Under the pieces are notes generated by a model. That model had not been told where the DNA came from, did not search any database, and saw only the letters and a list, made by a program, of their open reading frames with translations. The translations under genes were made by a program, and so were the position numbers. A stretch of 64,000 nt of DNA from the NCBI RefSeq assembly GCF_014652355.1, contig NZ_BMYQ01000007.1, positions 1-64,000 of the forward strand. The letters run 5' to 3'. Source of the DNA: Gemmobacter lanyuensis. Its GTDB lineage: Bacteria; Pseudomonadota; Alphaproteobacteria; Rhodobacterales; Rhodobacteraceae. Position 1 is the first letter of the stretch. Every line of letters starts with the position of its first letter. Below are positions 1 to 64,000 of this stretch, piece by piece.

Positions 1-49
1 TGGCCTTCCAGGCTCAATAGTATCAATTGCTTAGCCGTTTAACTGATGA

Positions 50-68
50 AGTTGGGTTGTATCCAACT
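50..68. promoter_or_regulatory. inverted repeat upstream of polyol operon
   Basis: AGTTGG and CCAACT arms are separated by 7 bases, about 75 bases before the start of the binding-protein gene. The position suits an operator for a sugar/polyol regulator, but no regulator gene lies in the window and the arms are only 6 bp, so this is weak. Confidence 0.3.
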
Positions 69-140
69 GGACATCCCGCGAGTGCGTTGACCGCACCGGG
101 CCGCGCAGGGCCGCGCCGAAGGTCCAAATGGGAGGAAAAC

Positions 141-1556
141 ATGTTGAAACTGATGCTCGCCACTTCGGCGATCGCCCTTGCTTTGTCTGCGCCTGCCCGG
201 GCCGACTTCTGGTCGGACGCGGGCGCCAAGCTGCAGGGCGTCACGATCCGCGGCGTTTCGGAAAGCACCCCGCCGTCCAACTATGTGCGTGACGTGCTGG
301 CGCCGCAGTTCACCGAAAAGACCGGGATCAAGGTCGAATTCGAAACCACGTCCTGGGACCAGATGTTTGACAAGGCGATCAAGGACATGGAGGCCAATTC
401 GGGCATCTATGACTTCGTCTATATCGAACAGGACATCATCTATTCCTACCTGGCGCGCGACTTCCTGGTCGACATCACCCAGATGCTGAAGGACAAGCCC
501 GATCTGGCAGCGCCCGAATTCAAGGTCGAGGATTTCACCACCTTCATCGACAACTTCCGCGGCGAGAACGGCGATATCTTCGGCGTGCCAATGGAGGCCT
601 TCATCAAGGTCTACCTCTACCGCAAGGACCTGTTCGAAGACCCGGTCCACAAAGAGGCGTTCAAGGCCAAATATGGCTATGATCTGGCCCCGGCCACGAC
701 CTTCGCGCAATGGCGTGACAATGCCGAATACTTCGCCGATCTGAGCCAGGATGACGAGCTGTGGGGCACCACGGTGCAGGCGTCCTCGGGGCATCCGGCG
801 GCCTTCTATGAATTCTTCGAATCCATCGCGCCGACCTATGGCGTCTATGACTGGGGCATCGACGCAGCCAAAGGTGCGGCATCGGTCGAAAAAGGCGGCC
901 GGATGAATTCGCCCGAGGCGAAAGAGGCGCTTAAGTTCTGGGTCGGTCTGCTGGACTTTGCCCCGCCGGAAGCCACCGCCTCGACTTGGGACGAGGTTGC
1001 CTCGACCTTCGCGGCCGGCCGTGCGGCGCAAGGTTGGGTTTACGGCGAAAACGCCGCCTGGATCGCGACCAATCCGGAAAAATCCACCGTCGTGGGCAAG
1101 GTTGGCGTGGCACTGCCCCCCACCAATCCGGGCGTGATGGAAGCGGCCGAAAAGGGCGAAGGCTATATCGGCTATTATGACGGCGGCGCCTTCGGCATCC
1201 CGCATTCCTCGAAGAACAAGGAAGCGGCGCTTCTGTGGCTGCAGTTCATCGGCCAGCCCGAAGTGCAGGCCGACTGGGCCGTGGCCGGGTCGCGCGTCGT
1301 GCATCAGGCCACCTTCGATGATCCGAAGGTGAAAGAGGTTGATGCCAAGGCGGACGGCTATTTCACCATGATGAAGGACAAGGGCCATCTCTTCAAAGGC
1401 GCGCCCGCCTTCCCGTTCCACGCGCAAGTGCGCGAGGCGGTGGCCCCCTTCATCTATGAGGCGATCGTTGGTTCGCTCTCGCCTGAGGATGCTCTCGATC
1501 AGGCGGCGGCGGCGGCGGATGCGGAACTGGCCAAGCTGGGCTACGGCGCCAACTGA
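141..1556 (+). CDS. polyol/sugar ABC transporter, substrate-binding protein
   Basis: This is a 471-residue periplasmic solute-binding protein of family 1, the first gene of an ABC importer operon. The ATG at 141 is chosen because GGAGGA stands just upstream and the product opens with a classic Sec signal peptide ([14 protein letters not shown], cleavage after ARA near residue 21). The mature protein contains the family pattern of a bound-ligand lobe ([14 protein letters not shown]) and the late segment [19 protein letters not shown]. Two permeases, an ATPase and several polyol-type dehydrogenases follow, so the ligand is most likely a sugar alcohol. The exact ligand cannot be read from the sequence. 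The open frame extends upstream but that part does not look like protein. Confidence 0.9.
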
Positions 1557-1572
1557 CGCCATCCGCTTCCAA

Positions 1573-1603
1573 TCCGGCGGGGTGGTCCCTGAGCCCCGCC
1601 GGA
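1573..1603 (+). terminator. intercistronic hairpin after binding-protein gene
   Basis: TCCGGCGGGG and CCCCGCCGGA form a 10-bp perfect stem with an 11-base loop between the binding-protein gene and the first permease. No T-run follows, so it is more likely a 3' mRNA stabiliser or partial attenuator that favours the binding protein over the permeases than a full terminator. Confidence 0.6.
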
Positions 1604-1632
1604 CCCTGCCACCACAAGATCGGAGTGGGCGC

Positions 1633-2508
1633 ATGCGCAATACCACCACAGGCTGGCTGCTGATCGCGCCCACCCTGTTCATCCTCTTCGTGACCGGCCT
1701 TTTGCCGTTCCTTTATGTCCTGGTCGTGGGGTTCTTTGACTGGAACACCTTCGCCCAGAACCCTGAACCGCAATTCAGCGGCGTCAACAATTTCCGCGCG
1801 CTGGTCTTTGATGCGGCATTCCTGAAATCGCTGTGGCTGACCTTCAAGTTCACCGCTTTCGTGCTGGTGAGCCAGCTGGTGATCGGGTTCTTCCTCGCCA
1901 AGATGCTGCTGCGCGACATGCCGCTGAAGGGGCTGTTCCGCACCATCCACACGCTGCCCCTGATGATCGCGCCGATTGCGGTCGGCGCCACCTGGCGGCT
2001 GATGACGGTGCCGGGGCTAGGGCCGATCCCGCATTGGATGCAGCAATGGTTCGATGTGAAATACATTCTGTCGCGCTTCCCGGATCAGGCCTTTGCCACG
2101 GTGGTGGCGATGGACATCTGGCACTGGACGCCGCTGGTCACGCTGACCCTGATGGCGGGGCTGTCGAACCTGCCGGAAGAGCCGCTGGAACAGGCGCGTA
2201 TCGATGGCGCCAGCGAATGGCGTATCTTCTGGGACATCACCCTGCCCTTCCTGAAGCCTGTCGTGCTGACCACGGTCTTCATCCGCCTGATGGATGCGCT
2301 GCGCACGGTGGATGAGGTCTGGATGCTGACGGGCGGCGGGCCGGGGGCCGAGACGCGATTCATCGGCCTGCATATCTGGCGCGTGGTCTTTCCGAAAACC
2401 GATTACGGCTATGGTTCGGCCATGTCGCTGATCACGCTCTATCTGACCATTGTCATGTGCTGGCTGCTTTATGTCGCCATGACCGGCATGAAGGAGAAGA
2501 CCCGGTGA
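1633..2508 (+). CDS. polyol/sugar ABC transporter permease 1
   Basis: A 291-residue integral membrane permease of the MalF/UgpA type (binding-protein-dependent transport, inner membrane component). It has about six hydrophobic segments starting with [18 protein letters not shown]. The EAA loop that contacts the ATPase reads [20 protein letters not shown] near residue 200. The ATG at 1633 is chosen because the earlier in-frame start would give an arginine-rich leader unlike the family. Its stop overlaps the GTG start of the next permease, so translation is probably coupled. Confidence 0.88.
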
Positions 2509-3353
2509 AACGCGGTTTCCTGCAGTCCCGTCTGCTGACGGTGTTGTTCTGGCTCGCGATGTCGGCGCTGACGTTGCTGCCGGTCTGGTGGATGTTCCTG
2601 GTTTCAGTGCGGTCGCGGGCGGACCTGTTTGGCAAACCCTCGTTCCTGCTCGATGTTTCTGCGATGACCTGGGACAATTACGCCGCCGTGCTGGCGAACC
2701 CCACCTTCCAGAAATACATGACCAATTCGCTGATCGTCGCCACCTCGAACGCGGTGCTGGTCTCGGTTCTGGCCTTGCTCGCGGCCTATGCCATGTCGCG
2801 CTTTGCACTGGCGGGGAAGGACAATCTGTTCTTCTGGGTGCTGACGAACCGGATGGCGCCGCCGGCCGTGTTCCTTCTGCCGCTGTTCCTGATGTTCACC
2901 GGGATCAAGCTGGGGGATTGGAGCCTCTTTGACACGCGCCTCGGGTTGATCCTGCTTTACTGCGTGTTCAACCTGCCCTTTGCCTTCTGGCTGTTGCAGG
3001 GCATCGTCGATGCCATCCCGCGCGAGCTGGACGAGGCCGCCTATGTCGATGGGGCCAGCACCTTCACCGTGCTGACCACGGTCATCTTCCCGCTGGCCCG
3101 CCCCGGCCTTGCCGTGACCGGCATCCTGACCTGGGTCTTTGCCTGGAACGAGTATCTCTTCGCCTCCACGCTCACCTCAGTCGAGGCGCGGACGATCACC
3201 ACCGGACTGGCCGAGTTTGTTACCGTGACCGGCACCAACTGGGGCCAACTGGCCGCCGTGGCCATGCTGACGCTGGCGCCTGCCGCGCTGGTTCTGGCGC
3301 TGGTGCAGCGGCACATCGTGGCCGGCCTCACCTTCGGCGCCGTGAAAGGATAG
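2505..3353 (+). CDS. polyol/sugar ABC transporter permease 2
   Basis: A 282-residue MalG/UgpE-type permease, partner of the preceding gene. It starts at a GTG that shares bases with the previous stop (GTGA). Six hydrophobic segments are visible, and the EAA loop reads [17 protein letters not shown] followed by [11 protein letters not shown]. The C-terminus ([15 protein letters not shown]) is the usual end of this family. With the binding protein and ATPase it forms one importer. Confidence 0.88.
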
Positions 3354-3356
3354 ATC

Positions 3357-3539
3357 ATGGCCCAGAAAACCGGTTTCCTGCCCATCAAGACCAACACCTT
3401 TGACCGCATCTTCATTTCGGTCGTGCTGTTCGTCGCCATTTCCCTGCTGTGGATGCGGTTCCTTGAACCCTTTGCGCCGCTCTGGGTCTCGACCCTGCTG
3501 TCGGTTGTCCTCGGCCAGTGGATCATCAGAAAAGGATAA
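3357..3539 (+). CDS. small two-helix membrane protein of the ABC operon
   Basis: A 60-residue protein with two predicted membrane helices (about residues 17-33 and 40-55) and a short basic tail (IIRKG). It lies 3 bases after permease 2 and 3 bases before the ATPase gene, firmly inside the operon. Small membrane proteins occur at this position in some alphaproteobacterial polyol/glycerol transporter operons. The function is unknown, but an accessory subunit of the importer is the natural guess. The reading frame is supported by spacing and composition rather than recognised homology. Confidence 0.75.
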   Translation: MAQKTGFLPIKTNTFDRIFISVVLFVAISLLWMRFLEPFAPLWVSTLLSVVLGQWIIRKG

Positions 3540-3542
3540 GAC

Positions 3543-4583
3543 ATGAGCCGCGTCACCCTTGAAGGGGTCGGCAAGAGCTATGGCGCCGTCACGGTGCTCA
3601 AGCCCTTGGACCTCGATATTGCCGATGGCGAATTTCTGGTGCTGCTGGGGCCTTCGGGCTGCGGCAAATCCACCACCATGCGCATGATTGCCGGGCTTGA
3701 GGCGATCACGGCAGGTACCCTGCGCTTTGATGGCCGCGATGTCACGCAGCTGCATCCGCGCGACCGCAATGTGGCGATGGTGTTCCAGAACTACGCGCTC
3801 TACCCCCATATGACCGTGGCCGACAACATCGGCTATCCGCTGAAAGTGGCCAAGGTTGCCAAGGCAGAGCGGCAAGCGCAGATCGAGGCGGCGGCCAGGA
3901 AGGTGGACCTGACGCCTTACCTTGCGCGCTTCCCGCGCGACCTTTCGGGGGGGCAGCGTCAGCGCGTGGCGCTGGCACGGGCCTTGGTCCGGTCGCCGGG
4001 GGTTTTCCTGCTGGATGAGCCGCTGTCGAACCTCGATGCCAAGCTTCGGGTGGCGATGCGGGCCGAGATCAAGCATCTGCAGCGCAGCCTTGGCGTCACC
4101 ATGATCTATGTGACCCATGACCAGATCGAGGCGATGACCTTGGCCGACCGGGTGGTGCTGCTCAATGACGGAGCCATTCAGCAGGTCGGCACCCCGGATG
4201 AAATCTATGACGATCCGGCCAATCTGTTTGTGGCGGGCTTCATCGGGTCGCCACCCATGAACTTCCTGGCGGGCACCGCCACGGGCGGACAGTTTTCCGC
4301 CCCCGGCATCACCGGCCTTCCCTGCCCCGGCACGGGTCAGCTCACGCTTGGCTTCCGGGCCGAGGATACCACCGTGACCGAGGCCGGGCGCTTCACCGGC
4401 ACGGTCTATGAGGTCGAGCCGACAGGCGAGGCCACCTATGTCGTGCTGCAAATGGGGCCTCATCGCGTGAACCTGCGCTGCGACAAGCGGTTCCGCCCCG
4501 AACTGGGCACTGAGCTGCGCTTTGATCTGGGCGCGGGTCAGGTGCTGTTCTTTGACACCGCCAGCGGACAAAGGGTGAGATAA
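3543..4583 (+). CDS. polyol/sugar ABC transporter ATP-binding protein (MalK/UgpC type)
   Basis: A 346-residue cytoplasmic ATPase energising the upstream permeases. Walker [10 protein letters not shown] (about residues 36-44), Q-loop [10 protein letters not shown], signature LSGGQRQR, Walker [13 protein letters not shown] and the switch histidine in [10 protein letters not shown] are all intact. Residues beyond 240 form the short TOBE/regulatory domain typical of CUT1-family importers. It is followed 3 bases later by a polyol dehydrogenase gene, linking uptake to oxidation. Confidence 0.93.
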
Positions 4584-4586
4584 GCC

Positions 4587-5354
4587 ATGGGCATCCTTGA
4601 ACAATTCAGCCTGAAGGGCCAGCGCGCGCTGGTTACGGGCGCCAGTCAGGGCATCGGGCTTGCCTGCGCGCAGGCCTTGGCCGAGGCGGGGGCGCATGTG
4701 ATCCTGACCTCCCGCGATGCGGCCATGCTGGCACAGGTGGCGGGCGATATGACTGCGGCGGGGCATAGTGCCGAATGGCATGTGCTGGACGTGACCGACA
4801 GCGCCGCAACCGATGCGCTGGCCGCGAAGCTGGGGCCGCTGGATGTGGTCGTGGCCAATGCGGGCATCGCCCGGTCGGGCACCGCCGCCGAAACCGCCGA
4901 TGATGCGCTGGTGCAGGATGTGATGAACACCAATTTCTTCGGCGTTCTTCACACCGCGCGGGCCTTTGGCGGGCAGATGCTGGGGGCGGGCAAAGGCGCG
5001 ATCGTGGCGATCGGCTCCATCTCGGGCGAGATTTCGAACCGCCCGCAGAACCAGAGCTATTACAACGCCTCAAAGGCCGCGGTGCATCATCTGGTGCGGT
5101 CGATGGGCGCCGAATGGGCAGGCCGGGGGGTGCGGGTGAATGCCGTGGCGCCCGGCTATATCGAAACGCAGATGACGAAATATGCCATGGTGGACGATCC
5201 CGTCATGGCCGCGAAATGGATGGAGCTGACCCCGATGGCCCGCGCGGGCCAACCCGAGGAGATCGCCTCCATCGTTCTGTTCCTTGCCTCAAGCGCAGCC
5301 AGCTACATGACCGGATCGGTCGTGACGGCGGATGGCGGCTATACCTGCTGGTGA
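4587..5354 (+). CDS. SDR polyol dehydrogenase (galactitol-dehydrogenase-like)
   Basis: A 255-residue short-chain dehydrogenase/reductase. The nucleotide-binding motif TGASQGIG (about residues 18-25), the structural NAG motif and the catalytic Ser with Tyr-x-x-x-Lys (YYNASKAAV) are present. The C-terminus (YMTGSVVTADGGYTCW) closely resembles Rhodobacter galactitol dehydrogenase. It probably oxidises a sugar alcohol imported by the upstream transporter to a ketose with NAD+. D-arabitol, xylitol, galactitol or L-iditol are candidates. Confidence 0.82.
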   Translation: MGILEQFSLKGQRALVTGASQGIGLACAQALAEAGAHVILTSRDAAMLAQVAGDMTAAGHSAEWHVLDVTDSAATDALAAKLGPLDVVVANAGIARSGTAAETADDALVQDVMNTNFFGVLHTARAFGGQMLGAGKGAIVAIGSISGEISNRPQNQSYYNASKAAVHHLVRSMGAEWAGRGVRVNAVAPGYIETQMTKYAMVDDPVMAAKWMELTPMARAGQPEEIASIVLFLASSAASYMTGSVVTADGGYTCW

Positions 5355-5360
5355 TCCGAG

Positions 5361-6455
5361 ATGAGCCAAATTCCTGAAACGATGCAGGCCGTTGTCTGCC
5401 ATGGACCGGGCGATTACCGCCTGGAAACCCGCCCCGTGCCGCGCCCCGGCCCCGGCGAGGTGCTGGTGCAGGTGATTGCCGCGGGCATCTGCGCGGGCGA
5501 TGTGAAATGCTTTCAGGGCACGCCGATGTTCTGGGGCGATGTCAACCGCAAAGCCTATGCCGAAACGGATGTGATCCCCGGCCATGAATTCGTGGGCCGC
5601 GTGGTGGCGCTTGGCGAAGGCGCGGGCGATCTGCACGGGCTGGCGGTGGGCGATGTGGCGGTGTCAGAGCAGATCGTGCCCTGTGGTGAATGCCGGTTCT
5701 GCCGCGAGGGCAATTACTGGATGTGCCAGCCCCATGATCTTTACGGCTTTCACCGGGTCACGCAGGGGTCTTGGGCCGAATACATGGTCTACCCCGCCAA
5801 ATCACGCAACTACCGTCTGCCGGAAGGGATGGACCCCCGCCATGGCGTCTTTGTCGAACCTCTGGGCTGTTCCATCCATGCGGTGAACCGGGGCAACATC
5901 GGCTTCAATGATGTGGTGGTGATTTCCGGCTGCGGTGCGCTTGGCCTTGGCATGGTGGCGGCGGCGCGGATGAAGAACCCCGCCAAGCTGATCGCCTTGG
6001 ACCTCAACCCCCATCGGTTGGAGCTGGCGCGGCGCTGCGGCGCGGATATCGTGATGAACCCCGCCGAGACGGACGTGGTGCAGGCGATCCGCGATCTGAC
6101 CGGAGGCTATGGGTGCGATGTCTATATCGAGGCCACGGGCGCGGGCAAATCGGTGGAACAGGGGCTTCTGGCCATCCGCAAGCTGGGGACTTTCGTCGAG
6201 TTTTCCGTCTTCAAGGACCCGGTCACCGTGGACTGGACCATCATCGGCGACAGCAAGGAGCTGAATATCCACGGCGCGCACCTTTCGCCCAACACCTATC
6301 CCCATGCCATCCGCATGATCGCCGAAGGGCGCCTGCCGATGGAGGACATCCTGACCCACAGCCTGCCCCTGTCGCGCTTCCACGAGGGGATCGACATTGC
6401 GGCCGACGGGCGCAGCTCGCTCAAGGTCATTCTCGAACCGGGGGGCGTAGCATGA
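5361..6455 (+). CDS. zinc-dependent polyol dehydrogenase (threitol/erythritol dehydrogenase-like)
   Basis: A 364-residue medium-chain dehydrogenase. The N-terminal catalytic domain carries the zinc-site GHEF motif and the four-cysteine structural zinc lobe ([15 protein letters not shown], about residues 111-125). The NAD-binding motif is GCGALGLG near residue 192. It resembles erythritol/L-threitol dehydrogenases, though assigning the substrate from sequence is uncertain. The stop overlaps the next start in an ATGA, so the two dehydrogenases are translationally coupled. Confidence 0.78.
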
Positions 6456-7489
6456 AGGCGCTGGTGCTGGAACGCAAAGGCGTTCTGAATATCCGTGACA
6501 TCGACCTGCCGACCGAGGTCGGCCCGCAGGATGTGAAGATCGCCGTGGATACCGTCGGCGTCTGCGGCTCCGATGTGCATTACTATACCCATGGCAAGAT
6601 CGGCCCCTTCGTGGTGAACGCCCCCATGGTGCTGGGGCATGAAGCCGCGGGCGAAGTGATCGCCGTCGGCGCGGCCGTCACGCATCTGGCGGTGGGGGAT
6701 CGCGTCTGCATGGAGCCGGGCCTGCCCAACCCCAATTCCAAGGCCGCGAAACTGGGCATCTACAACGTCGATCCGGCGGTGCGGTTCTGGGCAACGCCGC
6801 CGATCCACGGCTGCCTCGCGCCCGAGGTGGTGCATCCCGCCGCCTATACCTACAAGCTGCCCGATCACGTCAGCTTTGCCGAAGGCGCCATGGTCGAACC
6901 CTTCGCCATCGGCATGCAGGCGGCCCTGCGGGCGCGGATCAAGCCGGGCGATGTGGCGGTCGTGACCGGCGCCGGGCCTATTGGCATGATGGTGGCGCTG
7001 GCCGCCCTTGCCGGGGGCTGCGCGCGGGTCATCATTTCCGATCTTGCGGCGCCCAAGCTGCAGATCATCGGCCAATATCCGGGCGTGACCACGGTCAACC
7101 TGCGCGAAGAATCGCTGGCCGAGGTCGTGGCCCGCGAAACCGCGAACTGGGGCGCGGACGTGGTCTTTGAATGCTCCGGCGCGGCGCCTGCGATCCTTGA
7201 TCTGCCGCGGATCGTGGCACCCGGCGGGGCCATCGTTCTGGTGGGGATGCCGGTCGATCCGGTGCCCTTCGACATCGTGGGCCTGCAAGCGCGCGAGGCA
7301 CGGATCGAGACGGTCTTCCGCTATGCCAATGTCTATGACCGGGCGATTGCGCTCATTGCCTCGGGCAAGGTGGATCTGCGGCCGCTGATTTCAGCGACGC
7401 TGCTCTTTGACCAGTCCGTCGCCGCCTTCGACCGTGCGGTCGAGGCACGGCCGACCGACGTGAAGATCCAGATCCGTCTGCGGCCCTGA
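6452..7489 (+). CDS. xylitol/sorbitol dehydrogenase-like alcohol dehydrogenase
   Basis: A 345-residue medium-chain dehydrogenase starting at the ATG that overlaps the previous stop. The zinc-domain motifs CGSDVHYY and [12 protein letters not shown] and the Rossmann motif GAGPIGMM (about residue 174) match NAD-dependent xylitol/sorbitol dehydrogenases. The structural-zinc cysteines are absent: the lobe reads [15 protein letters not shown]. It is the second such enzyme in the operon, so the operon may serve two polyols or two consecutive oxidation steps. Confidence 0.8.
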
Positions 7490-7493
7490 CATC

Positions 7494-9086
7494 ATGGCAC
7501 AGGCGGCGGCGGATTACATCATCGTGGGCGGAGGATCGGCGGGCTGCCTTGTGGCGGCCCGACTGATCGAGGCCGGGGCCACCGTCCTGCTTTTGGAGGA
7601 AGGGCCACCGCGTGGACACCCGCTGTTGGACCTGCCTGCGGGCTATATGAAGTTCCTCAATTCGGAACGCTATCTGAAGTACTACCCCACAGTGCCGCAG
7701 CCGCAGCTTGACGGCCGCAGCCTGATCATCCCGCAGGGCCGTCTTCTGGGGGGCGGCTCTGCGATCAACGCCATGGTCTATCTGCGCGGCCAGCGCGAGG
7801 ATTACGACAGCTGGGCCGCGATGACCGGTGATCCGGGCTGGAGCTATGACGCCATGCTGCCGCATTTCACCGCGATGGAGGGTAACACCGATCTGGCGGG
7901 GCCATTCCACGGCACGGATGGGCCGCTCAAGGTGTCGCATCTGGGGCATATGAACCCGGTGACGGCAGCCTTCCTTCAAAGCTGCGCCGCACTTGGCATC
8001 CCGCTGAACGAAGATTTCAACGGGGCGGTGCAGGCCGGCGCGGGGCGGATGCAGCACACGATCGATGCGGGGTTGCGGCGGCGCAGCTCCGCCGCGCGGG
8101 CCTTCCTTGCCCCGCATCGTCGCAACCCCCGGCTGACTATCGTCACCCGCGCGCGGGTGCAGCGCTTGCGGCTGGTCGCGGGTCGGGTGATCGGGGTGGA
8201 CTATCAGCATCTGGGCCAGACCCGGCGGGCCGAAGTCGGGCAAGAAGTGATCCTTGCCGCAGGCGCGATTGCGACCCCCCATCTGATGCTGCGCTCCGGC
8301 CTCGGCCCGGCGGCGGATCTGCAGACGGCAGCCATCGCGGTTCTGGCGGATCTGCCCGAGGTCGGCCTGAACCTGCAGGACCATTGCGAAGTGCCGGTGA
8401 TCTCTGCCCTGCAACGGGGGATGGGGTACTTCGGGCAGGACCGGGGGCTGAACATGCTGCGCCACGGGCTGCGCTATCTGCTGTCGCGGCGCGGTCCTGT
8501 CACCTCGACTGGGGTCGAGGCCTGCGCCTTCCTGCCCCTTGGCGATGACCCACGCCCGCTGATCCAGCTTTATTGCGTGCCGACGGTCTACCTTGACCGC
8601 ACCGTCAGCGGCATCGACCCGACCTGGGGCCTGACGCTGACACCCTGTCTGGCCCGTCCACAAAGCCGCGGCAGCGTCCGGATCAACCCGGCCGACCCGG
8701 ATGGCCTGCCGCTGGTGGACCCCGGCTTCCTGCGCGATCCGGCAGATTTCGCCGCGATGCGGGCCGCCATCCGGCGCGCGCGCGACATCCTTGCCGCCCC
8801 GCCCCTCCGCGAAATGGTGACCGGCGCGCTCCTGCCCGGCGCGGGCGACTGGTCGGAAGACGCGCTTGACCGACATATCCGCGCCACGGTGAAGACAAAT
8901 TACCACCCCGTCGGCACCTGCGCGATGGGCCGGGTCACGGACGCGGCGCTGCGTGTCATGGGGGTTGCGGGGCTGCGCATCGTCGATGCCTCGGCGATGC
9001 CAGTGATCCCGGCGGCCAATACCAACGCGCCGACCCTGGCCTTGGCCAGTCGCGCGGCCCAGCTGATCCTGCAAGGCCGCGCCTGA
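7494..9086 (+). CDS. GMC family FAD oxidoreductase (choline dehydrogenase-like)
   Basis: A 530-residue glucose-methanol-choline oxidoreductase. FAD binding is shown by YIIVGGGSAGCLVAARL near residue 7 and the GMC signature GRLLGGGSAINAMVYLRG. The C-terminal catalytic region has HPVGTCAMG and NTNAPTLALASRAA. It sits 4 bases after the xylitol-dehydrogenase-like gene and ends the operon. It could be a quinone-linked alcohol or polyol dehydrogenase adding a third oxidation route; choline is unlikely given its neighbours. Confidence 0.82.
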   Translation: MAQAAADYIIVGGGSAGCLVAARLIEAGATVLLLEEGPPRGHPLLDLPAGYMKFLNSERYLKYYPTVPQPQLDGRSLIIPQGRLLGGGSAINAMVYLRGQREDYDSWAAMTGDPGWSYDAMLPHFTAMEGNTDLAGPFHGTDGPLKVSHLGHMNPVTAAFLQSCAALGIPLNEDFNGAVQAGAGRMQHTIDAGLRRRSSAARAFLAPHRRNPRLTIVTRARVQRLRLVAGRVIGVDYQHLGQTRRAEVGQEVILAAGAIATPHLMLRSGLGPAADLQTAAIAVLADLPEVGLNLQDHCEVPVISALQRGMGYFGQDRGLNMLRHGLRYLLSRRGPVTSTGVEACAFLPLGDDPRPLIQLYCVPTVYLDRTVSGIDPTWGLTLTPCLARPQSRGSVRINPADPDGLPLVDPGFLRDPADFAAMRAAIRRARDILAAPPLREMVTGALLPGAGDWSEDALDRHIRATVKTNYHPVGTCAMGRVTDAALRVMGVAGLRIVDASAMPVIPAANTNAPTLALASRAAQLILQGRA

Positions 9087-9093
9087 AGCAGGG

Positions 9094-10758
9094 TCAGGCC
9101 GCGGCGCTGCGGCGTGCGCCCTTTGCCGTGTTCCCATTGGCATGCTCAACGGTCGCCGGATCAAGGGGCAGCCCCGCCGCCTGCGCGATCGCCGGCCGGG
9201 CGGACGCGGGCCTTGGCCCTTCGTCAGGCGTTTGCGCGTCCACCTTGAAGAAGGCCACCACGCCCTGCAGCTCATCCGCGAGACCGGCAAGCTGCACCGC
9301 ACTGGCCGAAAGCTCCTCGGATGCCGAGGTGGTTTCCTGCGTCACGCGGTCAAGCTGATGGATCGCCGTGGCAATCTGGGCCGAACCCGAGGCGAGTTCT
9401 TGCAGACCGGATGAAATCCTGCCCACCAGATCGGACGTCTCGCCGATATCGGGGACAAGGCCATCCAGCATCTGCCCAGCCTGGACTGCGGTATGAACCG
9501 TGGTGAACGACAGCTGCGAAATCTCGGCCGCGGCGGTTTGGCTGCGTTCGGCAAGACGGCGCACCTCGCCCGCGACCACGGCAAAGCCGCGGCCATTCTC
9601 GCCGGCGCGTGCGGCTTCAACCGCCGCGTTCAGGGCCAGAAGATCAGTCTGGCGCGCAATTTCCTGCACCACCAGGATGCGTTCCGCAATGGTCTGCATG
9701 GCGGTGACGGCCTGGGCCACGGCGTCGCCGCTTGCCCGCGCATTGGTGGCCGCGCGCGCGGCAAGCCGCTCGGTCCGGGCCGCATCTTCGGCACTTTGGC
9801 GAATGTTCCCCGCCATCTGTTCAATGGCCGAAGATGCCTCTTCCGACGCGGCGGACTGTTCGATCGCCCCCTGAGACAGTTCCTCCGATGTGGCCGCCGT
9901 CTGGGTTGCCCCCGAGGCAACCTCGTCAATCGACACGGTCAGGCTTTGCGCGACGCCGCGCAGGTGGGCAACCATATCATTGACCGCTTTCTGCACGACC
10001 GAGATTTCGTCACGTCCCCGGACCTCGACCATGCGGCGCAGATCGCCTTGCGCCACCGCTTGCGCCAGATCGACGGTGCGGGTCAGCCGCGAGGTGATCG
10101 ACCAGATCAGCAGGGCCGCCGAAACCAGCGACACCACCACGGCAACAGTGCTGATCGCCATCAAGATCCATTGCGTCTTGACGAAATGGGCATCCACCTC
10201 ATCCTGCGCGAGATACATGTCATCGCTGGCAACCTCGCGCAGCTTCAGTGTCGCGGCAACCGCGGCCTGCGACGCCTCAAAACCCTTTTCCAGCATCAGG
10301 TCGGCCGCGGCAACGCTGTCCCCTGCCTTTCGCAGGTCCAACGCCTGAAGCAACGTGGCGCTTGAGGCGGTCTGCAACCCCAGCGCCTGTTCAAGCAGCG
10401 CCACCTCTTCCACCGGAAGCATGGGGCGCAGGGTCTCAAGATTGTCCTTGATCTTTTGTTGCGGGACTTTCAGGGCTTCCAACACGCGCTTCACCCGCTG
10501 GTCATCCTGCCGCGAGCCCTGGATCAGGGCCTCGCGCCCCAGACCTTGCAGCACCTCTTCCTGCAGCAGCACCTCTTCGATCAGCAGCAACCGCTTCACG
10601 TCATCATTGATGATGTCGTCCAGCGTCGTGCTGTAGGTTCGCATGTTGATGAAGGCGAATTCCAGCGCCACGCCGCCCAAAAGGAAGATGATGAGAAAGG
10701 TGGAGACGAGCTTGACCTTGATGGAGAGTGCCACGATTTGTCCTACGATCGGCGTCAC
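9094..10758 (-). CDS. methyl-accepting chemotaxis protein
   Basis: A 554-residue transmembrane chemoreceptor. A first TM helix (about residues 13-33) and a second (about 195-217) flank a periplasmic four-helix-bundle-type domain. A HAMP domain follows, then the cytoplasmic signalling domain with the hairpin tip [20 protein letters not shown] and the flanking methylation helices. It is convergent with the GMC gene. No other chemotaxis genes are nearby. Two FNR-like boxes lie upstream (10880-10893 and 11127-11140), suggesting oxygen- or redox-linked expression. Confidence 0.88.
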
Positions 10759-10879
10759 GACTGGCCATGACCGTTGAGACGGAGATGGCGGTGAAAGTCC
10801 GGATCGCGCGGCCTCTGCTCAAACGTCGCCAAAACATATGTCCACGATACGGCATTTGTCTTTTGCGGCGGCAGCGCCC

Positions 10880-10893
10880 TTGAACATTGTCAA
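10880..10893 (-). promoter_or_regulatory. FNR/Dnr-like box upstream of chemoreceptor gene
   Basis: TTGACAATGTTCAA when read on the minus strand. It keeps the TTGA/TCAA half-sites with the correct N6 centre but differs from the TTGAT-N4-ATCAA ideal. It lies about 120 bases upstream of the chemoreceptor start, compatible with a class II activator site. Confidence 0.45.
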
Positions 10894-11126
10894 TTCGCGC
10901 TATCTTAGCGGAAAGGCAGGTTGTCCGGGGTGCGCGAAGGTCATCTTCGCCGTCAAAAGTCGCGTGTCTGCGTCCTGATGCAAGTACCTTAACGTCAGCT
11001 TGGGTACTGATGTGATATGTTCAGGAGGATGCATGCATGCTGACCATCCGCTGTGCCGGAGCACCCATGGGATGTGGCGCGTCAATCCGAAAGGTGTGAC
11101 ACTCCGATCCATTTCGGCCAATTCAC

Positions 11127-11140
11127 TTGATATATATCAA
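11127..11140. promoter_or_regulatory. perfect FNR-type palindrome
   Basis: TTGATATATATCAA is an exact match to the TTGAT-N4-ATCAA FNR consensus. It lies in the gap between the divergent-side flank of the DapA-like gene's 3' end and the chemoreceptor gene, about 370 bases from the latter's start. The target could be the chemoreceptor or an unannotated transcript. Confidence 0.6.
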
Positions 11141-11252
11141 ACTCAGCAGCGGAACGGGTCGGTCAAACGGTCCTGCAAAGACAATGGGGCCCGCAAATGA
11201 AATTGGGGGCGGAGCCAAGCCCCACCCCCATCTTGTCGTATCGTGATCCGCG

Positions 11253-12209
11253 TCAGGCGGCGTGCTGCGGCGCAAGTTTCGAGGCCCAATCCGCATACCA
11301 GCCGCTGAACAGCGCCATCTGCTTTTCGATAAAGCCCTTCTGCGCGGCCGACAGCTCATCCCCTTCATTGAAATGCAGCGTGTAGGCCGCATCGCCCTGC
11401 GTCACCAGCATGTGCTTGAAGAACAGGACCAGATCCGGGCCGGCATCGACCTCGGACAGGATCTGCATTGCAGTATCCAGCTCGAACGCCAGACGGCGGG
11501 CTTCGGCGTCCCCGGCAACCGCAGCTTTGCACAGCTTGGTGAGATGCAGAACCTCACGCGGATAGACATTGCCGATGCCGGTGATGGCGCCGTCGGCGTT
11601 GCAGTTGACATAGCCGTGGAAGACCGCGGTATCGACGCCGATCATCAGCTTGATGTCATCCGACCCCGAGGTGATGTGCTCGCCTGCATAGGACAGATCG
11701 GCATAGCCGCCGAATTCCTTGAAGCCCACCAGGTTCGGGTGCTCGGAACGGATCTGGAAGAAGAGTTCCGCCTTGGTGGAATAGCCATAATAGGGGCTAT
11801 TGTAGATCACGGCCGGCAGGTTCGGTGCGGCGGCGAGGATCGCCTTGAAATGCGCCTTCTGCGCGGCGGGAACCGTGCCGCGCGACAAGAGCCGCGGGAT
11901 CACCATCAGGCCATGCGCGCCCACCTTCTGGGCATGGGCGGCCAGCGCCACGGCAGTGGCGGTGTTCACGGCCCCGGTGCCGACGATGACCTTGATGCCC
12001 GCCTTCACCAGACGTTCGACGCCTTCCATGCGCCATTCATTGGTCAGAAGCGGCCAGTCGCCCATCGAACCGCAGTAAACCACGGCCGACATGCCCTGTG
12101 CGATCAGGTCTTTGGCCTTGGCGACCAGCAGGTCGAAGTCCGGGGTCCGGTCTGCCTTGCAAGGCGTCATCAGGGCCGGGATGGTTCCGGTGAAAATGCT
12201 GCAATCCAT
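11253..12209 (-). CDS. DapA/NanA-family lyase or deaminase (hydroxyproline pathway candidate)
   Basis: A 318-residue class I aldolase-fold protein of the dihydrodipicolinate synthase family. The family loop is CGSMGDWPLL rather than the GTTGE of true DapA. The Tyr in IYNSPYYG and the Schiff-base Lys in VGFKEFGG are present. This subfamily is commonly found beside 4-hydroxyproline epimerase and related genes, where it is thought to act as delta1-pyrroline-4-hydroxy-2-carboxylate deaminase. That role fits the proline-type genes downstream, but it is inference. It is transcribed in the same direction as the following GntR gene, with an operator-like palindrome at 12276-12285. Confidence 0.75.
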   Translation of the reverse strand: MDCSIFTGTIPALMTPCKADRTPDFDLLVAKAKDLIAQGMSAVVYCGSMGDWPLLTNEWRMEGVERLVKAGIKVIVGTGAVNTATAVALAAHAQKVGAHGLMVIPRLLSRGTVPAAQKAHFKAILAAAPNLPAVIYNSPYYGYSTKAELFFQIRSEHPNLVGFKEFGGYADLSYAGEHITSGSDDIKLMIGVDTAVFHGYVNCNADGAITGIGNVYPREVLHLTKLCKAAVAGDAEARRLAFELDTAMQILSEVDAGPDLVLFFKHMLVTQGDAAYTLHFNEGDELSAAQKGFIEKQMALFSGWYADWASKLAPQHAA

Positions 12210-12275
12210 TGCGCGTGCCTCCTGCGGGACGGTCGAATCTGTTTGGATGATGTCAGCATACGTCTTGCATATAGT

Positions 12276-12285
12276 TTGTCGACAA
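12276..12285. promoter_or_regulatory. GntR operator candidate upstream of DapA-like gene
   Basis: TTGTCGACAA is a 10-bp perfect palindrome 67 bases upstream of the DapA-like start. It shares the TGTCGACA core with the palindrome beside the paralogous regulator gene at 60844-60857. FCD-subfamily GntR proteins bind short palindromes of this kind. Confidence 0.5.
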
Positions 12286-12332
12286 GTTTTTTGCCAGGCT
12301 AACCCCTGGCCCCGCCAGTGCGGGCAGCTGAC

Positions 12333-13052
12333 CTAAAGGCGCAGATGCTGCCGCCGGTCGCGGGCGATCATCTCCTGGATCTGCCGAACGATCTGGTCGG
12401 CATGTTCGCGGGCCAGCGTGTCGCAAAGCTCGACATCACGGTCCGCGACAGCGGCGATGATCGCCTCATGTTCCAGGATGTAGGGATGGGGCATCTGCGC
12501 CGAGAAGCTGGGGTAGTAGTAAAGCCGCAGGATGCGCCGCCCTTCATCCAGCAAACGCACGAACAGCTGGGTGTAATAGGAATTGCGCCCCGCCTCGGCG
12601 ATGGCGGCGTGGAAATCTCGGTTGTGGGTGATCATCGCGGCAGTGTCACCCGCCTGTACCGCGCGGGCAAAGACCGCCTGACGGGCGCGGATGGCATCTA
12701 GATCGGCCGGTTGGTGAAACTCGGCCGCAAGGCGCGTTGTCACCCGATACATCAGCGTCAGCGCATCGAAGAAGGCATAGAGGTTCGGAAAATCGACCGG
12801 CGCCACGATGGTGGAGCGGTTGGGCAGCATGGTCACCAGCCCCTCACCCGCCAGCCGCACCAGCGCCTCGCGCACCGGGGTGCGCGACATGGCAAGGCGC
12901 TCGGCCAGACTTGCCTCGTCGATCGGCTCGCCGGGCGCCAGCACCAGATCGAGGATTTCATCCCGCAGCGTCTCATAGGCCAGTTTGGCCCCGCCGCCGC
13001 GCTTGCGGTCGGCAGGATCGGTGCCGGGGGTCGGGCTTTCTGCGTCGGTCAT
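12333..13052 (-). CDS. GntR family transcriptional regulator, FCD subfamily (first paralogue)
   Basis: A 239-residue regulator. The N-terminal winged helix spans about residues 20-85 (YETLRDEILDLVL, SLAERLAMSRTPVREALVRL). The C-terminal FCD ligand domain carries the usual metal-binding Asp/His residues (HNRDFHAAIAEAG and later histidines). The ATG at 13052 is preferred over an upstream in-frame start that would add 44 unlikely residues. It is divergent from the amino-acid transporter genes and is probably their regulator. It is closely similar to the GntR at 60057-60791 over the whole DNA-binding domain. Confidence 0.88.
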   Translation of the reverse strand: MTDAESPTPGTDPADRKRGGGAKLAYETLRDEILDLVLAPGEPIDEASLAERLAMSRTPVREALVRLAGEGLVTMLPNRSTIVAPVDFPNLYAFFDALTLMYRVTTRLAAEFHQPADLDAIRARQAVFARAVQAGDTAAMITHNRDFHAAIAEAGRNSYYTQLFVRLLDEGRRILRLYYYPSFSAQMPHPYILEHEAIIAAVADRDVELCDTLAREHADQIVRQIQEMIARDRRQHLRL

Positions 13053-13177
13053 CTTGATCCTCGTCTGGGTCGGCGCAGGATAGGGCTTCGTTCCGACAGG
13101 ACAAGCCGGGCGACAAGACCACATTCCTCGTCTAAGCTGCCCGAATTTGGGGCGTTTGGTTAACGTCCATGCGCCTA

Positions 13178-13215
13178 TTGGCAAGTTTTTTCATATAATA
13201 AAAATCTTTTGCCAA
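13178..13215. promoter_or_regulatory. inverted repeat and AT-rich promoter of amino-acid transporter
   Basis: TTGGCAA (13178-13184) and TTGCCAA (13209-13215) flank a markedly AT-rich core in an otherwise GC-rich region, about 60-95 bases before the binding-protein gene. This is the likely promoter with overlapping operator for the divergent GntR or another regulator. Confidence 0.5.
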
Positions 13216-13272
13216 AGACGCAAACGCGTGACACGATGAGAAAGAAACTCGAATCAACAGTGGAGACTCCCA

Positions 13273-14070
13273 ATGAAAATGCTCCTCGCCGCAACGGCGC
13301 TTCTGGCCACCACCGGCCTCGCCCAAGCGGACAAGCTGGACGACATCATCGCTTCGGGCACCCTGCGCTGCGCGGTCGTGCTGGACTTCCCGCCGATGGG
13401 TTTCCGGGATGAAAGCAACAACCCGCAGGGCTTCGACGTTGACTATTGCAACGATCTGGCCGCCGCGCTTGGCGTGACCGCCGAAATCGTGGAAACCCCC
13501 TTCCCCGAGCGGATCCCGGCGCTGATGTCGGGCCGTGTGGACGTGGGCGTCGCCTCGACCTCGGACACGCTGGAACGCGCCAAGACGGTCGGCTTCAGCG
13601 TGCCGTACTTCGCCTTCGAAATGGCCGTGACCGCCAATGAAAAGTCGGGCGTGACCTCGTTCGACACCATGAAGGGCAAGGTCGTGGGCGCCGTCGCCGG
13701 CACCTATGAGGCGATCGCGCTGGAAGAGCAGGTCAAAGCCTGGGGTGAGGGCGAATTCCGTCCCTACCAGACCCAGGCCGACGTGTTCCTCGCGCTGAGC
13801 CAGGGCCAGCTGGACGCGACCGTCTCGACCTCGACCGTGGCGCAGGCCAATGTCAAATCGGGCAACTACGCCGGTGTGCAGGTCGTCGGCAAAGCCCCGT
13901 TCGACACCGATTATGTTGCGCTTTTCACCAACCGTGAAGAATACGGCCTGATCAACTTCCTCAACCTCTTCGTCAACCAGCAGGTCCGCACCGGCCGCTA
14001 TGAAGAGCTGTATGGCAAGTGGGTCGGTGGCGAAGTGCCCAACCTGACGGTTCCGAACGCCTACCGCTGA
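13273..14070 (+). CDS. polar amino-acid ABC transporter, substrate-binding protein (first set)
   Basis: A 265-residue periplasmic binding protein of family 3. A Sec signal peptide (MKMLLAATALLATTGLAQA) precedes the family motifs GTLRCAVVLDFPPMGF and GFDVDYCNDLAAALGV. It is first in a four-gene importer operon. The neighbouring catabolic genes suggest proline, hydroxyproline or a related imino acid as ligand. The ATG at 13273 has a GGAGA element just upstream. Confidence 0.9.
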   Translation: MKMLLAATALLATTGLAQADKLDDIIASGTLRCAVVLDFPPMGFRDESNNPQGFDVDYCNDLAAALGVTAEIVETPFPERIPALMSGRVDVGVASTSDTLERAKTVGFSVPYFAFEMAVTANEKSGVTSFDTMKGKVVGAVAGTYEAIALEEQVKAWGEGEFRPYQTQADVFLALSQGQLDATVSTSTVAQANVKSGNYAGVQVVGKAPFDTDYVALFTNREEYGLINFLNLFVNQQVRTGRYEELYGKWVGGEVPNLTVPNAYR

Positions 14071-14077
14071 TTGTCGT

Positions 14078-14106
14078 GGGGATGTGCGCGAAACGCGCGC
14101 ATCCCC
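14078..14106 (+). terminator. intercistronic hairpin after binding-protein gene
   Basis: GGGGATGTGCGCG pairs with CGCGCGCATCCCC over 13 bp (one G-T) with an AAA loop, between the binding-protein and permease genes. Only TT follows. It is likely a 3' stabiliser or attenuator that raises binding-protein output relative to the membrane components. Confidence 0.6.
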
Positions 14107-14134
14107 TTCGCCATCGCACCGACAAGAGGCGATC

Positions 14135-14800
14135 ATGTTCTCCTATACCTTCCAGTGGAAGCAGGCATTCGCCAAGCTTCCTCTCATGCTTGATGGCGCA
14201 CTCGTCACGATCGAGCTTGCGCTTTTGTCCATGGCGATCGGCATCGTGCTGGCCGTGGTCCTGACCGGGTTCCGCCTGTCGCGCATCCGTCCGCTGGTGG
14301 CAATCGTCACCACCTGGGTGGAAATCGCGCGCAATACGCCGGCCCTGTTCCAGATTTACATCGCCCATTTCGGCGTGGCCTCGTTCGGCCTGCATCTCAG
14401 CCCCTATGTGTCCCTGCTGATCGGGATCACCTTCAACAATGCGGGCTATCTGGCCGAGAACTTCCGCGGCGCGCTGAAGGCGATTCCGGATACGCAGACC
14501 CGTGCGGCACGGTCGCTGGGCATGAACCCGATCCAGGCCTTCGTCCATGTGGTCTTGCCGCAGATGCTGCGGATCGCCTTCCTGCCGATGACCAACCAGA
14601 TGGTCTGGGCCATCCTGATGACCTCTCTCGGCGTGACGGTCGGCATGAACTTTGACCTTTATGGTGTCACGCAGGATCTGAACGCGCTCACCTTCCGCAC
14701 CTTCGAGCTGTTCGCACTGGCGGCCGTCATCTTCTACGTCATGACCAAGATCGTCCAGATCGGTGCGCGCCTGATCGCCGCCCGCCTGTTCCGGTACTGA
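14135..14800 (+). CDS. polar amino-acid ABC transporter permease 1 (first set)
   Basis: A 221-residue HisM/HisQ-type permease with about five TM helices (FSYTFQWKQAFAKLPLMLDG at the start). The coupling loop includes FRGALKAIPDTQTRAARSLG followed by VVLPQMLRIAFLP. The ATG at 14135 is preferred because the upstream extension lacks family features. It pairs with the next permease as a heterodimer. Confidence 0.88.
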   Translation: MFSYTFQWKQAFAKLPLMLDGALVTIELALLSMAIGIVLAVVLTGFRLSRIRPLVAIVTTWVEIARNTPALFQIYIAHFGVASFGLHLSPYVSLLIGITFNNAGYLAENFRGALKAIPDTQTRAARSLGMNPIQAFVHVVLPQMLRIAFLPMTNQMVWAILMTSLGVTVGMNFDLYGVTQDLNALTFRTFELFALAAVIFYVMTKIVQIGARLIAARLFRY

Positions 14801-14812
14801 GGGGAGCGAGCG

Positions 14813-15466
14813 ATGTTTGAAACCGCACTGACCACCAAAGACCTGATCTTCCTCGCACAGGGCGCAGGCATGACGCTGGTCGTCACCGCCATTGCCGTCG
14901 TGCTGGGCACGATCCTGGGCATCATCTTCGGGATCTTCCGCTTCCAGGTCGGCCCTTGGTGGGCCGCACCCCTGACCTTCCTGCTCGATGTGTTCCGCTC
15001 GATCCCGCTGCTGATCCAGCTGGTTCTGGCCAATGCCTTCCTCGGCATGGTTCTGAAGCTCAAGCTGTCGGGCTTCAGCGTCGCCTGCGGCGTGCTGACC
15101 CTGTATACCGCCGCCTATTGCGCCGAGATCGTGCGCGGGGCTGTGGGCGCCGTGCCGCCGACCACGCGCCGCGCCGCGCGGTCGCTGGGCATGACATGGA
15201 CGCAGGACATGGCCTATATCGTCCTGCCGCTGGCCACCCGCGTGGCGCTGCCCTCGTGGATCGGCCTGGCGCTGGGGGTGATGAAGGATTCGGCGCTTGT
15301 CTACATCGTGCAGGTGACCGAGCTGCTGAAATCGACGCAGATCCTCATCACGCGCCTGCAAGAGCCGCTGCTGCTGCTGCTGATCTGTGGCGCCTTCTAC
15401 TTCGTCATCAGCTTCCCTATTGCCCGCTTCGGCGGCTACCTCGAAAAACGGTGGTCCAATGATTGA
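14813..15466 (+). CDS. polar amino-acid ABC transporter permease 2 (first set)
   Basis: A 217-residue HisM/GlnP-type permease. The family signature EIVRGAVGAVPPTTRRAARS is followed by a VLPLATRVALPSW loop. It starts 12 bases after permease 1 with GGGGAG upstream, and its last codons overlap the ATPase start by 8 bases, indicating a single transcription and translation unit. Confidence 0.88.
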   Translation: MFETALTTKDLIFLAQGAGMTLVVTAIAVVLGTILGIIFGIFRFQVGPWWAAPLTFLLDVFRSIPLLIQLVLANAFLGMVLKLKLSGFSVACGVLTLYTAAYCAEIVRGAVGAVPPTTRRAARSLGMTWTQDMAYIVLPLATRVALPSWIGLALGVMKDSALVYIVQVTELLKSTQILITRLQEPLLLLLICGAFYFVISFPIARFGGYLEKRWSND

Positions 15467-16184
15467 GATCGAAAACGTCCGTAAATCCTTTGGTCCGCTG
15501 GAAGTTCTGAAGGGCATCAACCTGACCGTTCCGAAGGGTGAGGTTCTGACCATCATCGGGGGGTCCGGGTCGGGCAAGTCCACGCTGCTGACCTGCATCA
15601 ACGGGCTGGAGCCCATCGATTCCGGCCGCATCACCGTGGACGGGACCGAGGTTCACGCCCGCGGCACCGACCTGAACAAACTGCGCCGCAAGCTTGGGAT
15701 CGTGTTCCAGCAGTGGAACGCCTTCCCGCATCTGACGGTGCTGGAAAACGTCATGCTCGCCCCCCGCAAGGTGCTGGGTCTGGGCAAGGCCGAGGCCGAG
15801 GCGATTGCCGTGAAACAGCTGACCCATGTCGGCTTGGGCGAAAAGCTGAACGTCTATCCCACGCGCCTGTCGGGCGGCCAGCAGCAACGCATGGCGATTG
15901 CCCGCGCGCTGGCCATGTCGCCCGATTACATGCTGTTCGACGAAGTGACCTCGGCGCTGGACCCGCAGCTGGTGGGTGAGGTGCTCGATACGCTTCGGAT
16001 GCTCGCCTCTGAAGGCATGACGATGATCTGCGTCACGCATGAAATGAAGTTTGCGCGCGAAGTCTCGGATCGCGTTGCGTTTTTCTCGAAAGGTGTCATG
16101 GCCGAAATCGGCGCGCCGCAGCAGATCTTCGAAAACCCGCAGCACCCGGAGACGGCCGCTTTCGTCAAGCTGACACAGGCCTGA
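15459..16184 (+). CDS. polar amino-acid ABC transporter ATP-binding protein (first set)
   Basis: A 241-residue GlnQ/HisP-type ATPase. Walker A GGSGSGKST, Q-loop VFQQWNAFPHLT, signature LSGGQQQR, Walker B YMLFDEVTSALDP and switch histidine VTHEMKFA are intact. The chosen ATG at 15459 overlaps the previous gene; the longer frame adds residues read from permease sequence in another frame. It closes the importer operon and is followed by a strong terminator. Confidence 0.92.
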   Translation: MIEIENVRKSFGPLEVLKGINLTVPKGEVLTIIGGSGSGKSTLLTCINGLEPIDSGRITVDGTEVHARGTDLNKLRRKLGIVFQQWNAFPHLTVLENVMLAPRKVLGLGKAEAEAIAVKQLTHVGLGEKLNVYPTRLSGGQQQRMAIARALAMSPDYMLFDEVTSALDPQLVGEVLDTLRMLASEGMTMICVTHEMKFAREVSDRVAFFSKGVMAEIGAPQQIFENPQHPETAAFVKLTQA

Positions 16185-16207
16185 GACCTGCGCGGCCCAA
16201 AATGTGC

Positions 16208-16238
16208 GCCCCGTCCGGCTGCTCCGGGCGGGGCTTTT
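16208..16238 (+). terminator. rho-independent terminator of first amino-acid transporter operon
   Basis: GCCCCGTCCGG pairs with CCGGGCGGGGC (11 bp, one G-T) around a 5-base loop and is followed by TTTT. It lies in the 57-base gap between the ATPase gene and the convergent Ldh-family gene. Confidence 0.85.
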
Positions 16239-16241
16239 CTC

Positions 16242-17279
16242 TTAATCTTCGACGGCGGCCAGGCCCAGGCGTTCCAGCCGGTCCAACTGCTCGAATTCCG
16301 CCTCTGTCAGAAAGATCCCCTCGGCCTCGGCCCGCGCCCGTGCGGCATAGCGGCGCTGCGAGGGCAGCCGCGCCCCCTGCCCGGCAATGGCGTCAAACAG
16401 CTGTTCGCCCTCGGCAATCGGGTCACGCCCGCTTCCGGCAGCGAAATGCGCGGGTTTGAACGCAAGGATCAGCGCTCCATGCCGTGGCAAAAGCCGCGTC
16501 CCGCCCATTTCGCGATGGGCCTCGGCGCTCATGAATTCACCCAGCATGGCGCCGGCCATCAGCTCGATCATCGTGGAAATGGCCGAACCCTTGTGGCCGC
16601 CAAAAGGCAGCATCGCGCCATCCAGCGCGGCCTGAGGGTCCGTGGTGGGGTTGCCGTCGGCATCCATTGCCCAGCCTTCGGGCAAGGGTTTGCCCGCGCG
16701 GCGGTGCAGCTCGATCTCGCCCCGCGCGGCAACACTGGTCGCAAAGTCAAAGACATACGGATGCGCGCCGGTGCGCGGATAGGCAAAGGCCAGCGGGTTT
16801 GTCCCCAAGAGCGGCGCCGTGCCGCCAGCAGGCGCCACAGCCGCATGGCTGGGGCACATGGACAGCGCCGCCAGACCCGCCCGAGCCAAGAGCTCAACCT
16901 CATACCAAAGCGCGGAAAAATGCAGACAGTCGCGGATCACCAGCGCCGCCAAACCCAGCGTTTCGGCCCGCGCCACGAGTTCGGGCTGGGCAAGCTCGAA
17001 CGCCGGGCAGGCAAACCCGCCGCCGGCCAGCACCTGCAGCACCGGACCGGACCCCGGCAACAGTTGCGGCACGGCGTCACCAGCAACCTTCCCGGCCTTG
17101 AGCACGCGCAGGCAACCTTCCAGCCGGTATATGCCGTGGGATTTGCAGTTGTCCCGTTCACCCGCCACGATGACGCGCGCCATTGACTGCGCCGTTTCCG
17201 ACCGGATACCCGCCCCCTGAAGGACATTCACGACCCTGCGGTGAAGTTCGGCAATCGAAATGCTGCGCAAAGCGGTCAA
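16242..17279 (-). CDS. Ldh-family oxidoreductase (delta1-pyrroline-2-carboxylate reductase candidate)
   Basis: A 345-residue member of the malate/L-lactate/ureidoglycolate dehydrogenase family (LDH2 fold). Family motifs include SHGIYRLEG near residue 57, PSHAAVAPAGG, LGTNPLAFAYP and GGHKGSAISTMIELMAGAM. The family also contains the delta1-pyrroline-2-carboxylate/delta1-piperideine-2-carboxylate reductases used in D-amino-acid and cis-3-hydroxyproline breakdown. The aconitase X gene two genes away and the DapA-like gene make that the best-fitting role. Ureidoglycolate or lactate-type activity is not excluded. Confidence 0.78.
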   Translation of the reverse strand: MTALRSISIAELHRRVVNVLQGAGIRSETAQSMARVIVAGERDNCKSHGIYRLEGCLRVLKAGKVAGDAVPQLLPGSGPVLQVLAGGGFACPAFELAQPELVARAETLGLAALVIRDCLHFSALWYEVELLARAGLAALSMCPSHAAVAPAGGTAPLLGTNPLAFAYPRTGAHPYVFDFATSVAARGEIELHRRAGKPLPEGWAMDADGNPTTDPQAALDGAMLPFGGHKGSAISTMIELMAGAMLGEFMSAEAHREMGGTRLLPRHGALILAFKPAHFAAGSGRDPIAEGEQLFDAIAGQGARLPSQRRYAARARAEAEGIFLTEAEFEQLDRLERLGLAAVED

Positions 17280-17303
17280 GGCAGGCCTCCGGATGGATCA
17301 GGT

Positions 17304-17960
17304 TCAGTTGCGGACAAAATTCAGCACCGTCGAGGTCCAGAAGATTGTCGCATCCCCTTCGCCCGTCGCCCGGATCGCGTGTTTCAGCGTGCTGTCGAAA
17401 TAGGCGCAATCGCCTACCGACATTTCAACAGGGGCATAGTGTTCAACCACAAGCTCAATCGTGCCCGACAACACGAAGACGCATTCTTCACCCTCATGCG
17501 CCCCCAGATCGCGGGCCTGCAACGGCGCATGCCGATCCACCCGCGCAATCAGGGGGATGATCTTCTTTTCGGACAAGGCGCTGCACAGCACCTCATATTC
17601 GTAAAACGCCCCGCGAACCTTGCTGCCGGTCCCGGCACGGGTCACAGTCATGCGGGTTTTCGCGGTCTGGCTGCCTTCCTCGGCCGAAAGGATCTGCTCC
17701 ATTCCCACGCCATAGCCGCGTGCGATACGCACCAGATTTTCATAGCTGGGCGAGACGCGGCCATTTTCGATCTTGTGGATGGTGGACAAGGCAAGACCCG
17801 TCCGCTGCGCTGCGCCTTCCAGCGTCAGACCACAGTCGAGCCGCAGCGTCTTCATCCGCTGCCCAAGATCCGCCCGGAGCTTTTCGCGCTCTTCCGGCCA
17901 GGTCTCGTCGATATCGCCATCCTGATCCATGAAAGAGCCCTCAGTTTTCACATCGGCCAT
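17304..17960 (-). CDS. XRE family regulator with C-terminal cupin domain
   Basis: A 218-residue regulator with an HTH_3 DNA-binding domain at about residues 30-90 (GLTLEGAAQRTGLALSTIHK, IENGRVSPSYENLVRIARGY). A cupin sensor domain spans about 115-215 (AHEGEECVFVLSGTIELVVE). The start at 17960 omits an 18-residue upstream extension. It lies 24 bases upstream of the Ldh-family gene and is divergent from aconitase X, so it likely controls both. Confidence 0.87.
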   Translation of the reverse strand: MADVKTEGSFMDQDGDIDETWPEEREKLRADLGQRMKTLRLDCGLTLEGAAQRTGLALSTIHKIENGRVSPSYENLVRIARGYGVGMEQILSAEEGSQTAKTRMTVTRAGTGSKVRGAFYEYEVLCSALSEKKIIPLIARVDRHAPLQARDLGAHEGEECVFVLSGTIELVVEHYAPVEMSVGDCAYFDSTLKHAIRATGEGDATIFWTSTVLNFVRN

Positions 17961-18136
17961 TGATTTTTCTTTTATTACCAGTTTCACTCTACTATGCATA
18001 TGGCCTTGTTCCATACAACGGCGGATTTCTGCCCGCTGGCAGCCCGCAAAGATAGAGGCCGCAAGGCTTTTTTTCTGTGAGATGGCCGCAAAGGCACGCG
18101 GCAGTTAACGTAACGGCAGATTTCGGAGAAAGATGG

Positions 18137-19813
18137 ATGGACAAGATCGTGGTTCCGGCCGAAGTCGGTGGAAAAATCCTGGTCTGTGACGAAGGGCTGA
18201 GCGTCTGGGGCGGGGTTGATGCCCAGACCGGGACCATCATCGACGCCCTTCACCCCCAACATGGCGCATCCCTTTCGGGGCGTGTCGTGATGATGCCGAC
18301 AAGCCGCGGCTCCTGCACCGGCAGCGGCGTCCTGCTGGGGCTTGCCCTTGCCGGGACGGCCCCGGCGGCCCTGATCTTTCGCGAAGAGGAAAACATCCTC
18401 ACACTGGGGGCGCTGATTGCCTCGCGCATGTTCGATCGTCAGATCGCCGTCTTGCGCCTGTCGGCCGAAAGCTATGCGGCGCTGAGCCGGCAAGATACGG
18501 CCAGCCTGACCGGCGCCGAGTTGATTGCCGGCGATCTGCGCTTGCCCCTGACCGCCATCGACACCGAGGCGCTGGTTCTATCCGAGACGGATCTGGCGAT
18601 GCTGGGGGGCGGGTCCGGCCCGGCCGCGCAAATCGCGATGGAGACACTTTGCACGATGGCCGCAGTGCAAGGGGCAACCGAGCTGACCGATGTCAGCCGC
18701 GTCCATATCGACGGCTGCATCTATGCCAGCCCGGCGTTCCTGACCTTTGCCCGCCGCATGGCCGACCTGGGCGCAAGGGTGAAGGTTCCGACAACGATGA
18801 ACGCCATTTCGGTCGATCACGCGAACTGGCGGCTTCAGGGTGTAGCAGAAAGCTTCGGCACACCAGCCAGCCAGCTCGCCGATGCCTATGTGGAGATGGG
18901 CGCACGACCGAGCTTCACCTGCGCCCCCTATCTGTTCGAGGATCGCCCCTCTCTCGGCGAAGATATCGCCTGGGCCGAATCAAACGCGGTGATCTATGCC
19001 AATAGCGTTCTGGGTGCGCGCACCGTCAAACATCCTGATTTCCTTGATCTTTGCATCGCCCTGACGGGGCGCGCCCCGCGTTCGGGTGTCTACCTGGACC
19101 ATCAGCGCGCCCCCCGCCGCATTGTGACTGTCACGCGACCGGCTGGGGCCGATGATGCCTTCTGGCCGATGTTGGGCTGGTTGGTCGGACAGGCCGCGCC
19201 GGATTGCATTCCGCTGATCCGCGGGCTGGAAGACAGCCGCCCGAGCCCCGATGATCTCAAGGCGCTTTGTGCCGCCTTCGGGACGACCTCGGCTTCGCCG
19301 ATGCTGCATGTGGCAGGCGTCACGCCCGAGGCCGGTCTGCCCCCCACCCCCGATGCGACGACAGTGGCGATTGGCCTGCAGGATTTCGCCCGGCTCTGGT
19401 CGTTGTTCAACGCGGGCGGCGGAGAGGTTGATCTGGTGGCCTTGGGCAGCCCGCATTTCTCGGCCCCTGAATGTCGCGCCTTTGCCCGGCTGATGGCGGG
19501 TCGCAACGTCCACCCCAAGGTTACAGCCATCATCACCTTGGGCCGCGCCACCCTGTCCGAGATCGAGGCCGACGGAACGGCGGCAAGCCTGCGCAGCAGC
19601 GGCGTGCGTCTGGTGCCCGATCTTTGCTGGTGTTCGATTTCCGAGCCGGTCTTCCCGCCGGAAGCGCGCGTGTTGATGACGAACTCTGGCAAATATGCGC
19701 ATTATGCACCCGGCCTCTGCCAGCGCGAAGTACGCTTCGGCAGTCTTGCCGCCTGTGCCGAAACCGCCTGCAGCGGCGCAGCCCCGGCCACGCCGCCCGG
19801 CTGGATCGGGTAA
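18137..19813 (+). CDS. aconitase X, fused small and large domains (cis-3-hydroxyproline dehydratase candidate)
   Basis: A 558-residue protein. The N-terminal about 125 residues match the swivelling small domain ([18 protein letters not shown]) and the rest matches the large catalytic domain. Cysteine-rich positions typical of the Fe-S family are visible ([17 protein letters not shown] and others). Characterised aconitase X proteins dehydrate cis-3-hydroxy-L-proline to delta1-pyrroline-2-carboxylate, which an Ldh-family reductase turns into L-proline. Both genes being present here supports this role. The ATG at 18137 follows GGAGAAAG; an upstream start would add 20 residues. Confidence 0.82.
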
Positions 19814-19815
19814 CG

Positions 19816-19836
19816 GCAGGTGGCGCGGCCACCTGC
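19816..19836 (+). terminator. hairpin after aconitase X gene
   Basis: GCAGGTGG and CCACCTGC form an 8-bp perfect stem with a 5-base loop 2 bases after the stop. There is no T-run, so termination is uncertain. Confidence 0.4.
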
Positions 19837-19917
19837 TCGAACCTGACAAAAGATGGGGTATGTGCCGCATCCGGATGGGGCCGTTGACCGCCTGACCCGG
19901 CCACGGGATCATCGGCC

Positions 19918-20229
19918 ATGCACAAGATCCTGCCAGGCCTTCTGATCGCCCTCGGGCTCATCGTCGCACTCGGGCTCGAGGCGACGGCATTTATCTTGCA
20001 ACCACAGGCGGTTAGCACGGGGCCGCTTGTGGTTGTATCGCTTCCCTGGGGGCAAGATCCGGCACTGATTGTTGCGGCGGCAGGGGGGCAGGTAATCGGC
20101 CCAGCCCGCGCGCCCCTGGCCGTGTTGGCCATGGGTGCCACTGCCGAGGCGCTAAATCACGCCGGGGCCTTCGCCGTTCTGGACGGGACCGCAGCCAGTT
20201 TTCTCTGCGGGACGGAGGAGGAAGAATGA
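19918..20229 (+). CDS. small membrane-anchored protein upstream of chemoreceptor
   Basis: A 103-residue protein of unknown family. One N-terminal TM helix or uncleaved signal ([20 protein letters not shown], about residues 8-27) is followed by a small alanine/glycine-rich domain and an acidic tail (GTEEEE). Its stop overlaps the chemoreceptor start (ATGA), so the two are translationally coupled. It could be a periplasmic accessory to the receptor, but no homology is recognised. Confidence 0.65.
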
Positions 20230-21464
20230 GCGCAGCTGATCAATTCGATCAACACACGGACATCGTAGGCATTGTCCGCCTTGTGGCCCTGGGCACGGTC
20301 CCGATCCCGATTCTTTCGGCTTTTCTTGTCGGCGGGCCGATCCTGACCGTGGCCATTTCAGGCCTCTTGTTCGGGGGCATCGCCTTTGCGGCGCGGGGGG
20401 TCAAACCTTCGCTGCGCAGCCTGCCGATCGCACTGTCCCTGATTGGCCAGTGCATCGCACTGACCGCCGCTTTCGCGGGTCATCGCTGGCAACTTGACAC
20501 CCATATGACATTTTTCGCGATGCTCGCGATCATCGCCACCATGGGCAGCATTCCCGCGCTGTTGTTCGCGGTTGTGGTGACGGCCGTGCATCACCTGCTT
20601 ATGGGGCTTGTCCTGCCCACACTGGTCTATCCGGTGTCGGATCTGTCGGAGGTTGTCCTTCGCACCCTCCTGCACGCAGGCATCGTGATTTTCGAGGCCG
20701 CGATCCTGGCCTGGTCGATGCAGCGCAGCGCGCGGGCGGCGGCGGAAATCCGGGCGTCGCGCGAACAGCTTGCACAACATGCGGCCGAGGCGGCCCAAGC
20801 CCGCGCCGCCGCCGAGGCAGCACGCGAACGCGCCATTGCCGCCGCGGACCGCACCCGCCAGGAAGGCCAGACCGCGGCCTCGGCAGTGGAACAGATCGCC
20901 TCGGTTGCCAGTGCGGCAGCCAGCAGCGCCGCCCATGCGCAAAAGGTGGTCGCCAAGGCGAAGGGCGATGCAGAAAGCTCGGACGCCGTGGTACGCCGCG
21001 CCATGGAGGCGATGAAGGCCATCGAGGAATCCGCAGGCCAGATCAGCGCCATCGTCGCTGTGATCGACGATATTTCGCGCCAGACCGATATTCTGGCCCT
21101 GAACGCAGCGGTTGAGGCCGCCCGCGCCGGGGAGGCGGGTCGCGGCTTTGCTGTGGTCGCGAATGAAATCCGCGTTCTGGCACAACGTTCAGCCGATGCG
21201 ACCCAACAAATCCGGACGCTGGTTTCGACTTCGGGCGTGCGGGTGGTTGAAGGCGTCGAGCTTGTCGGGGAAACCCGCGAGGCGCTGAGCCGCATCGTTG
21301 ATGAAGTTGGCAATCTGAATGAACTGGTGCGCGGGATTGCTTATGGCGCGGTGGAACAGTCCGAAGGACTGGCACAGGTCAACCGGGCCATTGCCAAGAT
21401 CGACAGCATGGTCGAAGCCGAGGACGGTCCAGAGGCCACGATTTATCAGATCCGCGCCGCCTGA
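20226..21464 (+). CDS. multi-TM chemoreceptor with histidine-containing sensor domain
   Basis: A 412-residue methyl-accepting chemotaxis protein. Instead of a periplasmic domain it has about six TM helices over residues 10-165. Histidines in or near the membrane ([23 protein letters not shown]) could bind a cofactor or metal. A coiled coil rich in alanine follows, then the signalling domain tip [20 protein letters not shown]. There is no obvious HAMP domain. Such architecture suggests an intramembrane or cytoplasmic signal such as redox state or a gas. It forms a two-gene unit with the preceding small membrane protein. Confidence 0.85.
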
Positions 21465-21482
21465 ACCGATCAAGGCAAAGGG

Positions 21483-21514
21483 GCCCCGCCGCGCTGTTTG
21501 CACTGCGGCGGGGC
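21483..21514. terminator. hairpin between convergent genes
   Basis: GCCCCGCCGC and GCGGCGGGGC make a perfect 10-bp stem with a 12-base loop between the chemoreceptor gene and the convergent oxidase-cluster gene. It lacks a clear T-run on either strand, so it is a probable but weak bidirectional terminator. Confidence 0.5.
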
Positions 21515-21542
21515 TATACGTTTGCGCCGCTGTATGGCGGGG

Positions 21543-21842
21543 TCAGGCACAGAGCGGCAGCACAAAGACCGGCACGCCGGTCCAGAGCGTGGCCGCGCTG
21601 GCGACAAAAGCAAGGGTGCGCGACAGTCTTCGTTGAAACGTCGGCAGTTGGCGCGGGGCGCCCAACAGAATCCATGCCAAAAGGCCGATCTGTAGGGCTG
21701 CCGTCACGGCGACGACGGCAGGCAGGCCCACCGACAACGGGGTGCCTCCGGTCGCACAGGTCGCCCCGTGCAGACCATAAATCCCGCTGAACCCGATCAT
21801 CCACAGCAGAAGCGGCAGGCTGACAGCAAGCGCCCCCATCAT
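21543..21842 (-). CDS. small three-helix membrane protein of oxidase cluster
   Basis: A 99-residue integral membrane protein with three hydrophobic segments (about residues 4-22, 30-52 and 72-95). It starts at an ATG overlapping the stop of the oxidase subunit I/III gene (ATGA). Its position at the end of a haem-copper oxidase operon suggests a small oxidase subunit (subunit IV-like) or assembly factor, but no specific family is recognised. Confidence 0.65.
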   Translation of the reverse strand: MMGALAVSLPLLLWMIGFSGIYGLHGATCATGGTPLSVGLPAVVAVTAALQIGLLAWILLGAPRQLPTFQRRLSRTLAFVASAATLWTGVPVFVLPLCA

Positions 21843-24349
21843 GCGAAAGCCCCCGGCGCCCAAGCAGCGGTCAGGGCGAGCAGCCCCGTCACAGCGGTGA
21901 AATCAGCCCACAACTGGAGGATGCGCGCCTCTCCGTTGCGGCGCGGCGAAGTATAGCCGCGCCATATCCGCAGGGCGAGGAAACCCAGCATGATCAGGGT
22001 AATGACGGCATGCAGCAGGACATGCCCCGCCAAAAGCCAGACCGTGGCGCCGAAGGCATGGCTGGTCGGGTCAGGCCCGTTTCGAAGCATCCACCCTGCG
22101 GCCGCTGCCAATGCCAGAACCCCGACGCCGGTCAACGCCAGGCCTGTGCGCGGCGGCTGACTGCGGCTGATTGCCCGTACTGTCCGGCGCGGGCCGAACA
22201 TCAAGGCGAGCCCCCCGCCCCCTGCCAAGATCGGCCCGACCAGCCCCGGCGTGATCCAGCTGGGTGGGGGCCAGTTCGGCGCGATGGTCCACAGGAAGGC
22301 ATAGCCAAAGAGAAGCGATCCGAAATGCACCCCGTCGGCCAGCAGCAGAAGCAACGATCCCCACCAGCCGGGTGGATCGGGCACCTCATGGCTGGTGGGC
22401 AAGATCTGCCCAAGGCCCGCGTCAACCGGCCCCTCATCAACCTTGCGGCCCGAAGTCCATGCCCAGAAAACCGCCAGCCCGGCCACCCCGACCAGCGCAA
22501 GCGCCGACACCAGATGGGCTCCGAACAAGGGCGCAAGGAAGGACAGGCTGGTCACGATGGCCAGCAGGAACGGCAGGATCGAATTCCCCGGCAGCACGGC
22601 GACCTGTGCGGGGGCGCCGGTCGCCGTATCGACGATCAGGGTTTCCCGGCGATGGCGGTCCGCCCCGGCAAGGTACCCCTCACCCCGGGCAATGCGATGG
22701 GGCAGCGCGGGGTCCATGTCCAGCGGCGCCCGCCCCTCGATCACCGGGATCGCGCCGAAACCGTAGACCGGTGATGGCAGGGGCACAGCCCATTCCAGCG
22801 TGCCAGCCGCCCAGGGGTTCCGCCGACTGCGCGGGGCTAGGACCGCGTTCAGCCCCAGATCAAGGATCACCAGCGCAAATCCGATCGCCAAGGCAAAGGC
22901 CCCGATTGAGGCGCTGAAGTTGATCGCCTCCCATCCCTGTTCGGCCTCATAGGTGGCGATCCGGCGGCGCTGGCCCAGAAGCCCTGCCCAATGCATCGCA
23001 AGGAACGTCAGGTGAAAGGCAGGAACCGTGACCCAAAAGGCGATCCTGCCCAGCCGGAACTGCGGGTGCCGACCTGTCAGCAGCGGCAGGAAATAGTAGA
23101 CCGCAGCAATCATCGGAAAGACATAGCCCCCGATCAGCACATAATGCAGATGGGCCACGATGAAATGGGTGTCATGGACCTGCCAATCGAAAGGCACGAT
23201 GGCCAGCATCACGCCCGTCAGCCCCCCGATGACGAAGGTCGCGAAGAACCCGAGGATCCAGAGCATCGGCAGATGCATCACCGGCCGCCCCTGCCACAGC
23301 GTGCCGATCCAGGCAAAGACCATGACGGCCGTCGGCACCGCAACAAGGGTCGAGGCCGCCGAAAAGAAGGCAAGCCCCAGCTGCGGAATGCCGGTTGCAA
23401 ACATGTGATGGACCCAGAGCCCGAAGCTCAGAACAGCAAGCGAGATGGCCGCCGCAACCACCCAGCCGTAACCCAGGATCTGCGTGCGTGCCATCACGGG
23501 CAGGATGGTGCCGATCATCCCGGCGGCAGGCAGGAAGATGATGTAGACCTCGGGGTGGCCGAACAGCCAGAAAAGATGCTGCCACAACAGCGGGTCGCCC
23601 CCCTCCTCCACCCGGTAGAATGGCCAGCCCAAGGCGCGTTCGACCTCAAGCAGCACCGACCCCAGGATCATCGGCGGAAAGGCTGTGAGGATCATCAGCG
23701 CCACGACCAGCATGTACCAGGCAAAGATCGGCATCCGCGCCAGCGACATGCCCGCCGCCCGGTACCGCAGGACCGTGACCACCACCTCGACCGCGGCCGC
23801 GATGGCCGAAACCTCGATCGAGGTGATGCCCAAGAGCCAGACATCCGCCCCGATCCCCGGCGAAAAAGCGGTCGAAGACAGCGGCGGATACATGAACCAG
23901 CCGCCATCCGGCGCAAGGCCCATGATCATCGCCACGATCACCGCGCTGCCACCGAAGATATAGACCCAGACGCCAAAGGCCCCCAGACGCGGAAAGGCCA
24001 TGTCACGGGTGCCCAGCATCCCCGGCAACAGAAGGATCGACAGCGCCTCGAAAAACGGGATGGCGAACAGGAACATCATCACTGTGCCATGCATGGTGAA
24101 AATCTGGCTATAGGTCTCTGCTGCCATGAAGGCAGACCGGGGCGTGGCCAGCTGAATCCGGATCAGCATGGCCAAAAGACCGCCGATCACGAAAAACGCC
24201 GTAGCCACCCCCAGAAACAGAAGTCCGATGTCATTGTTGTTGGTGGTCACAAGCCAGCCGCGCCACCCCGGTGGCGCCGACCACACCGTGATGAGCTTGC
24301 GGTGCAGCTGCAGCGCGCGACTGCGACGGGGGCCAAGGCGCGGCGTCAC
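21839..24349 (-). CDS. haem-copper oxidase, fused subunits I and III
   Basis: An 836-residue protein. Residues to about 560 are subunit I, with haem-a ligand region IFTMHGTVMMF, the CuB/cross-link motif FGHPEVYIIFLP (His and Tyr, with the D-channel Glu), WVHHMFATG and THFIVAHLHYVLIGG. The rest is a subunit III-type multi-helix domain (HEVPDPPGWWGSLLLLLADG and later). The GTG at 24349 overlaps the subunit II stop (GTGA). The open frame continues far upstream but reads as out-of-frame sequence. Because subunit II lacks CuA, the complex probably oxidises quinol rather than cytochrome c. Confidence 0.88.
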   Translation of the reverse strand: MTPRLGPRRSRALQLHRKLITVWSAPPGWRGWLVTTNNNDIGLLFLGVATAFFVIGGLLAMLIRIQLATPRSAFMAAETYSQIFTMHGTVMMFLFAIPFFEALSILLLPGMLGTRDMAFPRLGAFGVWVYIFGGSAVIVAMIMGLAPDGGWFMYPPLSSTAFSPGIGADVWLLGITSIEVSAIAAAVEVVVTVLRYRAAGMSLARMPIFAWYMLVVALMILTAFPPMILGSVLLEVERALGWPFYRVEEGGDPLLWQHLFWLFGHPEVYIIFLPAAGMIGTILPVMARTQILGYGWVVAAAISLAVLSFGLWVHHMFATGIPQLGLAFFSAASTLVAVPTAVMVFAWIGTLWQGRPVMHLPMLWILGFFATFVIGGLTGVMLAIVPFDWQVHDTHFIVAHLHYVLIGGYVFPMIAAVYYFLPLLTGRHPQFRLGRIAFWVTVPAFHLTFLAMHWAGLLGQRRRIATYEAEQGWEAINFSASIGAFALAIGFALVILDLGLNAVLAPRSRRNPWAAGTLEWAVPLPSPVYGFGAIPVIEGRAPLDMDPALPHRIARGEGYLAGADRHRRETLIVDTATGAPAQVAVLPGNSILPFLLAIVTSLSFLAPLFGAHLVSALALVGVAGLAVFWAWTSGRKVDEGPVDAGLGQILPTSHEVPDPPGWWGSLLLLLADGVHFGSLLFGYAFLWTIAPNWPPPSWITPGLVGPILAGGGGLALMFGPRRTVRAISRSQPPRTGLALTGVGVLALAAAAGWMLRNGPDPTSHAFGATVWLLAGHVLLHAVITLIMLGFLALRIWRGYTSPRRNGEARILQLWADFTAVTGLLALTAAWAPGAFA

Positions 24350-25005
24350 GGGTTCATCCCCTGCAGAAAGGTCTGCCAGTCGGCAGGGGCATGGGCCCGA
24401 ACGGAAAACACATGCCCGGTATAGCCCCGACCGCTGAACTCGGCACTGGCGCCGGCGTAGTCTCCGGGCTGGTCCGCGCTGAGGCGCAGGCGGTTCACAT
24501 GGCCGGGGATGGCATCCAGCTTGCCCGCCAAGCGCGGCACCCAGAAGGAATGGATCACATCCACGCTGGTCAGATCGACATCGACGGGCCGCCCCGCGGG
24601 GATATGCAGCAAACCATGGGTCACAAGACCCGGCGCATCGGCATAACGGAAGGTCCAGGCCCATTGGCGGGCCTCGGCCTCGACCCGCACGAGATCGGGC
24701 GCGGGGACAGGCGCAAGGCGCTGGCCCAGGATCAGACCATAGAGCGTGAGGCTTGCCAGAATGGCCAGCGGAAAGACAACCCCCAGACCCCAGAACCAGA
24801 ACCGCTCTGTCGCGATCCGCGGCACCCGGCGCAGGGCGACCGCCAGCAGCACCATGACAAAGACGAAGATCGTCCCGCTGCTCCACAACATCACCGACCA
24901 AAGCCCGGCAATGTCGCGCGCGGCGGGGCCCGCTGCGTCCAGCGTCGAAAGATGGGTTTTGCAACCTCCCAGCCCGACAGGGGTTATGCCTGCACCCCCG
25001 ATGGC
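24346..25005 (-). CDS. haem-copper oxidase subunit II lacking CuA (quinol-oxidase type); start unresolved
   Basis: A lipoprotein-like subunit II. A hydrophobic lead (RLLAIGGAGITPVGLGGC) ends in a lipobox cysteine, followed by the family start STLDAAGP, two TM helices (about 24830-24900 and 24725-24785) and a cupredoxin domain with VDVIHSFWVPRLAGKLDAIPG. In the usual CuA loop the two cysteines are serine and the His/Met are Tyr/His (GASAEFSGRGYTGH), as in CyoA-type quinol oxidases. No ATG, GTG or TTG lies between the lipobox and the divergent gene. In-frame options are GTG 25113 or ATG 25122, which overlap that gene, or a base error in a G-run near 24998. The left end is firm; the upstream boundary is approximate. 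Confidence 0.78.
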   Translation of the reverse strand, partial: AIGGAGITPVGLGGCKTHLSTLDAAGPAARDIAGLWSVMLWSSGTIFVFVMVLLAVALRRVPRIATERFWFWGLGVVFPLAILASLTLYGLILGQRLAPVPAPDLVRVEAEARQWAWTFRYADAPGLVTHGLLHIPAGRPVDVDLTSVDVIHSFWVPRLAGKLDAIPGHVNRLRLSADQPGDYAGASAEFSGRGYTGHVFSVRAHAPADWQTFLQGMNP

Positions 25006-25017
25006 AAGGAGACGACC

Positions 25018-25539
25018 ATGCCCCCAGGAAACAGCCTGCCTGACGCCACCGATACGGTCGGCCAGGACGCCCCCTTTCGCGACAGCCGGTCGAAGGTGGC
25101 GATCTGGGGCCACCCGCTGCATGCGATGACTGTGGCCTTCCCCGTCGCGCTGACCTTCTGCGCCTTCGGGGCAGATGCGCTTTACTGGTGGTCGGGCGCG
25201 GCACGATGGGCATGGGCGGGCTTCTGGGCCTCGGGAACGGCCTTCCTGTTCGGGCTCGGCGCGGGGATCACCGGCACCATCGAGCTGTTGATCGTGCCGG
25301 GCATCCGGATCCGCGCGATGGCCTGGACCCATTTCATCATTGCCATGACGCTGCTGTCGCTCTTGGGGTTGAACTGGGGTTGGCGGCTGACCGGCCATGT
25401 CGCGGCCGTGCTGCCCTGGGGTCTGCTGATGACCGGCGTTTCGGTGCTGCTGGTGGTGGCAACGGGTTGGCATGGCGGCAAGCTCGTCTTCGATTACGGA
25501 TTGGGGCTGTCGAAGGGCAACGAAAACCCGAGAGGCTGA
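25018..25539 (+). CDS. DUF2231 family membrane protein
   Basis: A 173-residue protein with four TM helices. It has the DUF2231 start pattern (SKVAIWGHPLHAMTVAFPVA) and histidines in helices (GHPLHAM, WTHFIIAM) that could ligate haem. The ATG at 25018 has AAGGAGA upstream. It is divergent from subunit II and its last 46 bases overlap the end of the convergent CopD-like gene. Homologues often accompany cytochromes and oxidase genes. The function is unknown. Confidence 0.8.
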   Translation: MPPGNSLPDATDTVGQDAPFRDSRSKVAIWGHPLHAMTVAFPVALTFCAFGADALYWWSGAARWAWAGFWASGTAFLFGLGAGITGTIELLIVPGIRIRAMAWTHFIIAMTLLSLLGLNWGWRLTGHVAAVLPWGLLMTGVSVLLVVATGWHGGKLVFDYGLGLSKGNENPRG

Positions 25540-26006
25540 CGCAGCCAGATCGGAAAGGGCAGCCGGTCAAGGTCGGGCTTGCCCAGGACCAGCGCCAGTA
25601 CCGCCGCAACCACCAGGCACAAGAGCAGCAGCGGCAGGCCCGGCACCCATCGCGCCGCCGATTGCGGGCCCTTGGACGGGGCGGCGATGGCATGGCCGAT
25701 CCAGACATGCAGGCCAACCAGCGCCGCCACGCAGACCAGCTTGGCAAACATCCAGGGGCTGAACACGGCGCGCAGGAATATAAGGCTCGTTCCAGTGGCG
25801 ACGGTGAGCACCGCGGCCGGTGTGACACACCAGATAAATCCCCGATGCGTGACCTGCCGCAGGCGCCCCAAGAATGGCCCCCGCATGGCCCGGTCCTGTT
25901 CTGCCAACAGCACGGGCAGGGCTGTCAACCCGGCGATCCAGACCGCGAGGAACAGGATGTGCAGCACCTTGAGATGGGGCAAAAGGCCCAACATGACCGC
26001 CGTCAT
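25494..26006 (-). CDS. CopD-like / DUF2269-like four-helix membrane protein
   Basis: A 170-residue membrane protein with about four TM helices and conserved-looking histidines (LPHLKVLHILFLAVWIAGL, THRGFIW, LVGLHVWIGH). This is the pattern of CopD/HemJ-like membrane proteins. The ATG at 26006 overlaps the CtaG stop (ATGA). It probably supports copper or haem handling for the oxidase, an inference from its place between ctaG and the oxidase genes. Confidence 0.7.
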   Translation of the reverse strand: MTAVMLGLLPHLKVLHILFLAVWIAGLTALPVLLAEQDRAMRGPFLGRLRQVTHRGFIWCVTPAAVLTVATGTSLIFLRAVFSPWMFAKLVCVAALVGLHVWIGHAIAAPSKGPQSAARWVPGLPLLLLCLVVAAVLALVLGKPDLDRLPFPIWLRQPLGFSLPFDSPNP

Positions 26007-26722
26007 GCCAGCACACCCAGCCGCGCCCACCCACGCCGCGCGATCAGCGCCCCCGCAACCAGATAGGGCAGGCAGGCGGGCACCCACATGATCAGCCCCC
26101 CCAGCTGCTGGTCGGCCAGCGGCGTCAGACCAAATTGCAGCGGGGCCACGGCATGAATGGCGTAAAGCGGAACAGGGGCGAAAGTAAGCAATGCGCCCAG
26201 AAGCGCCATTTGCACATAGGTGGCCACAAGGCCGATCCCGGCGCGTCCGGTCGACTGCGCAGGATCAAGAACCCGCATCCAGAACAGCACCGCGGGGCCG
26301 AGAAGCGTGCCCTGCATGACCCAATACAGCCCCATATGCCCCATGGCCGCGTCATAGGCCGCGGGCAGATGCCAGACCCACAGCGCCAGCGCCTGAAGAA
26401 GAAACGCGACAGGCAGAGACACCCCACCCGCCAGTCGGGCGCGCATCAGCGCGTGGCCCAGCAGGGGGGCCGCAACCGCCACAAGCGCCAGATGATGCAA
26501 CACCCTGGCCGAGAAGAGCGCCGCCGACAGCGCACAGAGCGGTGAGACAAAAGCCACCGCCAGAACCCCCACCCCGCCAAGCCCGGTCGGACTGCGCCGC
26601 ACGGACAGCGCCAGCATGCCGAGCGCCAGCAAGAGCAGCGGGTCCATGTTCCACCTGTTCCACAGCGCAGCGGGGTCGGGTGCAGGCCCGCAGTAAAGAC
26701 CTTGCAAGAGTGTCGGCTCCAT
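26003..26722 (-). CDS. CtaG/caa3-type oxidase assembly membrane protein
   Basis: A 239-residue polytopic membrane protein of the CtaG_caa3 family (about seven TM helices). Family hallmarks are the histidines in VLHHLALVAVAAPLL and the WVWHLPAAYDAAMGH segment, with the GLYWVMQG region after it. It supports assembly of the CuB-containing oxidase encoded downstream. It lies 10 bases after the PQQ dehydrogenase gene, so the dehydrogenase and oxidase genes are probably one regulon. Confidence 0.8.
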   Translation of the reverse strand: MEPTLLQGLYCGPAPDPAALWNRWNMDPLLLLALGMLALSVRRSPTGLGGVGVLAVAFVSPLCALSAALFSARVLHHLALVAVAAPLLGHALMRARLAGGVSLPVAFLLQALALWVWHLPAAYDAAMGHMGLYWVMQGTLLGPAVLFWMRVLDPAQSTGRAGIGLVATYVQMALLGALLTFAPVPLYAIHAVAPLQFGLTPLADQQLGGLIMWVPACLPYLVAGALIARRGWARLGVLA

Positions 26723-26732
26723 TCCCCGTCCC

Positions 26733-28640
26733 CTATTCCCGTGGCAGACGATAGGCTACGACCTGATCGGCCACCCTTGGCTTCAGAATGGAATTGCCCC
26801 CGGCGACAAAGACGACGTAATCCTGCCCCTCATGCGAAAAAACCGCGGGGATCGACACCGAGGGCGCGGCGACGATGTCGGACCACAGTTCGCGTCCGGT
26901 TGCAGCGTCCAGCGCGCGGACGCGGTCATCCATCGACGCACCCAGAAAGACGACGCCGCCCGCCGTGACCACCGGCCCCCCCAGCGTGGGCGATCCCCAG
27001 CTGCGCAGCCCGTAAAAGCCCCAGCGCTGCGTCAGGCCGAAGGGCACCTCATACAACCGGTCGCCGCTGGCCAGATCATAGGCCGCGAATGTGCCATAGG
27101 GCGGCGCCCAGCAAGGCAGCCCAAGGCTGTTGGTCCATTCATAAAGCTCGATCCCGTAGGGGGCGCCCTCTTGCGCGTGGAAACCTGCCTCATTCCCGCC
27201 CTCGATGCTGCCATTGGTTGCCTTGCGGACCTCACCATCATAGGCATGACGGGGGATCAGGCGGATGATCTGCACCACACGGCTGCTGTTGACGAACAGG
27301 ATGCCGTGACGCGGATCGACCGCCGCACCGCCCCAGTTGTTCGCCCCCGCCGTTCCCGGCCAAAGCAGCGTGCCTTGGGTCGAGGGCGGGGTGAACATCC
27401 CGTCATAGCGGAACCGGTCACGGTCGCGCGAACATTGGCCAAAGGACAGCGCATCGGCCAACCACCAGACCTCGGGCAGGGCGTCAACCGGCACGGTGGG
27501 CGGCGGATGCGGCACAAAGGGCTGGGTTTGCGCCGCGACCTCTCCTTCCGCATCGGAGGCGGGCACAGGGCGTTCCCGCACCGGAAAGAGCGGTGCGCCC
27601 GTGCGGCGATCCAGCACGAAGATCAGCCCCTGCTTGGTCGTCTGCACCAGGGCGGGCACCTGCGCCCCTCCGCGCGGCAGGTCCACAAGCGTCGGCGCTG
27701 ATGGCGTATCATAATCCCAGATGTCGTGATGGATGTGCTGATAGGACCAGGCGATCTTGCCGGTCGCGATCTCGACCGCCGTGATCGACGTCGCCAGCGG
27801 CACGCCCTCCAGCCGGTTTCCGCCCCAATAATTTGGCGAGGGCGAGGACACAGGCACATAGACCAGCCCCAAATCCGGATCTGCCGACATCGAAGACCAG
27901 ATATTTGCCGTGCCGGTTCGCGGGATCAGATCGGCCGGAATAAAACCGGTGTCCCACAAAAGTTCGCCCGTGCGGGCACTGACTGCCATCAGATTGCCGG
28001 GCGGTTCGACCGAATAGGCCCAATCCTTGCCGGACCAGCCTATCAGGATGACATCGCCGACAATGGTTGGCGGTTGCAGCAGGGAAAAGGGGAAAACGTC
28101 GTTGGTTTCGTTCCACTGGTTGACGTTCAACACCCCGTTTTCACCGAAATCCGCGCAGGGCTGTCCGGTATCGGCATCAACGGCATGCAATGTGGCATCC
28201 ATCGTCCCCAGATAGACCCGCTTTTCGCAGGGCCCATCGGCGCCACTTTCCCAATAGGCAACGCCCCGGTTTTTCAAGGCAGGCTGGGTCAGCGCCTTGA
28301 GTGTGGATCTGGTATCATAGCTCCAGCGCTCCTGCCCGGTGGCAGGATCAAGCGCGAGAATGCGGTAGAATGGCGTCCCGAGGTAAAGTGTCCCGTTGGC
28401 ATAGATCGGCGTGGCGGACCAGACCGTCTCGGGCAGGTCGCCCGATCCGTCCGAAACATCGCCCGTCCTCACCTCCCACGCGCGTTGAAGTCTGCCGACC
28501 GTTTCGGGGGTGAATGTGGTCACATCCGCGAACTTGGTCGCGGCAAGGGTGCCGTTGAACGTATCCCAGCGCGGTTGTTCGGCCTGCACGGGGCCAGCAA
28601 GCCCGACGACTGCACCCAGCAGAACGCGAAGGCCCCACAT
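26733..28640 (-). CDS. PQQ-dependent dehydrogenase (glucose/quinate dehydrogenase type)
   Basis: A 635-residue periplasmic quinoprotein with a signal peptide (MWGLRVLLGAVVGLAGPVQA) and an eight-bladed propeller. Tryptophan-docking motifs typical of the family are visible (ALDPATGQERWSYDT, TGKIAWSYQHIHHDIWDYD). The SPNYWGGNR and HHDIWDYDTPSAPTLVDL segments resemble membrane glucose/quinate dehydrogenases. Unlike those, the N-terminal membrane domain is missing and is encoded by the overlapping upstream gene. Electrons would go to ubiquinone. The substrate is unknown; an aldose, polyol or cyclic acid are options. Confidence 0.83.
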   Translation of the reverse strand: MWGLRVLLGAVVGLAGPVQAEQPRWDTFNGTLAATKFADVTTFTPETVGRLQRAWEVRTGDVSDGSGDLPETVWSATPIYANGTLYLGTPFYRILALDPATGQERWSYDTRSTLKALTQPALKNRGVAYWESGADGPCEKRVYLGTMDATLHAVDADTGQPCADFGENGVLNVNQWNETNDVFPFSLLQPPTIVGDVILIGWSGKDWAYSVEPPGNLMAVSARTGELLWDTGFIPADLIPRTGTANIWSSMSADPDLGLVYVPVSSPSPNYWGGNRLEGVPLATSITAVEIATGKIAWSYQHIHHDIWDYDTPSAPTLVDLPRGGAQVPALVQTTKQGLIFVLDRRTGAPLFPVRERPVPASDAEGEVAAQTQPFVPHPPPTVPVDALPEVWWLADALSFGQCSRDRDRFRYDGMFTPPSTQGTLLWPGTAGANNWGGAAVDPRHGILFVNSSRVVQIIRLIPRHAYDGEVRKATNGSIEGGNEAGFHAQEGAPYGIELYEWTNSLGLPCWAPPYGTFAAYDLASGDRLYEVPFGLTQRWGFYGLRSWGSPTLGGPVVTAGGVVFLGASMDDRVRALDAATGRELWSDIVAAPSVSIPAVFSHEGQDYVVFVAGGNSILKPRVADQVVAYRLPRE

Positions 28641-28990
28641 CAGATCACCCCCCTGCACGCCGGCGTGAAAGCCAAATCCAGAAGCAGCGCCAGCGCAGCC
28701 ACCGCCATCACGATCACCAGCACGTTCTGCATCAAAAACCATGCAGCCACCGCAGTCAGCGTCGCGGCCAAAAGGGCAAGACCCGTGACAACGCCCCGCA
28801 GATGGCGCCAGGATCGCATCATCGCCGCAAGGATCGCACCCAGAAAGGCCGCACCCGCCCCGAGCAGCGCGAGCAGCGCCCCCGCCGTGCCGGTGATGCC
28901 GCTTCCCTCAACCTGCCAAAGATAGGCGGCCAGCCCCATCCCCAGCAGCGCTGCCACCATCGCCAATGACTGTAGCATCCCGCCCCCCAT
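28640..28990 (-). CDS. four-helix membrane anchor for PQQ dehydrogenase
   Basis: A 116-residue hydrophobic protein with four TM helices (about residues 6-25, 35-57, 65-83 and 87-108). Its stop overlaps the PQQ dehydrogenase start by one base (TGATG). Membrane glucose/quinate dehydrogenases normally carry a similar helical domain at their own N-terminus, so this looks like the split-off anchor and quinone-interaction domain. A start at ATG 28978 is also possible. Confidence 0.68.
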   Translation of the reverse strand: MGGGMLQSLAMVAALLGMGLAAYLWQVEGSGITGTAGALLALLGAGAAFLGAILAAMMRSWRHLRGVVTGLALLAATLTAVAAWFLMQNVLVIVMAVAALALLLDLAFTPACRGVI

Positions 28991-29251
28991 TCATGCCCTG
29001 GAATGCGGGTTCAACCGGCCAGCAGCGAAACTGTTCCGGCGGGCCGAAGCCGCACCGGATTGCACCTGCAACGCCGTGCCGGAATTTATTTCGGCTTATT
29101 TTGGGCACGGGACTCGTATTTCGGCGCAAGAAGGCGTATATGAGGGGTGCATTCTTCTTTCGAACCCTGTTCCTTTCGGCTCAGCTTTCGATTTGCAGCT
29201 GTGCTACGCCGCTGCAATTCCGCGGGCGGCTTTCTTTAAAGGAATATCACA

Positions 29252-29458
29252 ATGGCCAATGGCACCGTGAAATGGTTCAACGCCACCAAAGGTTTCGGCT
29301 TCATCGCTCCGGAAGGCGGGTCGAAGGACGTGTTCGTCCACATCACCGCTCTGGAACGCGCCGGGATCCGCGGCCTGAATGACGGCCAAGCCGTCAGCTT
29401 CGATATCGAGCGTGATCGCAACGGTCGTGAATCCGCGACCAACCTGACCCTCGCCTGA
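29252..29458 (+). CDS. cold-shock domain protein (CspA family)
   Basis: A 68-residue single cold-shock domain. It begins MANGTVKWFNATKGFGFI with RNP1 KGFGFI and RNP2 VFVHI intact, and binds single-stranded RNA/DNA as a chaperone. AAAGGAA lies upstream of the ATG. A leader of at least 100 bases precedes it, as usual for cold-shock genes, and a hairpin terminator follows. Confidence 0.95.
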   Translation: MANGTVKWFNATKGFGFIAPEGGSKDVFVHITALERAGIRGLNDGQAVSFDIERDRNGRESATNLTLA

Positions 29459-29466
29459 GACCGCAG

Positions 29467-29489
29467 AAGGGGGGCCGGTGGCCCCTCTT
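29467..29489 (+). terminator. terminator of cold-shock gene
   Basis: AAGGGGGGCC pairs with GGCCCCTCTT (10 bp including one G-T) around a 3-base loop, 9 bases after the cold-shock stop codon, and is followed by CCCCTT. Confidence 0.65.
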
Positions 29490-29539
29490 CCCCTTGGCGC
29501 GCCCGCAGGGCAGACGCCTTTCATTTACCCAAGAAAATC

Positions 29540-29803
29540 ATGATGGAAATTCACTGGGGTTCGCCCCTGTCCCTTGTCATTTCGCCCGAGGGCGACGTGC
29601 AGACGTTTTCAACCCTTGAACAGGCCGCGTGGTGGCTGCGCCGCAAATGGCCCGTGCAGGATGACGCCCGGCTTTGCGCCGTCAAACAGGTCGAGGCGGC
29701 GATGGATTGCCTTGTGCCCGTCGGTTCCGCCCGCCGCGCCTTTATTCAGGCCGCCCGTTCTGCCGGCTTCCTGCCCGAAACGCTGATGTCGACAACCCAC
29801 TAA
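29540..29803 (+). CDS. DUF982 family protein
   Basis: An 87-residue protein with the DUF982 pattern: an N-terminal strand region (WGSPLSLVISPEG), WWLRRKWP, AAMDCLVPVGSARRAFIQAA. The family is widespread in Alphaproteobacteria, often in multiple copies, with no known function. It could start at either of two consecutive ATG codons. It is convergent with the photolyase-like gene. Confidence 0.85.
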   Translation: MMEIHWGSPLSLVISPEGDVQTFSTLEQAAWWLRRKWPVQDDARLCAVKQVEAAMDCLVPVGSARRAFIQAARSAGFLPETLMSTTH

Positions 29804-29823
29804 GCCGCCGCAAAGCTGCGACG

Positions 29824-31041
29824 TCACATCGGCAAGAGCTGCGCCATCAGTTTCGGGATCTGCTGGCGCACCTTGAAAAAGCCAGCCGTCGCATGGGGCC
29901 AGATGACGCTGTCCCAATCGCGGCGGATTTCCGAAAAAACGATGTTGCGCTGCGCAAGCGCGGGTGCAGCCTCATCCAACCAGTCGCGCAACGGCCCCTG
30001 CGGCACGAAAGGCGTGACAATCTGGGCGGCGCCCGCCGCGGCGGCCCAGCGTGCCAGCGCAGCGGGATCGTCGGCCCGAAGCCGATCGGGCACCACGCCA
30101 AGCCGCGTGGCCGCATCGTCCAGTGCAGCGGCTTCAAACCGATGCACGAGGTCCGAGACCCCCAGCCCAGATCGAAGATCGCTGGCCGCAAGCGTGGCCG
30201 TGGCACAGATCGGCACGGCGGACAGGTCGAAATCTTCCAAGCGACAGTCCTCTTCGGTGATCAACAGCGCCGTCGGCACACCGGGCACAAGGCGCGGCAG
30301 ATCGCGGAGTGGCAAGACCGGCGGCAGGCCCTCGGGCTCCGTCGCCTCAAGCCCTTCGGTCACTTCGGCCAGTTCACCGGGACGGGGGGTGAACCGGCCC
30401 GCCGTAAAGGTTGCAATGTTCTGCGCCTCGGCCGGATAGGGTTTGCCCCGTGTGTGCAGCCCCGCAACCCAGCGCCAGCCCAGCGTGTTCGAGGCCGGGT
30501 CCCCATCCAGCAGGTGGCGCAGAAAGAAATCGGCCCCCAGCCGCCATGGAAGGCCCAAGGTGAAGATCCAGATCGAGGCGAACCACATCCGCGCATGGTT
30601 ATGCAGATAGCCGGTTTCGACCAACTCTTCCGCCCAGGCATCGAAACAGGCCAGACCCGTCTGGCCCTGCATCGCCCGATCAACATCCCGCCGCAGGCGC
30701 CGGTCGCGGCCAAGCGCAGCCAGATCGGCGGTCAGCCCCTGCCGATAGCGGGTCCAAATCTGGGGACGGCGCTCCAACCAGCCTTTGAAATAGCCGCGCC
30801 AGATCACCTCCTGGACGAATTTCTCGGACTCGGCCGGACCATGCGCCGCAAGGGCCGCTGCGACCACCTCGGATTCAAGAACCAGACGGCGCCGGATATA
30901 GGGCGACAGCATCGACACTGCCTGATGCGCGCCAGGACCGTGATCGGTATTGCGACCGTTGGCATAGCGCCGCCCCATGCAGGGCACAAAGGCCGCCAGC
31001 TGTCTTTCGCCTTCGGCACGAGTTGCGATCCGTTCGGTCAT
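29824..31041 (-). CDS. photolyase/cryptochrome-like protein with permuted domain order
   Basis: A 405-residue protein. Residues about 35-230 match the FAD-binding helical domain of photolyases (SPYIRRRLVLESEV, FVQEVIWRGYFKGWLE, ETGYLHNHARMWFASIWIF, LGWRWVAGLHT, NIATFTAGRF). That domain is normally C-terminal. Residues about 240-405 look like an alpha/beta domain ending RDWDSVIWPHATAGFFKVRQ, resembling the photolyase antenna domain that is normally N-terminal. FAD-dependent light-driven repair or light sensing is likely. The ATG at 31041 follows an in-frame GTG three codons earlier. Confidence 0.75.
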   Translation of the reverse strand: MTERIATRAEGERQLAAFVPCMGRRYANGRNTDHGPGAHQAVSMLSPYIRRRLVLESEVVAAALAAHGPAESEKFVQEVIWRGYFKGWLERRPQIWTRYRQGLTADLAALGRDRRLRRDVDRAMQGQTGLACFDAWAEELVETGYLHNHARMWFASIWIFTLGLPWRLGADFFLRHLLDGDPASNTLGWRWVAGLHTRGKPYPAEAQNIATFTAGRFTPRPGELAEVTEGLEATEPEGLPPVLPLRDLPRLVPGVPTALLITEEDCRLEDFDLSAVPICATATLAASDLRSGLGVSDLVHRFEAAALDDAATRLGVVPDRLRADDPAALARWAAAAGAAQIVTPFVPQGPLRDWLDEAAPALAQRNIVFSEIRRDWDSVIWPHATAGFFKVRQQIPKLMAQLLPM

Positions 31042-31138
31042 GTCATCCACATTGCTTGATCCCGGGGCAGGAAGGTGTGTCCCGCCGCCGGAAAATCAAT
31101 GCAGATCGTCTGTTCCCCGACAGGCGGGGAACCGGCGT

Positions 31139-32611
31139 TCAAACCCCGCCGAGGCAGAGGTATTTGGTTTCGAGGTAGTCGTCGATGCCGTGATGGCTGC
31201 CCTCGCGGCCCTGACCCGATTGCTTGATGCCGCCGAAGGGGGCAACCTCGGTCGAAATCAGGCCGGTGTTGATGCCGACCATGCCATATTCCAGCGCCTC
31301 GGCCACGCGGTAGACCTGCGCGATGTCGCGGGCGTAGAAGTAAGAGGCGAGGCCAAATTCCGTGTCATTGGCGAGGCGGATGACCTCTTCCACCGTGTCA
31401 AAGCGGAACAGCGGCGCGACCGGGCCAAAGGTTTCCTCTCGCGCAAGGCGCATCGCAGGGGTGGCACCTTTCAGCACGGTCGGCGCATAGAACAGCCCGC
31501 CCAGACCCTTGCCACCGGTCAGGACGCTGGCGCCCTGCGCGCAGGCATCGGCGACATGCGCCTCGACCTTGGCCAGTGCGTCGCCATCGACCAGCGGGCC
31601 CAGCACCACGCCTTCGGCAAATCCATCGCCGGTCTGCAGCTTGGCCACCGCCGCCGCCAGCTTGTCGGCAAAGGCGTCATAGACGCCCGCCTGCACATAG
31701 ATCCGGTTCGCGCAGACGCAGGTCTGGCCGTTGTTGCGGAACTTGGCGATCAGCGCACCTTCGACAGCGGCATCCAGATCGGCATCATTAAAGACGATGA
31801 AGGGGGCGTTGCCGCCCAGCTCCATCGACATCTTCTTGATCTGGTCCGCCCCTTGCCGCATCAGGATGCGCCCCACTTCGGTCGAGCCGGTGAAGGTGAT
31901 CTTGCGGATCTTGGGGTTATAGCACAGCTCCTTGCCGATGGCGGGGCCATCGGTGCCGGTGATGACCGACAACAGCGCAAGCGGCAGGCCCGCGCGTTCC
32001 GCCAGCACCGCCAGCGCCAGCGCCGAAAGCGGGGTCTGTTCGGCGGGCTTGGCCACCATGGCACAACCCACCGCCAGTGCGGGCGCCATCTTGCGGGCCA
32101 GCATGGCATTGGGGAAGTTCCAGGGCGTGATCGCCCCCACCACGCCCACCGGCTGCCGGATCACCATCAGACGCTTGTCGCGCTGATGGCCGGGAATGGT
32201 TTCGCCATAGACGCGCTTGGCCTCTTCCCCGAACCATTCGACGTAGGACGCGCCATAAAGCACCTCTCCCCGCGCCTCGGCCCAGGGTTTGCCCATTTCA
32301 GCTGTGATGATCGTGGCCAGATCATCGGCATGGGCGACCATGAGGTCATGGAGCTTGCGCAGGATACCCGCGCGCTCTTTCCCGGTGCGGGCGGCCCATT
32401 CGACCTGCGCGGCATGGGCGGCATCAATCGCCTCGGCCGTCTCAGCAGCGCCCATGTCGGGCAGCGTCGCAATGACAGCGCCGGTCGCGGGGTTCGTCAC
32501 GTTGAACTGCTTGCCCGAGGCCGCAGCAGCGCGCCATTCCCCGGCAATCAGCCCCGCCGCAGGCAGCAGGCTCTTGTCGGCAAGGCGGTTCAGAAGATCG
32601 GCGGCGATCAT
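31139..32611 (-). CDS. gabD: NAD(P)-dependent succinate-semialdehyde dehydrogenase
   Basis: A 490-residue aldehyde dehydrogenase of the GabD type. It has VGVVGAITPWNFPNAMLARK, the catalytic Glu in MSMELGGNAPF, the catalytic Cys in NNGQTCVCANR and the C-terminal GGIKQSGQGREGSHHGIDDY. It oxidises succinate semialdehyde made by GabT to succinate, completing GABA degradation. Its start overlaps the gabT stop (ATGA), so the pair forms one operon. Confidence 0.93.
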   Translation of the reverse strand: MIAADLLNRLADKSLLPAAGLIAGEWRAAAASGKQFNVTNPATGAVIATLPDMGAAETAEAIDAAHAAQVEWAARTGKERAGILRKLHDLMVAHADDLATIITAEMGKPWAEARGEVLYGASYVEWFGEEAKRVYGETIPGHQRDKRLMVIRQPVGVVGAITPWNFPNAMLARKMAPALAVGCAMVAKPAEQTPLSALALAVLAERAGLPLALLSVITGTDGPAIGKELCYNPKIRKITFTGSTEVGRILMRQGADQIKKMSMELGGNAPFIVFNDADLDAAVEGALIAKFRNNGQTCVCANRIYVQAGVYDAFADKLAAAVAKLQTGDGFAEGVVLGPLVDGDALAKVEAHVADACAQGASVLTGGKGLGGLFYAPTVLKGATPAMRLAREETFGPVAPLFRFDTVEEVIRLANDTEFGLASYFYARDIAQVYRVAEALEYGMVGINTGLISTEVAPFGGIKQSGQGREGSHHGIDDYLETKYLCLGGV

Positions 32612-33891
32612 GCGGAAAGCCCTTTCTTGGCGGCGCGGATTGCCTCCGACAGAATGTCCATCGCCTCATCAAAGACCTCGTCTTCGATGGTGATGGGCGA
32701 CAGGAAGCGGATGACATTGCCATAGACGCCGCAGGTCAGCAGGATCAGGCCACGTTTCATCGCCTCATCCCGCACGGCCAGCGTCATCGCGGGCAGCGGC
32801 GCGCCATCCGCCCCGATGAATTCGGCTGCGATCATGAATCCGGGGCCGCGGATATCGGCAATCTCGGGCACCTCGTTCTGCAGGCCCTTGAGGCGCGCCT
32901 TCAGCTTGTCGCCCAGAACATTCGCGCGTTCGCAGAGCTGTTCGTCGCGGATCACATCCAGCACCGCCAGCGCCGCGGCAATGCCCAGCGGGCTGCCACC
33001 ATAGGTGCCGCCCAGGCCACCGGGGTTCGGGGCATCCATCACCTCGGCCCGGCCCGTGACGGCCGAAAGCGGATAGCCCCCGGCCAGCGATTTGGCCATG
33101 GTCGTCAGGTCCGCCGCCACGTCGTAGTGTTCCATCGCAAGCAGCTTGCCGGTGCGGGCGAAACCTGTCTGCACCTCATCCGCGATCAGCAGGATGCCGT
33201 GCTTGTCACACAGCGCGCGCAGCCCGCGCATCAGATCGGCCGGGGCGGGGTAGAAGCCGCCTTCGCCCTGCACGGGTTCGATAATGATGGCGGCAACGCG
33301 GGCCGGATCGACATCGGCCTTGAACAGACCTTCGATCGCCTCAAGGCTGCGGGCGGCATCAATGCCATGGGCCGCCATCGGATAGGGCACATGCCAGACA
33401 TCGCCGGGCATCGGGCCAAAGCCCGCCTTGTAGGGCTGCACCTTGCCCGTCAGCGCCATGCCCATGAAGGTGCGCCCGTGGAAGCCGCCGGAAAAGGCAA
33501 TGACGCCTTGGCGATTGGTATAGGCGCGGGCGATCTTGACCGCGTTTTCAACGGCCTCGGCGCCGGTGGTGGCGAAGATCGTCTTCTTGGCAAAGTCGCC
33601 CGGCACGGCGGCGTTCAGACGCTCGGCCAGGTCCACATAAGATTCATAGGGCACGACCTGATGGCAGGTATGGCTGAAGGCGTCGATTTGCGCCTTCACC
33701 GCTGCCACAACCCGCGGATGGCCGTGGCCCGTGTTCAGCACCGCAATGCCCGAGGCAAAGTCGATGTAACGCTGCCCTTCGGCATCCCAAAGTTCGGCAT
33801 TCTTCGCGCGGGTGGCAAAGAGGGGGCTGGACACACCGACGCCCCGCGCGATGGCGGCGGAACGGCGGGCGGCAAGGGCAGAGTTCGACAT
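32608..33891 (-). CDS. gabT: 4-aminobutyrate--2-oxoglutarate transaminase
   Basis: A 427-residue class III PLP aminotransferase. The PLP lysine is in TTMAKSLAGGYPLSA, the cofactor Asp in IADEVQTGFARTG, and the N-terminal RGVGVSSPLFATRAKNAELW is typical of GabT. It converts GABA and 2-oxoglutarate to succinate semialdehyde and glutamate. It is first in the gabTD operon and divergent from an XRE/cupin regulator across a 129-base region with a long dyad. Confidence 0.93.
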   Translation of the reverse strand: MSNSALAARRSAAIARGVGVSSPLFATRAKNAELWDAEGQRYIDFASGIAVLNTGHGHPRVVAAVKAQIDAFSHTCHQVVPYESYVDLAERLNAAVPGDFAKKTIFATTGAEAVENAVKIARAYTNRQGVIAFSGGFHGRTFMGMALTGKVQPYKAGFGPMPGDVWHVPYPMAAHGIDAARSLEAIEGLFKADVDPARVAAIIIEPVQGEGGFYPAPADLMRGLRALCDKHGILLIADEVQTGFARTGKLLAMEHYDVAADLTTMAKSLAGGYPLSAVTGRAEVMDAPNPGGLGGTYGGSPLGIAAALAVLDVIRDEQLCERANVLGDKLKARLKGLQNEVPEIADIRGPGFMIAAEFIGADGAPLPAMTLAVRDEAMKRGLILLTCGVYGNVIRFLSPITIEDEVFDEAMDILSEAIRAAKKGLSA

Positions 33892-33910
33892 GATGTGATT
33901 CCCGTCAGGT

Positions 33911-33970
33911 GGTGTTCAATATCTTAAACATTGCGATTTTCGGATCAAGATGTTTATTATCCTGAACACC
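33911..33970. promoter_or_regulatory. long operator-like dyad between gabT and regulator
   Basis: Two 20-base arms (33911-33930 and 33951-33970) are inverted repeats matching at 16 of 20 positions, with 8-bp perfect outer ends GGTGTTCA/TGAACACC and inner AAACA/TGTTT, separated by 20 bases. The dyad is centred in the divergent promoter region, as expected for the operator of the adjacent XRE/cupin regulator. Confidence 0.65.
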
Positions 33971-34020
33971 TTTCCGCGGCAGGGCCTTGGCGCTACAGTT
34001 CAGCCTGAAGTGAGGAACGC

Positions 34021-34599
34021 ATGACGGATTTTGACATCGGCAAGCGGCTGAAGGCCGTGCGCGAAGGGCGCGGCCTGTCGCAGCGGCAATTGGCGCAGCG
34101 GGCAGGCGTGACCAATGGCCAGATCTCGATGATCGAGCAGAACAAGATCAGCCCTTCGGTGTCGAACCTGAAAAAGATCCTCGACGGCATCCCGATGGGG
34201 CTGTCGGATTTCTTTGCCGAGGACAGCGCGGACGAACCCAAGACCTTTTACCGCCATGCCGATCTGGTCGATATCGGCACGCCCGCGATCTATGGACCCG
34301 AGGCCACGGCGACGAAGCTTTCGCTTTTGCGGGTGGGCAAGCCCGGCACCCATACCTTGATGATGCTGCACGAAACCTATGAACCCGGCGCCGATACTGG
34401 CCAGCGGCTTTACAGCCATGAGGGCGAAGAGGCGGGGATCGTGATCTCGGGGCAGATCGAGATCACCGTGGGCGAAGAGGTTGCCCTGCTTGGCCCCGGT
34501 GACGCCTATATCTTCGACAGCCGCCGCCCCCACCGTTTCCGCAACCCGGCCGATGTAGCCTGCATCCTGATCAGCGCCTGCACCCCGCCGACGTTCTGA
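34021..34599 (+). CDS. XRE/cupin regulator (PuuR-like) of GABA genes
   Basis: A 192-residue regulator. Its N-terminal HTH (LKAVREGRGLSQRQLAQRAG, then MIEQNKISPSVSNLKKIL) is joined to a C-terminal cupin (SHEGEEAGIVISGQIEITVG). It resembles PuuR-type repressors that respond to putrescine or GABA metabolites. Divergence from gabTD and the shared dyad make it the likely GABA-pathway regulator. Confidence 0.85.
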   Translation: MTDFDIGKRLKAVREGRGLSQRQLAQRAGVTNGQISMIEQNKISPSVSNLKKILDGIPMGLSDFFAEDSADEPKTFYRHADLVDIGTPAIYGPEATATKLSLLRVGKPGTHTLMMLHETYEPGADTGQRLYSHEGEEAGIVISGQIEITVGEEVALLGPGDAYIFDSRRPHRFRNPADVACILISACTPPTF

Positions 34600-34606
34600 C
34601 GCCGCT

Positions 34607-36160
34607 TCACCAAAGCCCCTCGAACCCCGCCTGTCGCGGCGGCGCTGCGTCAGACAGGTGGCGCGCGGCTTCGGCCTGAATGGCCGCGCGTTCGCCATCG
34701 GACATGGCCGTGACATGCCGATAGGGCAGCGCCATGCGTGGGTTGGCCCGCAGGCGCGGCGCGTTCTCGATCAGGAAATTCCAGTAGAGCGTGGTAAAGG
34801 GGCAGGCCTTCGCCCCGACACGCTGCTTCGGATCATAGCGGCAGGTTTTGCAGTAGTCCGACATCCGGTCGATATAGGCGCCCGAGGCCGCATAGGGTTT
34901 TGACCCGATCCGCCCGCCATCGGCATGCAGCACCATGCCATGCACATTGGGCAATTCGACCCATTCAAAGGCATCAGCGTAAACCGCCAGATACCATTCC
35001 TCGACCTGCGCCGGGGCGATGCCCGCCAGCAGCGCATAGTTCCCGGTCACCATCAGGCGCTGAATGTGGTGGGCATAGGCATGGCGGCGCGTGGTGCCGA
35101 TACATTCGGCCATGCAGCGCATCTCGGTCTGGCCGGTCCAGTAAAACGCGGGCAGATCGCGCCCGGCCTTCAGTGCATTTGTGGCGGGGTAATCCGGCAT
35201 CTCGGTCCAATAGACGCCGCGGATGAATTCGCGCCAGCCGAGGATCTGGCGCACGAAACCCTCAACCGCGTTCAGCGGTGCTGCCCCAAGGGCCGCGACG
35301 GCACGGTCGCAGACCTCGGCCGCTGTCAGCAGACCGCAGTTCAGATAGGGCGAGATCAGGCTGTGAAACAGAAAATCCTCACCCGTCTTCATCGCGTCCT
35401 GATAATCGCCGAAGAAGGGCAGACAATCGCTGAGGAAATGCTCCAGGGCTTGCAGCGCACCGGCGCGGGTGACGGCCCAGCCGAAAGGCTCCAGATCGCC
35501 GAAGTGATCGGGGAAGCGGGCTGCGACCAGCGCGATCACCTCTTGGGTGAGAGTATCGGGGGCAAAGCGGTCGCGGCGCGGCGGACGCAGCCCCTTGGGC
35601 AGCGGCTTGCGGTTCTCGGGGTCAAAGTTCCACTGCCCGCCCACCGGTCCATCATCGGTCATCAGCAGACCGGTGCGGCGACGCATCTCGCGATAGAAGA
35701 ACTCCATCCGCTTGGTCTTGCCCGCGCGGTGCAGGGCCGCGAAATCGGCGCGGGAACAAAAGAAACGGTCATCGGCGCGGATCTCGACCGACAAGGGCAG
35801 ATCGGCCTGCCAAAGCTCCATCATCTGCAAGATCCGCCATTCGCCCGGTTCGGTGCAAATCAGCCGGTCAGGGCGATGGCGGGCCAAGGCGCGCGCCACT
35901 TCGCCCGTGAAGCTGTGGCTGTTGGCCGGGTCATCGAGGCGGACGTAATCGACCTGCACCCCCTCAGTCCGCAGGTCTTCGGCAAAATGGCGCATGGCCG
36001 ACAGAAGGAAGGCGATCTTCTGCTTGTGGTGGCGCACATAGCGCGCCTCTTCGGCCACCTCGACCATCAGCACCACATCGCGCGCGGGGTCGAGGTCTTG
36101 CAGCGCCGCAACCCCGCGGGTCAGCTGATCGCCCAGAACAAGGCGCAGGGCGCCGGTCAT
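34607..36160 (-). CDS. cryB: FeS-type bacterial cryptochrome/(6-4) photolyase
   Basis: A 517-residue FeS-BCP/PhrB-class photolyase. The antenna domain starts LRLVLGDQLTRGVAAL. The FAD domain includes GWREFIRGVYW and RRHAYAHHIQRLMVTGNYAL. Four cysteines at 353, 437, 440 and 453 match the [4Fe-4S] cluster positions of this family. It repairs (6-4) photoproducts and in Rhodobacter the homologue CryB also affects photosynthesis genes. It overlaps the upstream DUF2256 gene (ATGA) and is convergent with the XRE gene, 7 bases apart. Confidence 0.92.
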   Translation of the reverse strand: MTGALRLVLGDQLTRGVAALQDLDPARDVVLMVEVAEEARYVRHHKQKIAFLLSAMRHFAEDLRTEGVQVDYVRLDDPANSHSFTGEVARALARHRPDRLICTEPGEWRILQMMELWQADLPLSVEIRADDRFFCSRADFAALHRAGKTKRMEFFYREMRRRTGLLMTDDGPVGGQWNFDPENRKPLPKGLRPPRRDRFAPDTLTQEVIALVAARFPDHFGDLEPFGWAVTRAGALQALEHFLSDCLPFFGDYQDAMKTGEDFLFHSLISPYLNCGLLTAAEVCDRAVAALGAAPLNAVEGFVRQILGWREFIRGVYWTEMPDYPATNALKAGRDLPAFYWTGQTEMRCMAECIGTTRRHAYAHHIQRLMVTGNYALLAGIAPAQVEEWYLAVYADAFEWVELPNVHGMVLHADGGRIGSKPYAASGAYIDRMSDYCKTCRYDPKQRVGAKACPFTTLYWNFLIENAPRLRANPRMALPYRHVTAMSDGERAAIQAEAARHLSDAAPPRQAGFEGLW

Positions 36161-36321
36161 GCCCCCTGCCCCCGACGCGCCTTCGCCTCGGCCCGGCAGC
36201 GGTCAGAACAATGGCGGACAGACTCCCAATCACGGGCCCATTTGCGCCGCCAGGTAAAGGGGCGGCCACAGGTCGCACAGGGCTTGGACGGCAGATCGCC
36301 TTTTTTCCGCATTTTTGCCAT
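36157..36321 (-). CDS. DUF2256 zinc-ribbon-like protein
   Basis: A 54-residue protein with the DUF2256 pattern: MRKKGDLPSKPCATCGRPF, then RRKWARDWESVRHCSDRC. Four cysteines in CATC and HCSDRC could bind zinc. It is the first gene of a two-gene unit, its stop overlapping the cryB start. DUF2256 proteins are typical partners of FeS-type photolyases; the function is unknown. An internal ATG three codons later could also be used. Confidence 0.9.
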   Translation of the reverse strand: MAKMRKKGDLPSKPCATCGRPFTWRRKWARDWESVRHCSDRCRAEAKARRGQGA

Positions 36322-36511
36322 GGTTTGACCTTATCATCGGATCTGTGACATCCGGCGATATGGCGCAAGGCGCGCAGGGATCAAGCAAGGCACGCAAACC
36401 TTTGGCGCAGGATCAGATTTTCTGCGTCTTGCAACAGCGGAATGACGGGCCCATGATTGGTGGAGGTTGTTTGTCTTATCAATTGTTCCACCCGAAATCA
36501 TTGGTCCGGCC

Positions 36512-38290
36512 ATGAGCGACCCCCTCCTGCCCGCCCCCACGATGGAAAGCCATCGAAGCGAAATTCTGGCCCTTCTTCTGGATGGGCAGCCTCTGGATGC
36601 CGTGCTGAATCGGATCATCGCCGGGATCGAACAGCTTCTGCCCGAGGCGATCTGTTCCGTCATGCTGGTTGATGCCACCGGCACTGCCCTTGCGGTCGGC
36701 GCCGGACCGCAGCTGCCCCCTGCCTATCGCGCCGCCATCCGGCGGGTGCCCATCGCCCCTGCGGCCGGATCTTGCGGCACGGCAGCCAGCACGGGGCAAC
36801 GTGTTGTGGTCGAAGACATCGCGACCCATCCCTATTGGGCCGATTACCGCGCGACCGCGCAGGCCGCGGGGCTGGGCGCCTGCTGGTCGGAACCCATCTT
36901 TGACTCGGCCAAGCGGGTCACGGGCACTTTTGCCATATACCATCGCGCGGCACGTAAACCGGGGCCACATGAGCTCGCGGTGATCGAACACGCCTCAAGC
37001 CTGACGGCCATCGCGATCGAGCGTGACCGCACCCAACGCGAACTCGCCCGGCATCGCGACCATCTGGAACAGCTGGTTGCCGAACGCTCTGCCACCATTC
37101 TGCAGCTGAATGCCGAGCTGCAAAAACGCGCCGAAGAGGCCGAAGCGGCCAACCGCGCCAAAAGCCAGTTTCTCGCGAACATGAGCCACGAGATCCGCAC
37201 CCCACTGAATGCGGTGATCGGGCTTTCATGGCTGATCCGCGAAGCCGCGGCCGAGGACCGGGTGCAGGTGCAGCGCGCAGACAAGATCATCGCCGCCGGG
37301 GAACATCTGCTTGGCACGCTCGACGCGATACTTGACCTCAGCAAGATCGAGGTCGGCAAATTCACCATCGACAACGGTCCCGTGCGCCCCGAGGCACTGG
37401 TTGCCAATGTGATGTCGATCATGGCCGACCGGGCCGAGGCGCGCGGCCTGCGTCTGGTTTCGCAGGTCGAGGCGCTGCCCAAGATCCTGCAGGGCGATGC
37501 CCCGCGACTGCAACAGGCCCTGATCAACTTTGTCGGCAATGCGATCAAGTTCACCCCCAGCGGCCAGATCACCCTGCGCATCAAGCGGGTCGAGGAAGAT
37601 GACGCCGCCGTTCTTGTCAGGTTCGAGGTCGAAGACACGGGCATGGGCATCCCGCCCGAGATCCTGGCGCGGCTCTTTTCCGCCTTCGAACAGGCCGAGG
37701 CCACGACGGCGCGCCGTTATGGTGGCAGCGGTCTGGGCCTTGCGATCACGCTGCGCTTTGCCGAGATGATGGGCGGCACGGCCGGCGCAGAAAGCACGCC
37801 GGGCAAGGGCAGCACCTTCTGGTTCACCGCCCGTCTGGCCAAGGGCAAACCCCAGCCCGAAGCGGTGGCACAGTCCGGCCCCTCGGCCCGCGATCAGCTG
37901 GCCGCCGACTGGACCGGAACGCCGATCCTGCTTTGCGAGGATGAACCAATCAATGCTGAAATCACCACAGCGCTTTTGCGGCGGGCGGGGCTGCTGGTCG
38001 ATCATGCCGAAACCGGGTTCGAAGCGATCGAAAAGGCCGGAAAGGGCGGTTACGCGCTGATCCTGATGGACATGCAGATGCCCGAAATGGACGGTGTCGA
38101 AGCGACCGAGGCCATCCGCGCCCTGCCCGATCATGGCCCTGTGCCGATCATCGCGATGACGGCCAATGTCTTCGCCGAAGACCGCGAACGGTGCCTGCGG
38201 GCGGGGATGAACGGCTTCATCTCGAAACCCGTGCCGCCACGGGTGCTTTACGAAACCCTGCTGTCCCATCTGACGCAGTCAAAATGCTGA
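36512..38290 (+). CDS. soluble hybrid histidine kinase: GAF, HisKA, HATPase, receiver
   Basis: A 592-residue cytoplasmic kinase. A GAF domain (about residues 15-165) is followed by a coiled coil (about 170-225), the phospho-acceptor box [20 protein letters not shown] and ATPase boxes ([31 protein letters not shown]). The C-terminal receiver domain (about 475-592) has phospho-acceptor Asp in [14 protein letters not shown]. No membrane helix is seen. The start is uncertain: the ATG at 36512 has a weak ribosome site, and an upstream TTG (36467) has GGAGG directly before it. No partner regulator is adjacent. Confidence 0.85.
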
Positions 38291-38313
38291 CACCCCCCAT
38301 TCGGGGGGTGTTT
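38290..38313. terminator. terminator between convergent genes
   Basis: ACACCCCCC pairs with GGGGGGTGT around a 4-base loop and is followed by TTT on the plus strand. It overlaps the histidine-kinase stop and precedes the end of the convergent FAD-oxidase gene. Confidence 0.75.
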
Positions 38314-38315
38314 GC

Positions 38316-39656
38316 TCATTCGGCGGTGGCCTTGTGCTCTTTGTATCTGAGGAAGATGTTTGCCCCGATTGTCGAGAAGTGTTTGGGGGGGAGCTTTTTG
38401 GGCGCCGGTTCCTGAAGGAAGTGTTTGGTGAGGTTTGACGTCTGTCCCGAGGCGAGTTCGGCGGCAGCCATCCCCGTCAGGGTGCTGCGTGCGGTGCCAA
38501 GGCCGTTGCAGACGCAGGCGGCCCAGAGGCCCTCGTCCAGCGGCTTCATCACCGAGACGCTGTTTTGCGACAGGCAGAGATGCCCCGCCCAGCTGTGTTC
38601 CATGGGCAGATCGGCGATCTGGGGGAAACGCTCGGCGAACTTCTGGCGATGGACACGGGCGGCCCGGCGCAGCGTGGCCTCGCGCGGTTCCATCCCCGGC
38701 TCGAAGGTGGCGCAGGTGCGGGTGATGATGCGGTTGCCGCCCTGTCCGCTGTCGATGCGGCGCATGGTGGTGCCCATCGGATCGGACGGGGTGATGCCCC
38801 AACGCGGGGCGCCACCCAGCCGGGCGCAGGTCGCGGCGTCCATCTCGACCGACATCGAAGCAAACAGAAAGACATGCATCAGCCGGTTCTTGGCAAAGCC
38901 GAAGCTTTCCAGATGACCATTGTTCGTCAGGATCACCCGGCCCGCCTGCACGCGCCCGTTGGGCGTGGTCACCGTCCAGCTGCCGCCGCTGCGGGCCAGC
39001 GCCGTGACGGGGGTATTTTCATAAACCGCAACGCCCGCGCGCCGCAGACCGGCGGCAAGACCGCGCACATAGCCCGCGGGCTGCAGCATCACCGTGCCCG
39101 GCGTATAAAGCCCCGAGACATAATGCCGGCTGCCGGTCAGTTCCTGCATCGCCTTGGCGTCCAGCCGTTCGCTCGCCTCGCCCAGCGAAGCCAGATGTTC
39201 GGCATAGCTGCGGTTCAGCGCATCGGTCGCCGCGCTGGCCGCGCCATTCACCTTGCCGGCGGGGTCAAAATAGTTGCGGTCGATGTCATACTCTTCGACC
39301 GCGCCGCGGGCGAAGGCGATGGCCTGACGGTTCATCGCGATGACGCTGCGGTCATCGCCCGCCCCGGCATAATCATCCGAGGTCAGATCATGCGGCAGAT
39401 CGATCATGAAGCCCGAATTGCGCCCCGAGGCCCCTTCGGCGATCCGCGTCGCCTCAAGCACCACGATCCGTGCGCCGGGGTTCAGCTGCTGCAGACGCCG
39501 CGCAGCTGACAGCCCGGCAAAGCCGCCACCCACCAGCACGAAATCCGCCCCCAGATCGCCGGTCAGCACCTCCGGGGCAGGTTGCCCCGGAAGCAGCACC
39601 GACCAGGCGGCCGGTCCAAGATGGACCGGCGTGCGCCGCGCCGCATAGGTTGTCAT
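38316..39656 (-). CDS. FAD-dependent amine oxidoreductase (PuuB-like, DAO family)
   Basis: A 446-residue D-amino-acid-oxidase-fold flavoprotein. The dinucleotide motif is DFVLVGGGFAGLSAARRLQQ near residue 32, and GASGRNSGFMI is the PuuB-type second motif. It likely oxidises a secondary or primary amine, such as a gamma-glutamylated polyamine or a D-hydroxyproline-type imino acid. Its start overlaps the stop of the aldehyde dehydrogenase gene, so it works in the same pathway. Confidence 0.78.
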   Translation of the reverse strand: MTTYAARRTPVHLGPAAWSVLLPGQPAPEVLTGDLGADFVLVGGGFAGLSAARRLQQLNPGARIVVLEATRIAEGASGRNSGFMIDLPHDLTSDDYAGAGDDRSVIAMNRQAIAFARGAVEEYDIDRNYFDPAGKVNGAASAATDALNRSYAEHLASLGEASERLDAKAMQELTGSRHYVSGLYTPGTVMLQPAGYVRGLAAGLRRAGVAVYENTPVTALARSGGSWTVTTPNGRVQAGRVILTNNGHLESFGFAKNRLMHVFLFASMSVEMDAATCARLGGAPRWGITPSDPMGTTMRRIDSGQGGNRIITRTCATFEPGMEPREATLRRAARVHRQKFAERFPQIADLPMEHSWAGHLCLSQNSVSVMKPLDEGLWAACVCNGLGTARSTLTGMAAAELASGQTSNLTKHFLQEPAPKKLPPKHFSTIGANIFLRYKEHKATAE

Positions 39657-41146
39657 GCGACCGCCTCATCAGCATCATCGGCCAGATCAATCCAGATCGT
39701 CTTGATCTGGGTGTACTGGTCATGGGCATGGATGCCGTTGTCGCGCCCGCCAAAGCCCGATTGCTTGAACCCGCCGAAGGGGGTCGAGATATCGCCCTCG
39801 CCGAAGCTGTTCACCGTCACCGTGCCCGCCCGGATTGCGCGCGCACCCCGGATCGCCTTCTTCACATTTGCGGTATAGATCGAAGCAGCCAGACCATATT
39901 CCGTGTCATTGGCCAGCGCGATCGCCTCATCGTAATTGTCCACCGTCAGCACGGTCAGGATCGGCCCGAAGATCTCTTCGCGGACCTGCAGGTCGTCCGG
40001 CTTGCAATCAAGGATGGTGGGTTCGACAAAGCCATTCTCGGCCTTGCCGCCCAGCAGCACCTTCGGACCCTTGGTCAGATAGCTCGCCACCTTGTCGTAA
40101 TGCGCCTTCGACACCAGCGCGCCCACGCGGTTCACCGGATCCAGCGGATCGCCCATCGGCCATTCGCGGGCGTGGGCCAGAATACGCGACAGCAATTCTT
40201 CCTTCACGCCCTTCTGCACGATCAGACGCGACGAGGCCGAGCAGTTTTCGCCCATGTTCCAGAAGGCGCCGTTCACGATATGGGCCGCCACGCGGTCGAG
40301 GTTTTCGGCATCGTCCAGCACCACCGCCGGGTTCTTGCCGCCCATCTCGAGCGTCACTTCCTTGAGGTTCGATTCCGACGCATAGGTCAGGAACTTGCGC
40401 CCCGTCACGGTCGAGCCGGTGAAGGACACCATGTCGATGTCCATATGCCGCCCGATGGGTTCGCCCACCTCGCCGCCGCCGCCCGGCAGCACGTTGAAGA
40501 CGCCCGCAGGCACGCCCGCCTCCATCGCCAGCTCGGCAATCCGCAGCGCCGTCAACGAGGTTTCCTTGGCCGGTTTCACCACGATGGAGCAGCCCGCCGC
40601 CAGCGCCGGGCTGATCTTCCACGCCAGCATCAGCAGCGGGAAGTTCCAGGGCAGCACCAAGCCCACAACACCCACCGGCTCGCGCACGACCAAGGCGATA
40701 TGCCCGTCCGAGGCCGGGGCCACCTGATCATAAATCTTGTCGATCAGCTCGGCGTGCCAGGTCAGGCAATGGATGGTTTCCGGCACATCGACCGTCTCGC
40801 AGTCATAGATCGTCTTGCCGCTGTCGAGGCTCTCCATCACCGCCAGCTCGCGCGCATTGCGCTTGATCAGCTTGGCGAGGCGGATCAGCACCTCCTTGCG
40901 TTCTTTCGGATGCAGCCGCGACCAACGCCCATCCTCAAAGGCGTCGCGTGCTTTCTGGACGGCGAAATCCACATCCTCGGGCCCGCAAGAGGCGATATGC
41001 GCCAGCACCGCGCCGGTGGCGGGGTTCGTCGTCGCGAAGGTCTTGCCCGAGATCGCCGGGCGGAAGCTGCCGTCGATGAAGGCCTGCGTAGGCAGCGTCA
41101 GTCCGGCGGCGATGGCCTTGTATTCTTCGGTGGTCAGAAGGGACAT
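39653..41146 (-). CDS. aldehyde dehydrogenase, PuuC-like
   Basis: A 497-residue NAD-dependent aldehyde dehydrogenase. It has VGLVLPWNFPLLMLAWKI, the catalytic Glu in TLEMGGKNP, the catalytic Cys in NMGENCSASSR and the C-terminal GGFKQSGFGGRDNGIHAHDQ. The segment WHAELIDKIYDQVAPAS is like PuuC (gamma-glutamyl-aminobutyraldehyde dehydrogenase). In this context it could equally oxidise 2-oxoglutarate semialdehyde. The ATG at 41146 is chosen because the upstream extension has no family features. Confidence 0.85.
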   Translation of the reverse strand: MSLLTTEEYKAIAAGLTLPTQAFIDGSFRPAISGKTFATTNPATGAVLAHIASCGPEDVDFAVQKARDAFEDGRWSRLHPKERKEVLIRLAKLIKRNARELAVMESLDSGKTIYDCETVDVPETIHCLTWHAELIDKIYDQVAPASDGHIALVVREPVGVVGLVLPWNFPLLMLAWKISPALAAGCSIVVKPAKETSLTALRIAELAMEAGVPAGVFNVLPGGGGEVGEPIGRHMDIDMVSFTGSTVTGRKFLTYASESNLKEVTLEMGGKNPAVVLDDAENLDRVAAHIVNGAFWNMGENCSASSRLIVQKGVKEELLSRILAHAREWPMGDPLDPVNRVGALVSKAHYDKVASYLTKGPKVLLGGKAENGFVEPTILDCKPDDLQVREEIFGPILTVLTVDNYDEAIALANDTEYGLAASIYTANVKKAIRGARAIRAGTVTVNSFGEGDISTPFGGFKQSGFGGRDNGIHAHDQYTQIKTIWIDLADDADEAVA

Positions 41147-41150
41147 CCGC

Positions 41151-42053
41151 TTACTCCGCTTCGATCTGGGCAATGGTGGTTTTGAGGACGCGCACAACCT
41201 GTTCCAGCTGGCGCTTGTCATCCTTGTTCAGCGCCTTCAGCGGCGCCCGCGGCGGACCGGCGTGGAAGCCGTTCATCTCGCAGCCGTGCTTGATGCACTG
41301 GATGAACTTGCCGCCCTGTTCCAGCACCCGCATCAGCGGCATCATCGCCGACATGATCCGGCGGCCCTTGGCAAAGTCGCCCTCGACCACGCAGGCCTTC
41401 CACAGTGCCACATGTTCGCGCGGCAGGAAGTTCGACCCACCGCAGACCCAGCTGCGCGCGCCCCAGGCAAAGAATTCCAGCGCCTGATCGTCCATCCCGC
41501 AGGACATCTGGATATGCGGGTAATCGCGCGCCAGAAGGTGCACCCGATTGATATCGCCCGAGCTTTCCTTGATCGCCTGGAAATTCCGCGACCGGCCCAC
41601 GCGGTCGAGGAATTCCTCGCCCATGCTGATGCCCATCCGGCCGGGGTAATTGTAAAGCATGATCGGCAGATCCGCCGCCCGGTCGATCGCCAGCGCGTTC
41701 AACGCATTCTCGCGTTCCGTCGGCACCGAATAGGGCGGCGAGCCCACCAGGATCGAGGCTGCGCCGATCTTGGCCGCATGCTCGGCCACGCGGATGGAGT
41801 CCTCAAGCCGGATCGCCACCGTCCCCACCATCAGCGGGACGCGGTCGCCGATCACCTCTTTGGCGAGGCTGGCCATCTCGAGGCGCTCTTCCATCGACTG
41901 GGCATAGTATTCCCCCGTCGAGCCGCCGTTGATGATGCCATGAACGCCCGAGGCGATCAGAAATTCAATCATCGCCGCAAAGCCGTCGCGATCAATCGCG
42001 CCGTCTTCCCGATGCGGGGTGATGACGGGGGTGTAAATGCCGTCGAAGTTCAT
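41151..42053 (-). CDS. DapA-family lyase/deaminase (second copy)
   Basis: A 300-residue class I aldolase-fold protein. It has the family loop NGGSTGEYYAQS, the Tyr in MLYNYPGRMG and the Schiff-base Lys in AIKESSGD. It lies in an operon with a FAD amine oxidase and an aldehyde dehydrogenase, where a delta1-pyrroline-4-hydroxy-2-carboxylate deaminase-type step would fit. It is only distantly similar to the DapA-like protein at 11253-12209. Its start overlaps the GntR stop (ATGA). Confidence 0.78.
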   Translation of the reverse strand: MNFDGIYTPVITPHREDGAIDRDGFAAMIEFLIASGVHGIINGGSTGEYYAQSMEERLEMASLAKEVIGDRVPLMVGTVAIRLEDSIRVAEHAAKIGAASILVGSPPYSVPTERENALNALAIDRAADLPIMLYNYPGRMGISMGEEFLDRVGRSRNFQAIKESSGDINRVHLLARDYPHIQMSCGMDDQALEFFAWGARSWVCGGSNFLPREHVALWKACVVEGDFAKGRRIMSAMMPLMRVLEQGGKFIQCIKHGCEMNGFHAGPPRAPLKALNKDDKRQLEQVVRVLKTTIAQIEAE

Positions 42054-42772
42054 GTCGCTCCTTTGTGATCGGTCGGGCCCGGCGCGCGGCCGAGCGGTAA
42101 TTGCATGCTTTCCGGGGTGACAAAGCTCTCGATTTGCGCCCGCGACAGCTCCCAATGGGCTACCGCAAGATCCCCCGCGCCATCGGCATCGCCCGCCTCG
42201 ATCAGGGCGATGAAGGCGTCGTGCTGGTCGGCCGCAGTCACCTGCTGGGCCGAAACCTCGCGCCGCGGGCTGTAGAAGGTCATCCCGATGCGCGTGTGGT
42301 CGATCAGAAGCCGCCGAAGGCTCGGCAGCAGGTATTCATTGTCGGCCATCTCGCCGATCTGCGAATGAAACTGTTCGTTCAGCAGCGCACGCTCTGCCGC
42401 ATCCCCGCCGGAAATCGCCCGTCGAAACCCAAGCTGGATCTCTTTCAGCTGCGCGATCTGTGCAGGACGCGCATGTTCCGCTGCAAGGCGCGATACCGCC
42501 GCGTAAATCATCGGCGCCGCGACAAAGAAATTCCGCAGCGTCTTGTGTGTCATCGGCGCAACCTGCGCGCCCCGGTTCTCATGCAGAAGAAGATACCCTT
42601 CCCCCACAAGCTGGCGCAAAACCTCGCGAAGCGGCGGGCGCGATATCCCGTACCGCTCCGACAGCTCGACCTCGTCAAGATAGGCGCCGGGTTCCAACTC
42701 CTGCGTCAGAACACGACGACGCAAGTCAACAACACACTCCGCCTTCCGACTCCGCGAATCCCCGTCCAACAT
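42050..42772 (-). CDS. GntR family regulator, FCD subfamily
   Basis: A 240-residue regulator. The winged helix (LSERYGISRPPLREVLRQLV) is near residues 35-65 and an FCD domain with NEQFHSQIGEMADN follows. It is the first gene of the catabolic operon and divergent from the large demethylase gene. The ATG at 42772 has AAAAGGAA at good spacing; a GTG six codons upstream is the alternative. It probably controls both transcripts through the inverted repeat at 42835-42872. Confidence 0.86.
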   Translation of the reverse strand: MLDGDSRSRKAECVVDLRRRVLTQELEPGAYLDEVELSERYGISRPPLREVLRQLVGEGYLLLHENRGAQVAPMTHKTLRNFFVAAPMIYAAVSRLAAEHARPAQIAQLKEIQLGFRRAISGGDAAERALLNEQFHSQIGEMADNEYLLPSLRRLLIDHTRIGMTFYSPRREVSAQQVTAADQHDAFIALIEAGDADGAGDLAVAHWELSRAQIESFVTPESMQLPLGRAPGPTDHKGAT

Positions 42773-42834
42773 CGCCCGTTCCTTTTCCACCGACCCAGTT
42801 TGACGGGAATCACTTATCCTAATCTTGTTATAAT

Positions 42835-42872
42835 GCCCAATAATACAATTTGTCTACTCGGATTATTGGCAA
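42835..42872. promoter_or_regulatory. operator-like inverted repeat, GntR/demethylase divergent region
   Basis: CCAATAAT (42837-42844) and ATTATTGG (42862-42869) are perfect inverted arms with 17 bases between, in an AT-rich stretch of the divergent promoter region. A TATAAT element directly precedes the left arm. Confidence 0.55.
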
Positions 42873-42999
42873 AATTCCGAAATAAAAGCAACGGCATGGC
42901 CACTGGTGAACATCTACTTGACGCTTGTGAACATTTCAGCCTAGCCTGCCCTCAGATCCACCCCAGGTCCGTTTTCCCTCTCCAGGCCGAGGCACGCCC

Positions 43000-44976
43000 A
43001 TGACCCAGCACCGCCATATGCTTTCGCCCCTGCAACTGCGGGGGCATACGCTCCGCAATCGCGTCGTCTTTGGCGCACATACGAACAACATGTCGGACGA
43101 CGGTCTGCCCGGTCGCCGAAGCGGCGCCTACCTGCTGGAACGCGCGCTTGGCGGGGCGGCGATGATCGTCTGCGAACCGATGCCCGTGCATCGCACCGGG
43201 GTGCTGACGCGCGGGAATTACCGCCACGGCACCGATGAGGTGATCCCCTATTTCCGCGCCATCACCGAGCCGGTGAAAGAGGCCGGGGCCGTGATCTTGC
43301 AGCAGCTCTATCACATCGGCGCGCATGGCGATTCCGACCTGAGCTTTCAGCCCCACTGGTCGCCCTCGGGCCATGCCAGCTATCATGACAGCGACGGATC
43401 GCACCGCATGACGGTGTCCGAGATCGAAGAGCTGATCGAGGCGCATATCGCCGCCGCCGTGCGCTGCCAGAAATCAGGCTTTCAAGGGGTCGAGGTCTGG
43501 GCCGCCTATCATTCGCTGCTCGATCAGTTCTGGACGCCCTGGTCGAATACGCGCGACGATGACTGGGGCGGCAGCCTTGAAAACCGCACCCGGATGTCGC
43601 GCCGGATCATCGAGGGCATCCGCCGCGCCTGCGGCGAGGATTTCGTGATCGGCCTCGCGGTATCGACCTCGGATGCCTATGATGTGACGCTCTCGCTCGA
43701 AAGCCTGTCCGAGGTCGTGGCCCTGCATGACGCCACCGGCCATGTCGATTACGTGACCTGCGGCCATGGCGGCTATCTCGATTTCGAACGCCTGATGCCG
43801 ACCTTCCTTTTTGGGGAAAAGTTGACCGCACCTGCGACCGAGGTGCTGAAAGGGGTGGTGAAGCACGCCAAGATCACCTCCGAAGTGCATGTCCGCACCC
43901 CGGAAAACGCCGAGGCGATCCTCGCTTCGGGTCAGGCGGATCTTGTGTCGATCGTGCGGGGGCAGATCGCCGATCCGCATCTGGTGAACAAGACTGCGGC
44001 AGGCCGGGCCGAGGACGTGCGGGGCTGCATTTCCTGCAATCAGATGTGCTGGGGGCGGCGGTCGCGCGACTACTGGATTTCCTGCCTCATCAACCCGTCG
44101 GTCGGGCGGGAATGGGAATGGGGCGGCGACCGCTTCACCCCGGCCGAAACCGCCAAGGATGTGCTGGTGGTCGGCGCCGGTCCCGCAGGGCTTGAGGCGG
44201 CGCGTGTCGCGGCCGAACGTGGCCACCGCGTCGAAATCGTCGAGGCCGCCGCCCAGATCGGCGGGCAGTTCCGTCTGGCCGGAATGCAGCCACGCCGTGG
44301 GCAGGTGATTGATCTGCTGGACTGGTACGAACGCCAGTTCAACCGCCTGGGGGTGCGGCTGCGCCTCAATACCTTCCTTGATGAAGAGGATCTGGCCGCA
44401 CATCCGGCCGAAACGGTGATCCTCGCCACCGGGTCACTGCCGGATGAAAACGCGCGGCAACGCTGGCTGCCCTCGGCCCCGCAGCTGCCGGGGCTGGAAA
44501 ATGGCAATGTCTGGTCCCCGGAAGAGGTGCTGCGCCGTGAGGCCCGGCTGGGTGATACGGTGATCGTGCTGGACGAAGGCGGCAACTGGCGCGGGGTGGG
44601 CACCGCATGGGCGCTGGCGGAACAGGGCAAAAAGGTGGTTCTGGTCACGCCCGACGCCTTTGTCGGCAAAGAGATTGCGCGCACTTCGGCCGATGGTCCG
44701 GCGCGCGGGCGGTTGGCACGGGCGGGCGCACGGATGATGACCGAACATGTGATCACCCGCTGGCATGGCAATGGTGCGACGGTGCGCGACATGCTGACCG
44801 GCGCGGAAGAGACGGTGGCAGCCTCGGCGCTGGTCATGGCCACGACGAACATGGCCTTTGATCCCTTCCCCGAAACGCTACCGGGCAAGGTGCTGCACCG
44901 AATCGGGGATTGCGTGGCGCCGCGTCAGGCCCCTTATGCCTTCCACGAAGGCCGCAAGGTCGCGCTCAGTCTTTGA
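43000..44976 (+). CDS. N-methylproline demethylase-like flavoprotein (OYE plus FAD/NAD domains)
   Basis: A 658-residue protein of the trimethylamine/dimethylamine dehydrogenase architecture. An N-terminal FMN barrel of the old-yellow-enzyme type (residues about 1-370) contains the [4Fe-4S] cysteines (CISCNQMCWG and SCLINP). Two nucleotide-binding domains follow (VLVVGAGPAGLEAARVAAER near residue 388). StcD/HpbA-type N-methylproline demethylases and DgcA-type dimethylglycine demethylases are the nearest relatives I recognise. A betaine-degradation role fits the divergent amino-acid operon. Confidence 0.78.
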   Translation: MTQHRHMLSPLQLRGHTLRNRVVFGAHTNNMSDDGLPGRRSGAYLLERALGGAAMIVCEPMPVHRTGVLTRGNYRHGTDEVIPYFRAITEPVKEAGAVILQQLYHIGAHGDSDLSFQPHWSPSGHASYHDSDGSHRMTVSEIEELIEAHIAAAVRCQKSGFQGVEVWAAYHSLLDQFWTPWSNTRDDDWGGSLENRTRMSRRIIEGIRRACGEDFVIGLAVSTSDAYDVTLSLESLSEVVALHDATGHVDYVTCGHGGYLDFERLMPTFLFGEKLTAPATEVLKGVVKHAKITSEVHVRTPENAEAILASGQADLVSIVRGQIADPHLVNKTAAGRAEDVRGCISCNQMCWGRRSRDYWISCLINPSVGREWEWGGDRFTPAETAKDVLVVGAGPAGLEAARVAAERGHRVEIVEAAAQIGGQFRLAGMQPRRGQVIDLLDWYERQFNRLGVRLRLNTFLDEEDLAAHPAETVILATGSLPDENARQRWLPSAPQLPGLENGNVWSPEEVLRREARLGDTVIVLDEGGNWRGVGTAWALAEQGKKVVLVTPDAFVGKEIARTSADGPARGRLARAGARMMTEHVITRWHGNGATVRDMLTGAEETVAASALVMATTNMAFDPFPETLPGKVLHRIGDCVAPRQAPYAFHEGRKVALSL

Positions 44977-44988
44977 CGCCCTGCCGGA

Positions 44989-45648
44989 TCAGGCCCTTTG
45001 AATGGTCTGATCCGGCGGAACATAGCCGTGGCGGGCATGGAACCGGGCAAGTTCGCGCGGTTCCGGCGCCATGCCGGTGAAGATCTCCACATAGGCGGGC
45101 ATACGCGCCATCCGGATCGTCAGATCTTCCTGCTGCTGCAACGAGATATAGCCGATCTGTGTCAGATAGACCGCGCGGGCCCGGGTGTCGGCATCTACCG
45201 GCCCGTGGCCCCATTTGCGGAAGACTTCGATCAGCTCGCCAATGCGGATGCCGTCCTGCTCATGCAGCACCTTCGTCATGCCAGGGTCCTGCAAGGCCCA
45301 GGACCGCACCGCAAATTCAAGTCGCGCATCAAAGCGCGCAGGGTCGAGAAAACAGCTGAAGAGATTGAGCATCGCCTCGGCCTTGGTTTCCGCGAAGGCG
45401 CGGCAGGCGTCGATCATCCCGGAGGTCGTCGTGTCGATCCAGCGCTGCACAAGGGCCGCAAGCAGATTCTCCCGATCGGTGAAATGCCAGTAAAAACTGG
45501 TGCGTGCGATGCGAAGACGCTTGGCCAGGGGCTGCACCTTGACCGCATCAATCCCGCCCTCGATCAGCAGCGCATAGGCGGCGTCCAGCCAGACATCGCG
45601 CGACCCTCGCCAGCCGGTTGCATTTGCTTGATCGTCAGAACTATCCAT
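44989..45648 (-). CDS. TetR family transcriptional regulator
   Basis: A 219-residue regulator. The N-terminal HTH (AYALLIEGGIDAVKVQPLAK, then RTSFYWHFTDRENLL) is followed by a ligand domain without specific hallmarks. It is convergent with the demethylase gene, 12 bases away. It may regulate that gene, but the GntR gene is an equally good candidate. Confidence 0.85.
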   Translation of the reverse strand: MDSSDDQANATGWRGSRDVWLDAAYALLIEGGIDAVKVQPLAKRLRIARTSFYWHFTDRENLLAALVQRWIDTTTSGMIDACRAFAETKAEAMLNLFSCFLDPARFDARLEFAVRSWALQDPGMTKVLHEQDGIRIGELIEVFRKWGHGPVDADTRARAVYLTQIGYISLQQQEDLTIRMARMPAYVEIFTGMAPEPRELARFHARHGYVPPDQTIQRA

Positions 45649-45747
45649 GCCCCCTGTTTAAGGCCCGAGCCGCAGTGCCGCAACCTCAGATGCCAGCCCG
45701 GCCCAGATTGTTGGGCAGCCCGGGGCGCGGGATGGCAAATGTTGTCG

Positions 45748-47124
45748 TCAGGCCACAAGCCGCAGGCGGAGCGTAGCAAACGCCGCCTGCATCAACGCGG
45801 CCGCGGATGCAGGGCTTTCCGCCTCGGTATAGACGCGGAATTCAGGCGCATTGCCCGATGGGCGCAGATGCAGCACCCGACCCGAGGCCAGCTGGAACCG
45901 CAAACCATCTGTGCGGTCGGTCGCGGTCCAGGTTTCGCCCAGCGGGGCAAGGAAGGCCTCAACCCGCCCGATCTCTGCCGCAAAATCCGCAAGCAGGGCA
46001 GCCGAGGCTTCGGTCGGAATGTTTTCCAACCGGTCGGCAGCGGTGAACCGCGCAGGCTCTTGGGCCACACGGGCCGATACGCCCCCCGCCCGGCGCGACG
46101 CAGCCAATGTGGCAACAAGGGGCAGCAGACTGTCACGGGTGGCAAGGGGCGCAAGGGTCCCGGCAGGGCCTTCGGCGGCAAAGCCCAACAGGAAACCGCC
46201 ATTCGCCTCATAGCCCACCACGCGGGGGGCATCGGCCATGGCCGCAATCACGAAAGGCGACCCGATCCGCGTGCGGATGACCCGTGCAAATACCCCCGCG
46301 GCTTCAACGCCGCCGTTCGAGCTGACCGGCGTCACCACGGTTTCGGCACCCAGCACCGCTGCGGTGATCTGCCCCAGCACATCACCAGGAACCACGGCCC
46401 CGCGGTCATCCACCAGCAACGGGCGATCCCCATCACCATCGGTTGAAATCACTGCATCAAGGGTGTGTTCCCGGACCCAAGCGGCCAGGGTGGCGCGCAC
46501 GGCCTCCGGTACGGCTTCGGTATCGACGGGGATGAAGTGGTCAGACCGTCCCAGTTCGACCGCGGTTCCGCCAAGGCGCTGGATCGCGCCCAGCAAGAGG
46601 TCGCGGCTCACGGCGCTGTGGCTCCAGACACCGATGCGCTGCCCGGCCAAGGCCAAGGGGCCAAAAGCCGTGACATACCGGTTGACCCAGGCATCGCCGG
46701 CAGTCTGGTTCTGCGCGGCAGGCGCCGTGCGTCCAGCCCCCGGACGACCCAGATTTGCAAGGATCGCGGCTTCGTCCTGCTTGGTGATTTCACCCGAGGG
46801 AACGTAGAACTTGAGCCCGTTGCGGTCCGCAGGGATGTGGCTGCCCGTCACCATCACCGCCGCTGCCCCGGCCTGCATGGCGGCAAGGGCCAGCGCGGGC
46901 GTGGGCACGGCCCCGCAATCGACGACCGGCACGCCTTCGGCCTGCGCAGCCTGCATCACCGCCGCAGCAAGCGCCGGCGACGACGGGCGGAGATCCTGCC
47001 CGACCCAAAGGCCGGTTCCGCTGGGACAGGCTGCCAGAAAGGCGCGCAGGTAATCTGCAACAAGCGCAGGGGTCAGATCGGTGACAAGGCCGCGCAACCC
47101 GCTGGTGCCAAATTTGGGTGTCAT
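45748..47124 (-). CDS. phosphohexomutase (phosphomannomutase/phosphoglucomutase family)
   Basis: A 458-residue alpha-D-phosphohexomutase. It starts FGTSGLRGLV, the active-site serine is in VMVTGSHIPADRNGLKFY, the Mg2+ loop is STDGDGDRPLL and the phosphate-binding loop is RPSGNAPEFRVY. It interconverts hexose 1- and 6-phosphates for cell-surface polysaccharide precursors. It differs from GlmM-type sequences in the serine loop. It is downstream of the HPP/CBS gene with a 67-base gap. Confidence 0.85.
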   Translation of the reverse strand: MTPKFGTSGLRGLVTDLTPALVADYLRAFLAACPSGTGLWVGQDLRPSSPALAAAVMQAAQAEGVPVVDCGAVPTPALALAAMQAGAAAVMVTGSHIPADRNGLKFYVPSGEITKQDEAAILANLGRPGAGRTAPAAQNQTAGDAWVNRYVTAFGPLALAGQRIGVWSHSAVSRDLLLGAIQRLGGTAVELGRSDHFIPVDTEAVPEAVRATLAAWVREHTLDAVISTDGDGDRPLLVDDRGAVVPGDVLGQITAAVLGAETVVTPVSSNGGVEAAGVFARVIRTRIGSPFVIAAMADAPRVVGYEANGGFLLGFAAEGPAGTLAPLATRDSLLPLVATLAASRRAGGVSARVAQEPARFTAADRLENIPTEASAALLADFAAEIGRVEAFLAPLGETWTATDRTDGLRFQLASGRVLHLRPSGNAPEFRVYTEAESPASAAALMQAAFATLRLRLVA

Positions 47125-47191
47125 GATGCAAAGATCCTTTGAATATGGCCCCTAGATTGCAGCGATGATCGACGAGATCAATGGCGTTTGA

Positions 47192-48340
47192 TCATGCAGC
47201 CCGCAGGCTGATACGCGCCAATGCGGCGATCAGGTCGCTGCGCGTGACGATGCCCACAATACGGGCATCTGCCAGCACGGGAACGGCATCGACATTGCCA
47301 TCGGCCATCATCGGCAAAAGCGCGGCAATCGGCGTGTCCGCCTGCGCGCAGGGCAGGTTGGTGTCCATGATGCCCTCGGCGGTCACAGGCGGGTTCGGCC
47401 CGGCCCGCAGCAGCGCGCGAAAGGCCCCCGCAAAGCCGGAATGGGTCTGGAAGGCCGCAGCCCTGACGCGGGTGATCAGATGGATCTGAAAGATCACCCC
47501 CAGATAGCGGCCCCCATCCGTCACCACAGGCAGCGAGGTAAAGCGATGCTGTCGGAACAGATCCGCCACCGTCAACAGCGGCGCCTCGGGCGGGACGGTG
47601 ACCAGATTGCGTGACATGATCTCGCCCGCAGTCAGGGCGCCGGTGCGATGCCCCGCCGCCTGCAATTCCGCCGCGGCGATCAGCCGGGCTAGATCCTCGA
47701 CCCCGAGGTTGAAAGACTGGCGATAACGATCCAGCAGATCCGAAAGCTCGGCCTCGGTCAGGCCCAGACGTTCGGCGGGTTCGGGGTCTGCGGTGCCGTG
47801 ACTGTTCGGGTCATCGAACTGGCGAAAGGGGTAGTGGCGCCCTGTCAGCCGGGCATAGGGAATGGCCAAGGCCACCAAGGCGGCACTGCCAAGCGCGACA
47901 GGCGCCAGCGCAAACCAGAACCCCAGATGCTGCACGGCTTCGGGGTTCATGGCAGCGGTCATGGCAACCGCGCCTGCGGGCGGATGCGCAGCCCGGCACA
48001 GCAGCATCACAAGGATCGATCCACCCACCGCCAGCGCAATCCGGGCTGTGGGATCTGGCACCACAAGACACACCGCAACCCCGACCAGCGCGGCGACAGT
48101 ATTGCCAACGATAACCGACCAGGGCTGGGCAAGCGGGCTGTTTGGCACCGCGAAAAGCAGCACGGACGAAGCCCCGAATGGCGCGATCAGGTAAAGACCC
48201 AGCGCCAGATCCACCGTTGGCCCCAGCACCAGAAGCCCCACAAGCGTCAAAGCGACCAGCGCCCCCACGCCCGCCCGAACGGCTTCGGCCAGTGGCGGAC
48301 GGGCAACAGCCGGTCCCAGTGATCGCAGGAAATGATTCAT
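47192..48340 (-). CDS. HPP family membrane protein with two CBS domains
   Basis: A 382-residue protein with four to five TM helices over residues 20-165 including the HPP motif (CRAAHPPAGAVAM). A cytoplasmic pair of CBS domains follows (about 225-380; IMSRNLVTVPPEAPLLTVAD, and MDTNLPCAQADTPIAALLP). HPP proteins have been linked to nitrite transport in plastids and cyanobacteria, which fits an organism with nitrate reduction. The CBS pair suggests nucleotide regulation. The start at 48340 drops a 19-residue unlikely leader. Confidence 0.85.
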   Translation of the reverse strand: MNHFLRSLGPAVARPPLAEAVRAGVGALVALTLVGLLVLGPTVDLALGLYLIAPFGASSVLLFAVPNSPLAQPWSVIVGNTVAALVGVAVCLVVPDPTARIALAVGGSILVMLLCRAAHPPAGAVAMTAAMNPEAVQHLGFWFALAPVALGSAALVALAIPYARLTGRHYPFRQFDDPNSHGTADPEPAERLGLTEAELSDLLDRYRQSFNLGVEDLARLIAAAELQAAGHRTGALTAGEIMSRNLVTVPPEAPLLTVADLFRQHRFTSLPVVTDGGRYLGVIFQIHLITRVRAAAFQTHSGFAGAFRALLRAGPNPPVTAEGIMDTNLPCAQADTPIAALLPMMADGNVDAVPVLADARIVGIVTRSDLIAALARISLRAA

Positions 48341-48405
48341 GGCCCAGCCCCTTTTTTGCGCGGACCTTCGCAGCAATTTCCGCCCATCACAAGGCAACCC
48401 CGAAG

Positions 48406-49242
48406 TCAGAAATCGAGCCCGAGATCCACCACCGGCGCCGAATGCGTGAGCGCGCCAACCGAAATGTAATCCACCCCGGTCGCGGCCACCTCCGCGATGC
48501 GCGGCAGTGTCATATTGCCCGAAGCCTCCAGCACCAGCCGACCGTCCGTCATCCGCACGGCTTCGGCCAGTTGCGGCGTGGTCATGTTGTCAAGCAGCAC
48601 GACATCGGCAAGGCCAAGCGCCAGAACGTCCGCCAGCTGATCGAGCGTGTCGACTTCGATCTCGATCCGCATCAGATGTGACCGCCGCGCCGCGGCCCCC
48701 TGCAGCACCGGGCCGATCCCGCCGGCGGCCGCGATATGATTGTCCTTGATCAGGATCGCATCCGACAGGCCAAACCGGTGGTTCGATCCGCCGCCATGGC
48801 GCACGGCCTCTTTTTCCACGGCACGCAGGCCGGGGGTCGTCTTGCGGGTGCAGGTGATGCGGGCCTTGGTCCCCGCGGTTTGCGCGACATAGGCGGCCGT
48901 CAGCGTGGCAATGCCGCACATCCGACCGGCAAAATTCAGCGCCACCCGTTCCGCCATCAGGATCGACGCGGCCGCGCCCGCGATCTGCAACAGCGGCTCA
49001 CCCGGGGCGAAGGTGCCACCATCACGGACGAAGGGCGTCAACTGAAGCTGCGGGTCGATCAGGCGAAAGGCCGTCGCCGCCAGACGCAGGCCCGAGGCCA
49101 CGCCCGCCTGCCGCGCCCGCAGGACGGCGTTGTAGCGAAGGCCATCGGGAATGACCGCCGCGACCGTGGCATCACCCATCGGCCCCAGATCCTCGGTCAG
49201 TGCGGCCCGCACCAGCGGTTCGATCAGCAGATCTGGCAACAT
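48406..49242 (-). CDS. nadC: nicotinate-nucleotide pyrophosphorylase (carboxylating)
   Basis: A 278-residue quinolinate phosphoribosyltransferase. It has the active-site region CTRKTTPGLRAVEKEAVRHG, then HGGGSNHRFGLSDAILIKDNH, and the C-terminal barrel motif VDYISVGALTHSAPVVD. It converts quinolinate to nicotinate mononucleotide. Its start overlaps the end of nadB by 19 bases; it is the third gene of nadABC. Confidence 0.95.
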   Translation of the reverse strand: MLPDLLIEPLVRAALTEDLGPMGDATVAAVIPDGLRYNAVLRARQAGVASGLRLAATAFRLIDPQLQLTPFVRDGGTFAPGEPLLQIAGAAASILMAERVALNFAGRMCGIATLTAAYVAQTAGTKARITCTRKTTPGLRAVEKEAVRHGGGSNHRFGLSDAILIKDNHIAAAGGIGPVLQGAAARRSHLMRIEIEVDTLDQLADVLALGLADVVLLDNMTTPQLAEAVRMTDGRLVLEASGNMTLPRIAEVAATGVDYISVGALTHSAPVVDLGLDF

Positions 49243-50792
49243 GGGCGGTCTTCCTTTTCAGTCAGATGAGGGGCGACCTCGGCAAGCGTCAGCATGCGGC
49301 GATGGGCCTGCGCTGGGTCCGCCTGGGGAAAGTCGGTGCGGAAATGGCTTCCGCGGCTTTCGCAACGTCGCTGGGCGGCGACCGTAATCAAATGCGCGGC
49401 AGCAAGGCTGTTGCGGAACCCCTGTGTCACGGCACTGTGCGAGAGTCTGTGCAAAAGACGCCCGGCCTGTGTCAGGCCATCGGCATCACGCAGAAGACCG
49501 ACATGATCGGTCATGCAGCGGCGCAACGCGACAAGCCCCGCGGCATCGGGGCAGGACGGGCGCGGTTCCGCGACGAAATCGAGCCTTGGTGCAGGGGCAG
49601 GACTGGGCAGATGTGCCAGATCATCGGCCGCGGCGGCGGCCAGCACCAGCGCCTCGGCCAGACTGTTTGAGGCCAGCCGGTTCGCGCCATGCAGACCGGT
49701 GCATGCGGCCTCACCCACCACCCAAAGACCCGGCAGGGAACTGCGGCCCCGGGCATCGGTGGCCACCCCGCCCATGTGGTAATGCGCCGCGGCCATGACG
49801 GGGATTGGCTGTCGGACCGGATCAATCCCGGCGCGGCGGCAGGCTTCGGACACAGCCGGAAAGCGTGTCAGCAGATGGCCCCCAATGGCCGCGCGGGTAT
49901 CGAGCGCGGGCGCCAGACCCGCCGTTGTCTGCGCGTGGATGGCGCGCGCCACCACATCGCGCGGCGCAAGTTCGGCATCCGGGTGCAGATCGGCCATGAA
50001 GCGATGGCCGTCGCGGTTGATGAGGACAGCCCCTTCGCCGCGCAGCGCCTCGGTCAGCAGCGGCGCAGGGTCGAGCGTGCAGGCAAGGGCCGTCGGATGG
50101 AACTGCACGAATTCGGCATCCGCGACGTGCGCCCCCGCCCGCGCGGCCAAGCCGATCCCCTGCCCGCAGATCCGCCGCGGGTTGGTGGTGCAGGCAAAAA
50201 GACCGGCGGCTCCGCCCGCTGCCAGAACAACCGCCGGGGTCATGACCGCAACCGGACCACCGCGCAGGCCCGAAAGCTGCACACCACAAACCGCCCCTTC
50301 AGAAACGACAAGCTGGTCAGCCACCAGACCTTCGGCAATTTCCAGATGTGGGGCCCGCCGCACCGCTGCAACAAGCGCCGCGATGATCGCCGCCCCGGCC
50401 TGATCGCCAAGCACCCGCGCCACCCGTGCCGCGCTATGGGCCGCTTCGCGCGACAGGGCAAACCCACCCCCGGAATCGCGGTCGAATGGCACCCCCAGAT
50501 CGGCCAGCGCACGGATATGGGCGCCCGCGCGCTCTGCCACCAGCGCGGCGATACCGGCATCCGACAGACCGGCACCGGCCCGCAGCGTATCTGCTACATG
50601 CAGGGCGGCGCTGTCACCCGCCCCCAGGGCGGCAGCGACCCCTCCCTGCGCCCAAGCCGAGCTTGCCCCCTGCCCGAGAGGCTCTGGCGAGACAAGCAAG
50701 ACAGGGCGCGGTGCCAGCCGCAGGGCCACCGTCAAGCCTGCAAGCCCCGCGCCCAGAACCACGATCCGGCTGGTGCGGAGAGACCGGGTCAT
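49224..50792 (-). CDS. nadB: L-aspartate oxidase
   Basis: A 522-residue flavoprotein with FAD motif IVVLGAGLAGLTVALRLA, SSAWAQGGVAAALG, the active-site region QFHPTAL and GAVLINRDGHRF and the ACTGLHGANRLASNSLAEAL segment. It oxidises L-aspartate to iminoaspartate for quinolinate synthesis. The ATG at 50792 overlaps the nadA stop (ATGA). The open frame extends upstream through nadA but not as protein. Confidence 0.95.
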   Translation of the reverse strand: MTRSLRTSRIVVLGAGLAGLTVALRLAPRPVLLVSPEPLGQGASSAWAQGGVAAALGAGDSAALHVADTLRAGAGLSDAGIAALVAERAGAHIRALADLGVPFDRDSGGGFALSREAAHSAARVARVLGDQAGAAIIAALVAAVRRAPHLEIAEGLVADQLVVSEGAVCGVQLSGLRGGPVAVMTPAVVLAAGGAAGLFACTTNPRRICGQGIGLAARAGAHVADAEFVQFHPTALACTLDPAPLLTEALRGEGAVLINRDGHRFMADLHPDAELAPRDVVARAIHAQTTAGLAPALDTRAAIGGHLLTRFPAVSEACRRAGIDPVRQPIPVMAAAHYHMGGVATDARGRSSLPGLWVVGEAACTGLHGANRLASNSLAEALVLAAAAADDLAHLPSPAPAPRLDFVAEPRPSCPDAAGLVALRRCMTDHVGLLRDADGLTQAGRLLHRLSHSAVTQGFRNSLAAAHLITVAAQRRCESRGSHFRTDFPQADPAQAHRRMLTLAEVAPHLTEKEDRPCCQIC

Positions 50793-51844
50793 GCCGCAGC
50801 CGCGCGGGTGGAAATCTCGATCATCCGTTCGATCGCCTTGCGCGCCGGGGTGATGATGGCGGGGTCCACCTCGACCGGGGTGGTCATGCTGTGCAGCGAC
50901 CACAGCACCTTTTCCAGCGTGATCATCTTCATATAGGGGCACATGTTGCAGGGTCCGACGAACTCGACCCCCGGATGCGCGTCCGCGATGTTGGACGCCA
51001 TCGAACATTCCGTCACCAGCAGCGCCTTCTGCGGCTTTTCCCGCGCCACGAAATCGATGATCCCGGCGGTGGAACCTGCATAGTCGGCCTCGGCAATCAC
51101 ATCGGGCGGACATTCGGGATGGGCGATGATGGTGGTGTCAGGCTGGAAGGCGCGGAATTCGCGCAGATCCCCGGCGGTGAAGCGTTCATGGACGATGCAG
51201 GCCCCATCCCACCAGACGATGCGCTTTTCCGGCACCTGACGCGCCACGTTCTGCGCAAGGTATTTGTCCGGGGTCATGATGATCGTGTCGCCCGGCATCG
51301 CGCGCACGATCTGCGCGGCATTGGCCGAAGTGCAGCAGACATCCGACACCGCCTTTACCGCAGCGGTGGTGTTGACATAGCTGACCACCGGCGCACCGGG
51401 ATATCGGGCGCGCATCTCGGCCACGCCGGCGGGGGTGATCGCCTCGGCCAGCGAACAGCCGGCCTCGACATCCGGGATCAGCACGGTCTTGGAGGGGTTC
51501 AGGATCTTCGAGGTTTCGGCCATGAAATGCACCCCCCCCTGCACGATCACATCGGCCTTCACCCGGGTGGCTGCAATGGCAAGCTGCAGGCTGTCACCCA
51601 CCACATCCGCGATGCCATGGTAGATATCGGGCGTCATGTAATTATGCGCCAGCACCACCGCCCCGCGTTCCGCCTTGAGCCGGTTGATCGCCAAAACATA
51701 GGGCGCGTGGCGCGCCCAGTCCGCAAAGGGCATGACGCGCGACATTCGGGCGTGGATGTCGCGCGTCGCCTCGGCCGCCGCGATCGACGGGCGCAGGTCA
51801 AAGGCCGCATGAAGCGTGGCGCGGATCTGGGTCAGGGCTGACAT
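50789..51844 (-). CDS. nadA: quinolinate synthase A
   Basis: A 351-residue [4Fe-4S] enzyme. It has AHNYMTPDIYHGIADVVGDS, the cluster cysteines in DVCCTSANA, ECSMASNIA and GPCNMCPYMKMITL, and HPECPPDV. It condenses iminoaspartate with dihydroxyacetone phosphate. The ATG at 51844 has GGGA at better spacing than the ATG two codons upstream (51850). It is first of the nadABC operon; AT-rich sequence upstream (51895-51950) should hold the promoter. Confidence 0.95.
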   Translation of the reverse strand: MSALTQIRATLHAAFDLRPSIAAAEATRDIHARMSRVMPFADWARHAPYVLAINRLKAERGAVVLAHNYMTPDIYHGIADVVGDSLQLAIAATRVKADVIVQGGVHFMAETSKILNPSKTVLIPDVEAGCSLAEAITPAGVAEMRARYPGAPVVSYVNTTAAVKAVSDVCCTSANAAQIVRAMPGDTIIMTPDKYLAQNVARQVPEKRIVWWDGACIVHERFTAGDLREFRAFQPDTTIIAHPECPPDVIAEADYAGSTAGIIDFVAREKPQKALLVTECSMASNIADAHPGVEFVGPCNMCPYMKMITLEKVLWSLHSMTTPVEVDPAIITPARKAIERMIEISTRAAAA

Positions 51845-52032
51845 CGGCATATCCCGGTCTGGTAAGCTGGGCGCCGGTTATCCCAGCAGCATCCGAGTCG
51901 CAAGTGATTGATTTTCAAAGGATTTTATTTGCACACACACAAGTTTCGCAACCTGACGGCGGAAGTTCTGCCTAAGGTGCGGATTTGTCAGCAGTTTTCC
52001 AGAACCGACACTGCGGGCGGAAAACCGCCATG

Positions 52033-52067
52033 AAAAAGGCCGGCCTCCCTGTTGGAAGGCCGGCCCG
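52033..52067 (-). terminator. rho-independent terminator of nap operon
   Basis: On the minus strand GGCCGGCCT and AGGCCGGCC form a 9-bp perfect stem with a 10-base loop followed by TTTTT, 22 bases after the napC stop codon. Confidence 0.85.
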
Positions 52068-52089
52068 CAAAGGGGCATGAAATGACGCC

Positions 52090-52758
52090 TCAGGGCGTCG
52101 CCTCGACATAGCGGGCAATCGCCTCGCGGTCGCCATCAACGCCAGCCTGCGGCAACAACGAGGGGCGCGGCGAAAGCTCGGCTTTCGACAGATCGGGCAG
52201 ATGGTGCGCGATGCCCTTGTGACAGTTGATGCAGGTCTTTTGCCCGGTGAAGAGGAATCGTTCATGCGCCTCTGCCGCGCGGGTGCTTTGCCGGGTGATA
52301 TCCATCGACTCTGCCGAATGGCAGTTGCGGCATTCGAGCGAGTCATTGGCCTCAAGCCGCGCCCATTCGTGTTGCGCAAGCTCGATCCGCTTGTCGAGGA
52401 ATTTTTCCCGCGTGTTGATTGTTCCGAAGATCTTGCCCCAGACCTCTTTGCTCGCCTGCATCTTGCGGGCGATCTTGTCGGTCCAGTCATGCGGCACATG
52501 GCAATCCGGGCAGGTCGCGCGCACACCGGATCGGTTGGTGTAGTGGATGGTGGGCTTCAGCTCTTCATAGACGTTATTCCGCATTTCATGGCAACTGATG
52601 CAGAACTTTTCGGTATTCGTCACCTCAAGCGCGGTGTTGAAACCGCCCCAGAAGATGATGCCCATGATGAAGCCGCCGATGGTCAGAAAGCCAAGGCTGT
52701 AATGCGTGGCAGGCTGACGGATGACATGAAGAAACCGGCGCAGGATGCGGATCATCAT
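52090..52758 (-). CDS. napC: tetrahaem cytochrome c, quinol-to-Nap electron donor
   Basis: A 222-residue NapC/NirT protein. One N-terminal TM anchor ([20 protein letters not shown]) is followed by four CXXCH haem sites (CISCH, CPDCH, CRNCH, CINCH). It takes electrons from ubiquinol in the membrane and passes them to NapB/NapA. It is the last gene of the operon and overlaps napB by 4 bases. Confidence 0.95.
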
Positions 52759-53237
52759 TCACCTCCGCCCTGCTGGCCGCGCACGAAATCAAGCACGGAA
52801 TCGACGTCGACAAAGTTATTCACCACCAGTGGCTTCACGTCATGCTGCACCACATGGCATTGCGTGCAGAAATAGCGGCGCGGGCTGACCGTGGCGAGGG
52901 TCTGCCCCTCGCGGTTCATGAAATGCGTGACCGAGATCATCGGCGCCTGGCTCATCTCCACCGCGGTGCGGCTGTGGCAGGTCAGGCATTTGTTGGCATC
53001 CAGATCGATCTGGTAGTTGTCGATCTTGTGGGGGATCAGCGGCGGCTGATCGGGATAGTTCCGCACCTGCCGCATGTCGGAGTTGATGACATCCGGGATC
53101 GGCTCGGCCTCGGCCTCCTGATCGATGGGGGCGGTGGGGCGCAGGGTCGAAAGCTCGCCCTCGGCCAGGACCGCGCCCCCGGCAAGGATCAGACCAACGG
53201 CAAGAAGAAGGCTTTTCAGGGTCATGGCGGGCCTCAT
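52755..53237 (-). CDS. napB: periplasmic nitrate reductase small dihaem subunit
   Basis: A 160-residue dihaem cytochrome c with a signal peptide ([20 protein letters not shown]) and two haem sites, CLTCH and CTQCH. The family segments PPLIPHKID and [16 protein letters not shown] are clear. It relays electrons from NapC to NapA. The ATG at 53237 overlaps the napA stop (ATGA); an internal ATG at 53225 is the alternative. Confidence 0.95.
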
Positions 53238-55732
53238 ACGGGTTCGATCCGGACGGCGCATTTCTTGAAATCCGTCTGTTTCGAGATGGGATCGGTCGCG
53301 TCGAGCGTGACCTTGTTGATCAGGCGGCGGGCATCGAACCACGGCACGAAGACAAGCCCGCGCGGCGGTTTGTTGCGGCCCCGGGTTTCCACACGCACGC
53401 GGATTTCGCCGCGGCGCGAGACGACCTTGACCTCGGACCCGCGGCGCAGGTTCATCTCGGTCGCGTCATCGGGGTGCATGAAGCAAAGCGCCTCGGGGAC
53501 GGCCTGGTGCAATTCCGGCACCCGCTGCGTCATCGACCCCGAATGCCAGTGTTCCAGCACCCGCCCGGTGGAAAGCCAGAAGGGATAGTCGGTATCCGGG
53601 CTTTCGGCCGGCGGCTCATAGGGCAGCGCGAAGATATTGGCGCGGCCATCCTTGTTTCCGTAGAAGTGGAAAGGCTTGCCGTTCTTCACATAGGGGTCGT
53701 GTTCGGCGTTGAAGCGCCAGCGCGTTTCCTGACCGTTCACCACCGGCCAGCGCAGGCCGCGCACCTCGTGATAGGTTTCAAAGGGCGCAAGGTCGTGTCC
53801 GTGGCCGCGACCGAAGCTCGCATATTCCTCGAACAGGCCCTTTTGCAGGTAGAAGCCGAAATGCGCGGCCTCGGCGTTGTGATAAGCGGGGTCGACCTCG
53901 GTTGCGGGGAAGCGATCGACCTGCCCGTTGGCGTAAAGCACCTCAAACAGGGTCTTGCCCTTGTAGGCGGGGTTGGCATCCAGTAGCTCGGCGGGCCAGA
54001 CCTCATCCGTGGTGAAGCGTTTCGAGAACTCGACCAGCTGCCACAGGTCGGACCGCGCCTCGCCCGGCGCTTCGACCAACTGGTGCCAGAATTGCGTGCG
54101 CCGTTCGGCATTGCCGAAGGCGCCTTCCTTTTCCACCCACATGGCCGAGGGCAGGATCAGGTCGGCCGCCTGGCAGGTGACGGTCGGGTAGGCATCGGAC
54201 ACGACGATGAAGTTGTCGGGGTTGCGATAGCCCGGGAACGTCTCCTCCATCATGTTCGGCGCGGCCTGCATGTTATTGGTGACCTGCACCCAATAGCAGT
54301 TGATCTTGCCGTCTTTCAGATCGCGGTTCTGCTTGACCGCATGCGACCCGAGCCAATCGGGAATGCTGCCTGCCGGCAGTTTCCACAGTTCTTCGGCATG
54401 GGCGCGGTGTTCAGGATTGGCGATCTGCATATCCGCCGGCAGACGGTGCGAGAAGGTGCCCACCTCGCGCGCGGTGCCGCAGGCCGAGGGTTGCCCCGTC
54501 AGTGAGAAGGGCGAATTGCCGGGCGTCGCGATTTTGCCGGTCAGCAGGTGGATGTTGTAGATCAGGTTGTTGGCCCAGACGCCGCGGGTGTGCTGGTTGA
54601 ACCCCATGGTCCACAGCGACATGACCTTGACCTTCGGGTCGGCATAAAGCGCGGCCAGCGTCTCAAGCTGTTCGGCGGGAACGCCCGTCAGCTCCACGGT
54701 TTTTTCCAGCGTGTATTCCGACACGAAGGCCTTGAATTCCTCAAAGCCCATCGGCTCGGATGCGTTCGGGTCCTTGGTATTGGCGGCCGCCTGTTCCAGC
54801 GGATGTTCCGGGCGCAGGCCATAGCCGATGTCGGTCACGCCGCGCTTGAAGTTCACATGCTCGGCAACGAAGGCCTCATTCACCGCGCCACTCTGGATGA
54901 TGTGGTTCGCGATATAGTTCAGGATCGCCAGATCCGACTGCGGCTTGAAGATGACCGGCACATCGGCCAGATCAAAGCTGCGGTGGGTATAGGTGGACAG
55001 CACCGCGACCTTGACATGCGGATGGCTGAAGCGGCGGTCCGAAATGCGTGTCCAGAGGATCGGGTGCATCTCGGCCATGTTAGAACCCCAAAGCACGAAG
55101 GCATCGGCGTTCTCGAAATCGTCATAGCAGCCCATCGGCTCGTCGATGCCGAAGGTGCGCATGAACCCCGCCACGGCGCTGGCCATGCAGTGGCGCGCGT
55201 TGGGGTCGATGTTGTTCGACAGGAAGCCCGCCTTCATCAGCTTGGAGGCGGCATAGCCTTCCCAGACCGTCCATTGCCCGGACCCGAACATGCCGATGGC
55301 CTTGGGGCCTTTTTCGGCCAGGGTCTTCTTCCATTTTTCGGCCATCAGGTCGAAGGCTTCGTCCCAGCTGACCGGTTCGAATTCGCCGTCCTTGGCATAT
55401 TTGCCGTCGCGCTTGCGCAGCAGGGGCGTGGTCAGACGGTCCTCGCCATACATGATCTTGGACAGGAAATAGCCCTTCACGCAGTTCAGACCGCGGTTCA
55501 CCTCGGCCAGACTGTCGCCATGGGTGGCGACGACGCGCCCGGCCTTGGTGGCCACCATGATGGAACAGCCGGTGCCGCAAAAGCGGCAGGCGGCCTTGGA
55601 CCAGGTCAATTCGGACAGGTCGGCCTGGGTGACAAGGTTCTGCGCCGCGGCCGGGATCGGCAGGCCGACGGCGGCGGCCGCGGCAATGACGGCCTGCGCC
55701 TTGATCACGTCGCGCCGGGAAAGTTCGGTCAT
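53234..55732 (-). CDS. napA: periplasmic nitrate reductase catalytic subunit
   Basis: An 832-residue molybdenum bis-MGD enzyme. The twin-arginine signal [13 protein letters not shown] occupies residues 5-17, [4Fe-4S] ligands are Cys49, 52, 56 and 84 ([15 protein letters not shown]), and the Mo-ligand cysteine is in [13 protein letters not shown]. It reduces nitrate to nitrite in the periplasm. Length and C-terminus ([15 protein letters not shown]) are normal for the family. It overlaps napD and napB by 4 bases each. Confidence 0.97.
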
Positions 55733-55992
55733 TGGGCGGCTCCTTCTTCGTCGGGGTGGATCGTGTGGTGGTAGACAAGGGCGGCGCTCGCCACCCCGTC
55801 CATAAGTTGCAGCCGGGTCACCGTTTCGGCGATGGCGGCCTCCTGTTCGGTCTCCATCAGCAGGATGACCTTGCCCGAGGCGTCTTGCGCGGCGATCTCG
55901 ACCGGCAGCGCGTCCAGCCCCGCCAGCACCGCGGCCAGCTGCGCCGGGTCGCTCCGCAGCACGAGGCTCGCGATATGAAGTTCCTGGGTCAT
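55729..55992 (-). CDS. napD: NapA signal-peptide-binding chaperone
   Basis: An 87-residue NapD protein. It has the N-terminal strand [20 protein letters not shown], then [20 protein letters not shown] and the [20 protein letters not shown]-like ending. It binds the NapA Tat signal to prevent premature export. It overlaps napF and napA by 4 bases. Confidence 0.93.
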
Positions 55993-56483
55993 GTTCCCCT
56001 CTGGGTCAGGCGGTCATCGCGCAGCTGAAGGGCCGCGCCGGGGCAGACGGCGAGACAAGCGCCACAGCCGGTGCAAGCGGCGGCATCGATGCGGATGGCG
56101 CCGACGGGGCGCACCCGCAGATCGATCCGCAGCGCCGCGCTGTCGCAGGCATCGGTACAAAGCTGGCAGGCAATCCCCGCCGCAAGCAGACAGCTTGGCC
56201 CCACTTCAACCCGCACAGGCCAGGGCTCTGGCTGGTCACGGTCAAAGGCACCGGCGGTGCAGGCGGTGGCGCAGGCGCCACAAAAGCTGCAGGCGGCGCC
56301 ATTCAGGCGGATGCGCGGACGACCGTCCTTGATCTCGATGATGCCCTCGGGACAGGCAGGGGCGCAGTCTCCGCAGGCGGTGCAGTGCTGCGCAAGTCGA
56401 AGCTCGCTGGTCCAAGGGGGACGAAATTCCGGCGCGGGCTTCGCGACCCGGCCGGTCAGAAACTGGCGTCTGCTGGCTGTCAT
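55989..56483 (-). CDS. napF: ferredoxin-type protein NapF
   Basis: A 164-residue cytoplasmic iron-sulphur protein that supports NapA maturation. Four cysteine-rich cluster regions are seen ([46 protein letters not shown]). The N-terminus [10 protein letters not shown] resembles the vestigial twin-arginine start of NapF. The start at 56483 is well supported; the longer frame reads through napE sequence. Confidence 0.93.
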
Positions 56484-56494
56484 CCTGGCCCCCG

Positions 56495-56659
56495 TCAGCC
56501 CGTGGGCGGGCCGAAGAACATCTGGGAAATCCAGATGGCAAGGCCGAGCGTACCGACACTGGCAAAGGCCAGCGCAGGGGCCAGAAAAACTGCCAGCACC
56601 AGAAAGGCGTTCCGCTCCTCGGCCTTGGTGGTGGGCACGGGGGAATGTTTGGGGGTCAT
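56495..56659 (-). CDS. napE: small membrane protein NapE
   Basis: A 54-residue protein with one TM helix (LVLAVFLAPALAFASVGTLG) after a charged N-terminus (KAEERNAF). It ends WISQMFFGPPTG, matching NapE. It is the first gene of the operon, with GGAGGG upstream. Its exact role is unknown. Confidence 0.9.
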   Translation of the reverse strand: MTPKHSPVPTTKAEERNAFLVLAVFLAPALAFASVGTLGLAIWISQMFFGPPTG

Positions 56660-57022
56660 GCCGTCCCTCCTTGATGGCCGGTGGCCACCGCTCTGGCTTG
56701 TCCGAAAGATTGGTGCTGCATCGTCCTGTTCGCGTTCTGCTTCGGGTCGGCAGGCGGGATTCGCCCGCAGCCGCCACCCTTGCACCATGGCGGGGCGGAA
56801 TGCGCGCATCCTTGATCTATATCAATATTGGAATCTGAAATTCCTGTTTTACCGGCTCTGCGAATTGACTTTCGTCATGCTGATCAGGTTTTTTCCGGTA
56901 TTTTGATCAGAAGCCGGACCGCAGACATGACAAATTTCGATCAGTCGATCAGGATTATGGGGGTCGACACACATGCACATTTCCGCAAGCCTGCAGCGCA
57001 GCCACAACGCTGACTCGTGCCC
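56660..57022. other. divergent nap/LysR intergenic region
   Basis: This 363-base region separates napE and the LysR gene. It holds a perfect FNR box (56812-56825) and an AT-rich stretch at 56819-56870. No coding sequence is supported in it. Confidence 0.6.
56812..56825 (-). promoter_or_regulatory. FNR/FnrL box of nap operon
   Basis: TTGATCTATATCAA matches the TTGAT-N4-ATCAA consensus exactly. It lies about 155 bases before the napE start, which would place a class II promoter start near 56777 and give a leader of roughly 120 bases. It indicates oxygen-responsive nap expression. Confidence 0.8.
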
Positions 57023-57910
57023 ATGACCCATACCCACGCCCGCCGGCTCGAAATTGATGCCCTTCGCGCCCTGATCGCCGTGCAGGACCATGGCGGCGTG
57101 ACGCGCGCAGCCACGGCGCTTGGCCTCACGCAATCGGCGGTGAGCCACAAGATCAAGCGCCTGGAGATCAGCCTTGATGCGGAACTCCTCAGCCGCAGGC
57201 CGAATGCGCCGCTATTCACCCCGGCCGGGATGGATCTTCTGGGATATGCCCGGCGGATCCTCGGGATCCATGATGAGGCCGTGCTGAGCCTGTCAAAATC
57301 ACCGCTTTCGGGCAAGATCGCTCTTGGCATGACCGAAGATACCGCCTGCACCGATCTTGCGCGCATCCTCGGCCGGTTCCGCCGTCTGCACCCCGAGGTC
57401 TCGGTGCGCGTGCAGGTGGACATGAGCATCCGCCTGCAGGCGGAAATGGCAGCCGGGGCGCTGGATCTGGCCGTTCTGCAAATCTTTCGCCATGACCTGC
57501 GCCCGACAGACACCTTGCTGTTTGAAGATCGCCTGCACTGGGTCAAGGCGCCCGACCTTCCGCTGACACCCGGCCGGCCGATCCCGTTTCTGTCGTTTTC
57601 GGAAGACTGCTTTTACCGCCGTTGGGCGCTTGAGATGGGGCAGGACGGGGGCGAGATTTTCGAAACCGTTCTTGACTGCTTCAGCACCGCAGGAATCGTG
57701 ACCGGGGTCGTGTCGGGCCTGGGCGTGGCGCTTCTGTCCGGGCGGCACCTGCGGCCCGACATGCAGGTCATCGACCATCTGTTTCCGCCGCCCCCGGATG
57801 TGGCCTATGCCATCCGTCCCGCCCGCAAAGGACGCAACCCGGCGGTTGACGCCCTGATCAAGGAAATCCGCGATGACATCAGCACCATCGGCCGCCTACG
57901 CGTTGCTTGA
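57023..57910 (+). CDS. LysR family transcriptional regulator
   Basis: A 295-residue regulator. The N-terminal HTH (LRALIAVQDHGGVTRAATAL, LTQSAVSHKIKRLE) is followed by a two-lobed effector domain (KIALGMTEDTACTDLARILG onwards). It overlaps the MttB-like gene by 38 bases in the same direction, so it may regulate its own downstream methyltransferase gene. The start at ATG 57023 has a GTG two codons upstream as alternative. Confidence 0.87.
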   Translation: MTHTHARRLEIDALRALIAVQDHGGVTRAATALGLTQSAVSHKIKRLEISLDAELLSRRPNAPLFTPAGMDLLGYARRILGIHDEAVLSLSKSPLSGKIALGMTEDTACTDLARILGRFRRLHPEVSVRVQVDMSIRLQAEMAAGALDLAVLQIFRHDLRPTDTLLFEDRLHWVKAPDLPLTPGRPIPFLSFSEDCFYRRWALEMGQDGGEIFETVLDCFSTAGIVTGVVSGLGVALLSGRHLRPDMQVIDHLFPPPPDVAYAIRPARKGRNPAVDALIKEIRDDISTIGRLRVA

Positions 57911-59009
57911 AGAAAAGGCCCTGCAGGCCATCGAGCAGGCCGCGGACCGCATCCTCGCCGAGGTCGGGATCGAGATTCAGGACGACCCGGAAACGCTAGC
58001 CGCGCTGGCCGATCAGGGGGGCGTGATCACGGAAAACCGTGTGCGCATCCGCGGGGGCCTTTTGCGCGAACGGATTGCCCGCGCGCCACGCCAATTCATC
58101 TGGCGCGGCAACCACCCCGACCGGGACGTGACGGTGGGCGGCGACCGCCCGGTCTTTGCACCCAGTTACGGCACCCCCAATGCCGAAACGCTTCCGGGGC
58201 AGCGCGGCCTTGGCACGCTTGAAGACTATCAGGCACTTGTCGATGCCTGCGAGCAGTCCACCCTGCTCGATTCCACAGGTTTCTTGCTGACCATCGCCCA
58301 TGACCGCCCCGAGGAAACACGGCATCTCGACATGGCGCGCCTGCATTTGACACGGTCGACCAAGCCGATGATGGGCACGATCATTTCGGATGCGGCGTTG
58401 CGGGCGGTCGTAGCCGAAAGCGGCGCGCGTCCCGAACCGGGAGCCTGCCGGTTGTTGCACATGATCAACGCAACCCCGCCGCTGGTCTATCAGGCCAATC
58501 CCCTGCGCTGTCTGCGGGCTGCAGCCGAACTTGGACAGGGCAGCCTTGTCTCCTCTTACATGATGATGGGGGCGACCGCGCCGACGACGCTGGCAGGCTG
58601 TCTGGCCCAAGGTCTGGCCGAGGTGATGCTGGGCCTTGCGCTGACGCAGATCTGGCGCCCCGGCGTGCCGGTGGTCGGCGGCCTTTTTGCGATTCCCTTT
58701 TCGATGCAATATATGGGCCCGATCTTTGGTGGCCCGGAATCGCAACTGGTGCAGATGGCAGGGGTTCAGCTTGTCCACCGTCTCGGCGTGCCCGCACGGG
58801 GCGACGGGATGGTGACATCCTCGAAGAACAATGATGCTCAGGCGGGGTATGACGGTGCGAATACGCTTGGCGCGGCGCGGCGTTCCGGGGCGGATCTCAT
58901 CCTCCACACCACCGGATGGCTTGAGGCGGGGCGCACCCAGAACCTGTGGAAATTCCGCAGCGATGAAGCGATCATCCTTGGCCGCAGCCCTCAGGCGGCT
59001 GGAACATAA
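57873..59009 (+). pseudogene. 3'-truncated MttB-family corrinoid methyltransferase
   Basis: A 378-residue frame matching the trimethylamine/betaine methyltransferase (MttB) superfamily, which is usually about 470-510 residues. Family segments such as GRPVFAPSYGTPNAETL-like, DLVDACEQ-like, MVTSSKNNDAQAGYDGANTL and GWLEAGRTQNLWKFRSDEAI are present. There is no in-frame stop where pyrrolysine could occur, so it belongs to the non-pyrrolysine group (betaine demethylases). The expected last ~100 residues are absent: homology stops near 58985 and the final codons overlap the 3' end of the opposite WGR gene. AAGGAA precedes the ATG. It is probably inactive. Confidence 0.68.
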
Positions 59010-59221
59010 CCCCGACGCGCCTTGGTACGGATTAGGCGTTCGGCGTGATGCTCGGCCTCATCCCGGCTGGGGTACGAGGCCACATGCCTTTGGCCGCGCG
59101 CACCAATGCGGCCCCAGCAACGCTCCACCGTCACGGCACCGAAAAGGTCGCCCATGACCTCAATCCGGTAGAAACGCGCCATGTTTTGGGTGGGGTCAAT
59201 GCGGTGCAGCAAACAGATCAT
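58991..59221 (-). CDS. WGR domain protein
   Basis: A 76-residue protein that is essentially one WGR domain (MARFYRIEVMGDLFG, then ERCWGRIGARGQ and FPSRDEAEHHAERLI-like). Free-standing WGR proteins are common in Alphaproteobacteria; the domain is thought to bind nucleic acid. Its 3' end overlaps the truncated methyltransferase frame by 19 bases. A start at the MARFYR methionine (13 codons in) is possible. Confidence 0.85.
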   Translation of the reverse strand: MICLLHRIDPTQNMARFYRIEVMGDLFGAVTVERCWGRIGARGQRHVASYPSRDEAEHHAERLIRTKARRGYVPAA

Positions 59222-59287
59222 CCGCGGGCTTCCCCCTTTTCCTTGGGCGCAAGAATCGCGCGAACGGGCGGGGATGGCAAGCCCGGT

Positions 59288-60088
59288 TCAGCCCGAGATG
59301 ACCCTGCGCCTCGCCTGATCAAACACATCGCGCGTGGCTGCCATCAACACGGTGCCATCGCCATGCAGCGTAATGGGTCGGCCCTGCCAATCCCCGATGA
59401 CGCCCCCCGCCCCTTCGATCACCGGGCGCAGCGCCATCAGGTCATGGGGTTTGAAGCCGCAATCCACATGCAGATCAATCCGCCCCGTCGCAAGCTGCGC
59501 GTAGATGAGACAGGCCGCGCCATAGATGCGCCAGGCGGTCGCGGTCTCAAGCCGGGCAAGCACCGGGCGGTCGGGCTTGGGAAAGAAATCCGGGTTGCAG
59601 ACCGCCGCAATCGCTGCAGACAGATCCCGGCAATCCGACGTTCGGACGGGTTTGCCATTCTCGGTCGTGCGCTGCCCCCGGACTCCCAGCAGGCGCCGAT
59701 CCGAGGCTGGCAGGTCGATGATCCCGATCACAGGCTCGCCCCGGTGACACAGCGCAATCAGCGTGCCCCAGACCGGAACCCCCGCGATGAAAGGCGCCGT
59801 GCCATCGATCGGATCAATCACCCAGACCCAATCCGCCGCCAGCCGTTCGCCGCCAGCCTCTTCGCCCAGAATACCATGATCGGGGAACTGCCCCATAATC
59901 GCAGCGCGCAGCGCCGCTTCGATCTGCAGATCCAGCGCGGTCACGAAACTGCGGTCCGCCTTCAGCGCCGCAGCACCGCGCGGATCGACAAAACCCTGTG
60001 CCGTCGTTCGTGCCAGATCTGCCAAGGCCAGCGCGAAACCGGCGAGCGCGCCCAGATCAGGCAACACCACGTTCCACCTGCAGATCAA
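59288..60088 (-). CDS. inositol monophosphatase-family phosphatase
   Basis: A 266-residue member of the IMPase/histidinol-phosphatase family. Metal-binding motifs GILGEEAGG (near residue 73) and WVIDPIDGTAPF (near 88) are intact, and a C-terminal HVDCGFKPHDLMALRPVIEG site is present. It acts on a small phosphorylated metabolite; histidinol phosphate or an inositol/sugar phosphate cannot be told apart. The start overlaps the GntR 3' end; GTG codons at 60070 or 60067 would shorten the overlap. Confidence 0.82.
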   Translation of the reverse strand: MICRWNVVLPDLGALAGFALALADLARTTAQGFVDPRGAAALKADRSFVTALDLQIEAALRAAIMGQFPDHGILGEEAGGERLAADWVWVIDPIDGTAPFIAGVPVWGTLIALCHRGEPVIGIIDLPASDRRLLGVRGQRTTENGKPVRTSDCRDLSAAIAAVCNPDFFPKPDRPVLARLETATAWRIYGAACLIYAQLATGRIDLHVDCGFKPHDLMALRPVIEGAGGVIGDWQGRPITLHGDGTVLMAATRDVFDQARRRVISG

Positions 60089-60791
60089 AGCTCTGTAGCG
60101 GGGCGTCCTTGAGGTAGTTTTTCTTCATGAATTCGATGAAGTTGTCGCGGAATTGCCGGGTGTGGGCATGGGCGAGAGCATCGGCCCGCGCAACATCACG
60201 GTCGCGGATCGCCTCAAGCATCTGGGCATGTTCATCGGTCAGCAGATAGCCGCCCTGCCCGCGCTCCAGATAGTCGAAATGCAGATGCAGCATCCGCCGC
60301 CCCTGATCGAGCAGCCGTTCGTAAAAGGCCGCGAGATAGGGGTTCCGCCCGGCATGGGCGATGGCCATGTGAAACTGGCGGTTTGCCTCGGACATTTGCA
60401 GGTGGCGCTTGGTCTTGACCGCGGCCTCAAAATCCTTCTGCCGCCGGGCAATGATGCGAAGGTCTTCATCCGTCCGCAGCTCGGCCGCAAGCCGCGTGTT
60501 CATGCGCTGTGCGATATCCAGCGCCTCGACATATTTCGGGAAGCTTTGGATATCGATCGGCGCCACGATGGTGGACCGGTTGGACAGCGTCACCACCAGA
60601 TCATCGCCCGCAAGGCGGATCAGCGCCTCGCGCACGGGGGAACGCGACATGCCAAAGCGTTCCGCCAGCGAGGTTTCATCCAGCAGCGCGCCCGGTTCCA
60701 GCACCAGCGACAGGATTTCATCGCGCAGGGTTTCATAGGCCAGCTTGACCCCTGTGCCCTTGGCCCGTTTCGGTTCGGCGTCGTCGGACAT
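60057..60791 (-). CDS. GntR family regulator, FCD subfamily (second paralogue)
   Basis: A 244-residue regulator. Its winged helix (YETLRDEILSLVLEPGALLD, SLAERFGMSRSPVREALIRL) is closely related to the GntR at 12333-13052, including the NRSTIVAPID segment. An FCD domain follows (NRQFHMAIAHAGRNPYL). The ATG at 60791 has GGAG nearby; ATG 60809 is an alternative. It is divergent from the second amino-acid ABC transporter and flanked by TGTCGACA-type palindromes. Confidence 0.88.
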   Translation of the reverse strand: MSDDAEPKRAKGTGVKLAYETLRDEILSLVLEPGALLDETSLAERFGMSRSPVREALIRLAGDDLVVTLSNRSTIVAPIDIQSFPKYVEALDIAQRMNTRLAAELRTDEDLRIIARRQKDFEAAVKTKRHLQMSEANRQFHMAIAHAGRNPYLAAFYERLLDQGRRMLHLHFDYLERGQGGYLLTDEHAQMLEAIRDRDVARADALAHAHTRQFRDNFIEFMKKNYLKDAPLQSFDLQVERGVA

Positions 60792-60843
60792 GGCCCCATG
60801 CTCCTGCATTTCTCTGATTCCAATCGTTAGCCGCTCGACCCTG

Positions 60844-60857
60844 CCGTGTCGACACGG
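60844..60857. promoter_or_regulatory. GntR operator candidate
   Basis: CCGTGTCGACACGG is a 14-bp perfect palindrome 53 bases upstream of the GntR start. A related half (TCGTCGACAC) follows at 60905-60914, nearer the transporter. The TGTCGACA core is shared with 12276-12285 beside the paralogous system. Confidence 0.65.
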
Positions 60858-60995
60858 AATATTTTTTGTTTGACGTGTCGTCATTGTGTCGGCATCTTCC
60901 CTCTCGTCGACACTGTGACGACATCGAATCAAGGCCCGGTCAACAGGGCGCGAAAATTCCGGGGCGCGCCCCACCAACACTCAGGGAGACACACC

Positions 60996-61817
60996 ATGTT
61001 CATGTCCAAGATCATTCGCCCGCTTGCCGCCGCAGCCGTAGTTGCTGGCGCCATCGCTGGCACCGCACAGGCCGAAGGAACGGGCTATTGGCAGGGCGTC
61101 CAGGCCGCCGGCGTCCTGCGCTGCGGCGCCGCCGTCGCCCCGCCCTATGTGATGCGCGACCCGGCCACCGGCGAATACTCGGGCTTCTTCGCCGAGCTCT
61201 GCCGCGAACTTGCCACCACGCTGGAAGTGAAGCCGGAATTCGTCGACACCACCTGGGACAATATCGTCGCCGGTCTGCAAGCGGGCAAATGGGACGTGTC
61301 GCTGGCGCTGAACCGCACCCCGGCGCGCGCCATGGCGATCAACTTCTCGGTCCCGGCGATGGAATACCAGATCTCGCTGGCCTATAACAAAGAGAACCCG
61401 AAAGTCCCGGCCAATGCCGTTTCGGTGGCCGATGTCGATGTCGAAGGCGTGACCATGGTCGTCATGTCGGGCACCGCCCAGGACAAGGCCATTTCGGCCG
61501 CGGTGAAGAACGCCACCATCCTGCGTCTGCCGACCGCCGATGAAACCCGCCTTGCGCTGATTTCCAAGCGGGCCGACATCCTGGTTGACGCCAATGACAC
61601 CAACCAGCTCTTCCTGCAGTCGAACCCCGACTGGGCCGTCGCGCTGGAGCCGACCCCCGCGCTGGCCAAACAGGGCGTGGCCTTCGGTCTGCCCGCCGGG
61701 CTGAGCGCGCAGGACGTCGAAGTCGTCAATATCTTCCTCGAAGAGCGCGTGGCCACCGGCCATGTGGAGGACCTGATCCGTCAATCGGTCGATCAGGTTC
61801 TGGCCGCCGGTCAGTGA
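60996..61817 (+). CDS. polar amino-acid ABC transporter, substrate-binding protein (second set)
   Basis: A 273-residue family 3 periplasmic binding protein. The signal peptide MFMSKIIRPLAAAAVVAGAI ends after AQA. Motifs AGVLRCGAAVAPPYVMRD and GFFAELCRELATTLEV follow. AGGGAGA precedes the ATG at 60996. It heads a second importer operon next to a GntR paralogue; the ligand is unknown but probably an amino acid or related compound. Confidence 0.9.
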   Translation: MFMSKIIRPLAAAAVVAGAIAGTAQAEGTGYWQGVQAAGVLRCGAAVAPPYVMRDPATGEYSGFFAELCRELATTLEVKPEFVDTTWDNIVAGLQAGKWDVSLALNRTPARAMAINFSVPAMEYQISLAYNKENPKVPANAVSVADVDVEGVTMVVMSGTAQDKAISAAVKNATILRLPTADETRLALISKRADILVDANDTNQLFLQSNPDWAVALEPTPALAKQGVAFGLPAGLSAQDVEVVNIFLEERVATGHVEDLIRQSVDQVLAAGQ

Positions 61818-61835
61818 CCGGTCGCTGACTTTCGC

Positions 61836-61855
61836 GGGGGGCCGCAAGGCCCCCC
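61836..61855 (+). terminator. intercistronic hairpin after binding-protein gene (second set)
   Basis: GGGGGGCC and GGCCCCCC form a perfect 8-bp stem closed by a GCAA tetraloop, 18 bases after the stop codon. There is no T-run, so it is likely a 3' stabiliser/attenuator like those after the other two binding-protein genes. Confidence 0.65.
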
Positions 61856-61888
61856 CACCCGACACGCTTGACCCCGGGGGAAGACGGC

Positions 61889-62665
61889 ATGACAGCCATT
61901 CCGCAAGATGCGGCGCTGGTCCGCATCACCGATCTGCACAAAGGTTACGGCGCGCATATCAAGGTGCTGCGCGGCCTGAACATCGAGATGAAACCCGGCG
62001 AGCGGGTGGTCGTGATCGGCCCTTCGGGCGGCGGCAAGTCCACGCTCTTGCGCGTGGTGATGGGTCTGGAAGAGATCCAGCAAGGAAGTGTGACCTTCGC
62101 GGGCAAACCCTACATTTCCGCGGAAGGCAGCAAGACCCGCATCGATACCGAACAGCGCAAGAAGATCGGCATGGTCTTTCAGCATTACACGCTGTTCCCG
62201 CATCTGACGGTGCTGCAGAACCTGACGCTGGCGCCGCGCAAGGTGCATGGTGTGTCCCGCAGCGCCGCGGAAGACCGCGGCCGCGCGATCCTTGCCCGCT
62301 TCGGGCTGGACGCCAAGGCCGATGCCTACCCGTCGCAGCTTTCCGGCGGGCAGAAACAGCGCGTGGCGATTGCCCGGGCGCTGATGCTCGATCCGCAGCT
62401 GATGCTGTTTGATGAGGTGACTTCGGCGCTTGACCCCGAACTGGTGGCCGAGGTCGAGGCGGTGATCCTGCAGCTTGCAAGCCAGGGGATGCCCATGATG
62501 ATGGTCACCCATGACATGTGGTTTGCCCGCAATGTCGCCAGCCGCGTGATCTTCTGCGCGGGCGGCGTGGTGGTCGAGGACGGCCCCCCGGAACAGGTTC
62601 TGGGCAACCCCAAGGAAGAACGCACCCGCGAATTCATCGACCGCGTCTTCCATATCAAGGGGTAA
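61889..62665 (+). CDS. polar amino-acid ABC transporter ATP-binding protein (second set)
   Basis: A 258-residue GlnQ-type ATPase. Walker A GPSGGGKST, Q-loop VFQHYTLFPHLT, signature LSGGQKQR, Walker B LMLFDEVTSALDP and switch histidine VTHDMWFA are intact. The ATG at 61889 is chosen over one seven codons upstream because GGGGGAAG stands at suitable spacing. Unlike the first set, the ATPase gene comes directly after the binding protein. Confidence 0.92.
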   Translation: MTAIPQDAALVRITDLHKGYGAHIKVLRGLNIEMKPGERVVVIGPSGGGKSTLLRVVMGLEEIQQGSVTFAGKPYISAEGSKTRIDTEQRKKIGMVFQHYTLFPHLTVLQNLTLAPRKVHGVSRSAAEDRGRAILARFGLDAKADAYPSQLSGGQKQRVAIARALMLDPQLMLFDEVTSALDPELVAEVEAVILQLASQGMPMMMVTHDMWFARNVASRVIFCAGGVVVEDGPPEQVLGNPKEERTREFIDRVFHIKG

Positions 62666-62668
62666 GCC

Positions 62669-63337
62669 ATGGACTATACCCTCGATCTGGGCGCGGTGAC
62701 CCGCAACCTCGGCCCGCTGTTCGACGGGCTGGCGGTGACACTGCAGCTGACGGTTGCAGCGAACATCATCGGCATCACCGCGGGTTTCGGCCTTGCGCTG
62801 CTGGTGCTGTCGCGTTTCGCCCTGCTGCGCCTGCCCGCCATGCTGTTCGTGGAGTTTTTCCGCTGCACCCCGGCCATCGTGCAGATCGTCTGGTTCTTCT
62901 ACTGCGTGCCGATGCTGTTCAACGTGTTCCTTGATCCGATCACGATGGGCGTTCTGGCACTGGGTCTGAACCTGACCGCCTTCAACGCCGAGGCCTATCG
63001 CGCCAGCATCCAGGCCGTGCCGCGTGAACATCTGGATGCCGGGATCGCCCTTGGCCTGACGCCTGCACAGCGCGTTCTGAACATCGTGCTGCCGCAAGCG
63101 ATGCGGGCCTCGGTGCCGGTGCTGCTCACGAACGGGATCGGCACCTTCCAACAGTCGGCGCTGGTCGCGATCGTGGGTGTGGCGGACCTGATGTATCAGG
63201 GCAAGACGCTGGCGACCCAGACCTATCGCCCCATCGAGACCTTCACGATCATCGCGCTCTTCTACCTCGCGGTGTCCTTCCCCGTCAGCCAGCTGGTCGG
63301 CTGGTTGGAACGTCGGCGCGGCCTGGCTGCAAGGTGA
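62669..63337 (+). CDS. polar amino-acid ABC transporter permease 1 (second set)
   Basis: A 222-residue HisM/GlnP-type permease with about five TM helices. The family signature AEAYRASIQAVPREHLDAGI is followed by VLPQAMRASVPVLL. It begins 3 bases after the ATPase gene and its stop is 1 base before the next permease start. Confidence 0.88.
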   Translation: MDYTLDLGAVTRNLGPLFDGLAVTLQLTVAANIIGITAGFGLALLVLSRFALLRLPAMLFVEFFRCTPAIVQIVWFFYCVPMLFNVFLDPITMGVLALGLNLTAFNAEAYRASIQAVPREHLDAGIALGLTPAQRVLNIVLPQAMRASVPVLLTNGIGTFQQSALVAIVGVADLMYQGKTLATQTYRPIETFTIIALFYLAVSFPVSQLVGWLERRRGLAAR

Positions 63338-63338
63338 C

Positions 63339-64000
63339 ATGATGGAACTTGATTTCTCGATCCTGCTGAAATTTGCCGATGCGCTGGCGCTTGGCCTCTG
63401 GACGACGCTGAAACTGACGGTGCTGTGCGTCGCCATGGGAACCGCGCTCGGGTTCCTGATCGGGCTGGCGCGCGCTTCGGAAAACGCACTGATCCGCATC
63501 CCCGCCTCGGCCTTTGTCGAATTCTTCCGCGGCACGCCGGTGCTGATCCAGCTGTTCTGGATCTTCTTCTGCCTGCCGCTGGTGCTGGGGGTTGAACTGT
63601 CGAACCTCGCCTCGGCGACCATTGCGCTGACGCTTTATATGGGGGCGATCACCTCGGAAACCTTCCGCGCCTCGCTGCGGGCGGTGGGGCGTGAACAGAT
63701 GGATGCCTGCGTGGCACTTGGCCTGCCGCGCAGCGTGCAGATCCTGCACGTGATCCTGCCGCAGGCCGTGCTGCGCGCCGTGCCGACGCTTCTGTCGAAC
63801 TGCATCAGCCTTTTCAAGGAAAGCGCGCTGGTCTCGGCCGTGGGCATGGCGGACCTCATGTTCGTCGGCCAGAACATCTCGAACAACACCGCCCGCCCGA
63901 TCGAGGTGCTGACGGCGGTGGCCTGCATCTACTTCATCATCGCCTTCCCGCTGACGCGTCTGGTGACGCGGATCGAAGGGCGGATGCTACGTAAACTGGC
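63339..64000 (+). CDS. polar amino-acid ABC transporter permease 2 (second set), partial
   Basis: The last gene runs off the window end after about 220 codons with no stop. It begins MMELDFSILLKFADALALG, has about five TM helices and the family signature ETFRASLRAVGREQMDACVA followed by VILPQAVLRAVPTLL. The visible length is close to the full family length, so only a few residues are likely missing. Confidence 0.85.
   Translation, partial: MMELDFSILLKFADALALGLWTTLKLTVLCVAMGTALGFLIGLARASENALIRIPASAFVEFFRGTPVLIQLFWIFFCLPLVLGVELSNLASATIALTLYMGAITSETFRASLRAVGREQMDACVALGLPRSVQILHVILPQAVLRAVPTLLSNCISLFKESALVSAVGMADLMFVGQNISNNTARPIEVLTAVACIYFIIAFPLTRLVTRIEGRMLRKL

Follow-up and report, generated by a model that had tools for sequence, protein, structure and literature searches.

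The cluster at 21543-28990 (minus strand) of the window, a 64,000-nucleotide stretch of Gemmobacter lanyuensis contig NZ_BMYQ01000007.1, encodes a haem-copper oxidase whose subunits I and III are fused and whose subunit II lacks the CuA ligands. It belongs to a single clade that seems, from its sequences, to have reached the CuA-less state on a path of its own, apart from the textbook quinol oxidases. The most likely reading is that it became a quinol oxidase by convergence. With a probability of about 0.62, this would be a proton-translocating A-family oxidase, descended from a CuA-bearing fused I/III cytochrome c oxidase, that lost CuA once and now oxidizes quinol directly. The observations behind this reading are the loss of CuA ligands, the single clade, its separation from Cyo/Qox, purifying selection and the intact catalytic residues.

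Organization of the cluster

Subunit II (COX2) is encoded at 24346..24960 (minus strand) for the portion past a lipobox-like LGGC, whose Cys codon is 24961-24963. Its start is uncertain, the nearest in-frame ATG, GTG or TTG 5' of the lipobox being a GTG at 25113. The fused subunit I+III has 836 amino acids (21839..24349, minus strand; PF00115, 458 bits); its inferred GTG start and the stop codon of subunit II share bases in the string GTGA. A small membrane ORF of 106 amino acids (21543..21863, minus strand) gave no match in Pfam or NCBIfam; a similar stretch is present in 37 of 46 CuA-less loci, and it is possibly a small subunit or assembly factor.

A CopD-family or HemJ-like membrane protein (PF03653; 25494..26087, minus strand) is encoded in all 46 loci, as is a DUF2231 membrane protein (25018..25539) whose gene lies divergently on the plus strand within the cluster and was passed over in the preliminary description. 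CtaG of the caa3 type (PF09678; 26003..26722, minus strand; 44/46 loci) is the presumed CuB insertion factor, a role taken from PMC6431628 and PMC9145763. The core module consists of CtaG, the CopD/HemJ-like protein, DUF2231, subunit II and subunit I/III, with the PQQ dehydrogenase outside it.

The quinoprotein (PQQ) dehydrogenase gene (26733..28640, minus strand) encodes a catalytic domain of the membrane glucose/quinate/shikimate type (PF01011). Its best NCBIfam model, TIGR03074, scores 538.5 bits against a cut-off of 832.65 and covers profile positions 152-783 only. The gene shares one base, by stop/start overlap, with a small membrane ORF of 116 amino acids (28640..28990, minus strand) that is presumed to be a separate membrane anchor. 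The preliminary description had located the CtaG, CopD-like and PQQ dehydrogenase genes correctly. It had also linked the dehydrogenase and oxidase in a self-contained chain, which does not hold for the clade: a near-complete PQQ dehydrogenase adjoins the cluster in only 5/46 loci, ruling it out as an obligate partner. It lies upstream in the window, L075 and L078, the latter two also having an ORF that resembles the 116-residue one, whereas L147 and L110 have it downstream, on the opposite strand (split over two frames in L110). L096 and L148 have fragments or a truncated copy, and four other loci have an FdhF/YdeP oxidoreductase beside the cluster. Neither enzyme was found in the remaining 35. 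The loci are mostly about 12 kb and several end near CtaG, so some neighbours lie out of view.

Loss of CuA in subunit II

The CuA loop of subunit II reads GASAEFSGRGYTGH in the window and GQCSELCGKDHAYM in CtaC of the same genome: both Cys are replaced by Ser, His by Tyr and Met by His, and DVIHSFWVP is kept. The serines and the retained HSFWVP had been correctly described. The full set of ligands (Cys, Cys, His, Met) occurs in none of the 45 distinct subunit II sequences of the clade, and Cys is absent from the ligand positions in all of them. The patterns at these positions are SSYH (18 sequences), TNYH (6), SNYH (5), SSYF (5), GNYH (4), GSYH (2) and five single patterns. The combination of a fused oxidase with loss of CuA, described beforehand as unusual, is thus a trait of the whole clade. 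Clusters of this kind, which the preliminary description suggested looking for in other Rhodobacterales, are represented by the 46 CuA-less loci; the 45 subunit II sequences come mostly from Rhodobacteraceae and include a few rhizobial and Microvirga records. Both subunits are under purifying selection, with dN/dS of about 0.08-0.34 (10 pairs per subunit). The subunit II frame is broken in L102, and the subunit I frame is short in L088.

Subunit I and the fusion with subunit III

The fusion of subunits I and III, proposed at the outset, is supported, since the best Foldseek match of the subunit I model is the Thermus caa3 chain (polypeptide I+III) over 845 columns. The AlphaFold model has low confidence (mean pLDDT 66.8) and served for the fold match only, being too weak for mapping substitutions. 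A Pfam COX3 search of the C-terminal part of subunit I/III gave no match at E up to 0.01.

In the numbering of R. sphaeroides CtaD, assigned by motif, window subunit I keeps the haem, CuB and Mg ligands, Glu286, Tyr288 and Asp132 of the D-path. The catalytic His, Glu286 and Tyr288 are present in all 43 CuA-less subunit I sequences, the window's among them. NO reductase identity is ruled out by the retained Glu286 and Tyr288. Arg481/482, which we take to be the haem-propionate-binding arginines, are kept in 42/42 CuA-less sequences with a letter at the position. Beside them, in a coupled change, Pro480 is replaced by Arg (42/42), and it is Pro in 33 of 34 CuA-bearing relatives; aa3-600 retains Pro480, so the change is no quinol-oxidase signature. 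The window substitutions are Met at K362, Gly at N139, Ile at N121 and Glu at N207. The K-channel Lys362 is absent from all 77 fused oxidases compared, a feature that the first reading of the DNA had left out: all 34 relatives with CuA have Gln at this position, and of the 43 CuA-less sequences 32 have Gln and 11, the window's among them, have Met. Against the NCBIfam CtaD_CoxA model (cytochrome c oxidase subunit I) the window falls just under the cut-off, at 665 vs 671 bits, and the CuA-less relative L105 exceeds it. Scores for the CyoA/QoxA and CyoB/QoxB models are far below cut-off.

Separation from the Cyo/Qox oxidases

A tree of subunit I with other A-family oxidases, a check proposed in the preliminary description, places the 43 CuA-less sequences in a single clade (SH-aLRT 100) nested among CuA-bearing fused oxidases. 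The clade has support of 100/100 in a careful tree with 14 CuA-less rows, and the 45 subunit II sequences also form one clade (100/99). A joint subunit I clade with bo3/aa3-600 (Cyo/Qox) is rejected (AU p = 2e-5). Since the CuA-less subunit I sequences are one clade and joining them to bo3/aa3-600 is rejected, CuA appears to have been lost separately here. The subunit II tree included the CuA loop columns, and the subunit I AU test is the cleaner of the two. Transfer of a CyoA-type subunit II is not supported, the subunit II tree likewise giving a separate clade.

Arg71, Asp75, His98 and Gln101 are presumably the quinol-site residues of bo3/aa3-600. The positions of Arg71 and Asp75 are occupied by Ile/Val and Leu in all 43 CuA-less subunit I sequences. 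His98 is His in 4/43, and Gln101 is kept in 43/43 and also in CuA-bearing relatives. By these residues no known quinol site is present, which tells against the quinol-oxidase reading, and with Arg71 and Asp75 missing a quinol site must differ from that of bo3. The earlier comparison with quinol oxidases therefore stands for the CuA-less loop and fails for kinship, the likeness being one of convergence.

Genome context

Among the other COX1-family matches of the genome, a family scan identified CtaD and CcoN, and a further gene was read as NorB-like. A search for cytochrome bd gave no match, and the same search was positive in 10 of 14 controls. Apart from the CuA-less oxidase, the G. lanyuensis genome thus yielded no candidate for a haem-copper quinol oxidase, a point in favour of the quinol reading. 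For PQQ synthesis, a PqqE profile search gave no match over the cut-off, with the control genomes likewise all under it, and PqqC gave no match in this genome or in the controls. The four annotated plasmid records consulted all name subunit II 'cytochrome B'. A census of oxidases based on names, or on the CoxB and CyoA models, can therefore misplace such enzymes.

Electron entry and alternative readings

A CuA-less subunit II with a fused I/III makes a bypass of cytochrome c probable, and CuA was most likely lost because electrons now come directly from membrane quinols. The ancestor would be a cytochrome c oxidase that had CuA and in which subunits I and III were fused, and CuA would have been lost once, within or near the Rhodobacteraceae. 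Quinol in the membrane would reduce the low-spin haem, and electrons would pass to the haem-CuB site, where O2 is reduced to water. Protons would enter via the D-path, in which Glu286 and Asp132 are kept. Quinone-reducing dehydrogenases would feed the oxidase through the pool, in the window probably the PQQ enzyme. The quinol donor, a quinol site unlike that of bo3, the haem types and proton pumping are what we infer.

Cytochrome c or another periplasmic carrier could still be the donor, reducing the low-spin haem directly without CuA, which we regard as unlikely. The first Trp of the WxW motif, which we take to be the cytochrome c entry residue, is kept in 43/45 subunit II sequences. Subunit II is otherwise nearest to cytochrome c oxidases, the window scoring 124 bits with the CoxB model TIGR02866 (under the cut-off of 147.7) and 70 with CyoA; the L105 score and the missing bo3-type site point the same way. 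However, none of the four entry-centre ligands remains, Pro480 is changed in the haem-propionate loop, and no CxxCH haem motif was found in window subunit II.

It is rather improbable that CuA was exchanged for another kind of electron-entry centre, either one metal or a relay of tyrosine. Such a centre would work with an unmapped donor site, in an A-family oxidase lacking both the K-channel lysine and the quinol site of bo3. The rebuilt pocket would consist of the retained CuA-site residues His161 and Glu198 together with Tyr209 (each 45/45), which stands at the CuA His position, and His212 (35/45); CyoA has Asn at His161. In the other 10, however, position 212 holds Phe, Gln, Arg, Leu, Ser or Asp, and retention of the pocket residues may be structural.

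That the enzyme is degenerate or slow, and serves in regulation or sensing instead of as a main oxidase, seems about as improbable. In aa3 of R. sphaeroides, electron transfer is reportedly inhibited by K362M (Vygodina et al. 1998), and a K362M structure exists (3om3); the uncertain start of window subunit II and the defective frames in L102 and L088 would also fit. The lineage nevertheless lives without the lysine, and purifying selection acts on both subunits. Sequencing or assembly error, named beforehand together with two cysteines at the CuA positions as contrary evidence, has a negligible chance of explaining the loop and, like a lone degenerate gene, is ruled out by the dN/dS values and by the 45 distinct sequences, drawn from many assemblies, that all share the loss.

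The clade is a second natural experiment, beside Cyo/Qox, in the way cytochrome c oxidases come to do without CuA, with close CuA-bearing relatives to compare. A lineage without the K-channel lysine could also test the need for the K channel, since replacing this lysine by Met is reported to be inhibitory in the model enzyme from the same family of bacteria. A literature search of titles and abstract openings found no description of a CuA-less fused oxidase clade.

Comparison with known systems

E. coli Gcd and the window PQQ dehydrogenase are identical at 253 of 727 aligned residues. Asp466, Lys493, Arg201, Asn607 and Asp730 of Gcd, the catalytic Asp and Lys among them, are kept and His262 is Ala. 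Unlike in Gcd, the membrane part is a separate ORF in the window.

The bo3/aa3-600 oxidases resemble the window enzyme in a subunit II without CuA. In CyoA, too, Ser has taken the place of Cys and an aromatic residue that of His, as in the E. coli and alphaproteobacterial loops SASYSGPGF and SSHYSGAGF, but CyoA has Asn where the CuA-less clade keeps His161. The window clade is separate and differs in its fused subunit III and in lacking Arg71, Asp75 and the K-channel lysine.

Genome G445, which we take to be R. sphaeroides 2.4.1, has two fused oxidases, one with CuA and the other without, and no CyoB among five COX1-family genes. QoxBA of R. sphaeroides, for which two genes are named, is cited in PMC3152904 as a quinol oxidase (Mouncey et al. 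2000, pmid 11064196) and may be a member of the CuA-less clade. A quinol oxidase cited for a species without CyoB favours the quinol reading.

COX operon type a has fused COX1-3 and its subtype a-II often has PQQ dehydrogenases, with a COX1-COX4 fusion described, according to Degli Esposti et al. (2014, PMC4013037). The window shares with these caa3-type systems the fused I+III and a caa3-type CtaG nearby. Kinship to the CuA-bearing members is close, the closest subunit I having about 50-56% identity, and several of them (L034, L035, L119 and L152) have the gene order of the cluster. The window clade differs from them in the loss of the CuA ligands from subunit II and in the replacement of Pro480 by Arg.

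Subunit II and the subunit I/III fusion

The window's subunit II has the sequence GASAEFSGRGYTGH at the CuA loop, and the ordinary CtaC of the same genome has GQCSELCGKDHAYM there, bearing out the preliminary description, which had read this subunit as lacking CuA. The four ligand positions were compared across 45 distinct CuA-less subunit II sequences; they read SSYH (18), TNYH (6), SNYH (5), SSYF (5), GNYH (4), GSYH (2) or one of five single patterns, with Tyr at the CuA His position in 45/45. His161 and Glu198 of the old CuA site are retained in all 45, and Trp195 and Phe198 (window numbering) are invariant in this set and variable in CuA-bearing relatives. Pairwise dN/dS is about 0.08-0.34 in both subunits of the CuA-less enzymes (10 pairs per subunit). 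In the plasmid records L147, L148, L150 and L151, RefSeq annotates the CuA-less subunit II as 'cytochrome B', and it labels a CuA-bearing Roseomonas subunit II (L152) CoxB. The subunit II frame is broken at locus L102, and the subunit I frame ends early at L088.

In CuA-less subunit I the residues that bind haem, CuB and Mg are retained, as are Glu286 and Tyr288 (R. sphaeroides CtaD numbering). N139, N121 and N207 are replaced in all 77 fused oxidases compared. Position 362 is Gln in 34/34 CuA-bearing fused relatives, and Gln (32) or Met (11) in 43 CuA-less enzymes. The window's enzyme (21839-24349) has the natural Lys362 to Met change, a trait of its subclade; the same change is reportedly an inhibiting mutation studied in R. 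sphaeroides aa3. At residue 676 of the fused protein, in its subunit III part, where COX3 has a conserved Glu, all CuA-less enzymes (42 with a letter there) and 19/19 near CuA-bearing ones carry Asp or Asn. Since Lys362 is absent from the CuA-bearing relatives too, loss of the K-channel lysine seems, on these alignments, to predate CuA loss. Repeated K-channel loss in A-family lineages is discussed in passages of PMC8239418.

Positions 480, 450 and 265 are among those separating CuA-less from near CuA-bearing enzymes. Position 480 is Arg in 42/42 CuA-less enzymes and Pro in 18/19 near and 15/15 distant CuA-bearing ones, and position 450 is Phe in 43/43 CuA-less enzymes. Position 265 is Gln in 39/43 CuA-less enzymes (Arg in the window's) and Asp in 18/19 near CuA-bearing ones.

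Origin of the loss

In the subunit I tree suggested by the preliminary description (85 rows; no outgroup root, CtaD a long branch), the 43 CuA-less rows and the unlabelled L102 form one clade (SH-aLRT 100) within the CuA-bearing fused oxidases. Its sister consists of four same-family enzymes that bear CuA (support 98), and other CuA-bearing fused enzymes surround them. CyoB (E. coli and alphaproteobacterial) and the B. subtilis aa3-600 make up a distinct clade (99), which joins CtaD. A careful 38-row subunit I tree recovers the CuA-less clade (100/100), and the subunit II tree gives the same picture. Grouping the CuA-less rows with Cyo/Qox is rejected for subunit I (log-likelihood 55.3 lower, p-AU 2e-5). 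On this evidence, therefore, the clade goes back to a single CuA loss, separate from that of Cyo/Qox.

Gene cluster and electron donor

Read along the minus strand from 28990 down to 21543, the cluster opens with a small membrane ORF, followed by a PQQ dehydrogenase domain, a caa3-type CtaG and a CopD/HemJ-like membrane protein; subunit II comes next, then the fused subunit I/III, and a second small membrane ORF closes it. The CopD-like gene and subunit II flank a DUF2231 gene that lies on the opposite strand. Across 46 CuA-less loci, some of them partial, the core module includes the CopD-like and DUF2231 genes (46/46 each), CtaG (44/46) and the small ORF (37/46). In the stretch 24961-25113 there is no ATG, GTG or TTG in frame with subunit II between the GTG at 25113 and the lipobox Cys, and a putative start at this GTG would overlap the divergent DUF2231 gene. 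Beside the window's enzyme, the whole genome has COX1-family matches for CtaD, CcoN and a NorB-like gene; cytochrome bd has no match there.

With CuA lost, electrons from cytochrome c no longer have their usual way in, and the oxidase probably oxidizes quinol directly, at a putative site other than the mapped one of bo3. Direct quinol oxidation is the best-supported reading, to which we give a probability of roughly 0.6. Against it, the bo3 quinol residues are missing, with neither Arg nor Asp at the positions of Arg71 and Asp75 in any CuA-less enzyme. The retained His161, Glu198 and Trp also speak against quinol oxidation, as does the relatedness in sequence to cytochrome c oxidases.

The window's PQQ dehydrogenase is nearest in type to the membrane glucose/quinate/shikimate enzymes and retains the catalytic Asp and Lys at aligned positions. 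Quinone reduction is a property of the PQQ dehydrogenase family, and this member would feed quinone. PqqE has no match over the cut-off in this genome, and the control genomes likewise all fall under it. A PQQ dehydrogenase also lies upstream of the cluster at the CuA-less loci L075 (85%) and L078 (79%), and a near-complete one lies downstream on the other strand at L147 (61%) and L110, split over two frames at the latter. L096 has fragments only and L148 a truncated copy. At L082, L100, L149 and L151 an FdhF/YdeP-type molybdopterin oxidoreductase is directly upstream of CtaG, as called by family scan for the last three and by similarity for L082, which is cut by a contig end. The annotated end of the L151 gene overlaps the CtaG start.

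Distribution among relatives

The CuA loop was read in relatives from several overlapping samples. The class sample comprised 385 genomes, of which 141 matched subunit II at 1e-8; the loop was read in 24 of the 29 other-genome loci listed, and all 24 are CuA-bearing. Of the 394 genomes in the family sample, 52 matched subunit I at 1e-110. The 20 loci listed for it include 16 CuA-less, own included, and 4 CuA-bearing, and 18 further places of the match list are CuA-bearing. Among 30 loci listed for the order sample (390 genomes, 44 matching at 1e-40), 25 are CuA-less, own included, and 5 CuA-bearing. The phylum sample (398 genomes, 23 matching at 1e-30) gave 3 CuA-less, own included, and 17 CuA-bearing among 20 listed; for its locus L191 the Met of the CuA site is beyond the aligned stretch shown. 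Only this genome has the enzyme among 11 sampled from the genus. CuA-less carriers include Rhodobacter, Tabrizicola, Rubellimicrobium, Cereibacter, Paracoccus, Marivita, Jannaschia, Sulfitobacter and Limimaricola, as well as records of Rhizobium, Pararhizobium, Microvirga and Aquisalinus. Plasmid records account for five of the loci.

Comparison with known systems

Among the titles and abstract openings covered by our literature search, none gives an account of the CuA-less fused-oxidase clade or its separate origin. One genome (G445), which we take to be R. sphaeroides 2.4.1, carries five genes of the COX1 family. Judged by motif, these are a CtaD, a CuA-less fused oxidase, a CuA-bearing fused one, a CcoN-like and a NorB-like gene; CyoB is absent among the five, and the CuA-less fused oxidase lies on a 943-kb replicon. 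R. sphaeroides QoxBA is called a quinol oxidase in a passage of PMC3152904 that cites a 2000 paper. Since the G445 genome has a CuA-less fused oxidase and no CyoB, QoxBA probably belongs to the CuA-less clade. PMC4013037 describes operons with fused COX1-3 as COX operon type a / a-II, and some of these include PQQ dehydrogenases; the window's cluster resembles this type in its fused subunit I/III and caa3-type CtaG.
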